A stretch of DNA of 33,920 nt, taken from contig JASLLM010000018.1 in NCBI GenBank assembly GCA_030747035.1, positions 1 through 33,920 on the forward strand, given 5' to 3'. Positions 1 through 33,920 of the stretch are shown piece by piece. This DNA is from Alphaproteobacteria bacterium. Its GTDB lineage: Bacteria > Pseudomonadota > Alphaproteobacteria > GCA-2731375. A model generated the notes under the pieces. The model made no database searches and had not been told where the DNA came from. It was given only the letters and a program-made list of their open reading frames with translations. Within the stretch, counting starts at the first letter, position 1, and each line of letters opens with the position of its first letter. A program made the translations under genes and the position numbers.

Positions 1-48
1 AGACCAGACAAAATAGCCTCAATCACCCGGAGAGAATGGGCGATCGTG

Positions 49-741
49 TCATGACTTATGGCGACTGGTATCAGAGGTGCTCTCGGTCGAGGTGTCGGAA
101 GTACTCTCCGTCGATGTGTCCGATGTGCTTTCCGTCGTGGTGTCCGAGGTGGCCTGGGTCGCGGTATCCGATATTTCTTGTGTCGTGGATGTTGTATCGG
201 ACAGGGCTTGCGTGGTTTCACTGCTTACCGTCGTACCCTCGGTGACCGTCAATGTATCGCCCACGGTGACCGTGGTATTGCCGGCCTCCACCGTCCAAAC
301 GGCCTTCACCGGTTCCAGGGTTTTCACATACAGATCCAGCGCCTCTTTCTTGTTCAGGTTAAGGTTTTGCGTGACCTCGCAAGTCCGGAAGAAGAATTCC
401 CGCGCCATCAGCACCGCCGGCGTCCGGCCGGACATTTCCTCTTCCTCGCTATCCTCTGAATCGCCCGCCCTGTCGGCCTGATTGTTGTTCACCTGGACCA
501 GTGAAATGGAGAAATCCATTTCATCCGCCTGATCAAAGGCTGCATCTGGTTGCGCCATGGCACAGGTAAAAAAATCGCCCTGCTTCTGGTGAACATAGGA
601 ATGCGCCAGGCTTGCCGTATTGGAAATGACGGTCCTGCCCTGAAGTTCAGTGACGTGGGGCGTGGGTTCAAACGCCGCCGCGCAGCCAACAACGGGAAGC
701 AGCAAAACGAAGGCCGCGGTCCTGGAACCAAATGTTTTCAT
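49..741 (-). CDS. Ser/Thr-rich repeat lipoprotein, function unknown
   Basis: I do not recognise a family. The N-terminus is a lipoprotein signal peptide: positive residues, a short hydrophobic stretch and a lipobox VVGC, with the predicted lipidated Cys at residue 20. The protein is therefore probably anchored to the inner or outer membrane on the periplasmic side. A globular part follows (about residues 25-150) with an acidic EDSEEEE patch near residue 100. The last 60 or so residues are almost only Ser, Thr, Asp, Glu, Gln and Ala, with repeated TSDTSTES-like octamers encoded by 24-bp tandem repeats, and the protein ends RHKS. Such tails are usually flexible spacers or glycosylation-prone stalks, but that is inference. 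The start at 741 gives a complete signal peptide. The gene is divergent from the glyoxalase gene, and its downstream neighbour lies outside the window. Confidence 0.7.
   Translation of the reverse strand: MKTFGSRTAAFVLLLPVVGCAAAFEPTPHVTELQGRTVISNTASLAHSYVHQKQGDFFTCAMAQPDAAFDQADEMDFSISLVQVNNNQADRAGDSEDSEEEEMSGRTPAVLMAREFFFRTCEVTQNLNLNKKEALDLYVKTLEPVKAVWTVEAGNTTVTVGDTLTVTEGTTVSSETTQALSDTTSTTQEISDTATQATSDTTTESTSDTSTESTSDTSTESTSDTSRHKS
74..169. repeat. 24-bp tandem repeat in the lipoprotein tail
   Basis: Four consecutive 24-bp units (74-97, 98-121, 122-145, 146-169) can be aligned. The first three are close copies and the fourth is more diverged. A decayed fifth unit follows. Each unit encodes eight residues rich in Ser, Thr, Asp and Glu. 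Because the unit is a multiple of three, copy-number change would lengthen or shorten the tail without a frameshift. Confidence 0.75.
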
Positions 742-1021
742 CGCGCCAATTACTCTTGCCTCGATTATTCCGGCTTGCGGGCCAATTTAACCATGAATGG
801 CGCATGCAAGGAAAGATTAGATGGTTCATGCCAACGGGCCCAAGGGGCTGCGGGGCGGAGGCATGGCGGGTTATTCGAGTATGGACTTGCTTGATTTGCT
901 TCAATATCATGAACACGGCAGCTCAGGATCAGCCGATGTTTTCTAGCTGCATCTCCTTCTTGCATGACCATAAGTTGTTGTGCTGCATACTTTTTTTTGA
1001 ACACAGGAAGCGGGTGCTCCC

Positions 1022-1462
1022 ATGCGATATCTTCACACCATGGTTCGCGTATCAAACCTTGATGACACGCTGAATTTCTTCTGCAACTTGCTGGGCATGG
1101 TCGAAGTGCGCCGGGTGGAAAGCGAAAAGGGCCGCTATACCAATATCTTCCTCGCCGCCTCAGTCGATGAGGATGCCGCCAGGGAAACCCGGGCGCCAAC
1201 CCTGGAACTGACCTACAACTGGGACCCGGAAGATTACACGGGCGGGCGCAATTTCGGCCATCTGGCCTATCAGGTGGACAATATCTACGACACCTGTCAA
1301 AGCCTGATGGACGCGGGCATTACCATTAACCGGCCGCCCCGCGACGGCTACATGGCCTTTATCCGCACCCCGGACAATATCTCGATCGAACTGTTGCAGA
1401 CCGGCGATGCTCTGCCCGCGCAAGAGCCCTGGGCATCCATGGAAAATACCGGCAGCTGGTAG
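1022..1462 (+). CDS. gloA: glyoxalase I (lactoylglutathione lyase)
   Basis: Glyoxalase I converts the hemithioacetal of methylglyoxal and glutathione to S-lactoylglutathione in the cytoplasm. The 146-residue protein is the usual length for a bacterial GloA and has the two beta-alpha-beta-beta-beta modules of the VOC fold. The four expected metal ligands are visible: His5 in RYLHTM, a Glu in TLELTYN, a His in FGHLAYQV and a Glu in ISIELL near the end of the second module. The typical GRNFGHLA segment is also present. An AGGAAG ribosome-binding site at 1005-1010 supports the ATG at 1022. The gene converges with the luciferase-like oxidoreductase 22 bp downstream. A glutathione transferase-like gene elsewhere in the window fits a glutathione-using cell. 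Confidence 0.95.
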
Positions 1463-1484
1463 GGCAGGTTTTCTCCAATCCAGT

Positions 1485-2339
1485 CTAGCCGCGTATTGTT
1501 TCGACCAGCCGGGTGATCTTGTCCAGGCGGGGCAGGACGTCGTCTTCCGGCGCGGCCTTGATGCCGAAGATGCAGCGCGTCACCCCGGCCTTGGCCAGTT
1601 TTTCGATTGCCCCCGGATCACGGGGTGTGCCGAAGGTGGTGATCGGATAGGGTTCGCGCCCATCGGCTTGAGCCAGGGCGGCCAGTTCCGCCATGCGCTC
1701 CGCCTTGAGGCTGAACTGATTGCCCTCCGCCGCCAGCATGGGAATCCAGCCATCACCGTAACGCCGGATCCGGCCAAAGGTGCCCGCCGCGTCGCCGCCG
1801 ACAAAAACCGGCGGGTAGGGCTTCTGCACCGGTTTCGGCCAGGATTGAATACGCTCGAACTTCACGAACTCACCGTCATAGCTCGCCTCGTCCTGGGTCC
1901 AGATCTCCCGCATGGCTTCGATGCGCTCCCGCGCCACCTTCCAGCGGCGGTTCCAGGGAATGCCGTGGTTTTCCAATTCCTCCCGGTTCCAGCCGCCGCC
2001 GATGCCGAAATCAACCCGTCCGCCCGAGATGTGATCGAGGCTGGCGACTTCCTTGGCGGTGATGATCGGGTCGCGCTCTACCACCAGGCAGATCCCGGTG
2101 CCAAGACGGATGCGCTTGGTTACCGCCGCCGCCGCCGTCAGGCTCAGAAACATATCCACATTGTGGGAATAGTCGGGCGGCAGATCGCCGCCCAGGGTGA
2201 ACTGGCTGTCGCGGCTGGCCGGGATGTGGGTGTGGTCGGGTACGAACAGCGCGTCCAGGCCGCGTGCCTCAACCGCGACGGCCAGGTCCGCCGCCTGCAT
2301 CGAATAGTCCGTCGCGAACATACAAATTCCGAATTCCAT
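1485..2339 (-). CDS. LLM-class (luciferase-like) flavin or F420-dependent oxidoreductase
   Basis: The protein is a TIM-barrel oxidoreductase of the bacterial luciferase-like superfamily, about 284 residues. It begins MEFGICMF and carries the family pattern of VPDHTHIP near residue 35, RIRLGTGICLVVERDP near residue 80, LDHISGGRVDFGIGGGWN near residue 105, and a PPVFVGG segment after the middle. It resembles the set annotated as F420-dependent, but the cofactor (FMN or F420) cannot be told from the sequence by eye, and the substrate is unknown. A GGAGG at 2345-2349 favours ATG at 2339; an adjacent ATG at 2342 is the alternative. A longer in-frame start at 2495 would overlap the divergent hydrolase gene, and its extra N-terminus does not look like family sequence. 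Confidence 0.88.
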   Translation of the reverse strand: MEFGICMFATDYSMQAADLAVAVEARGLDALFVPDHTHIPASRDSQFTLGGDLPPDYSHNVDMFLSLTAAAAVTKRIRLGTGICLVVERDPIITAKEVASLDHISGGRVDFGIGGGWNREELENHGIPWNRRWKVARERIEAMREIWTQDEASYDGEFVKFERIQSWPKPVQKPYPPVFVGGDAAGTFGRIRRYGDGWIPMLAAEGNQFSLKAERMAELAALAQADGREPYPITTFGTPRDPGAIEKLAKAGVTRCIFGIKAAPEDDVLPRLDKITRLVETIRG

Positions 2340-2478
2340 CATCGCCTCCGCTGGCATATCCTTATGCAAGAGCGGGAACGACACTATCAGGTAGCGTAGC
2401 TTTCGACCAATTGCAGACGTCGACCCGTTAACATGCCATACTGGCTGAAATGAAATTATCAATGGGAAGTGCGCGATC

Positions 2479-3150
2479 ATGGGAACAAACCTCACCTTAA
2501 CCGCCAGTGATGGCCATGGCTTCGGCGCCTACCGCGCGGACCCGTCGGGCGCGGCCCGGGGCGGCATTGTCGTCATTCAGGAGATCTTTGGCGTCAACGA
2601 TCATATTCGCGAGGTCTGCGACGGCTTTGCCGCGGATGGATATCTGGCCATCGCGCCGGCCTTGTACGACCGTACCGACAACAAGAACTGCGAACTGGGC
2701 TACACGCCGGAGGATATCGCCGTTGGCCGCGATCTGAAGGACGCCTTCTCGTGGGATCTTTGCATGCTTGATATAAAAGCCGTGGTCGATGTGATGACGG
2801 GCGAAGGCCTGAAAATCGGCACCGTCGGTTATTGCTGGGGCGGCACGATATCCTATCTGGCCGGCACCCGCCTGCCGGTGGCGGCGTCCGTGGTCTATTA
2901 CGGCGGTCAGATCATGCCCTACGTGAACGAAAAAGAAGGCTGCCCCATGCTGATGCATTTCGGCGAGCATGATGCCGGCATCCCCCTGGATGACGTGAAG
3001 GCGATCAGCGAGGCCCATCCGGACGCGGATGTGCACATTTATGATGCCGATCATGGCTTCAACTGTAATCATCGCGGCAGCTACAACGAAGCGGCGGCAA
3101 TCCTGGCCCGCCAGCGCACCATGGAGCTGTACGGCCAACAAGTGGGCTAG
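2479..3150 (+). CDS. dienelactone hydrolase family protein
   Basis: This is an alpha/beta-hydrolase of the dienelactone hydrolase (carboxymethylenebutenolidase) family, 223 residues. The catalytic triad is complete: Cys119 in GYCWGG, Asp165 in GEHDAGIP and His192 in DADHGFNC. The substrate-pocket segment VIQEIFGVNDHIR near residues 33-45 is also typical. Family members open lactone rings during aromatic breakdown, but many homologues stand alone and act on other esters. No ring-cleavage genes are nearby, so the substrate is open. A GGGAAG at 2464-2469 sets the ATG. The gene is divergent from the luciferase-like oxidoreductase, and a shared promoter region of about 140 bp lies between them. 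Confidence 0.93.
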   Translation: MGTNLTLTASDGHGFGAYRADPSGAARGGIVVIQEIFGVNDHIREVCDGFAADGYLAIAPALYDRTDNKNCELGYTPEDIAVGRDLKDAFSWDLCMLDIKAVVDVMTGEGLKIGTVGYCWGGTISYLAGTRLPVAASVVYYGGQIMPYVNEKEGCPMLMHFGEHDAGIPLDDVKAISEAHPDADVHIYDADHGFNCNHRGSYNEAAAILARQRTMELYGQQVG

Positions 3151-3244
3151 AACACTTCGCTTCACGTCTGGGTGAGACGTCGACACATCAACGTGGCTTT
3201 TCCTTATGATTGGCTGAACCGCCAACCATGGGGGAGGTCATGCC

Positions 3245-3730
3245 ATGCCATCTATTCGGAATTTGCGGCGGGCTTTGGTGCTATTTGTCGTTCTCGCCCT
3301 GCTGCCGCTGCCCGGACAGGCGGACCAGGGCTATCCCCACGACGGCATGCAGGTACTGGCCTCGCAAAAGAACTTCAAGGCCCTGTTCAATGATCTCGAT
3401 GCGGCGGTGCGCAAACACCGCATGGGTGTCGTGGCCCGCGCCTCCGCCTCAATGGGCGCGGCGCGGCGGGGCATCGAGATTCCCGGCAATGCGGTCTATG
3501 GCGTCTTCAGAAACGATTTTGCCGTGCGCATGCTGCGCGCCAGCGTGGCGGCGGGAATAGAGGCGCCGCTGCGATTTTATCTGACACAGAATGCCGACGG
3601 CACGGCGCGGCTCAGCTATCGCCGCCCCTCCGCCGTGTTCAAGCCCTACGGCAGCGCCGAACTTGACGCCATGGCCGGCGAACTGGACGTGATTTTCGCC
3701 AAGATCGCCAGGGATGCCGTGGCTGATTAG
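3245..3730 (+). CDS. secreted DUF302 domain protein
   Basis: The protein has 161 residues. The first 26 or so form a Sec signal peptide (Arg-rich start, LVLFVVLALLPL core, predicted cleavage after GQA), so the mature protein is likely periplasmic. The remainder matches the DUF302 pattern: an N-terminal strand and helix (NFKALFNDLDAAVRKHRMGV), then VYGVFRNDFAVRML, a PLRFYLTQNADG segment and a YRRPS turn. The molecular function of DUF302 is unknown. A strong GGGGAGG just upstream (3231-3237) supports the ATG at 3245 rather than the out-of-frame ATG at 3240. The stop overlaps the convergent pit stop by 4 bp. Confidence 0.82.
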   Translation: MPSIRNLRRALVLFVVLALLPLPGQADQGYPHDGMQVLASQKNFKALFNDLDAAVRKHRMGVVARASASMGAARRGIEIPGNAVYGVFRNDFAVRMLRASVAAGIEAPLRFYLTQNADGTARLSYRRPSAVFKPYGSAELDAMAGELDVIFAKIARDAVAD

Positions 3731-5205
3731 AGGCCCTGAACGGCCTGCAGGATCCAGAAGATTACGCCGGCGATGATGGCGGAGGCGGGCACGGTGATAA
3801 CCCAGGCGGCGGCGATGGTCATCAGGTGCGAGCGGCGCACCAGTTTGCGGCGCAGGGCCCTTTCCTGCAGATCTTCAGGATCGATCTTCTTACGCGCCTC
3901 GCCATAGCGGCCATGGTTGATATGGGTGCGCCGGGCGGTCTGCCATTCCCGGTAGAACCCGACGCCGAAGACGGCGCCGACGGCAATATGGGTCGAACTG
4001 ACGGGCAGGCCCAAGGCCGAGGCGATAATTACCGTGATCGCCGCCGACAGGGCCACGCAGTAGGCCCGCATGGGGTTCATCTTGGTAATCTGCTGGCCCA
4101 CGGTACGGATCAATTTGGGCCCGAACAGCAGCAGTCCCGCCGATATGCCGGCGGCGCCGATAAACATGACCCAGGGCGGGATGTCGACCTTGGCCGCCAC
4201 CTGACCGGATTCAGCCGCCCCGACGATGGCCGCAAGGGGACCGACCGCATTTGCCACGTCGTTGGAACCATGGGCGAAAGACAACAGGGCGGCGGAGCAG
4301 ATCAATGGAATGGTAAACAGGGAGCGCACGGATTTGTTCCGGTTCTCCATGCCCTCCGCCTGACGCTGGATCAAGGGATTGACGATCATATAGGTGATGG
4401 CAAAGATCACGACGCCAATCGCCGTTATGGTCCAGCCGTCGGGCCGCCAGACCCGTTTCAGGCCCTTCATGACCAGATAGGCGGAAAAGACGCCGGCCAT
4501 GATGGCGACCAGGATCGGCACCCAACGCTTGGCGCCGGCAATCTTGTCATCTCGATAGATGATATTGGCCTTGATGAAGGCCAGGAAAATGGCCGCAATG
4601 ACGCCGCCCATGACCGGCGAAATGACCCACGATGCCGCGATCATGCCCATTTTCGGCCAGTTGATGACGCTGAAGCCGACGGCGGCGATACCCGCCCCGA
4701 TGACCCCGCCAACGATGGAATGGGTGGTCGAAACCGGCGCGTTCAACATGGTCGCGATATTGACCCATAGGGCGGCGGCCAGCAGTGCCGACAGCATGCT
4801 CCAGATAAACAGATCGGAACTCGGAAAATCGTCCGGCGCGATGATGCCCTTGGATATGGTGTTGACGACGTCGCCGCCCGCGACAATGGCGCCCATGGCT
4901 TCGAAGATCGAGGCAATGATCAATGCCCCCATCATCGTCAGGGCACGGGAGCCGACCGCCGCGCCGACGTTGTTGGCCACGTCATTGGCGCCGATATTCA
5001 ACGCCATGTAGCCGCCGATGATGCCGGCGACAATAATGACGATGCGCTGTTCCCCACCCGCGCTGGCAATCGTTACGCCAACCCAGACAACCAGCAGAAA
5101 CAGCAAGGCCAGGCCCAATTTGGTAACCGGTCGGGCCTGCTCTATCGTCGCGGCGCCAATCCGGTCGAATTTGGCCAGATCCTTGCTGAGTGTCTCTTTA
5201 TACAT
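3727..5205 (-). CDS. pit: inorganic phosphate transporter, Pit/PHO4 family
   Basis: This is a low-affinity phosphate permease of the inner membrane, driven by an ion gradient. The 492 residues contain both inverted signature repeats of the family: GANDVAN (72-78) and GSNDVAN (313-319), each followed by a glycine-rich helix, plus the paired PVSTTH (157-162) and PVSSTH (401-406) motifs. About ten to twelve hydrophobic segments are visible. A charged cytoplasmic loop (about 420-460) precedes the last helix. The family is well recognised; whether the ion is H+ or Na+ is not decidable here. No PhoU-like or DUF47 partner gene is adjacent. The 3' end overlaps that of the convergent DUF302 gene, and a mosaic palindrome lies upstream. 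Confidence 0.95.
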   Translation of the reverse strand: MYKETLSKDLAKFDRIGAATIEQARPVTKLGLALLFLLVVWVGVTIASAGGEQRIVIIVAGIIGGYMALNIGANDVANNVGAAVGSRALTMMGALIIASIFEAMGAIVAGGDVVNTISKGIIAPDDFPSSDLFIWSMLSALLAAALWVNIATMLNAPVSTTHSIVGGVIGAGIAAVGFSVINWPKMGMIAASWVISPVMGGVIAAIFLAFIKANIIYRDDKIAGAKRWVPILVAIMAGVFSAYLVMKGLKRVWRPDGWTITAIGVVIFAITYMIVNPLIQRQAEGMENRNKSVRSLFTIPLICSAALLSFAHGSNDVANAVGPLAAIVGAAESGQVAAKVDIPPWVMFIGAAGISAGLLLFGPKLIRTVGQQITKMNPMRAYCVALSAAITVIIASALGLPVSSTHIAVGAVFGVGFYREWQTARRTHINHGRYGEARKKIDPEDLQERALRRKLVRRSHLMTIAAAWVITVPASAIIAGVIFWILQAVQGL

Positions 5206-5238
5206 TGCGCCCCCGCGTCAACATCCCCAACGTCCCCC

Positions 5239-5343
5239 CTAGAGCATTTCCGAATAGGAAATGCTCAGACTCTTAAGAATAGAGCAATTTTTCCTATCAC
5301 TTAGAATCGCCTTGCGACTCACATTGGATCGGAATTGCTCTAG
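5239..5343. repeat. RIME-like mosaic palindromic repeat, copy 1
   Basis: The 105-bp element is bounded by CTAGAGCA (5239-5246) and its reverse complement TGCTCTAG (5336-5343). Inside are a perfect 10-bp stem, GAGCATTTCC (5242-5251) with GGAAATGCTC (5257-5266) around a 5-nt loop, and a longer second arm pair, AGAGCAATT (5281-5289) with AATTGCTCT (5333-5341). The two-palindrome, roughly 100-bp design recalls the RIME class of alphaproteobacterial intergenic repeats. It occupies the gap between pit and pckA. A related copy lies at 33305-33401. Confidence 0.75.
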
Positions 5344-5466
5344 ACGGACGTGGAGGAACCCTCAACGCCGCCGAACATGGGCGAAAAATTAGGGGACGGC
5401 GCGGCAAACTCCAATGCGGCAGATGGCCACACCTGGCGCCGCGGCACTGTCGCCCCGTGGCGGGCG

Positions 5467-7074
5467 CTAGGCGGCTTTTGGCGCGGCCGCCTTGACGCTA
5501 TCGTCCACGTGAGTTTCATACTGGGCAAAATTATCGCGGAAGCGGGCAACCAAATCCTGCGCCTGGACATCATAGGCCCCGCCATCCGCCCAGGTACTGC
5601 GCGGATCGAGAATTTCGCTCGGCACGCCGGGACATGATTCGGGAACCATCAATCCGAAATTCTCGTCCGTGCGGAAAGGTACATCGCCCAGTTGACCTTC
5701 CAGCGCCGCACTCAAGAGGGCCCGGGTATGCTGGATCGGCATGCGGTATCCGGTGCCGTAGATGCCACCGGTCCAGCCGGTATTCACCAACCAGCAGTTG
5801 ACGCCATGGGTGGCGATGCGTTCGCGCAGCATATTGCCGTAGACGGCCGGGTGGCGCGGCATGAACGGCGCGCCAAAGCAGGTCGAGAAAGTCGCCTGAG
5901 GCTCGCTGCCAACGCCCTTTTCCGTACCGGCCACCTTGGCGGTATAGCCGGACAGGAAATGATACATCGCCTGTTCCGGTGTCAGACGGGAGAGGGGCGG
6001 CAGCACGCCGAAGGCATCAGCAGTCAGCATGACGACGTTGCGCGGATGCCCGGCGGTACCGGAGACCGCGATGTTCGGAATAAAATCCAAGGGGTAGGAG
6101 GCACGGGTATTTTCCGTATGGCGGCCGTCGTCCAGGTCCAGGATACGGCTGTCGGGATCCATCACCACATTTTCCAGCACCGTGCCGAAGCGCCGGGTGG
6201 TGGCGAAGATCTCGGGCTCCGCCTCGGCCGAAAGATTGATCACCTTGGCATAGCAACCACCCTCGAAATTGAACAGGCCGTTCTCGCCCCAGCCATGTTC
6301 ATCATCGCCAACCAGTTGCCGGTTGGGATCGGCTGACAGGGTCGTCTTACCCGTGCCCGAGAGACCAAAGAAAATGGCGGAGCCGCCGTCCGCGCCCACA
6401 TTGACCGAGCAATGCATGGGCAGAACGCCGTCCGCCGGCAGCAAATAGTTCAGTATCGAAAACACCGATTTCTTGATCTCGCCGGCATAGGAGGTGCCGC
6501 CGATCAAAACCATGCGCCGCTCGAACGAGGCCAGAATATAGGTGCCCGTGCGCAGGCCCGGAGTTCCCGACGGCGCTTCCAGGCTTGGCGCCTGCATGAT
6601 GGTGAATTGGGGCTGGAAGCTGGCCAGTTCCTCCGCCGTCGGCTGGATAAACATATTGCGGGCAAACAGCGTATGCCAAGCCTGCTCTGTAATGATGCGC
6701 ACGCCGAGACGGTGTGCCTTGTCGGCGCCGGCCCAGACATCCTGGACGTACAGATCCTTGCCTTCATAATGGGCCAGATGCGCCTTCAGGATGGCATCGA
6801 ATTCACCGGCCTCAATCGGCTTGTTGACCGAACCCCAGTCGATATCCGCCTCGTTCTCCGCCTCGCGGACAATGAATTTATCGTTGGCTGAACGGCCTGT
6901 ATGCACACCGGTACGGCAAACCAGGGCACCGCCCTCGCTCAACTCAGCCTCACCGTTGGCCAGGGCCATTTGATACAGCGCCGGGGTTGCCAGATTCCAA
7001 TACTCAGTACCAGGATTGTTGATGCCTTGCGTGTTCAGCCCATGGCGGCTGACGTTAGCTCCGATTTGCGTCAC
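5467..7074 (-). CDS. pckA: ATP-dependent phosphoenolpyruvate carboxykinase
   Basis: PckA converts oxaloacetate and ATP to PEP, the first step of gluconeogenesis from organic acids. The 535 residues are full length. Visible motifs are [14 protein letters not shown] (54-67), the [12 protein letters not shown] substrate and metal segment (192-203), the kinase-1a P-loop GLSGTGKTT (237-245), and the metal-binding GDDEHGW (256-262). The start codon is GTG at 7074-7072, set by AGGAG (7085-7081) six bases upstream. In many alphaproteobacteria pckA lies directly beside chvI-chvG. Here a HugZ-like gene and a MATE gene lie between them. Confidence 0.97.
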
Positions 7075-7332
7075 TACACTCTCCTAAGAGACGACGAAAT
7101 GTCCACCGGTATGAAAACCGACAGACCCTATTGTTGAACCGATTTCGGCTATTCCAATTGCGATGATGGCGCCGATGCGCCCGCCTTTGTTAATGCTGCC
7201 CCTTTGGCCAAGATAAGCGGCAATTGTTGACTAGGCAATAATGGGAAATGGCAAAAAATCACCTCTTTGCGCAAGATGCGGCAATATGGCGCAGATTGGC
7301 TCCCGATCGACTGAACGTCGCGCTGTTTCCCG

Positions 7333-8049
7333 CTATGGCTTCACCGCGGCCGCGGCGCGGGCAAGGGCGACAAGTTGCCGTCGTAGCGAATCGGCATCAT
7401 TGGCGGTTTCGCCGAAATCCAATCGCAGCACGGCGCCCTCCCGGCGCAAATCGCAGCCTTCCGGGTCACAGCCGGTCATGCGCCAGCCCGTCCCATCCGC
7501 CCCCAGCAGGTTCCGGGCATAAAGTTCCAGGCTGTCGCCGTGATCCTCGTTCATGTGCTGCACGGCATCCGCTTCCCAGGCCGCCATCCCATCCAGGTCA
7601 GGTTGCCGGAAGAGCAGGTCCCGGGCGTCAATCCATTCGATCTCGCCAAAGCCGGCGACCAGGTGGCCCCGCTCCACCGCAACCCGATAAAAGGCGAAAT
7701 CGCCGAAATCCGCATAGCCGGCGGCATCCTCATGGCGGGCCAGGAAGCGTCGCCGCAACCGCGTTTCATCACTTCGTTCCGCCCGGCCTTGAACGCTGAC
7801 CCGGGCGCCGGTCAGGGCGGAAGGCAGGCCACGGGTGCCGTCGAACAGCAACGATACCCGGTTGTCGGCCGCGATGTTGCGGCTGTGTTCGGCCAGATCC
7901 GAAAGCAGCAGAATGGGCGATGCGTCATAGTCCGCGGCCACCAGAACCAGCGAGGTAAATGGTTGGCCGTCATCGGCCATGACTGTGCCGAGGCCGGCCC
8001 AATCGTGGGCCCGCATCAGCCTTCTGGCCTTTTTCGCGCTCTGCGTCAT
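7333..8049 (-). CDS. HugZ-like pyridoxamine-5'-phosphate-oxidase-fold protein with DUF2470
   Basis: The protein has 238 residues. The N-terminal part (about 10-145) is a split-barrel FMN- or heme-binding domain of the PNPOx-like superfamily; SPILLLSDLAEHSRNI (44-59) and RVSLLFDGT (64-72) are typical. The C-terminal part (about 155-235) is a DUF2470 domain with the conserved HMNEDHGDS (165-173). The same two-domain layout is found in HugZ heme oxygenases, but many homologues are not shown to degrade heme, and the role remains open. Heme or iron handling would fit the Irr-controlled genes further along, but that is weak inference. It is divergent from the MATE gene, with a short shared upstream region. 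Confidence 0.85.
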   Translation of the reverse strand: MTQSAKKARRLMRAHDWAGLGTVMADDGQPFTSLVLVAADYDASPILLLSDLAEHSRNIAADNRVSLLFDGTRGLPSALTGARVSVQGRAERSDETRLRRRFLARHEDAAGYADFGDFAFYRVAVERGHLVAGFGEIEWIDARDLLFRQPDLDGMAAWEADAVQHMNEDHGDSLELYARNLLGADGTGWRMTGCDPEGCDLRREGAVLRLDFGETANDADSLRRQLVALARAAAAVKP

Positions 8050-8137
8050 CGCAATGTTCCGTGGCTATTGCGGCAAAAGACGAGTATAGCGCCCTGTCTA
8101 GCAATTGCCGATGCCGGGGACTCCAGGCCGCACCATC

Positions 8138-9541
8138 ATGAATACCAGTACGCCCATCAATCCCAGCCACGGCCTGGCGGCGGATTTTGCCGCCCGCGTA
8201 CGGGCCATCGCCAAACTGGCCTTGCCGGTCACCGTGGCCCGGACCGGCATGTTGGTCATGGTCATCGCCGATGTGGCGATGACCGGCCATTTCAACAGCA
8301 CGGAGCTGGCATATTATGGCCTGGGCCAGGCGGTATACATGGTTTGCATGTTGATCGGCGTCGGCATGCTGGTGGGTACGGCGGTGCTATGCGCCCAGGC
8401 GGTCGGCGCCGACAGCCTGTCCGAATGCGGCGTGATCTGGCGCGTCTCGGCCCTACACGCCCTGGCCCTTGGCGCCTTGTTCGCTGGCCTTGCCCAGGGC
8501 GGCGGCCATTTTTATCAACTGTTCGGGTACGAAGCCGGGCTGACGCAAGGTGCCGGCCGCGTCCTTGCCATTCTGAACTTCGGCCTGCCGGGACAATTGC
8601 TGTTCACGGCCACGATCCTGTTTTTGGAATCCCTGAACCGGCCCGGCCCCGGCCTGGTCATCATGATCGCGGCCAATATCCTGAATGCGGCACTGAACTG
8701 GTTGCTGATCGGCGGCGATTTCGGCTGGGGCGGCGAAGGCGCGGCCTGGGCCAGCACCATTGTGCGCTGGCTGATCGCCCTGGCGGCGGTGATCTATATC
8801 CTGGGCATGAAGAATGCCGCCACCTACAACGTCGCCGGACCTCTGCATCGGGGCCGGGAGCTGGGGCGAAAACTGCGCCGCCTTGGCTATCCGTTGGGAT
8901 TGGCCCAGGGTTTGGAATCGGCTGCCTTTGCCTCCCTGACCCTGTTTGCCGGTCTGTTAGGCGCGCAGGCGGTCGCCTCGTTTCAAATCGTGATGAACTT
9001 GGTGGCCTTTTGCTTCATGGCGGCCATCGGCGTGGGCACGGCAACGGCGGTGCATGTGGGCCTGGCGATCGGCCGTGGCGAGCAGCGGCAGATGATGCTT
9101 TCAGGCTGGGGCGGCCTCTTCACGATCGCACTGTTCATGGGCGCCATGGCCATCATCATGGCAGTCTTCCCCGCGCATCTGGTGGGTTTGTTTACCTCCG
9201 ACACGGATTTGCTGGTGGTCGCGATGCCGACACTGTTGGTGGCGGCGGCAACCTTGATCACCGACGGTGCCCAGGGGGTGTTGATGGGAGCGTTGCGGGG
9301 CACGGGCGATGTCTGGATCCCATCGGTCCTGCATCTTTGTTCTTTCCTGCTGGTCATGGTGCCATCGGCCTACGGTTTCGCCATTTGGGCCGGGCTGGGC
9401 ACGCCGGGATTGATGATGGGTACATTCTGCGGCGTCACCCTGGCCGCGATCCTGCTGGCGGGGCGCTTCCACGTAATCGCGAAACGGCCCATTCGTCGCC
9501 TTTACGCATGCCTTTTTATGGTCACAATCTGGCCGCAATGA
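8138..9541 (+). CDS. MATE family multidrug/metabolite exporter
   Basis: This is an inner-membrane antiporter of the MATE family (NorM/DinF-like), exporting cationic or amphipathic compounds in exchange for H+ or Na+. About 467 residues with roughly twelve hydrophobic helices are visible in two similar halves. The family's early ADVAMTGHFN-type segment follows the first helix, and a TDGAQGVLMGALRGTGD segment occurs in the second half. The substrate is unknown. The start is uncertain: ATG at 8138, ATG at 8111 and TTG at 8105 are in frame, and none has a convincing Shine-Dalgarno. I prefer 8138 because it leaves an ordinary short polar N-terminus before helix 1. chvI begins 63 bp downstream on the same strand. 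Confidence 0.92.
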   Translation: MNTSTPINPSHGLAADFAARVRAIAKLALPVTVARTGMLVMVIADVAMTGHFNSTELAYYGLGQAVYMVCMLIGVGMLVGTAVLCAQAVGADSLSECGVIWRVSALHALALGALFAGLAQGGGHFYQLFGYEAGLTQGAGRVLAILNFGLPGQLLFTATILFLESLNRPGPGLVIMIAANILNAALNWLLIGGDFGWGGEGAAWASTIVRWLIALAAVIYILGMKNAATYNVAGPLHRGRELGRKLRRLGYPLGLAQGLESAAFASLTLFAGLLGAQAVASFQIVMNLVAFCFMAAIGVGTATAVHVGLAIGRGEQRQMMLSGWGGLFTIALFMGAMAIIMAVFPAHLVGLFTSDTDLLVVAMPTLLVAAATLITDGAQGVLMGALRGTGDVWIPSVLHLCSFLLVMVPSAYGFAIWAGLGTPGLMMGTFCGVTLAAILLAGRFHVIAKRPIRRLYACLFMVTIWPQ

Positions 9542-9604
9542 CGGCTACCTCTGGCACTAGACTGAAAACTGCCTACATCACTAAGCAGAAACAAAGGACA
9601 CAGC

Positions 9605-10300
9605 ATGGCTGCGACCATCACGCTTGTTGATGACGACCGCAATATTTTGACTTCCGTTTCCATCGCGCTGGAGGCGGAAGGCTTCAAGGTCGCGACTTAC
9701 ACCGACAGCCAGGCCGCCCTGCAGGCCATGACGGCCAGGGCGCCTGATCTGGCCGTGCTGGATATCAAGATGCCGGGCATGGACGGCATGGAGCTGTTGA
9801 ACCGTCTGCGCCGGGCCTCCACGGTGCCGGTGATATTCCTGACCTCGAAGGACGAGGAAATCGACGAGATGCTGGGCCTGAAGATGGGCGCCGACGACTA
9901 CATCAGAAAACCGTTTTCCCAACGTTTGCTGATCGAACGTATCCGGGCCGTGCTGCGCCGGGCCGAGGCGGCCGGACGCACCAGCAAAAGCGAGGACGGT
10001 GAATTGCTGGTTCGGGGAGATTTGCGCCTGGACCCGACCCGCCATGAATGCACCTGGCGCGGCGCCGGGGTACAATTGACGGTGACCGAATTCTTGATCT
10101 TGCAGGCCTTGGTCAAGCATCCCGGGCATGTAAAAAGCCGGGATCAGTTGATGGATGCGGCATATGGCGACAATATCTATGTGGATGACCGTACAATCGA
10201 TTCGCATATCAAACGCCTGCGCCGCAAGTTCAAGGCCGCCGATGACGACTTCACGCGCATCGAAACCCTGTACGGTCTCGGCTACCGTTTCCAGGAATAG
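9605..10300 (+). CDS. chvI: OmpR-family response regulator ChvI
   Basis: ChvI is the DNA-binding partner of ChvG, a system that in alphaproteobacteria responds to acid or envelope stress and controls surface polysaccharide, motility and central metabolism genes. The receiver domain (1-120) has the acidic triad at residues 9-11, the phospho-acceptor Asp53 ([11 protein letters not shown]), switch Thr80 and Lys102 (RKPF). The C-terminal winged helix (about 130-230) has [18 protein letters not shown], the [12 protein letters not shown] recognition helix and a closing GLGYRF. AAAGGA at 9593-9598 sets the ATG. The assignment to ChvI rather than another OmpR member rests on the linked ChvG-type kinase and nearby pckA. 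Confidence 0.92.
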
Positions 10301-10345
10301 ACATTTCCATCACGGATTCCGGGGCCAACTGAGGCGGGGGACCCG

Positions 10346-12028
10346 GTGGTAAAGCAGCTTGGTCAGCCCGGGCCGCGTCCAGCGGGTCCGTCGCAAATGC
10401 GTCTTGCCGGCAACGAAGGTCCGGGGCCCGGACGGCGGCGGCGCTTTTCCACCATGACCCTGCGAATTCTGGCGCCGAATGTGCTGGCCCTTGGTGTTCT
10501 GGTTGGCGGCATATTCTATCTGGATCAATATCGCGATGGCCTGATCGACGCCAAGATCGCCGCCCTGCAGACCCAGGCGGAGCTGATCGCCGGCGCTTTG
10601 GGCGAAAGCGCTCTGACCGGGCCTGAGGACCGGCGCCGTCTGGATGGCGAAATTTCCGCCCGCATCATCCGCCGCCTGGCGGTGCCGACCCTGACCCGGG
10701 CCAGATTGTATTTGCCCAGCGGCGGCCTGTTGGCTGATTCCAGGCAACTGGTTGCCGCCGGCAGGCAAGTGCAACTGCGCTATCTGCCGCCCGCCGATCC
10801 AACCGATCATGCCATGCATTTCTTCAACCGAATTTATGATTGGCTGTTGCCGCGCCTGCCACGGGGCCCGGACTTTCCCCCCTACCGGGAACGCCTGGGC
10901 AGCGGTCTGATCGACTATCCGGAACTGACCGTGGCCCTGGGAGGTGAGGTCGGCGGCGCGATCCGCATGTTGCAGGACGAGAGTTTGATTTTGACCGTGG
11001 CGGTGCCGGTGCAGCAGCTGCGCCGGGTGGTCGGGGCCCTGTTGTTGTCCGCCGACAGTGCGGATATCGAGGAAGGGGTGCGCAATGCCCGCCTTGCCAT
11101 ATTGCAGGCATCCGCCCTGGCGTTGACCGTGACTGTGCTGATGTCGTTCTTTTTGGCCGGCACCATTACCGGGCCAGTACGCCGTTTGGCCACGGCCGCG
11201 GACCGGGTGCGGCGCTGGCGGGGCCGGCGGGCACAGATTCCCGACTTGAGCCGCCGGCACGACGAAATCGGCGATTTGAGCGCGGCGCTGCATGAAATGA
11301 CGGAGACGCTTTACGGCCGCCTGGACGCCATCGAGGTGTTCGCCGCGGATGTTGCCCATGAAATCAAGAATCCCCTGACCTCCATGCGCAGCGCCCTGGA
11401 ATCGATCGAGCGCACGGAGGATCCGAAGCAACAGCGGCACCTATTGGCCGTGATGGCGGAGGATGTGCGCCGCATGGATCGTCTGATCAACGATATCTCC
11501 AACGCCAGCCGGATCGATGCCGAACTGGCGCGGGAGGAATCCGAGGCCGTCGATCTGACAAGCCTGCTGCAGACCCTGATATCCGTGCGGCAGTCCGTCG
11601 ACGATGGGCCGGGCCCAAGGTTTGAGCTTCGGGTCGATCCGGACAACCCGATCCTGATCAACGGCCTGCCCGGCCGCCTGGGCCAGGTGGTCGATAACCT
11701 GGTTGGCAATGCCCTGTCGTTCTCGCCAACGGGCGGCAGCATCAGGCTGACCCTGGAACAACAGGGGAAAATAGCGCAATTGACCGTGGAAGATGACGGT
11801 CCGGGCATTCCGCCAGGTCAGGAGGAGGCCATATTCCAGCGTTTCTACAGCCAACGCCCCGCCGGCGAGGCCTTTGGCCGGCATTCCGGGCTGGGCCTGT
11901 CGATCTGCCGGCAGATCATTGAAGCCCATGGCGGCACCATCACGGCAAGAAACCGTTCGGAGCTTGATGGCGGCGGCAATGACCCATCGGGCGGTGCCCG
12001 CTTCACCGTGCACCTGCCTATGCCCTAA
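10346..12028 (+). CDS. chvG: ChvG-type sensor histidine kinase
   Basis: This is the membrane sensor kinase pairing with ChvI 45 bp upstream. The 560 residues show TM1 (about 40-58), a periplasmic sensor region of about 190 residues, TM2 (about 251-272), HAMP (about 273-325), a HisKA domain with phospho-acceptor His338 in VAHEIKNPL, and a HATPase with N-box Asn455 (DNLVGNALSFSP), G1 DDGPGIPP (483-490) and G2 GLGLSI (515-520). The start is GTG at 10346 preceded by a G-rich GAGGCGGGGG; the Pro/Gly/Arg-rich 35-residue N-terminus before TM1 is plausibly cytoplasmic. In rhizobia hprK and PTS genes follow chvG. Here the next gene is convergent, and its end overlaps chvG by 11 bp. Confidence 0.92.
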   Translation: MVKQLGQPGPRPAGPSQMRLAGNEGPGPGRRRRFSTMTLRILAPNVLALGVLVGGIFYLDQYRDGLIDAKIAALQTQAELIAGALGESALTGPEDRRRLDGEISARIIRRLAVPTLTRARLYLPSGGLLADSRQLVAAGRQVQLRYLPPADPTDHAMHFFNRIYDWLLPRLPRGPDFPPYRERLGSGLIDYPELTVALGGEVGGAIRMLQDESLILTVAVPVQQLRRVVGALLLSADSADIEEGVRNARLAILQASALALTVTVLMSFFLAGTITGPVRRLATAADRVRRWRGRRAQIPDLSRRHDEIGDLSAALHEMTETLYGRLDAIEVFAADVAHEIKNPLTSMRSALESIERTEDPKQQRHLLAVMAEDVRRMDRLINDISNASRIDAELAREESEAVDLTSLLQTLISVRQSVDDGPGPRFELRVDPDNPILINGLPGRLGQVVDNLVGNALSFSPTGGSIRLTLEQQGKIAQLTVEDDGPGIPPGQEEAIFQRFYSQRPAGEAFGRHSGLGLSICRQIIEAHGGTITARNRSELDGGGNDPSGGARFTVHLPMP

Positions 12029-13220
12029 CCGCAGCCTCCGACAGGCGTTCCAGGGGCTGGTCCTTGATCGGCCAGTGCAGCGCGGCGGAGGCCAGGCCAA
12101 GCGCCACGGACACGCCCCACATCAGATTGTAGGAGCCGGTGGCATCATAAATCAGCCCGCCCAGCCAGGCGCCACTGAATCCGCCGATCTGGTGGCTCAT
12201 GAAAACCACCCCGAACAGCATGGAAAAATGCCTTGTGCCAAAAATTTGCGCCACGATGCCGGAGGTCAAAGGCACGGTTGCCAGCCAGACCAGTCCCATG
12301 GCGGCGCCGAAAATAATTGCCGTGACGTCGTTGATGGGCAGCAACAGCATCACCGTCATGATAACGGCGCGCAAAAGATAAATCAGTGTCAGTATATTCT
12401 TCTTGCGAAAGCGGTCACCGGCGGCACCGAAGGCAAAGGCGCCGATGATATTGCACAACCCGATCACCCCCATGGCATAAGCGGCAGCCGTCGTGGAAAC
12501 GCCTTCGTCCGCCAGGAACGCCGGTAAATGAGTGGCGATGAAAGTGACGTGGAAGCCGCAGACAAAGAACCCGGTGGCCAGCAGAACATAGCCCCTGTGC
12601 CGCCGCGCCTCCTGAACGGCCTCGCGCAGGGATTGCGCGGGACCTTGCCCGCCGCCCGGTGTCCTGACCCGCAGCCCAAACGCCAAGACGGACACCAGGG
12701 CGACGAAAACGGCGCAGATGACCAGGGTCTCGCGCCAGCCGAAGCTGTCGATCAAACCTTGAACACCAGGCACGAAAATAAACATGCCGAGAGAGCCCGC
12801 GGCGATCACGGTGCCGAACACCACGCCCCGGCGCTCGTTCGGCACCACCTTGCCCAGGGCACCAAGCACGATGACCTGGCTGGCCCCGCCCAGGCCCAGC
12901 CCGATCAACAGCCCGATCGAAATGTAGAGATCGAGCGCGGACGTGCTGATGGAGGTCCACCACAGGCCCAGGGCATAGAACAACGAGCCGGCGATGACCA
13001 CCTTCACCGCGCCATAGCGGTCGGCGATCATGCCGGCGACGGGTTGGGTCAGGCCGTACAACAGGGTTTGCCCGGCGATAACGAGGCCAAAGATCTGCCG
13101 GCCAATTTCCAGATCCATGGAGATCGGGCGCAGGAAGACGCCGAAAGTCAGGCGCAAGCCGTTGCCCGCCAACATAATCAGGACGCCGCAAAGCAGCATG
13201 ATCCAAATTCGCCGTGTCAT
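12018..13220 (-). CDS. MFS transporter, monocarboxylate/oxalate-formate-type
   Basis: This is a 12-helix major facilitator of 400 residues. It starts MTRRIWIMLLCGVLIMLAGNGLRLTFGVFL, shows the ADRYGAVKV form of the MFS loop 2-3 motif near residue 67, has a long central loop (about 190-210) and repeats the pattern with GDRFRKKN in the second half. The N-terminal FGVFLRPI segment and overall look resemble the monocarboxylate and oxalate/formate antiporter group, suggesting an organic acid substrate, but this is only similarity by eye. It is the last gene of a minus-strand unit with the HAD hydrolase (39-bp gap) and acyl-CoA dehydrogenase, so it probably imports the substrate of that pathway. Confidence 0.9.
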   Translation of the reverse strand: MTRRIWIMLLCGVLIMLAGNGLRLTFGVFLRPISMDLEIGRQIFGLVIAGQTLLYGLTQPVAGMIADRYGAVKVVIAGSLFYALGLWWTSISTSALDLYISIGLLIGLGLGGASQVIVLGALGKVVPNERRGVVFGTVIAAGSLGMFIFVPGVQGLIDSFGWRETLVICAVFVALVSVLAFGLRVRTPGGGQGPAQSLREAVQEARRHRGYVLLATGFFVCGFHVTFIATHLPAFLADEGVSTTAAAYAMGVIGLCNIIGAFAFGAAGDRFRKKNILTLIYLLRAVIMTVMLLLPINDVTAIIFGAAMGLVWLATVPLTSGIVAQIFGTRHFSMLFGVVFMSHQIGGFSGAWLGGLIYDATGSYNLMWGVSVALGLASAALHWPIKDQPLERLSEAAVRA

Positions 13221-13259
13221 TGCAATATTTCCCCGGTCCGTGAATGCGGTTTTGGCGGC

Positions 13260-13973
13260 CTAGGCGTCAAGGCCCAATTGCCGGGCCAGGTCGGGGAAGT
13301 CGTCGGCGATGATATCGTGATGGGCTGCCGGCTCGGGATCGGGCGGACCGGCGGCGCCCCATTCATCGGGCCGGCGCACGAAAGCGGATTTGAAGCCCAC
13401 ATCCCGGGCCGCGTTCAGGTCAACATTGTGGCAGGCCACCATCATGATCTCACCCGGCTCCAGGGCCAGCCATTTGGCGGCCCGCTCATAGGCGCCCGGC
13501 AAGACCTTGTACTGCCCGATCATCTCGCAGGAGATCACCGCATCCCACATTAAACCGTTGCGTTTTGCCGTATCCACGATCAGCGACACCGACAGAATAG
13601 TAAACGAGGCAACGATGTATTTCTGCCGCATCTTGGCCAGGGCGGCGGGAAAGTCCGGCCAGCAGTCCAGTTCATGCCAGCGGTACCAGATAGCCTCGCG
13701 CTCCGCCTCCGTGAAGGCGCCCAGGTCATATTTCTCAACCATCTCGCCCAATTGTTGGCGGTGCACGTCGTCGATGTTGAAGGTGGCGGGCGCATCGGCA
13801 CCAGTATTCGCCATGGCCCTGAGGGAGGCGGCACGGTAGTTGTTGGCGATGGCCGGCCAATCCCGCTCCAGTCCATGGCCTCCGCCGGCCTCGGCCAGGG
13901 CATTGGAAATACCCGAATGCCAATCCAGAATGGTGCCGCCCGTGTCGAAGGTTAGGGCCCTGATACCTTGCAT
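13260..13973 (-). CDS. HAD-superfamily hydrolase, haloacid dehalogenase type II-like
   Basis: The protein has 237 residues with a Rossmann-like HAD core. The nucleophile is Asp10 in FDTGGT. The position two residues later, Asp in HAD phosphatases and Tyr or Phe in 2-haloacid dehalogenases, is Gly12. Motif II is Ser128 in FTILS, without the Asn of the LSNG dehalogenase signature. Motif III is Lys156 (YKVLPG), and motif IV contains Asp185 (HNVDLNAARDVG). The layout matches type II haloacid dehalogenases best, but the active-site changes make the reaction uncertain. GAGGA eight bases upstream supports ATG at 13973. An alternative ATG at 13991 would overlap the upstream acyl-CoA dehydrogenase by 8 bp. 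Confidence 0.87.
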   Translation of the reverse strand: MQGIRALTFDTGGTILDWHSGISNALAEAGGGHGLERDWPAIANNYRAASLRAMANTGADAPATFNIDDVHRQQLGEMVEKYDLGAFTEAEREAIWYRWHELDCWPDFPAALAKMRQKYIVASFTILSVSLIVDTAKRNGLMWDAVISCEMIGQYKVLPGAYERAAKWLALEPGEIMMVACHNVDLNAARDVGFKSAFVRRPDEWGAAGPPDPEPAAHHDIIADDFPDLARQLGLDA

Positions 13974-13983
13974 TGAATAATCC

Positions 13984-15129
13984 TCAATCAAATGGCCGCA
14001 GCAGATCGCGGCTAATCACCACGTTCTGGATTTCGGTGCTGCCGTCGATGTATTGCGCCATCTTGGCGCAGGCCAGATGACGGGCCAGGGGGAAATCATG
14101 CTTGTAGCCGTCCGCGCCCATGGCCTGCATGCACTGGGCAATGCCGGTCAGGGCGGCGCGGGTGGCGAATTTCTTGGCATGTGCCGCCGGTATGGCCGCA
14201 GGCTCCCCGGCATCGATGGCATCCAGCGCCGCATAGGCCATCAGGCGGGAGGCGTGCAGATCCGTGGCCACGTCGGCCAACTGCCACTGCATGCCTTGAA
14301 AATCCACGATCCGCTGACCGAAGGCGCGCCGCTTGGCGGCATATTCGAGGGCCACGTCCAGGCTGTTTTGCATCATGCCGCAGCACATGGCGGCCACATT
14401 GGCGCGGGCCAGATCAATGCCCGCCATGGCGCCCTTGAAACCGTCGCCCGGGGCATACAGCATGGCATCATCGGCGACCCGGCAGTCCTCGAAGCGGAAA
14501 CCGCCGGTACCCATCACATGCGCGCCCATGGTCGAATAGGGCGTCTCCCGGATCACGCCGGGCAGGTCGGCCTCGACCATGAATGTCGCTATGCCCCGCC
14601 AACCCTTTGAGGCATCGGTCTGGGCATAAACACTGAGCAGATCGGCGGTGGCGGCGGAGGTAATCCAGGCCTTGGCGCCATTCAGGATCCAGCCGTCGCC
14701 GTCCTTGCGCGCCGTGGTGGTCACATTGGCGGCGTCGGAACCGCTTTGCGGTTCCGTCAGCAGAAACGCGCCCAGACATTCCCCGGACAGCATGTCGGGC
14801 AGATAACGTTGTTTCTGATCATCTGTGCCGCCATCAGCGATGGCGTTCATGAAATTGTTATGCACGATCATCAGGAAGGCATAACCCATGTCGGCCATGG
14901 ACAATTGCTCCATGACCCGGGCCATGCCGGCCTTCGACATGCCCTTGCCGCCCAGGCTCTCGTCCAGCAGCATGCCGGTCAGCCCGGCCTTGGCGGCGGG
15001 GCGGATGCCGTCGTCTGGCATGGTGCGCTGCAACTCCCACCTGGTGGCGTTCGGCGCGACCGTGTTGGCGGCGAATTCAGCCGCGGCAGCGATCATCCGT
15101 TGTTCGGAAGGGCTAAGCGCGCTATCCAT
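13984..15129 (-). CDS. acyl-CoA dehydrogenase family flavoprotein
   Basis: This FAD enzyme introduces a 2,3-double bond into an acyl-CoA and passes electrons to ETF. The 381 residues carry the N-terminal helical domain, the FAD-contacting LTEPQSGSDAANVTT segment in the middle beta-domain, WITSAATADLLSVYAQT, and the C-terminal four-helix domain with RRAFGQRI and QNVVISRDLL. In the segment that usually reads YEGT-EIQ and holds the catalytic Glu, this protein reads IDGSTEIQ, placing Asp362 at that position. Chain-length preference is unknown. GGAG at 15139-15136 favours ATG at 15129 over GTG at 15141. It heads a three-gene unit with a HAD hydrolase and an MFS transporter, divergent from the kinase gene. 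Confidence 0.92.
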   Translation of the reverse strand: MDSALSPSEQRMIAAAAEFAANTVAPNATRWELQRTMPDDGIRPAAKAGLTGMLLDESLGGKGMSKAGMARVMEQLSMADMGYAFLMIVHNNFMNAIADGGTDDQKQRYLPDMLSGECLGAFLLTEPQSGSDAANVTTTARKDGDGWILNGAKAWITSAATADLLSVYAQTDASKGWRGIATFMVEADLPGVIRETPYSTMGAHVMGTGGFRFEDCRVADDAMLYAPGDGFKGAMAGIDLARANVAAMCCGMMQNSLDVALEYAAKRRAFGQRIVDFQGMQWQLADVATDLHASRLMAYAALDAIDAGEPAAIPAAHAKKFATRAALTGIAQCMQAMGADGYKHDFPLARHLACAKMAQYIDGSTEIQNVVISRDLLRPFD

Positions 15130-15173
15130 GAGGTACTCCACTATCGGGTCGGAAAAGAGGACAGACTAGCATC

Positions 15174-15848
15174 ATGCTTCTCGCCATAGAAGGCATCGAC
15201 GGCGCCGGCAAGGGAACTTTGTGCCGCGAACTGCTGGCCAGGACCAAGGGGCTGGGCATCCGGGCCGCCGCGCTGTCTTTTCCGCGTTACGAGCAGACCC
15301 AGTTCTCGGACCTGATCGGGCGTTATCTGCGGGGTGAGATGGGCGAAATTGATCAGGTTCCCGTGCGCTATGCCGCGCTGCTGTACGGCGGTGACCGGTT
15401 CGAGAGCCGGCAGCAGTTGCTGGACCTGATCGCGGCCCACGATCTGGTTATCCTGGACCGCTACGTCGCCTCCAACATCGCCTATAACGCCGCCAAGGTC
15501 GCGGCGGACGAGCGGGCGGAGCTGATCGCCTGGATCGAGCGGCTGGAGTTCGATCTGTTCGCCTTGCCACGGCCGGACCTGACATTGCTGTTGGCGACAT
15601 CAACAGCATTGGCGGACCGTCTGGTCGGCCAGAAGGCCGCGCGCAGCTATACGGCAGAGGCGCGCGACCTGCACGAGGCCGACCGCGACTACCTATCCGT
15701 GGTCGCGGAAGTCTACGGCGGCCTGGCGACGGCGGGCGGCGATGCCTGGCTGCGGGTCGAGCCCCTGGACGAGAGTGGCAAGCTGCGCCCGCCGGCCGAG
15801 ATCGCGGCCACGGTCTGGCAACACCCGGGCTTGTCAGCCTTAAGATAG
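15174..15848 (+). CDS. thymidylate kinase-like P-loop nucleotide kinase
   Basis: The protein phosphorylates dTMP or a related nucleoside monophosphate. The 224 residues show the Walker A GIDGAGKGT (7-15), the SFPRYE base-pocket segment (35-40), the LDRY(V)AS motif (94-100) and a lid region with R-S-Y-T (157-160) followed by D-L-H-E-A-D (165-170). That lid pattern differs from the usual proteobacterial Tmk lid and recalls archaeal or other divergent dTMP kinases. The normal alphaproteobacterial tmk sits beside holB, which is not seen here, so this may be a second, specialised kinase. It is divergent from the acyl-CoA dehydrogenase, and its stop overlaps the convergent Lin0512 gene by 9 bp. Confidence 0.82.
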   Translation: MLLAIEGIDGAGKGTLCRELLARTKGLGIRAAALSFPRYEQTQFSDLIGRYLRGEMGEIDQVPVRYAALLYGGDRFESRQQLLDLIAAHDLVILDRYVASNIAYNAAKVAADERAELIAWIERLEFDLFALPRPDLTLLLATSTALADRLVGQKAARSYTAEARDLHEADRDYLSVVAEVYGGLATAGGDAWLRVEPLDESGKLRPPAEIAATVWQHPGLSALR

Positions 15849-16184
15849 ATCCAGACTAACCACGACGGCGGCAGACGCAATCACCGCGACATCGCCAATG
15901 GCCTCGTCGGGCACATCCAGGCCGCCCTTGACCACATCCACCGTGACCGTGCCGTAGGGCAAGGCCGCCTGCACCGCCGCCCGGTCCACTTCATCGGGCT
16001 GTTGCACCCCGATGGTGACATCCACGAACATGGCGGTCCTGGGGTCGACGCCGAGGGTGCGGAGCATGGTCAGCGATGAATGATGCAAGGCATCGTCCAC
16101 GGCGCGCAGGGCGGCTTTGGTGTAATCGCCGCCGTGCAGGTCGTTGCCGGCACCCATTTCCAGAATAACGCGTTTCTTGGTCAT
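15840..16184 (-). CDS. Lin0512 family protein, second tandem copy
   Basis: This is a 114-residue member of the small Lin0512 family, whose function is unknown. It reads KRVILEMGAGNDLHGGDYT at the start, then a helix KAALRAVDDALHHSSL, a VTIGVQQPDEVD segment (about 57-68), LPYGTVTVDVVKGGL, and a hydrophobic end. It is clearly a paralogue of the gene immediately upstream, with the same motifs in the same order. GGGGAG seven bases before the ATG and a 12-bp gap indicate the two are co-transcribed and perhaps form a heteromer. I can see no catalytic signature that defines a reaction. Confidence 0.85.
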   Translation of the reverse strand: MTKKRVILEMGAGNDLHGGDYTKAALRAVDDALHHSSLTMLRTLGVDPRTAMFVDVTIGVQQPDEVDRAAVQAALPYGTVTVDVVKGGLDVPDEAIGDVAVIASAAVVVSLDLS

Positions 16185-16196
16185 GCTGCTGCTCCC

Positions 16197-16538
16197 CTAC
16201 GCCACGTCCAGGTAGACGGCGGCGGCGGCATGGGCCATGACGGTGGCATCGGTGCCTTCCGCGTTGGCAATTTCCAAGCCGCCCTCGACCACCTCCACGG
16301 TACCGGTGCCGTGGGGCAGAACGGCCAGGACGGCGGCCTTGTCCACCTGATCGGGCCGGGGCACGCCAATGGTCACGGCCACCTGCATGGAATCAACATC
16401 CAGATCCAGCGCCTTGGCCACGGTCAAGGAATTGTGCCACAGCGCGTCCTTGAGGGCGCGCACCGCCGCCTTGGTGTAGTCCGTGCCGCGAATATCGGTC
16501 CCCATGCCGATTTCCAGTACCATACGCTTCATCGCCAT
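16197..16538 (-). CDS. Lin0512 family protein, first tandem copy
   Basis: This is a 113-residue Lin0512 family protein, first of a tandem pair. Shared family positions are VLEIGMGTDIRGTDYTKAA (about 7-25), ALWHNSL, VTIGVPRPDQVD (about 56-67) and LPHGTGTVEVVEGGL. The conserved Gly-x-Asp, Asp-Tyr-Thr-Lys and His-x-Ser pattern suggests a conserved binding or active site, but no function has been proved in the family as far as I know. GGAG ten bases upstream supports the first ATG. The 80-bp gap to the divergent GST-like gene should hold its promoter. Confidence 0.85.
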   Translation of the reverse strand: MAMKRMVLEIGMGTDIRGTDYTKAAVRALKDALWHNSLTVAKALDLDVDSMQVAVTIGVPRPDQVDKAAVLAVLPHGTGTVEVVEGGLEIANAEGTDATVMAHAAAAVYLDVA

Positions 16539-16618
16539 ATTGCAATCACTCCATTCCTAGGTCGGCGCAGTGTATACCAGGTTGTCCGATTGTCCGAAAT
16601 CTGCTCTATCATAACGGC

Positions 16619-17431
16619 ATGACAGACCTGCGTATTTTCTCATACATGCCGAACCCGCGCATTTGGAAGGCAACCATCGCGGCCCGCTTGTGCGGTGTGG
16701 AGTTGGACCTGCGCGGCGCCAAGCCGGGCGAGTTGGGCGGCTGGTTGTGGGATTTCGATGCCCGGCCCCTGACGGACGAGGACCGCGAACTCGGCAACCC
16801 GTTGGCGCGGCAAAGCCGGACCGGATTTTCGGGCCAGCTTTACAAGACCGACGCCTTTCTCGCCGCGCACCCGTTCGGCACGGTGCCGGCGGCCTTCAGT
16901 CCCGATGGCGGGGTGGGTATTTTCGAATCCAACAGTATCGCCCGGACGGTGGCGCGGCTGCGCCGCCATGGGCCAAAGCTGTATGGCGATGACGCTTATA
17001 CGGCGGCGCGGATTGACAGCTTCCTCGATGTCAGCCTGGTGTTCGCCCGCGATGGGCAAAACTATCTGCTGGCCCTGAACGGCGGCGCCATTGATGCCCA
17101 TATCCATGGCCAGGCCGCGAAGGCGTTCGATATCTATCTAAACGGTATGGAGGCGGCCCTGTCGGCGGGACGGGGCTATCTGGTCGGTAACGACCTGACA
17201 CTGGCCGATATCGTTTTCGTGGCGGAACTCTGCTCCTTCGCGCGCGAGGCGGTGCATCTTGAAAGACTGGTGGAACATGAACTGCCGACAATTTTCCACG
17301 ACAATGTCGCGGCCGATTTCCCGGCAGCCATGAGCCATTTCGAGAACCTCTGCGCACACGAGGCCTTCGCGCCTGATATTGCGCCGTTTATGGAGAAAAT
17401 CGAGAGGCGGCGGGAGGCTGCGGTCAAATAG
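16619..17431 (+). CDS. glutathione S-transferase-like protein
   Basis: The protein has 270 residues in two domains. The thioredoxin-like N-terminal domain (about 1-115) has the cis-Pro segment FGTVPAAF (86-93) and the ESNSI glutathione-binding motif (103-107). The all-helical C-terminal domain has the buried Asp197 of LTLADI. Between the first helix and the cis-Pro segment lies an insertion of some 35 residues compared with a usual GST, and an eEF1B-gamma-like look is possible. The catalytic residue near the N-terminus is not clear (Ser8, Tyr9 are candidates), so enzyme activity is not assured. No good Shine-Dalgarno precedes the ATG at 16619. It converges with the small acidic protein gene 3 bp away. 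Confidence 0.85.
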   Translation: MTDLRIFSYMPNPRIWKATIAARLCGVELDLRGAKPGELGGWLWDFDARPLTDEDRELGNPLARQSRTGFSGQLYKTDAFLAAHPFGTVPAAFSPDGGVGIFESNSIARTVARLRRHGPKLYGDDAYTAARIDSFLDVSLVFARDGQNYLLALNGGAIDAHIHGQAAKAFDIYLNGMEAALSAGRGYLVGNDLTLADIVFVAELCSFAREAVHLERLVEHELPTIFHDNVAADFPAAMSHFENLCAHEAFAPDIAPFMEKIERRREAAVK

Positions 17432-17434
17432 TTC

Positions 17435-17713
17435 TCAGTGTCTCGATTGCGTCGGCGGCGCCTCGACCGCCAGATCGATATCATCTTCCGCACCCATGGC
17501 GCCGGTGGAGGCCGCGGCCAGGATTTCGCCGGCGGTTGAACCGGCTGACGTCGCGGCATAGGCGGCAAATTCCAGCAAGGTCAGGGCCAGACACTTGGGA
17601 CAAATGTTCTCCCGGGTCATGGCCGACATCAGATCGCCGCTGACCGCATTGTCGATGAGCTGACGGATTTCTTCTTCGTATTCGTCGGCATGCTTGAAGT
17701 CATCGTCGTCCAT
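17435..17713 (-). CDS. small acidic protein with a CxxC motif, function unknown
   Basis: I do not recognise a family. From the ATG at 17713 the protein has 92 residues, with a very acidic N-terminus (DDDDFKHADEYEEE), a single ICPKC pair that could bind zinc or form a disulfide, an Ala-rich helix (about 50-75) and an acidic tail. A start at 17752 would add 13 residues; neither start has a strong ribosome-binding site. It sits in the same direction as, and downstream of, ubiD (87-bp gap), so it may be the last gene of the ubi transcript. Codon use and tight packing against the GST gene favour a real gene, but support is moderate. Confidence 0.55.
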   Translation of the reverse strand: MDDDDFKHADEYEEEIRQLIDNAVSGDLMSAMTRENICPKCLALTLLEFAAYAATSAGSTAGEILAAASTGAMGAEDDIDLAVEAPPTQSRH

Positions 17714-17800
17714 GTCTGCCCCGCCCGTTTCGGTTTGGCCGGTTTCGACCATAGCAGAGTGCGCTGGACATGGCGATGCAGCCGCCCGCCGCCAAAAAGT

Positions 17801-19315
17801 CTATCGCCAGATAGGTTTCCCCGATCCGGGCAGGCCATAGTCGGCCCATTTTTCGCTGACATCGGCGATAACTTCATCGCTCATGCGCAGCCGCTTGCCC
17901 CAAACCCGCTTGCTTTCGGGCGGTATCTTAACCGTGGCATCAAGGCCCAGCTTGCCGCCCAGGCCTTCCTCGGGTGAGGCGAAATCGAGATAATCGATGG
18001 GCGTGCCTTCGACCACCATGCTATCGCGGCCCGGGTCCATGCGGGTGGCGACGGCCCACATCACCTCTTTCCAGTTCCGTGCGTCAATATCGTCATCCAC
18101 GACGATGACCAGCTTGGTATAGGTGAATTGCCGCAGGTAGGACCAGACCGACATCATGATGCGCTTGGCGTGACCGGGATAGGCCTTGCGGATCGAGACC
18201 ACGGCGATGCGGTAGGAGCAGGCCTCGGGCGGCAGCCAGAAATCGACGATTTCGGGAAATTGCAGCCGCAGAATGGGAATATAGAGCTCGTTCAGAGCCA
18301 TGGAAATGACCGCCGGTTCGTCCGGTGGCGGTCCAGTGTAGGTGGAGAGATAAGTCGGCTTGGCCCGCATGGTCACCGCGCTGAGGGTAAAGACCGGAAA
18401 GGGCGCGACCGCGTTCAAATGCCCGGTGTGATCGCCATAGGGGCCTTCGTCGCCGAATTCCTCGTGCGAGACGTGGCCTTCCAGGACGATTTCCGCCTCT
18501 GCTGGCACCTGCAGGGGCACCGTCAGGCAATTCGCCAAACCTATTCTGCGGCCACGCAACAGGCCCGCGAACTGATATTCCGACAGGGTATCGGGCAGCG
18601 GCGTCACCGCCGACAGCATGGTGCAGGGGTCCGCCCCGATCGCGGCCGCCACGGGCATGGGTTCGCCCCGCGCCTCGACCCAGCGGCGGTAATGCTGGGC
18701 CCCGCCGCGATGGGGAAGCCAGCGCATCAGCACCTTGTTGCGGTCGATCACCTGCATCCGGTAGATACCGATGTTGTATTGGTCCTGGGCCTCGCGTCCG
18801 GGCCCCTTGGTGATGACCATGGGCCAGATGATCAGGGGTGCGGGCTCGCCCGGCCAGCAACTGGGGATCGGCAAGCGCGCCAGATCAATGTCGTCGCCCC
18901 TCCAGATTATCTCCTGGCACGGTACGGTCTTGCGCCGCGTCCGTTTTGGCTGCATTGCCCCGACGCGCTTTAACAGCGGCATGGCGTCGGCGACCTCTTT
19001 CAGGCTGCCGGGCAGGGCCGGTTGATGCAGAGTGGCCAGCATTTCACCGACTTGGCGCAGCTCGTCCGCCTTCCGGCCCAAGGCCATGGCAACCCGGTCG
19101 ACGGTACCGAAAAGATTGATCAGCACCGGTGTGTCATAGCTCTGGCCATCGGGACCAACGGGATTTTCAAACAGCGCCGCCGGCCCGTTTTCGGCCAGCA
19201 GGCGGGTCTGGATCTCAGTCATTTCCAGGGCGGTTGACACCGGCGTCTTGATGCGCACCAGTTGCTTCGAACGTTCCAGCCGTTCGATGAATTTGCCCAG
19301 GGTAAGATCGATCAT
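17801..19315 (-). CDS. ubiD: UbiD, polyprenyl-4-hydroxybenzoate decarboxylase
   Basis: UbiD removes the carboxyl group from 3-polyprenyl-4-hydroxybenzoate using prenylated FMN supplied by UbiX. The 504 residues are near the length of the E. coli enzyme. Family segments are easily read: QYNIGIYRMQ (about 179-188), EGPYGDHTGH (290-299), YTGPPPDEPAV, FPEIVDFWLPPEACSYR, GHAKRIMMSVWS and TPIDYLDFASP. The start at 19315 leaves an 8-bp gap to ubiV. The apparent longer start at 19351 would overlap ubiV by 28 bp and adds a non-family N-terminus. Its place as the last of ubiT-U-V-D ties decarboxylation to oxygen-independent ubiquinone synthesis. No ubiX is present in the window. Confidence 0.95.
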   Translation of the reverse strand: MIDLTLGKFIERLERSKQLVRIKTPVSTALEMTEIQTRLLAENGPAALFENPVGPDGQSYDTPVLINLFGTVDRVAMALGRKADELRQVGEMLATLHQPALPGSLKEVADAMPLLKRVGAMQPKRTRRKTVPCQEIIWRGDDIDLARLPIPSCWPGEPAPLIIWPMVITKGPGREAQDQYNIGIYRMQVIDRNKVLMRWLPHRGGAQHYRRWVEARGEPMPVAAAIGADPCTMLSAVTPLPDTLSEYQFAGLLRGRRIGLANCLTVPLQVPAEAEIVLEGHVSHEEFGDEGPYGDHTGHLNAVAPFPVFTLSAVTMRAKPTYLSTYTGPPPDEPAVISMALNELYIPILRLQFPEIVDFWLPPEACSYRIAVVSIRKAYPGHAKRIMMSVWSYLRQFTYTKLVIVVDDDIDARNWKEVMWAVATRMDPGRDSMVVEGTPIDYLDFASPEEGLGGKLGLDATVKIPPESKRVWGKRLRMSDEVIADVSEKWADYGLPGSGKPIWR

Positions 19316-19323
19316 GGCCTGCC

Positions 19324-20262
19324 TTATTCCGCGGCCGCCCCATCGACCCAAAGCCGGCCTTCCCGGCCGTGCAGATAGCCGTTGGCCAGGGGGACATCGC
19401 CGATCAGTTCATCTAATCGCGCCTGCGCCTCTTCCACCGCCATGCTTTCGTCCAAGACGCCCCGAAACACGGCCGCCACCTGCACCATGTCGCAGCTATG
19501 GGGCCACAGGCGGAAGCAATCGATGCCGGCGGCTTGCAGCAGCGGCAGTTCGGCGAGCAGGCTGCAATAGGTATCCGACAGGGTCTGCGTGCCGTTGATG
19601 GCCAGGAACGGTTCCTCGTCCAGGGTTTCGATGGTTAGGCCGTCAGGATCGTTGGCACAGACGAACTGACAGCCATCCTTATGCAGATCGTGGGCCCGGG
19701 CGTGATAGCAGCGAGCCGAAATCGCCAGGGGCAGGCGGCCGAACACCTGCACTTCCAACGACACCGACCGGCCCGCATCCGTTTGCCCCAGATCCTGCAA
19801 AGCGCTCAGGGACAGCTCCGCCGGCAGCGAGACCCGGAAGGCGCCGCGCTGCGCCAGATAGGCGATGGTGCCTTCGTTGTAGGCGTTGACGAACGGGCCG
19901 ATAACATGGCGCCGGCCGGCCAGCAGCGAAGCGGTGGAAATATCATTGGCTTCGAACAGCAGGTCCGGATCGGCGATGGACTGCCGGATCTCCTCCATCT
20001 CCTCGCCCGTCATGATCAGGGCCAGGGTGGAGAGCGCCACTTCCTTGCCGGCGGCCGTCAGACGCTCATGCACGGCGGGCAAGTGGGGCAGAATGAAGGG
20101 CCGCCGCTTGGCGCACACCACCTCGCCCAGATAGACCGTGTCGATGTCGGCTTCATCGGCGATACGGAAATAGAAATCGCGCCAGCGTTCCGCGTCCCAG
20201 TGAAACAGCACCGGCCCCAGGGCGAGTTTGGGGTTGGTTTTCGTGCTCTTCCCGCCCTTCAT
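19324..20262 (-). CDS. ubiV: UbiV, oxygen-independent ubiquinone hydroxylation protein
   Basis: UbiV is a U32-peptidase-family protein that works as a complex with UbiU to hydroxylate ubiquinone precursors without O2. The 312 residues have the cysteines expected to hold a [4Fe-4S] cluster: Cys50 (LGEVVCAKRRP), Cys185 (SARCYHARAHD), Cys198 and Cys202 (KDGCQFVC). The 185-198-202 spacing matches that of E. coli UbiV (180-193-197, from memory). The start overlaps the ubiU stop by 4 bp (ATGA), indicating translational coupling. Confidence 0.95.
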   Translation of the reverse strand: MKGGKSTKTNPKLALGPVLFHWDAERWRDFYFRIADEADIDTVYLGEVVCAKRRPFILPHLPAVHERLTAAGKEVALSTLALIMTGEEMEEIRQSIADPDLLFEANDISTASLLAGRRHVIGPFVNAYNEGTIAYLAQRGAFRVSLPAELSLSALQDLGQTDAGRSVSLEVQVFGRLPLAISARCYHARAHDLHKDGCQFVCANDPDGLTIETLDEEPFLAINGTQTLSDTYCSLLAELPLLQAAGIDCFRLWPHSCDMVQVAAVFRGVLDESMAVEEAQARLDELIGDVPLANGYLHGREGRLWVDGAAAE

Positions 20263-21275
20263 CGCCAGGCCCTTTGATAGGCGCCGGAGGTCTCCCGCTG
20301 GCCTTCGGTAACCTCGCCGAGTTGCGGCATTTCGGGGATCGGCTCGCCGCGCCGGCAGGCATCGACGGCGGCGCGGAAGGCGGCGACCACCTGTGCCGTA
20401 TAGGCCCGACCGCGCTGGCGGCCCTCGATCTTCAGAGCGGAAACGCCGGCCGCCATCAGATCCGGCAAGATGGGCAGAACGTTCAGCGAGGTCGGCGCCT
20501 CGAACAGGTAGGAGGCGCGGTCATCGGCAACGAAGCGGCCCTTGCACAGGGTCGGATAGCCGGCGGCATCATTTTGCTGAAACACATTGATGGTGAAATC
20601 ACCCAGCCGCGAGACCATCTCCGAGCCCCGCTCCAGATACCGGACGTGGGAGGCGGGGGAACAAACGCCGGTGATATTGGGTGACTTGCCCGTGACATAG
20701 GATGACAGCAGGCAGCGCCCTTCGGCCATGGGACACATGCCGCCAAAGGCAAAAACCTCCGTCTCCACCGGGATGCGGCTGTTCAGATCGGCGATATCCT
20801 CCACCGTCAGCACCCGGGGCAGCACCACCCGGCGCACGCCGAAGGCCTCGTGATAAAAGCGGATCGCCTCGGCGTTGGAGGCGGAGGCCTGCACTGATAG
20901 ATGCAGGCGCAGACCCGGGTGCTGCTTCGAGGCATAGTCGAGAATGCCGATATCGGCCAGGATCACCGCGTCGACGCCAAGATCGGCGGCACGGTCAATG
21001 GCGCGGTGCCAGGCCTCGGGCGCGCCGGCGCGGGGAAAGGTATTGATGGCGACAAAAACCTTGCAGTCGCGGGCGTGAGCATATGTCAAACCTACTTCCA
21101 GCTCTTCGGGGCTGAAATTCAGTCCGGGAAAGTTGCGCGCATTGGTCTCGTCACGAAAGCCGAGATAGACAGCCTCGGCCCCGGCATCGACCGCGGCTCG
21201 GAGCGCCGCCGGGGTACCCGCGGGGCAGATCAGTTCCAGATCGCCGGGGGTCGTGTTGGCATTGCCTTGGGCCAT
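20259..21275 (-). CDS. ubiU: UbiU, oxygen-independent ubiquinone hydroxylation protein
   Basis: UbiU is the U32-family partner of UbiV in oxygen-independent ubiquinone biosynthesis. The 338 residues begin a TIM-like fold with LELICPAGTPAALRAAVDAG (13-32). They contain the four cluster cysteines Cys181, Cys188, Cys205 and Cys244. The spacings 7, 17 and 39 equal those of E. coli UbiU (169, 176, 193, 232, from memory), which separates it from the RlhA and TrhP U32 paralogues. The gene lies 2 bp after the ubiT stop and overlaps ubiV by 4 bp, so the three are one coupled unit. Confidence 0.96.
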   Translation of the reverse strand: MAQGNANTTPGDLELICPAGTPAALRAAVDAGAEAVYLGFRDETNARNFPGLNFSPEELEVGLTYAHARDCKVFVAINTFPRAGAPEAWHRAIDRAADLGVDAVILADIGILDYASKQHPGLRLHLSVQASASNAEAIRFYHEAFGVRRVVLPRVLTVEDIADLNSRIPVETEVFAFGGMCPMAEGRCLLSSYVTGKSPNITGVCSPASHVRYLERGSEMVSRLGDFTINVFQQNDAAGYPTLCKGRFVADDRASYLFEAPTSLNVLPILPDLMAAGVSALKIEGRQRGRAYTAQVVAAFRAAVDACRRGEPIPEMPQLGEVTEGQRETSGAYQRAWR

Positions 21276-21277
21276 GC

Positions 21278-22015
21278 TTACTCCGGTGCTGTTGCGGTGG
21301 ACGGTTGCGTGGTGCGGCGGCGCCGTGAGCTCTTGCCACGCGACATGGTTTGCCGCAGATGGTCAACGGCGGCCGCTTGCGCCGCCAGCCGCTCCATGGC
21401 CGGCTGCAACAAGGCATCCTGGAGCAAGGCCATATCGCTGCCGGCGCGGCGGGCCAGCCGCCGCAGACGCTTGGCGGCGCGCCGTGCGGGCCGCGCCAAT
21501 GGACCGGCGCGGACGAGGATGTCATCGATGATATCGATCTCCTCACCATCAACCGCGTTGCGCAACGCTACCACCGCCTCCGTATCGCCCTCGATCACCA
21601 GGGCCCTGGAAAAGAACAGGGCATCGCCGTCGACCCGGCCTTCCAACAGATCGATCAGGGCCAGCAGCGAGCCGCGAATGGTGGCCCCGACCTCGCCGGC
21701 GTCCGCCGCGCGGGCGACGCTCAACCTTGGTTGCCTGACATCCGCCCGCAGCAGAAACCGGATCGGCAAATCGATGGGGTCAATCAGAAAGACCGTATTC
21801 GCGTAAGGTCCCAGACGCTCGAACATACCGGGGTGCTGGCTGGCGACCGCCGCCATGGCGGCACGCAATATCGGCTGTAGCAGCAGCCGTGGCACCGCGG
21901 GCGGAATTGGCGACAACAGCAATCCACCCAACAGCACGGGCGAGAATGGCGGCACCATGCCGCTCCGCCCAGCGCCGGCGGCGCCGTCTTCCGCGCGATC
22001 CTGAAAGTCATTCAT
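21278..22015 (-). CDS. ubiT: UbiT, SCP2-domain accessory factor for ubiquinone synthesis
   Basis: UbiT is a lipid-binding SCP2-domain protein thought to present polyprenylated intermediates to the anaerobic Ubi proteins. The 245 residues have a hydrophobic Pro-rich N-terminal segment, an SCP2-like core (about 65-155), with FLIDPIDLPIRFLL and ALFFSRALVIEGDTEAVVALRNAVDG as the recognisable parts, and a basic Ser/Arg/Thr-rich tail. The tail after about residue 200 appears longer than in enterobacterial UbiT. The start is either ATG 22015 or ATG 22033; neither has a clear Shine-Dalgarno. First gene of ubiT-U-V-D. I see no TTGAT-N4-ATCAA FNR site in the 164 bp shared with the divergent amidase gene. 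Confidence 0.9.
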   Translation of the reverse strand: MNDFQDRAEDGAAGAGRSGMVPPFSPVLLGGLLLSPIPPAVPRLLLQPILRAAMAAVASQHPGMFERLGPYANTVFLIDPIDLPIRFLLRADVRQPRLSVARAADAGEVGATIRGSLLALIDLLEGRVDGDALFFSRALVIEGDTEAVVALRNAVDGEEIDIIDDILVRAGPLARPARRAAKRLRRLARRAGSDMALLQDALLQPAMERLAAQAAAVDHLRQTMSRGKSSRRRRTTQPSTATAPE

Positions 22016-22179
22016 AACCGGGGATTTTAGCATACGGCTCGGCGGCGCTCCACGCCGTGGCCCCGCCGGGGCTGCGGCAAAGTGCCGCGATAGCGCGCCG
22101 CTGTCCCAAGGTTTGGGCTGACGGGAAGGAGCAATCGTGCTGCAATGTCTTGGCTGCCAGTTTCAGGGGAGGACAGATC

Positions 22180-23424
22180 ATGACGCCAGCCAACCAGTTA
22201 TCCGCCAGTCAGGCCCGAGGGGCCCTGGACCGGGGCGAAATCGGCGCAGCGGAACTGCTGGCGGCCTGCCGGGCGCGGATCGCGGAACGGGATGGCGCGG
22301 TCAAGGCGTGGTGCCATCTGGGCCGGGACAAGGCCTCGGATACACCCGGACCCTTGGCGGGAATTCCCGTGGGCATCAAGGACATTATCGATACCGCCGA
22401 CATGCCCACCACTTATGGCTCCGAGGTCTATCCCGATCATCGACCGGCCATGGATGCCGCCTGTGTCGCCCTGGTGCGGGCCGCCGGCGGAACGGTTCTG
22501 GGCAAGACGGTTAGCACCGAATTCGCCTATTTCCAGCCGGGCAATACCGCCAATCCCCATAACCTGGCCCATACCCCGGGTGGTTCTTCCTCGGGCTCGG
22601 CGGCGGCGGTGGCCGATTGCATGGTGCCGCTGGCCTTCGGCACCCAGACCGGGGGCTCGGTCATCCGCCCCGCGGCATTCTGTGGCGTGGTGGGCTACAA
22701 GGCCAGTTATGGCGCCATGCCTCTATATGGCGTGAAGGCCCTGGGCCATGATCTGGACAGCCTGGGCTGGTTCTGCCGCGAGCTCGCCGATGTGCACCTG
22801 ATGCGCGCCGCCCTGGTGGGCGCGGCGGTGGAAGTCGACGCCGTCAAACCAAGGATCGGCCTGTGCCGCACCTATGAATGGGAGCAAGCCGACGGTGACA
22901 GCCAGGCCGCCGTCCTGGCCGCCGCCAAAAGCCTGGAAGCGGCCGGGGCGGACGTGGTGGACGTGGATCTGCCGCCGTTGTTCGGCACCCTGGTGGAACA
23001 GCAGAAGGTGGTCATGGCGCAGAATGCCGCCCGGGATCTGGCCTTTGAATACAACAACCACCGCGACCGCATGAGCAAACATATCGTCGCCCTGATCGAA
23101 CAGGGCCTGGGGGTGGACTTTAGAACCTATCAGGCCGCCATCACCGCCGCCGTCCAGGGCCGGCGCCATTTGCATAGGGTCTTCGCGGAGGTGGATGTGT
23201 TGCTGTGCCCCTCGGCACCGGGTGAGGCGCCCGAGAGCCTGGAGAATGGCACCGGCGATCCCGTTTTCAACCGCATGTGGACCCTGCTGGGCAGCCCCTG
23301 TGTCAACCTGCCCGGCCATACGGGCCGCCACGGCCTGCCCGTCGGCGTACAGGCGGTCGGCGCCCTGGGCCGGGACGAAAAGCTGCAGGCCCACTGCGCC
23401 TGGATGGAAAGCCGGATCACATAA
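22180..23424 (+). CDS. amidase-signature family amidohydrolase
   Basis: This is an amidase of 414 residues with the Ser-cisSer-Lys triad of the amidase signature family: Lys67 (VGIKDIID), the GGSSSGS cluster (134-140) and nucleophile Ser160 (QTGGSVIRPA). The rest of the family layout follows, including a PGEAPESLENGTGD segment and a C-terminal GLPVGVQAVG. It could act on amides, biuret-like compounds, aryl amides or nitrile-derived amides; it is not GatA, because no gatB or gatC is near and it is shorter. AGGGGAGGA (22165-22173) six bases before ATG 22180 fixes the start, so an in-frame upstream extension to 22057 is unlikely. A 28-bp inverted repeat begins 13 bp after the stop. Confidence 0.93.
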   Translation: MTPANQLSASQARGALDRGEIGAAELLAACRARIAERDGAVKAWCHLGRDKASDTPGPLAGIPVGIKDIIDTADMPTTYGSEVYPDHRPAMDAACVALVRAAGGTVLGKTVSTEFAYFQPGNTANPHNLAHTPGGSSSGSAAAVADCMVPLAFGTQTGGSVIRPAAFCGVVGYKASYGAMPLYGVKALGHDLDSLGWFCRELADVHLMRAALVGAAVEVDAVKPRIGLCRTYEWEQADGDSQAAVLAAAKSLEAAGADVVDVDLPPLFGTLVEQQKVVMAQNAARDLAFEYNNHRDRMSKHIVALIEQGLGVDFRTYQAAITAAVQGRRHLHRVFAEVDVLLCPSAPGEAPESLENGTGDPVFNRMWTLLGSPCVNLPGHTGRHGLPVGVQAVGALGRDEKLQAHCAWMESRIT

Positions 23425-23437
23425 AAGGTCCCGATTC

Positions 23438-23497
23438 CCTATTTCGGTGACAGTTTACTTAATTCGCTAGAATTAAGTAAACTGTCACCGAAATAGG
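23438..23497. repeat. 28-bp perfect inverted repeat (REP-like palindrome)
   Basis: Left arm 23438-23465 and right arm 23470-23497 are exact reverse complements around a 4-nt loop (GCTA). The arms contain GGTGACAGTTTACTTAATTC. It lies between the convergent amidase and DUF3501 genes. No T-run follows either arm, so it is not a textbook Rho-independent terminator, although a 28-bp stem may still stop transcription or protect both mRNA 3' ends. From memory, GACAG-T-TACTTAATT palindromes resemble REP units linked to IS200/RAYT transposases. Confidence 0.85.
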
Positions 23498-23525
23498 TGG
23501 CGGCTGTGTATCGATTTGCCGACAA

Positions 23526-24122
23526 CTAATCGAAATCCCCGGCCAAGGCCTCGCGGGTGGCTTCGGGCAGTACGGCCATGTGGCCGTAGGCGGGGTGTTC
23601 GATGGCGGCGATGATGCGGGCGTTGGGCTGGCGGAAGGCGGCGATCTGAGCTGGCTGAAAGGGGAAATGCAGGAAATGCACGGATGAGGCCTTGCCGTCG
23701 GATCTGGTGCGCTCGATGCCGTCCTCGACCTCGGCCACGGCCATGATCTTCTGGCCATCGACCTCCAGGCCGACCGCGTGCTCGATGCCGCCTAGGGTGG
23801 ACAGAATGGCGTCGCGGCGGGTTTCGTCGGCGATTTCGAACATTAATGTGGCAACCAGCTCCCGGCCCTGGGGAACCAGGGGATTATAGGCGGCCAGCTC
23901 GTCGGCCAGTTGTTCATCGCCGCCCTTTTCGATCCACAGCATCTCCTGAATCTGCGACAGCATGGTGGTGTAGTTCTCGAAATAAAAGGCCGCGAAAGGT
24001 CCCACTTCCAAACGCCGCGGTCGCTTATAGGCAATGATTTCCCGGCGGCGTTCCGGGCGTTCGGGGCCATAGATCTCCAAGGGAATGATGTCGTCCCGGC
24101 TGATGCTGTGCTTCGTACTCAT
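23526..24122 (-). CDS. DUF3501 family protein
   Basis: The protein has 198 residues and belongs to DUF3501, a family of unknown function. It starts with ISRDDIIPLEIYGPERPERR and RPRRLEVGPFAAFYFENY, which resembles a basic, protein-contacting N-terminus, then ERxEMLWIEKGG-like helices, NPLVPQGRELVATLMFEI and a closing HPAYGHMAVLPE. It shows no cofactor motif that I can name. Its start overlaps the Fe-S oxidoreductase stop by 4 bp (ATGA), so the two proteins are translationally coupled and probably work together, downstream of an Irr box. Confidence 0.85.
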   Translation of the reverse strand: MSTKHSISRDDIIPLEIYGPERPERRREIIAYKRPRRLEVGPFAAFYFENYTTMLSQIQEMLWIEKGGDEQLADELAAYNPLVPQGRELVATLMFEIADETRRDAILSTLGGIEHAVGLEVDGQKIMAVAEVEDGIERTRSDGKASSVHFLHFPFQPAQIAAFRQPNARIIAAIEHPAYGHMAVLPEATREALAGDFD

Positions 24123-25474
24123 GGGGCGGCACTTTCCTCGTCGGCAAGACCATAGGCCTGGGCCAGCAAAATAATCGGATGGGGCACGGTTCGCGGTACT
24201 TCGTCAGCCAACTGCTCCATGCCCTGGCGCAGATGAGTGGCGGCCAGGGGGCATTCGGAGACAACCCATGGATTTTCCGCCTTCAACGCCTGCCGCGCGG
24301 CGGGCTTGCCGACCTTCAGGGCAACCTCGAAATTGTCCTTCATGATGCCCCAGGCGCCGCCGTGGCCGGAGCAGCGCTCCACCACCGTCACTTCCGTCTC
24401 CGGGATCAGGCGCAGCATTTCGGCCCCCTTGGCGCCCATGTTCTGGGCCCGGGCATGACAGGCCATGTGCAACGTTACATCGCCGCCCAGGGGTTTCAGG
24501 CCATCGGCCAGGCCGTCTTCCTTGGCCAGGGCGACCATGTATTCGGTGATGTCATAGGTGTTCGCGGCCAGGCGCCGCACATCCTCGTCATCGGGCAGCA
24601 GCAGCGGCCATTCGGTTTTCAGCATCAGGGCGCAGGACGGCACCAGGGCAATGATGGCATGGCCCGCTTCGATCCACCCTGCCATCTCGCCGGCGACCTT
24701 GCGGGCGTTCGCCGCCACCGCTTCCAGATCGCCCTGCTCCCACAAAGGCATGCCGCAGCAGGATGGATAAACCACTTCCGTGACGACGCCGTTATGGGCC
24801 AGCACCGACCGCGCCGCTAGGCCCATGGCCGGTTCGTTGTAATTGGCGAAGCAGGTGGCATAGAGCACCGCCTTGCGGCCATGGCCAGGTGCCTCCGCGT
24901 TCAGGGCTGGGACTTCAACCGCCCGGTCCGCGAAGGTCTTGCCGTGATATTTCGGCAGGGCGGCGTCCGGGTGGATGCCGGCTAGGTCGCCTAGCATGTT
25001 GCGCATGCCGAAATTACCTTCCGCCGTGGCCCAGTTGGCCAGGCCGGAGACCTTGGCGGCCCATTTGCCGTTGCGGTCGGTCTGGGCCAGTTGCCGGCGC
25101 TGAAAGCCAACACCGCCCCTGGCCCGCTCGGCGGCCCGGTAGCGCAGCATCAGATGGGGAAAATCCAGATCGAACTCGTGTGGCGGCACGTAAGGGCACT
25201 TGGTCATGTAGCACATGTCGCAGAATGTGCAGGCATCCACCACCGCCTTGAAATCGCTGGACGGCACCGTGTCCAGTTCACCGGACGGGCTGTCATCGAT
25301 CAGATCGAACAGGCGGGGGAAAGAATCGCACAGATTGAAGCAGCGCCGGCAGCCATGGCAGATATCAAACACCCGGCGCAGCTCCGAATCGATCCTGCCC
25401 GCGTCAAGAAAATCCGGCTCCCTCCAGGGAATGGCGTGGCGTGTGGGGGCTTCCAGACTGCCTTCCTTGCTCAT
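24119..25474 (-). CDS. heterodisulfide-reductase-type Fe-S oxidoreductase (GlpC-like, two CCG domains)
   Basis: The protein has 451 residues and probably moves electrons through two [4Fe-4S] clusters to a site formed by its CCG domains. Ferredoxin-like clusters are Cys39, 42, 45 and 49 (CHGCRRCFNLC) and Cys82, 85, 88 and 93 (CTFCDMCYMTKC). CCG-domain cysteines follow: Cys208, the Cys239-240 pair, Cys281, and in the second half Cys339, Cys368 and Cys408. It has no flavin domain, so it resembles GlpC, GlcF or HdrD-type subunits, but no glycerol-3-phosphate or glycolate dehydrogenase gene is nearby. Neighbours are rubrerythrin upstream and DUF3501 overlapping downstream. A perfect Irr box lies 23 bp before the ATG. 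A role in reducing rubrerythrin is inference. Confidence 0.88.
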   Translation of the reverse strand: MSKEGSLEAPTRHAIPWREPDFLDAGRIDSELRRVFDICHGCRRCFNLCDSFPRLFDLIDDSPSGELDTVPSSDFKAVVDACTFCDMCYMTKCPYVPPHEFDLDFPHLMLRYRAAERARGGVGFQRRQLAQTDRNGKWAAKVSGLANWATAEGNFGMRNMLGDLAGIHPDAALPKYHGKTFADRAVEVPALNAEAPGHGRKAVLYATCFANYNEPAMGLAARSVLAHNGVVTEVVYPSCCGMPLWEQGDLEAVAANARKVAGEMAGWIEAGHAIIALVPSCALMLKTEWPLLLPDDEDVRRLAANTYDITEYMVALAKEDGLADGLKPLGGDVTLHMACHARAQNMGAKGAEMLRLIPETEVTVVERCSGHGGAWGIMKDNFEVALKVGKPAARQALKAENPWVVSECPLAATHLRQGMEQLADEVPRTVPHPIILLAQAYGLADEESAAP

Positions 25475-25497
25475 GACCGATGACTCCTGTGAACTAT

Positions 25498-25514
25498 TTT
25501 AGAATACTTCTAAA
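25498..25514. promoter_or_regulatory. Irr box (iron control element) of the Fe-S/DUF3501 pair
   Basis: TTTAGAATACTTCTAAA is a perfect 7-3-7 palindrome matching the Irr-box consensus TTTAGAA-N3-TTCTAAA as I know it. It ends 23 bp before the Fe-S oxidoreductase ATG, where bound Irr would cover the transcription start region, so repression when iron is low is the simplest reading. Confidence 0.8.
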
Positions 25515-25533
25515 CAATTATTTGAGCCTGAAA

Positions 25534-25561
25534 GAAGGGGGACCGATGGGGTACCCCCTTC
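25534..25561 (-). terminator. hairpin terminator after rubrerythrin
   Basis: The arms GAAGGGGG (25534-25541) and CCCCCTTC (25554-25561) form an 8-bp G+C-rich stem with a 12-nt loop, 23 bp beyond the rubrerythrin stop. Read on the minus strand it is followed by TTTC, a weak T-run. It would separate the rubrerythrin transcript from the Fe-S/DUF3501 transcript. Confidence 0.5.
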
Positions 25562-25583
25562 CTCCTAACATATATCCCGGCGT

Positions 25584-26003
25584 CTAGTCGTCCAGGTTAT
25601 CGAGCGCTTTCTGGAAACGGCCGGCATGGCTTTTCTCGGCCTTGGCCAGAGTCTCGAACCAGTCCGCGATCTCGTCGAAACCTTCCTCACGGGCGGTTCG
25701 GGTCATGCCGGGATACATATCGGTGTATTCATGGGTCTCGCCGGCGACAGCAGCCTTGAGGTTCGCGGCGGTGGGGCCAATGGGCTCCCCCGTCGCGGGA
25801 TCGCCGGTTTCTTCCAGGAATTCAAGATGGCCGTGGGCGTGGCCGGTTTCACCTTCCGCGGTGGAGCGGAATACGGCGGCGACATCGTTGTAGCCTTCGA
25901 TATCGGCCTTTTGCGCGAAATACAAATAACGCCGGTTGGCCTGGCTTTCGCCGGCGAAGGCATCTTTCAGATTCTGTTCCGTTTTGCTTCCCTTAAGCGA
26001 CAT
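25584..26003 (-). CDS. rubrerythrin lacking the rubredoxin domain
   Basis: Rubrerythrins reduce hydrogen peroxide at a diiron centre. The 139 residues hold only the ferritin-like four-helix bundle. All seven diiron ligands of classical rubrerythrin are present with matching spacing: Glu19, Glu52, His55, Glu89, Glu92, Glu123 and His126. The usual C-terminal rubredoxin domain with its CxxC pairs is missing, so an outside electron donor is needed; the adjacent Fe-S oxidoreductase is a candidate. AGGAGGA six bases before ATG 26003 fixes the start, and the in-frame extension to 26138 reads as non-protein sequence. A promoter and an Irr box are seen about 190-240 bp upstream. Confidence 0.93.
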
Positions 26004-26192
26004 ATTTTGTCCTCCTCGTTGTCTCGTCGGTCTTGTCGTCCATGTCCTGTTTCGGCTGCCCGCCCCTGGACCGAAAAAGGGCGGCAATTTGTGGCGCGCC
26101 GAAAGTCGTAAACGAATAGAGAGTAACCCACGCGGCAAACCTGCCTATTGGCACGCAATGACAGCATACCCCGGCAACCCGCGTGTTAACTA

Positions 26193-26222
26193 TCCATATG
26201 GATAAAAGGGGGCCCGCGTCAA
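26193..26222 (-). promoter_or_regulatory. sigma-70-type promoter for rubrerythrin
   Basis: On the minus strand a TTGACG -35 hexamer (26222-26217) and a TATGGA -10 hexamer (26198-26193) are 18 bp apart. The -10 lies within a 14-bp perfect palindrome, TATCCATATGGATA (26191-26204). Transcription would start near 26186 and leave a leader of about 180 nt before the rubrerythrin ATG. This is a match to consensus by eye, not a measured start. Confidence 0.5.
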
Positions 26223-26227
26223 GCTTT

Positions 26228-26244
26228 TTTAGAATGATCCTAAA
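26228..26244. promoter_or_regulatory. Irr box upstream of the rubrerythrin promoter
   Basis: TTTAGAATGATCCTAAA matches the 7-3-7 Irr-box palindrome with one mismatch in the right arm. It lies just 5 bp upstream of the candidate -35 hexamer, centred at about -50, and directly abuts the irr stop codon. A site there would suit activation or modulation rather than simple occlusion of the polymerase. Confidence 0.7.
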
Positions 26245-26664
26245 TTAGGCCGTGCCACGCAACCTAACGACAATATCAACCCGGGACAGTTCCATGTTAT
26301 CGGGCAAGTCCGTGGGCACGATGGAGTTGATGCGATCGCTGGGAATATCGGCAATTTCGCCGGTATCTTCGAAATAGAAATGGTGATGCTCGTCCACATT
26401 GGTATCGTAATAGCTGCGCGAAGAATCGACGATCACCTGCCGCAGCAGGCCCGCGGTCGTAAATTGATGCAAGGTGTTATAAACCGTTGCCAGACTGACC
26501 CTGATACCGCCACGCTGGGCACTTTCGTACAGGCTTTCCGCCGTTACATGGCGGTTTCCATGGCCGAAAAGCAAGCGCGCCAATGCCATGCGCTGGCGCG
26601 TGGGCCGCAATCCAACGGCGCGCAAATTCCTTATCACTTCGGAGTCAGGTTGCAAGTCAACCAT
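26245..26664 (-). CDS. irr: Irr, iron/heme-responsive Fur-family regulator
   Basis: Irr is the alphaproteobacterial Fur homologue that accumulates when iron is scarce and binds Irr boxes at genes of heme and iron metabolism. The 139 residues show the N-terminal winged helix with GLRPTRQRMALARLLF (18-33) and the recognition segment VSLATVYNTLHQF (56-68), then LLRQV and the metal/heme site HHH (93-95) in DEHHHFYFED. The N-terminal heme regulatory motif (GCPWHD) of Bradyrhizobium Irr is absent, so heme control, if any, would go through the His cluster, as in rhizobia lacking that motif. It is divergent from fabA, and the irr-fabABI neighbourhood is typical of alphaproteobacteria. Confidence 0.94.
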   Translation of the reverse strand: MVDLQPDSEVIRNLRAVGLRPTRQRMALARLLFGHGNRHVTAESLYESAQRGGIRVSLATVYNTLHQFTTAGLLRQVIVDSSRSYYDTNVDEHHHFYFEDTGEIADIPSDRINSIVPTDLPDNMELSRVDIVVRLRGTA

Positions 26665-26719
26665 GGTCTGGTTTCCAATCGTTAGGTCTAGTTCAAATTG
26701 TCGCCAACAATCTGCAAAA

Positions 26720-26736
26720 TTTCATGATACATGAAA
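26720..26736. promoter_or_regulatory. 17-bp palindrome upstream of irr, candidate operator
   Basis: TTTCATGATACATGAAA is a perfect 7-3-7 palindrome 56-72 bp before the irr ATG. On the minus strand it includes a TATCAT that could serve as a -10 hexamer, so a bound protein could block irr transcription. It does not match the Irr box (TTTAGAA arms), so the regulator is unknown. Confidence 0.45.
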
Positions 26737-26795
26737 CTCACAACCACAAATTAAGCAAAATACTAGGCAAGCAAGATTTCATGCGGCGCGCGGCT

Positions 26796-26823
26796 TTGTC
26801 ATGATGTAATCACATTATATCAT
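26796..26823 (+). promoter_or_regulatory. candidate fabA promoter overlapped by an imperfect palindrome
   Basis: TTGTCA (26796-26801) and TATCAT (26818-26823) are 16 bp apart and read toward fabA. The same stretch is a 10-3-10 imperfect palindrome: ATGATGTAAT (26801-26810), CAC, ATTATATCAT (26814-26823), nine of ten pairs matching. The overlap suggests a repressor site, of unknown identity; the A+T-rich dyad is of the kind bound by Fur-family proteins. Confidence 0.4.
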
Positions 26824-27034
26824 AGTGTGGTCCAGGAAAATGGCAAGGTGTGCAATTGTGCCTCGATTTCGTCTTTAACAAGTCCTAGTTCAGATATCCA
26901 TTGAATTTCCGGCTGTTTCGGTTTTGTGGCGGCGCGGAATTCAGGTAGACTGCCCGGTCCCGGGAGCGTCTCGAGCAGTCGATTCCGCAGGAAATTTTTA
27001 ATTTGGCGCGGCAACTGGCGGATGGCATTGACTT

Positions 27035-27553
27035 GTGACTGAAAGTTTTACTTTTGAACCAAAATCCAGCTATGGGCTGGACGATTTGCTGGAATGCGGC
27101 CATGGCCGCCTTTTTGGGCCGGGAAACGCCCGCCTGCCGTTGCCGCCGATGTTGATGTTCGACCGGATTACCTCAATCACCAAGGATGGCGGCGCCTTCG
27201 ATAATGGGCAGGCCACGGCGGAGTTGGATATTCGCCCCGATTTGTGGTTCTTCGACTGTCATTTCGAGTCCGATCCGGTTATGCCGGGTTGCCTTGGCTT
27301 GGATGCAATGTGGCAATTGCTGGGCTTTTTCATGGGCTGGAACGGTCTGCCCGGAAAAGGGCGGGCGTTGAGTTGCGGCAAGGTCAAATTTACCGACATG
27401 GTGCTGCCAACGGTGAAATTGGTAACATTCGAGGTCAACGTAAAACGGCTGGTCAACCGCCGCCTTGTGCTGGCCACGGCGGACGCGGTCACAAAGGCGG
27501 ATGGCGAAGTGATTTATGAAGCCGAAGATTTGCGGGTGGCGCTGTTCACCTAA
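27035..27553 (+). CDS. fabA: FabA, 3-hydroxydecanoyl-ACP dehydratase/isomerase
   Basis: FabA dehydrates 3-hydroxyacyl-ACP and isomerises trans-2- to cis-3-decenoyl-ACP, the branch point of anaerobic-type unsaturated fatty acid synthesis. The 172 residues have the hot-dog fold and the active-site pair His76 ([15 protein letters not shown]) and Asp90 ([11 protein letters not shown]). GTG at 27035 is the only usable start; an in-frame stop lies at 27029. The following fabB completes the pathway. The gene faces irr across a 370-bp region. Confidence 0.97.
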
Positions 27554-27632
27554 TTGCCCGCCTGATAGTTCAATCATTGTCCCGCCGTCAGTTCGGCGCA
27601 AAACGTCATAGGACGTAATTATAGGGGTTGCC

Positions 27633-28850
27633 ATGCGTAGAGTCGTCGTTACGGGACTGGGGATCATCTCCTCCATCGGTAATAACCAGGAGGAGGTCGC
27701 GGCCGCCCTGCGCGAAGGGCGCTCCGGCATCGTGGCGGCGCCGGAATACGCCGAGTACAAATTCCGCAGCCAGGTTGCCGGCACCCTGAAAATCGATTTG
27801 ACCGAACATATCGACCGAAAGGCGCTGCGCTTCATGGGCGACGGTACGGCCTTTAACTATCTGGCCATGGAACAGGCGATCGCCGATTCAGGGCTGGAGC
27901 CCTCCGATATCTCGAACGAGCGCACGGGCATTATTGTCGGCTCCGGCGGGGCCTCCACATCGAACCTGGTCTGGGCCGCCGATACGGCGCGGGAAAAAGG
28001 CGCCAAGCGGGTCGGCCCCTACATGGTCACCCGCTGCATGTCCTCGACCACCTCCGCCGTGCTGGCCACCCAGTTCAAGATCAAGGGCCTGAATTATTCC
28101 ATCGTTTCGGCCTGTTCCACCTCGGCCCATTGCATCGGCAGCGCGGCGGAGCAGATCCAGTTCGGCAAACAGGACGTCATGTTCGCCGGTGGCGGGGAGG
28201 AGCTGCATTGGACCCTGTCCGTACTGTTCGACGGCATGGGTGCGATGTCCTCGAAATTCAATGATACGCCCGAACGCGCCTCCCGCCCTTACGATGTGGA
28301 CCGGGACGGCTTCGTCATCTCGGGCGGCGGCGGCTTGCTGGTATTGGAAGAGCTGGAGCATGCCAAAGCCAGGGGCGCGAAGATTTATGCCGAGCTGACG
28401 GGCTTCGGCGCCACATCGGACGGTGATGACATGGTGCAGCCGTCGGGCGATGGCGCCGTGCGCAGCATGCGCCAGGCCCTGGCGACGACCAGCAAACCGA
28501 TCGGTTATATCAACGCTCATGGTACCGGCACTCCGGTGGGCGACCCGCCGGAAATGCGGGCCGTGCGGGAGGTTTTCGGCGACAAGATGCCGCCCATCGC
28601 GTCAACCAAGTCCTTGACCGGCCACGCCCAGGGCGCCGCCGGCGTCAACGAGGCGGTCTACTCCCTGCTTATGATGCAGGGGGATTTCATTGCCGCATCC
28701 GCCAATATCGACAACCTCGATCCGGCCTTCGAAGGTGTGCCCGTGGTGCGCGAGCGGATCGACAACGCCGGCCTGGTCTCGGTGATGTCCAACAGCTTCG
28801 GTTTCGGCGGCACGAATGCCACCTTGGTTTTTGACCGGTTCGAGGGCTAG
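27633..28850 (+). CDS. fabB: FabB, 3-oxoacyl-ACP synthase I
   Basis: FabB elongates the cis-3-decenoyl-ACP made by FabA. The 405 residues have the KAS I active site: Cys161 ([10 protein letters not shown]), His296 ([11 protein letters not shown]), Lys326 and His331 ([14 protein letters not shown]), plus the C-terminal [18 protein letters not shown] (27623-27627) precedes the ATG. It lies 79 bp after fabA and 65 bp before fabI in one operon. Confidence 0.97.
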
Positions 28851-28915
28851 CGCGGCATTTCTTTCACGATTGGCAAAATAAGACCCGAAAAAGGCGGGAC
28901 AGTAAGGGGGTGGAA

Positions 28916-29734
28916 ATGACGGAAGTCACCGACGATCAGCAGGTCACTGGACAGCTTATGGCCGGCAAGCGCGGCCTCGTACTTGGCATCGCCAATGACC
29001 ATTCCATTGCCTATGGTATCGCTCGGGCCCTGCATGGGGCGGGGGCCGAACTTGCCCTGACCTATCAGGGCGACAGTTTCTTGAAACGGGTCGAGCCCCT
29101 GGCGCAATCCCTCGATTGCCAGCTTCTCATGCCCTGCGATGTCAGCGATCCCGATAGTCTGGATGCGCTATTCGCCGCCATTGCGGAACGCTGGGGCAGC
29201 CTGGACTTTCTGGTCCACGCCATCGCCTATTCCGATCGCGCCGAATTGAGCGGCCGCTACGTGGATACGACCAGGGAGAATTTCGTCCAGACCTTATCCA
29301 TCTCGTGCTTTTCCTTCACCGATTTGGCGCGCCGCGCCGCCGCCCTGATGCCCAATGGCGGCGCCATGGTGACCTTGAGCTTCCTGGGCGCCCATAGGGT
29401 GATGCCGTCATACAATGTGATGGGCGTGGCCAAGGCGGCGCTGGAGACCTCCGTGCGCTATCTGGCCGAGGATTTGGGCAAGGACAATGTGCGCATCAAC
29501 GCCATCTCGGCCGGGCCCATGCGCACCCTGGCCGGCGCCGTCATTGCCGATGGCCGCTATGTACATAAATATGCCGGCGAGCATGCGCCGCTGCGCGACG
29601 CCCTGGACCTCGACGCTATCGGCAACAGCGGGCTGTATCTGCTGTCGGATCTATCCAGCGCGGTGACCGGTGAAGTGATGAACGTGGACAACGGTTTTTC
29701 CGTGATCGGCATACCCCGGCCCGGCGGCGACTGA
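28916..29734 (+). CDS. fabI: FabI, enoyl-ACP reductase (NADH)
   Basis: FabI performs the last reduction of each fatty acid elongation cycle. From ATG 28916 the protein has 272 residues. The short-chain dehydrogenase fold has the FabI-specific LGIANDHSIAYGIA cofactor segment (24-37), LDFLVHAIAY (97-106), catalytic Tyr166 (SYNVMGVAKAALE) and Lys173. The other active-site Tyr of E. coli FabI (Tyr146) is Phe156 here. AAGGGGG (28904-28910) five bases upstream favours this ATG over the GTG at 28910. The gamma-glutamyltransferase gene starts 16 bp after the stop. Confidence 0.96.
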   Translation: MTEVTDDQQVTGQLMAGKRGLVLGIANDHSIAYGIARALHGAGAELALTYQGDSFLKRVEPLAQSLDCQLLMPCDVSDPDSLDALFAAIAERWGSLDFLVHAIAYSDRAELSGRYVDTTRENFVQTLSISCFSFTDLARRAAALMPNGGAMVTLSFLGAHRVMPSYNVMGVAKAALETSVRYLAEDLGKDNVRINAISAGPMRTLAGAVIADGRYVHKYAGEHAPLRDALDLDAIGNSGLYLLSDLSSAVTGEVMNVDNGFSVIGIPRPGGD

Positions 29735-29750
29735 CGGGCACAAGCCGCCG

Positions 29751-31484
29751 ATGTTGAGCCGTCGCCTCCGCACTGCGCTGGTCTTCCTGCTTCTATTTCC
29801 TTGGCCGCTTGCGGCGCAGGCGCAAGGCGCCGCCATTATTTCCAACAAGGACCGGCATCATCCTGTCTATGCCGCCAACGGCATGGTGGCCAGCCAGGAG
29901 GCGCGCGCCACCAATGTGGGCGTCGATATACTGCGCCGTGGCGGCAACGCCATTGATGCCGCCGTGGCGGTGGGCTTCACCCTGGCGGTGACGCTGCCCC
30001 GGGCAGGCAATCTGGGTGGCGGCGGCTTCATGCTGGTGCACCATGCGGCCAGCGGCGAAACCCTGGCCCTGGACTACCGGGAAATGGCACCGGCCAAGGC
30101 CCGCCGCGATCTCTATCTGGACCAGGCCGGCAACGTGGACAAGGCCAGGGCGCGCTTTTCCCATCAATCGGTGGGTGTTCCCGGCTCGGTCGCCGGCTTG
30201 GTGGAGGCACACCGCAGATTTGGCAGTCTGTCCCTGGCCCAGGTCATGGCACCGGCGATCAATTTGGCGACTCATGGCCTGACGGTAACACCTGGCTTGG
30301 CGCGCAGCCTGGCCAAGCGGCAAAAGCGCCTGTCGCAATGGCCGGCCAGCGCGGCGATTTTCTACAAGCCCGGCGGCGGCCCCTATCAGGTGGGCGAGAC
30401 CTTGGTGCAACCGGATCTGGCCGCCAGCCTACGCCGGATTGCGGCGACGGCGGGCAAGGATTTCTATTCGGGCCAGACCGCCAAGGCCATTGCGGCGGAC
30501 ATGGCGGACAACGGCGGCCTTATCACCATGGAGGATCTGGCGGCCTATCGCCCGGTCTGGCGCCATCCGGCCATGGGCCGTTACCGGGGCCATGTCGTTG
30601 CCTCAATGCCGCCACCGTCTTCGGGAGGCGTGCACCTGATCCAGATGCTGAACATGCTGGAGAATTATCCCCTGGGCCGGATGGGGCACAATGGCGCTGA
30701 CAGCCTGCATCTGATGACCGAGGCCATGAAGCTGGCCTATGCGGACCGGGCACAGCATCTGGGCGATCCCGATTTCTGGCCCGTTCCCGTCAAGGGCCTG
30801 ACCGCCAAGAGCTATGGCAAGATGTTGTCGGCCAAGATAGATGCCACCGCGGCCCGGCCCTCGGCACGGATCAGCCATGGCGACCCCGTGCCCTACGAGA
30901 GCCACGAGACCACGCATTTTTCGGTGATGGACGGCGTGGGCAATGTGGTCAGCAATACCTACACCCTGAATTTCAGTTTCGGCACCGGGATCGTAGTGCC
31001 CGGCACCGGTATACTGCTGAATAACGAGATGGACGATTTCTCGGCCAAGCCTGGTGTACCCAACGCCTTTGGTCTGGTTGGGGGCGAGGCCAATGCCATT
31101 CAGGGCGGCAAGCGGCCGCTAAGTTCCATGACGCCGACAATTGTCTTCAAGGACGGCCAGCCGCTGCTGGCCACGGGAAGTCCCGGCGGCTCCCGCATCA
31201 TCACCATGGTGCTGCAAATTCTGCTCAACCTGATCGACCATGGCATGAACATTGCCGAGGCCACGGCCGCCGCGCGCATCCACCATCAATGGCTGCCGGA
31301 CAAGCTTTTCGTGGAGCGTGGCCTTAGCCCCGACACCCTGGCGATCCTGCGCCAGCGTGGTCACGAACCGACGCCGTCGCGGGCCGCGGGTAGCGTGCAG
31401 TCCGTCATGCGCATCCCCGGCGGCGCCGGTTTTCTCGGCGCCTCCGACCCGCGCAGCCAGGGCGCCCTGACCGCCGGCTACTAG
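29751..31484 (+). CDS. ggt: gamma-glutamyltransferase, periplasmic
   Basis: Ggt cleaves or transfers the gamma-glutamyl group of glutathione in the periplasm. The 577-residue precursor has a Sec signal peptide (cleavage near AQA, residue 24), then NLGGGGF (87-93), the substrate-binding Arg110 (LDYREMAP) and the self-cleavage site before Thr387 (SHETTHFSVMD), whose Thr becomes the nucleophile of the small subunit. The C-terminal half also has GTGILLNNEMDDFS and RPLSSMTPTI. Spacing of 16 bp from fabI suggests co-transcription, although the functions are not obviously linked. It converges with fnr 19 bp downstream. Confidence 0.95.
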   Translation: MLSRRLRTALVFLLLFPWPLAAQAQGAAIISNKDRHHPVYAANGMVASQEARATNVGVDILRRGGNAIDAAVAVGFTLAVTLPRAGNLGGGGFMLVHHAASGETLALDYREMAPAKARRDLYLDQAGNVDKARARFSHQSVGVPGSVAGLVEAHRRFGSLSLAQVMAPAINLATHGLTVTPGLARSLAKRQKRLSQWPASAAIFYKPGGGPYQVGETLVQPDLAASLRRIAATAGKDFYSGQTAKAIAADMADNGGLITMEDLAAYRPVWRHPAMGRYRGHVVASMPPPSSGGVHLIQMLNMLENYPLGRMGHNGADSLHLMTEAMKLAYADRAQHLGDPDFWPVPVKGLTAKSYGKMLSAKIDATAARPSARISHGDPVPYESHETTHFSVMDGVGNVVSNTYTLNFSFGTGIVVPGTGILLNNEMDDFSAKPGVPNAFGLVGGEANAIQGGKRPLSSMTPTIVFKDGQPLLATGSPGGSRIITMVLQILLNLIDHGMNIAEATAAARIHHQWLPDKLFVERGLSPDTLAILRQRGHEPTPSRAAGSVQSVMRIPGGAGFLGASDPRSQGALTAGY

Positions 31485-31503
31485 GCTCGTAGCTCTGGTT
31501 GAT

Positions 31504-32259
31504 CTAACCCTCGGCCAGCCGGTGCAAGCCTTCCATGTCGTCGACTTGAACCTGATTGTGCTCCGGCAGTGAAATCAGGCCTTCCGTCTTCAACTTGGTG
31601 AATGTGCGGCTCACCGTCTCGATGGTCAGGCCAAGATAGTCGGCGATATCGGCCCGGCTCATGGGCAAGGCCAGGGGTTCGCTGGGCAGATCGGCGGCGG
31701 ACGCCCGATCGATCAGATTGCACAGGAAAGAGGCGATCTTTTCCAGCGCGGTCATGCGGCCCAGCAGCAGCATATGTTCCTGGGCCCGGACCAGACTGAT
31801 ATTGGTCATCTCCAACAACCGGCTTTTCATCGCGGGATTGTCCTCGCCGATACGCTCCAATTCGCCGATGGAGAAACGGCATAGACTGGACTCCACCAGG
31901 GCTTCGGCGTTTTGGTCGTGGTTTGCACTAGGGGAAAGGCCGATGAATTCACCCGGCAGAACGAAGCCGGTAATCTGCCGCCGGCCGTCGGGCAGCAGTT
32001 TCGACAGACGCAGGCTGCCCTGCAGGACTGTGAAGAAAGAGACGGCCTGGTCCCCCTCCATGAACAGGCTTTCTTCCGGCGCCAATTCGCAAAGAACGTG
32101 CAAATCCTCCAACTGGGTCAGGGCGGCATCGTCCAATACGGCGCAAAATGCCCGCGACTGCACGGCGCACTCGCGGCAAAATCCCTCGGAGGTATGGGAT
32201 TTGCCACGCCGGCAGCCTATACGGCGTGCAGAGTCTGCATAAACCTGCGTAAGATCCAT
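31504..32259 (-). CDS. fnr: FNR-type oxygen-sensing transcription regulator
   Basis: This is a Crp/Fnr-family regulator activated by a [4Fe-4S] cluster when oxygen is low. From ATG 32259 it has 251 residues. Cluster ligands are Cys28, Cys31 and Cys39 (spacing C-X2-C-X7-C, as in rhizobial FnrN) and Cys127, equivalent to E. coli Cys122. A cyclic-nucleotide-like barrel (about 50-150) and dimer helix precede the helix-turn-helix with E214-T-V-S217-R218, the residues that read TTGAT-N4-ATCAA sites. AGGGGA seven bases upstream supports the start; an extended start at 32331 is less likely. It probably governs anaerobic genes; control of ubiT-U-V-D is plausible but no site was found. Confidence 0.93.
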   Translation of the reverse strand: MDLTQVYADSARRIGCRRGKSHTSEGFCRECAVQSRAFCAVLDDAALTQLEDLHVLCELAPEESLFMEGDQAVSFFTVLQGSLRLSKLLPDGRRQITGFVLPGEFIGLSPSANHDQNAEALVESSLCRFSIGELERIGEDNPAMKSRLLEMTNISLVRAQEHMLLLGRMTALEKIASFLCNLIDRASAADLPSEPLALPMSRADIADYLGLTIETVSRTFTKLKTEGLISLPEHNQVQVDDMEGLHRLAEG

Positions 32260-32735
32260 CCTGGTTCCCCTCAATCCCCCGATCCGCGATCCCGGCTCCC
32301 ATTCGCGACGTCCTCGCGCAATGTTAGCCAATCGCGTGTCAATCTTATAGTTAAAATGTGACCTTTGGGTTAACCGTCTTGGCTCGGAAAAATTAGTTTA
32401 CCATGTTCGCCACCGTCCGGGGAGACGTCTACATAGCGCCGGCATGGCCCGAAATCAGGAAAAATGCTCCTTGGCGAGGTGAAACTTCGCCGCATACATG
32501 GATGGGCCCCACTGTCGCTGCCGGAGAGGAGGGGGCATTGCTATTTGCGACGCGTGGGGCCCTAGATGCCTGATATATGGGCATCATCCAGCTTGGCGCC
32601 GTCGGTCCTCGGCATGGCACCAGGCTGGAATTGGTCATAATATGGGGTTGATTTGGCCAAAATAAAAGGGTGTTCATGCCGAAAATTTGTCAATTGATCG
32701 TGATGGCGGGCGATATGCTGTAGCGTTGTTCCGGC
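32260..32735. other. 476-bp fnr-GNAT intergenic region
   Basis: I see no convincing gene here; the open frames on the minus strand have a composition unlike protein. On the minus strand TTAACC (32373-32368) and TATAAG (32349-32344), 18 bp apart, form a weak candidate fnr promoter with a leader of about 75 nt. TTGATCGTGATGG near 32694 resembles only half of an FNR site. The remainder shows no clear hairpin or repeat. Confidence 0.35.
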
Positions 32736-33293
32736 ATGGTAATTGAGCTCACAACCCCCCGGCTTAGGCTGCGTCCATTGGTCGCGGGCGATCAAGCCGT
32801 CATAACCGCATTGTTCGCCGATGACGCGGTTCGGCGGCATTTGGCACTGGGAAGCTTGAGCGACCAGGGCGCCGCCAATTTCGCCGCCAGTTTCATTGCC
32901 TCCAGCCATGACGAGTGGCGGGACGGCGGTAGCGGTGCCTTGGCCGTCGTAGCTACGGAGAACAGCCGCCGCGGTGACCCAACCGAGCCAAGCCCGGCCA
33001 TCGGCTATTGCGGCCTGCGCCTGCTGCCGGATCGGATCAGCGCCGTCGAACTGCTCTATGCCCTGCTGCCGGCGCGTTGGGGCCAGGGCTTGGCGACGGA
33101 GGCGGCCGGGGCGGTACTGCGATGGGGCTTCGCCAATTTGCCGGTACGCGAGATTCAGGCTTTTACCCGCTCGGAGCACGCCGCCTCACGCCGGGTCATG
33201 GAGAAACTTGGCATGGGTTATCTCGGCGAGACCGACCGCTACTATGGCGAAACCCTGGCCGCCTACAGCCTGCCGCGTCCGCCGGAAGATTAA
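32736..33293 (+). CDS. GNAT family N-acetyltransferase, RimJ/RimL-like
   Basis: This acetyl-CoA-dependent acetyltransferase has 185 residues. The start TPRLRLRPL (7-15) and the end of the fold ASRRVMEKLGM (150-160) are typical of the RimJ/RimL-type subgroup that acetylates protein N-termini, ribosomal proteins or small amines. The acetyl-CoA-binding motif is about 113-125 (ARWGQGLATEAAG). The substrate is unknown. No Shine-Dalgarno precedes the ATG at 32736, but the N-terminus aligns well with the family. A mosaic palindromic repeat begins 12 bp after its stop. Confidence 0.88.
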   Translation: MVIELTTPRLRLRPLVAGDQAVITALFADDAVRRHLALGSLSDQGAANFAASFIASSHDEWRDGGSGALAVVATENSRRGDPTEPSPAIGYCGLRLLPDRISAVELLYALLPARWGQGLATEAAGAVLRWGFANLPVREIQAFTRSEHAASRRVMEKLGMGYLGETDRYYGETLAAYSLPRPPED

Positions 33294-33304
33294 GGGAAAT
33301 AGAC

Positions 33305-33401
33305 CTAGAGCAACCCGCATTCAATTGAATGCGGATAAGTTGCTCTATTCTAAAGGATTTAGCGCATGGGTTCGGGTTTGGTTAAACCCGACATGCGCTA
33401 G
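33305..33401. repeat. RIME-like mosaic palindromic repeat, copy 2
   Basis: The 97-bp element starts with CTAGAGCA and ends with GCGCTAG. Hairpin 1 has AGAGCAAC (33307-33314) pairing with GTTGCTCT (33339-33346) around the perfect palindrome CCGCATTCAATTGAATGCGG (33315-33334). Hairpin 2 has TAGCGCATG (33360-33368) pairing with CATGCGCTA (33392-33400), with an inner TCGGGTTT/AAACCCGA stem (33372-33379, 33384-33391). The outer boundary and first arm match copy 1 at 5239-5343, but the inner stems differ. The final TAG/CTA forms the stop of the convergent amidotransferase gene. Confidence 0.8.
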
Positions 33402-33920
33402 TCGCTGCCGGCCATGGCAAGGGGCGGCGGCGTGATTTGCGCCTGCAGCGGCGCCAGCCAATGGCGGAAAAAGCGCCGGGACCAGTTTTCGATCTGGTCG
33501 TTATGGGCGGCATGGCCGGCATGTTGGCGGTCCCGTGACTGCGCGCCGGGCAGGACCATGCGGTGGGCCGCCATGGTACTCCAGCGCAGCAGCATTTCGC
33601 CGGTCACGTCGGGATGAAACTGCACCCCATAAAGATTGCCGGTGCGAAAGGCCTGATTGGGAAACAATTCGCTGCCGGCCAGATGCTCAACCCCGCTGGG
33701 CAGGGTGAAGCCCTCGCTATGCCATTGATAGAAATAGTTGTCTTCCTCGAACAACTCACTGCCGTCCGGGCCTGGCGTGACCTTGTAAAAGCCGATCTCG
33801 TGAAAGCCCTCCGGGTGGCCGCCCACGGTGCCGCCCAGATAGCGGGCCAGCATTTGCGCACCCAGGCATATTCCCAAAAACGGCTTATCCGCGCGCAAGG
33901 GAACCTCCAGCCAGTCCATT
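33398..33920 (-). CDS. class I glutamine amidotransferase domain protein, N-terminus outside the window
   Basis: This is a partial gene; the 174 residues seen are the C-terminal part. The catalytic Cys lies in FLGICLGAQML and the catalytic His in GVQFHPDVTGEML, the class I (GATase1) pattern, which releases ammonia from glutamine. WHSEGFTLPSGVEHLAGSE is typical of stand-alone GMP-synthase-like amidotransferases, not of GuaA itself, because the protein ends soon after the domain. The final residues are GSD, and the TAG stop (33400-33398) is the last part of a mosaic palindrome. The acceptor substrate is unknown. Confidence 0.88.
   Translation of the reverse strand, partial: MDWLEVPLRADKPFLGICLGAQMLARYLGGTVGGHPEGFHEIGFYKVTPGPDGSELFEEDNYFYQWHSEGFTLPSGVEHLAGSELFPNQAFRTGNLYGVQFHPDVTGEMLLRWSTMAAHRMVLPGAQSRDRQHAGHAAHNDQIENWSRRFFRHWLAPLQAQITPPPLAMAGSD

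Follow-up and report, generated by a model that had tools for sequence, protein, structure and literature searches.

Why would an alphaproteobacterium keep, side by side and on the same strand, two paralogous members of Lin0512, a protein family without known function, and do the two products work together? The question arises from the window analyzed here, by which we mean the whole stretch of 33,920 nucleotides in which an earlier note had described the two genes, proposed that their products form a heteromer, and suggested, from the adjoining thymidylate kinase, a link to nucleotide or cofactor metabolism. The explanation that we favor, with a probability of roughly 60%, is that the two proteins, LinB and LinA, constitute an obligate two-subunit Lin0512 hetero-oligomer in which one subunit is degenerate.

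Both genes are present as open reading frames on the minus strand in the list for the window (Table 1). Their products pass the curated cut-offs of PF09585 (23.4 bits; scores in Table 1) and of TIGR02058 (56.85 bits; LinB 74.6, LinA 68.2), and PF09585 is the sole Pfam family that either of them matched at E-values up to 1; the description of the genes as neighboring, co-directional Lin0512 paralogues is thus confirmed. No sigma-70-like site was found in the 80-bp stretch upstream of linB, and a promoter and terminator scan at the linB-linA pair found neither; no RNA families were found within the window, nor was there a match to phage-protein families. Further along the window (17801-22033, minus strand), genes for UbiD, two peptidase U32 proteins and an SCP2 protein follow one another, a row that resembles the oxygen-independent ubiquinone genes ubiT-ubiU-ubiV. 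A 105-amino-acid protein encoded at 17435-17752 (minus strand), with no significant family match, is conserved in the neighborhood of the pair at five loci of this genus.

Table 1. Features of the linB-linA locus, in coordinates of the window
Feature	Coordinates	Strand	Basis
linB: upstream, Arg-type Lin0512 paralogue, 113 aa, GMGTDIRGTDYTKAA	16197..16538	-	ORF; PF09585 113.8 bits; B clade in tree; Arg17 in 29/30, Gln in 1/30 B rows
linA: downstream, His-type Lin0512 paralogue, 114 aa, GAGNDLHGGDYTKAA	15840..16184	-	ORF; PF09585 116.5 bits; AlphaFold2 pLDDT 93.5, pTM 0.86; 3c8l Z 16.7
12-bp gap from linB stop to linA start; probable two-gene operon	16185..16196	-	Gaps of -11 to +14 bp in 34 measured pairs, -4 (overlap) in 14 of them
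Divergent intergenic stretch of 80 bp, 5' of both linB and a GST-like gene; presumed promoter region	16539..16618	.	ORF coordinates
Thymidylate kinase, M. tuberculosis type, convergent with linA (9-bp overlap); judged outside the system	15174..15848	+	Thymidylate_kin match; adjacency limited to the genus

The pair is widely conserved among the alphaproteobacteria that carry the family. PF09585 was detected in 20 of 116 relatives searched, with exactly two copies in all 20; a draw of the class gave 34 positives among 387 genomes (30 with two copies, four with one), and a draw of the phylum 18 among 299, all of them Alphaproteobacteria (12 with two copies, counting one genome, G587, that holds a whole and a truncated copy, and six with one). 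These three samples overlap, and combined they contain 44 genomes with a true pair, that is, one gene of LinA type (A) and one of LinB type (B). The two are adjacent and co-directional in 43 of the 44, always in the order B then A and, where the gap was measured, at the short spacing given in Table 1; in the only separated case (G194) they lie inside two different contigs and both are retained. None of the 44 genomes had A alone or B alone. Among the 42 sequence-distinct adjacent pairs, every one of which reads B then A, the same site holds Arg in 41 B proteins and Gln in one, and His in 30 A proteins and Tyr in 12. Ten genomes of the class have a single copy, which belongs to other types with an intact G-x-G-x-D-x-H: one resembling that of Azospirillum (G325, G386) and a second found in one family, f164, and in G294. 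When neighbors within 6 kb of 41 loci were clustered, no neighbor widely common across families was found; SDR and ABC genes recur near pairs at scattered distances, and the remaining recurrences were mostly confined to the genus. The B-A pair is an old, fixed unit and no local accident, and the conservation on which the earlier note had made its proposal depend is what we observed.

The 30 A and 30 B proteins each fall on one side of a branch in the 104-row tree, with SH-aLRT support of 95 for B and just 76% for the A clade on its own. A branch of support 93 unites the two groups, beside the single-copy proteins of f164, which retain Asp-x-His, and this topology fits a single duplication giving rise to A and B. 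The identity of A to B inside one genome averages 44%. The pairwise distances of the two mirror each other (r 0.82, with none of 2000 permutations as high and the highest at 0.41), a correlation that is partly due to shared species descent. In 11 genomes of the genus, dN/dS was 0.082 for A and 0.075 for B, values that indicate equal purifying selection on the two; hence, B is not decaying.

The two classes differ at several positions (counts per class refer to 30 A and 30 B rows, family-wide counts to the 104 rows). The GxGxDxHG stretch near the N-terminus, the motif of the Lin0512 family description, is complete in LinA of the window, and LinB reads GMGTDIRG. At position 17, A proteins have His (18) or Tyr (12) and B proteins have Arg (29) or Gln (1); at position 15, Asp is found in 28/30 A rows and 17/30 B rows, with Ser in 13/30 of the latter. 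Residues fixed in class A are Asn14 and Gln61 (each in most A proteins) and Ser36 (30/30), and those fixed in class B are Arg17, Trp34 (28/30), Asn36 (30/30) and Thr100 (30/30). Both classes keep Asp20, Thr22, Arg27, Ser37, Pro76, Gly78, Gly87 and Gly88 in all or nearly all rows. Of the positions listed as conserved in the earlier note, Gly11/Gly13, Asp20-Tyr21-Thr22-Lys23 and His35-x-Ser37 are all found in both window proteins, and Asp20, Thr22 and Ser37 hold widely across the 104 rows; however, Tyr21 is variable across the family (Val, Pro, His and others), and Lys23 is less constant, with Gln or Glu in its place in some B proteins and Asn or Arg in some other proteins. Such a combination of residues is the pattern of a working subunit paired with a degenerate yet constrained one, although Tyr replaces His17 in 12/30 A proteins, so that a catalytic His is not universal in A. 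Compared with the single-copy Lin0512 proteins (PF09585, TIGR02058; e.g., 3c8l), the pair is alike in its full-length PF09585 match, in the fold of A and in the Gly, Asp20, Thr22 and Gly-Gly positions, but differs in consisting of two obligate classes, one of which (B) is without the His of GxGxDxHG. In addition, a stretch present in Lin0512 proteins of Bacilli and Azospirillum (SGIFLEDKND) is missing from the alphaproteobacterial pair.

A structural search, as the earlier note had proposed, was made with LinA. The AlphaFold2 model of this protein was confident (pLDDT 93.5, pTM 0.86) and matched the solved structure 3c8l from Nostoc punctiforme, whose title reads "FtsZ-like protein of unknown function" (Z 16.7 and rmsd 2.1 across 112 residues, with a Foldseek E of 1e-10, A being the only subunit compared); a literature search found no paper naming the Lin0512 family or 3c8l. 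The best solved match after 3c8l was the C-terminal domain of FtsZ (2vaw; rmsd 2.6 over 90 residues) with a Z of 8.2, near the level that the tool flags as possibly common, and weak Foldseek matches were obtained to Bacillus chorismate mutase (AroH, E 0.0097), IspF (0.021) and RidA-type trimers (0.032), with TM-scores of about 0.3-0.4 and no Pfam match. Two likenesses seen by eye were rejected on comparison of profiles. For FtsZ, where a GxG...AA...AI stretch looked alike, the hhalign probability was 0.5% against the PF12327 region (19 narrow alphaproteobacterial rows) with no Pfam match, and for IspF, whose consensus likewise opens with GxG-x-D-x-H, it was 2.5% (15 narrow alphaproteobacterial rows) with no PF02542 match for A or B; the genome of the window encodes a separate IspF of its own. 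Likewise, neither LinA nor LinB matched the RidA/YjgF family in Pfam at E up to 1. Because the comparisons with the FtsZ_C and IspF profiles gave no support, we consider that only a fold class is common to Lin0512 and these proteins; LinA is, moreover, without the GTPase domain of FtsZ.

A model of the two subunits together was less informative. The B-A chain was read through its natural stop and modeled with seven closely related rows of the same genus, single A and B rows being misaligned on the fused query and hence left out, and B-A being the only two-subunit combination modeled; as a single chain under these settings it was mediocre (pLDDT 73.8, pTM 0.65). Foldseek matched it to cyanuric acid hydrolases (E 5e-5), but with poor global superposition (TM about 0.2, rmsd about 16), which amounts to no global match, and with no sequence family match. 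Cyanuric acid hydrolase/barbiturase is described as a "Toblerone" fold of concatenated YjgF-like units (PMC3758960), and it exemplifies how one enzyme can be built from repeated units of this fold. The heteromer claim of the earlier note is supported indirectly, by the presence of one A and one B in 44/44 genomes, their fixed order, the one duplication, the mirrored divergence and the equal constraint, but not physically, given the pTM of 0.65.

Under the explanation that we favor, a single-copy Lin0512 gene would have duplicated once within Alphaproteobacteria to give a small linB-linA operon. Each of the two subunits would be an alpha/beta domain standing alone, in the fold class that also holds chorismate mutase, RidA, IspF and the C-terminal domain of FtsZ. 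The active sites of enzymes in this class lie between subunits. LinA retains the ancestral acidic site, with Asp15 accompanied by His17 or Tyr17, and LinB retains the other conserved residues of the shell (Asp20, Thr22, Arg27 and Ser37, with the P-x-G loop and Gly-Gly hairpin) together with Arg17, often without Asp15. Since this shell is kept but position 17 is Arg and Asp15 is often lost, LinB would serve as a degenerate partner, completing or tuning the site of LinA. Physical association of LinA and LinB in a heteromer appears likely; the odds that A is the working subunit are about even, and the evidence is similarly balanced on whether the pair is a small-molecule enzyme rather than a sensor. 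A point against an obligate pair is that one copy suffices in the single-copy branch.

What the pair might act on can be approached through the genomic context of its single-copy relatives, and here an alternative has to be weighed that concerns the chemistry and is compatible with the heteromer. It holds that Lin0512 proteins are accessory factors of the thiamine-diphosphate enzymes of acetoin or acetolactate metabolism, where they would bind, repair or clear a C4 hydroxyketone or a side product, and that the alphaproteobacterial pair has left the operon. The family reaches Bacilli, Alphaproteobacteria, anaerobes and Asgard archaea, and a scan of named genomes gave 80 Lin0512 loci. In eight of eight loci, taken from Deltaproteobacteria-labelled, Thermosediminibacterales and Siculibacillus records, a gene for a dehydrogenase E1-alpha lies closely 3' of Lin0512 on the same strand and is followed by E1-beta, in the company of E2 (7/8), an AcoX-like NAD-kinase-fold protein (7/8), a sigma-54 activator (4/8) and a LipB-LipA fusion (3/8). 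Wider draws detected the family in 21/247 genomes of one phylum (that of G684; 20 above cut-off), 16/199 of a second (that of G686) and 36/195 of the Asgard phylum, always as a single copy except in Sifarchaeum, which has four. Among 56 fetched loci from other phyla, which partly repeat places of the eight-locus set (L260/L110, L270/L106, L293/L112), 25 have the E1-alpha cluster in range (15/16 in the phylum of G686, 9/19 in that of G684, 1/1 in Siculibacillus and 0/20 in Asgard archaea); E1-alpha starts at most 300 bp downstream of Lin0512, co-directionally, in 19 of the 56, and an AcoX-like protein and a sigma-54 activator occur in 23 and 22 of the 56, respectively.

Because of the AcoX-type company, we read these E1 proteins as acetoin, not pyruvate, dehydrogenases; by NCBIfam, E1-alpha falls just under the nearest pyruvate dehydrogenase cut-off and E1-beta passes a subfamily named for pyruvate dehydrogenase. 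One plasmid record annotates the AcoX-like protein as "acetoin catabolism protein X", and AcoX is described as typical of acetoin dehydrogenase clusters and without known function (PMC3543383). Clusters of this kind, as known from Pelobacter carbinolicus (aco clusters with AcoX; PMC3543383), hold a single-copy Lin0512 gene in several phyla. In f164, which is the sister group of the pair, 3/6 loci have an acetolactate synthase (about 820 bits against a cut-off of 509) upstream on the same strand and 2/6 have an IlvD-like dehydratase downstream, but these loci come nearly all from one genus. Against the accessory-factor proposal, no acetoin- or acetolactate-type neighbor was found beside the single copies of Bacilli, Azospirillum or Asgard archaea, and, unlike the aco-type clusters, the alphaproteobacterial pairs, including that of the window, have no flanking aco genes; the exceptions are two pairs (L173, L178) with thiamine-diphosphate enzymes of other types nearby. 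In Bacilli no constant neighbor was found; a MarR-type gene precedes Lin0512 in one Listeria record. Acetoin/acetolactate chemistry is, in short, a recurring but not universal context of Lin0512, and we regard the accessory-factor proposal as rather unlikely, though it offers the only recurrent clue to the chemistry.

By the context of the single-copy relatives, it is conceivable but doubtful that the substrate of the pair belongs to the acetoin/acetolactate/diacetyl group. More speculative still is a joint reading in which Lin0512 would be an unrecognized enzyme or carrier of acetoin/acetolactate/diacetyl chemistry that serves thiamine-diphosphate enzymes and whose gene directly precedes acetoin dehydrogenase in anaerobes from several phyla, and of which Alphaproteobacteria would have made an obligate heteromer, one subunit swapping the catalytic Asp/His for a fixed Arg. 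A family without known function gains two testable leads: an obligate pair of active and degenerate subunits, and a recurrent place in acetoin dehydrogenase operons.

Several details of the single-copy loci deserve mention in their own right. In aco-linked and other anaerobe copies (L253-L267, L291-L306), the HHSSLT stretch is often replaced by SRSCLCGL, whose two cysteines are possibly a metal or redox site. A DUF6506 protein, for which a literature search found no paper naming it, is encoded 3' of AcoX in some of the aco-linked operons (e.g., L111:14767-15072). Five loci of the G684 phylum (L258 and four more) have a RACo-type corrinoid activation protein encoded downstream of Lin0512.

A second alternative, which bears directly on the heteromer, is that A and B form two separate homo-oligomers with related but distinct ligands, e.g., two sensors or enzymes of one pathway, held together by co-regulation without contact. 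The mean A/B identity of only 44%, the fact that each class has fixed residues of its own and the single-copy relatives in other phyla, which need no partner, all speak for it. Nevertheless, not one of the 44 genomes has retained only one class, and both A and B survive even where they are unlinked (G194). Hence, we consider separate homo-oligomers improbable and prefer the obligate hetero-oligomer.

The weakest proposal, that the pair works with the neighboring thymidylate kinase in nucleotide or cofactor metabolism, is very improbable: the two are physically adjacent in 9/11 genomes of the genus, but the kinase gene is encoded on the other strand, shares 9 bp with linA tail to tail, is not adjacent in the three other pair-bearing genera of the family (G011, G012, G013) nor in six pair-bearing genomes of other families, and encodes the sole thymidylate kinase detected in each of the 14 family genomes. 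Specifically, the kinase is on another contig in the two remaining genomes of the genus (G001, G008) and in all three other genera, and the six genomes of other families have a different kinase, unlinked to the pair. The kinase looks like a housekeeping enzyme, since only one was detected per family genome (14/14), and its adjacency is local gene order, not function. The link to nucleotide metabolism suggested in the earlier note was not sustained, the context pointing instead to acetoin/acetolactate chemistry. The "divergent" character of the kinase was upheld: it is a Thymidylate_kin protein (68.9 bits against a cut-off of 27), is closest to the M. tuberculosis enzyme (E 1.6e-33), and, with a score of 181.7, falls just under the matching NCBIfam cut-off of 193. 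The lone kinase in all 14 family genomes (G001-G013 and the window) is of this low-scoring type (63 to 76 bits), as opposed to the usual alphaproteobacterial one, which scored 142 to 163 bits in ten other alphaproteobacteria searched; judged from these scores, the M. tuberculosis-type kinase is an apparent whole-family replacement of a housekeeping enzyme.

Finally, tandem Lin0512 copies also occur outside the alphaproteobacterial pair. Halobacillus and Aquibacillus have tandem copies, both with an intact GxGxDxHG (L080, L087, L090, L096 and L104, near 9500-10360). In Candidatus Sifarchaeum (L109:1445-3396), four Lin0512 genes stand in tandem as two alternating pairs, a Tyr-type followed by a His-type gene, an arrangement that represents a second, separate origin of pairing.
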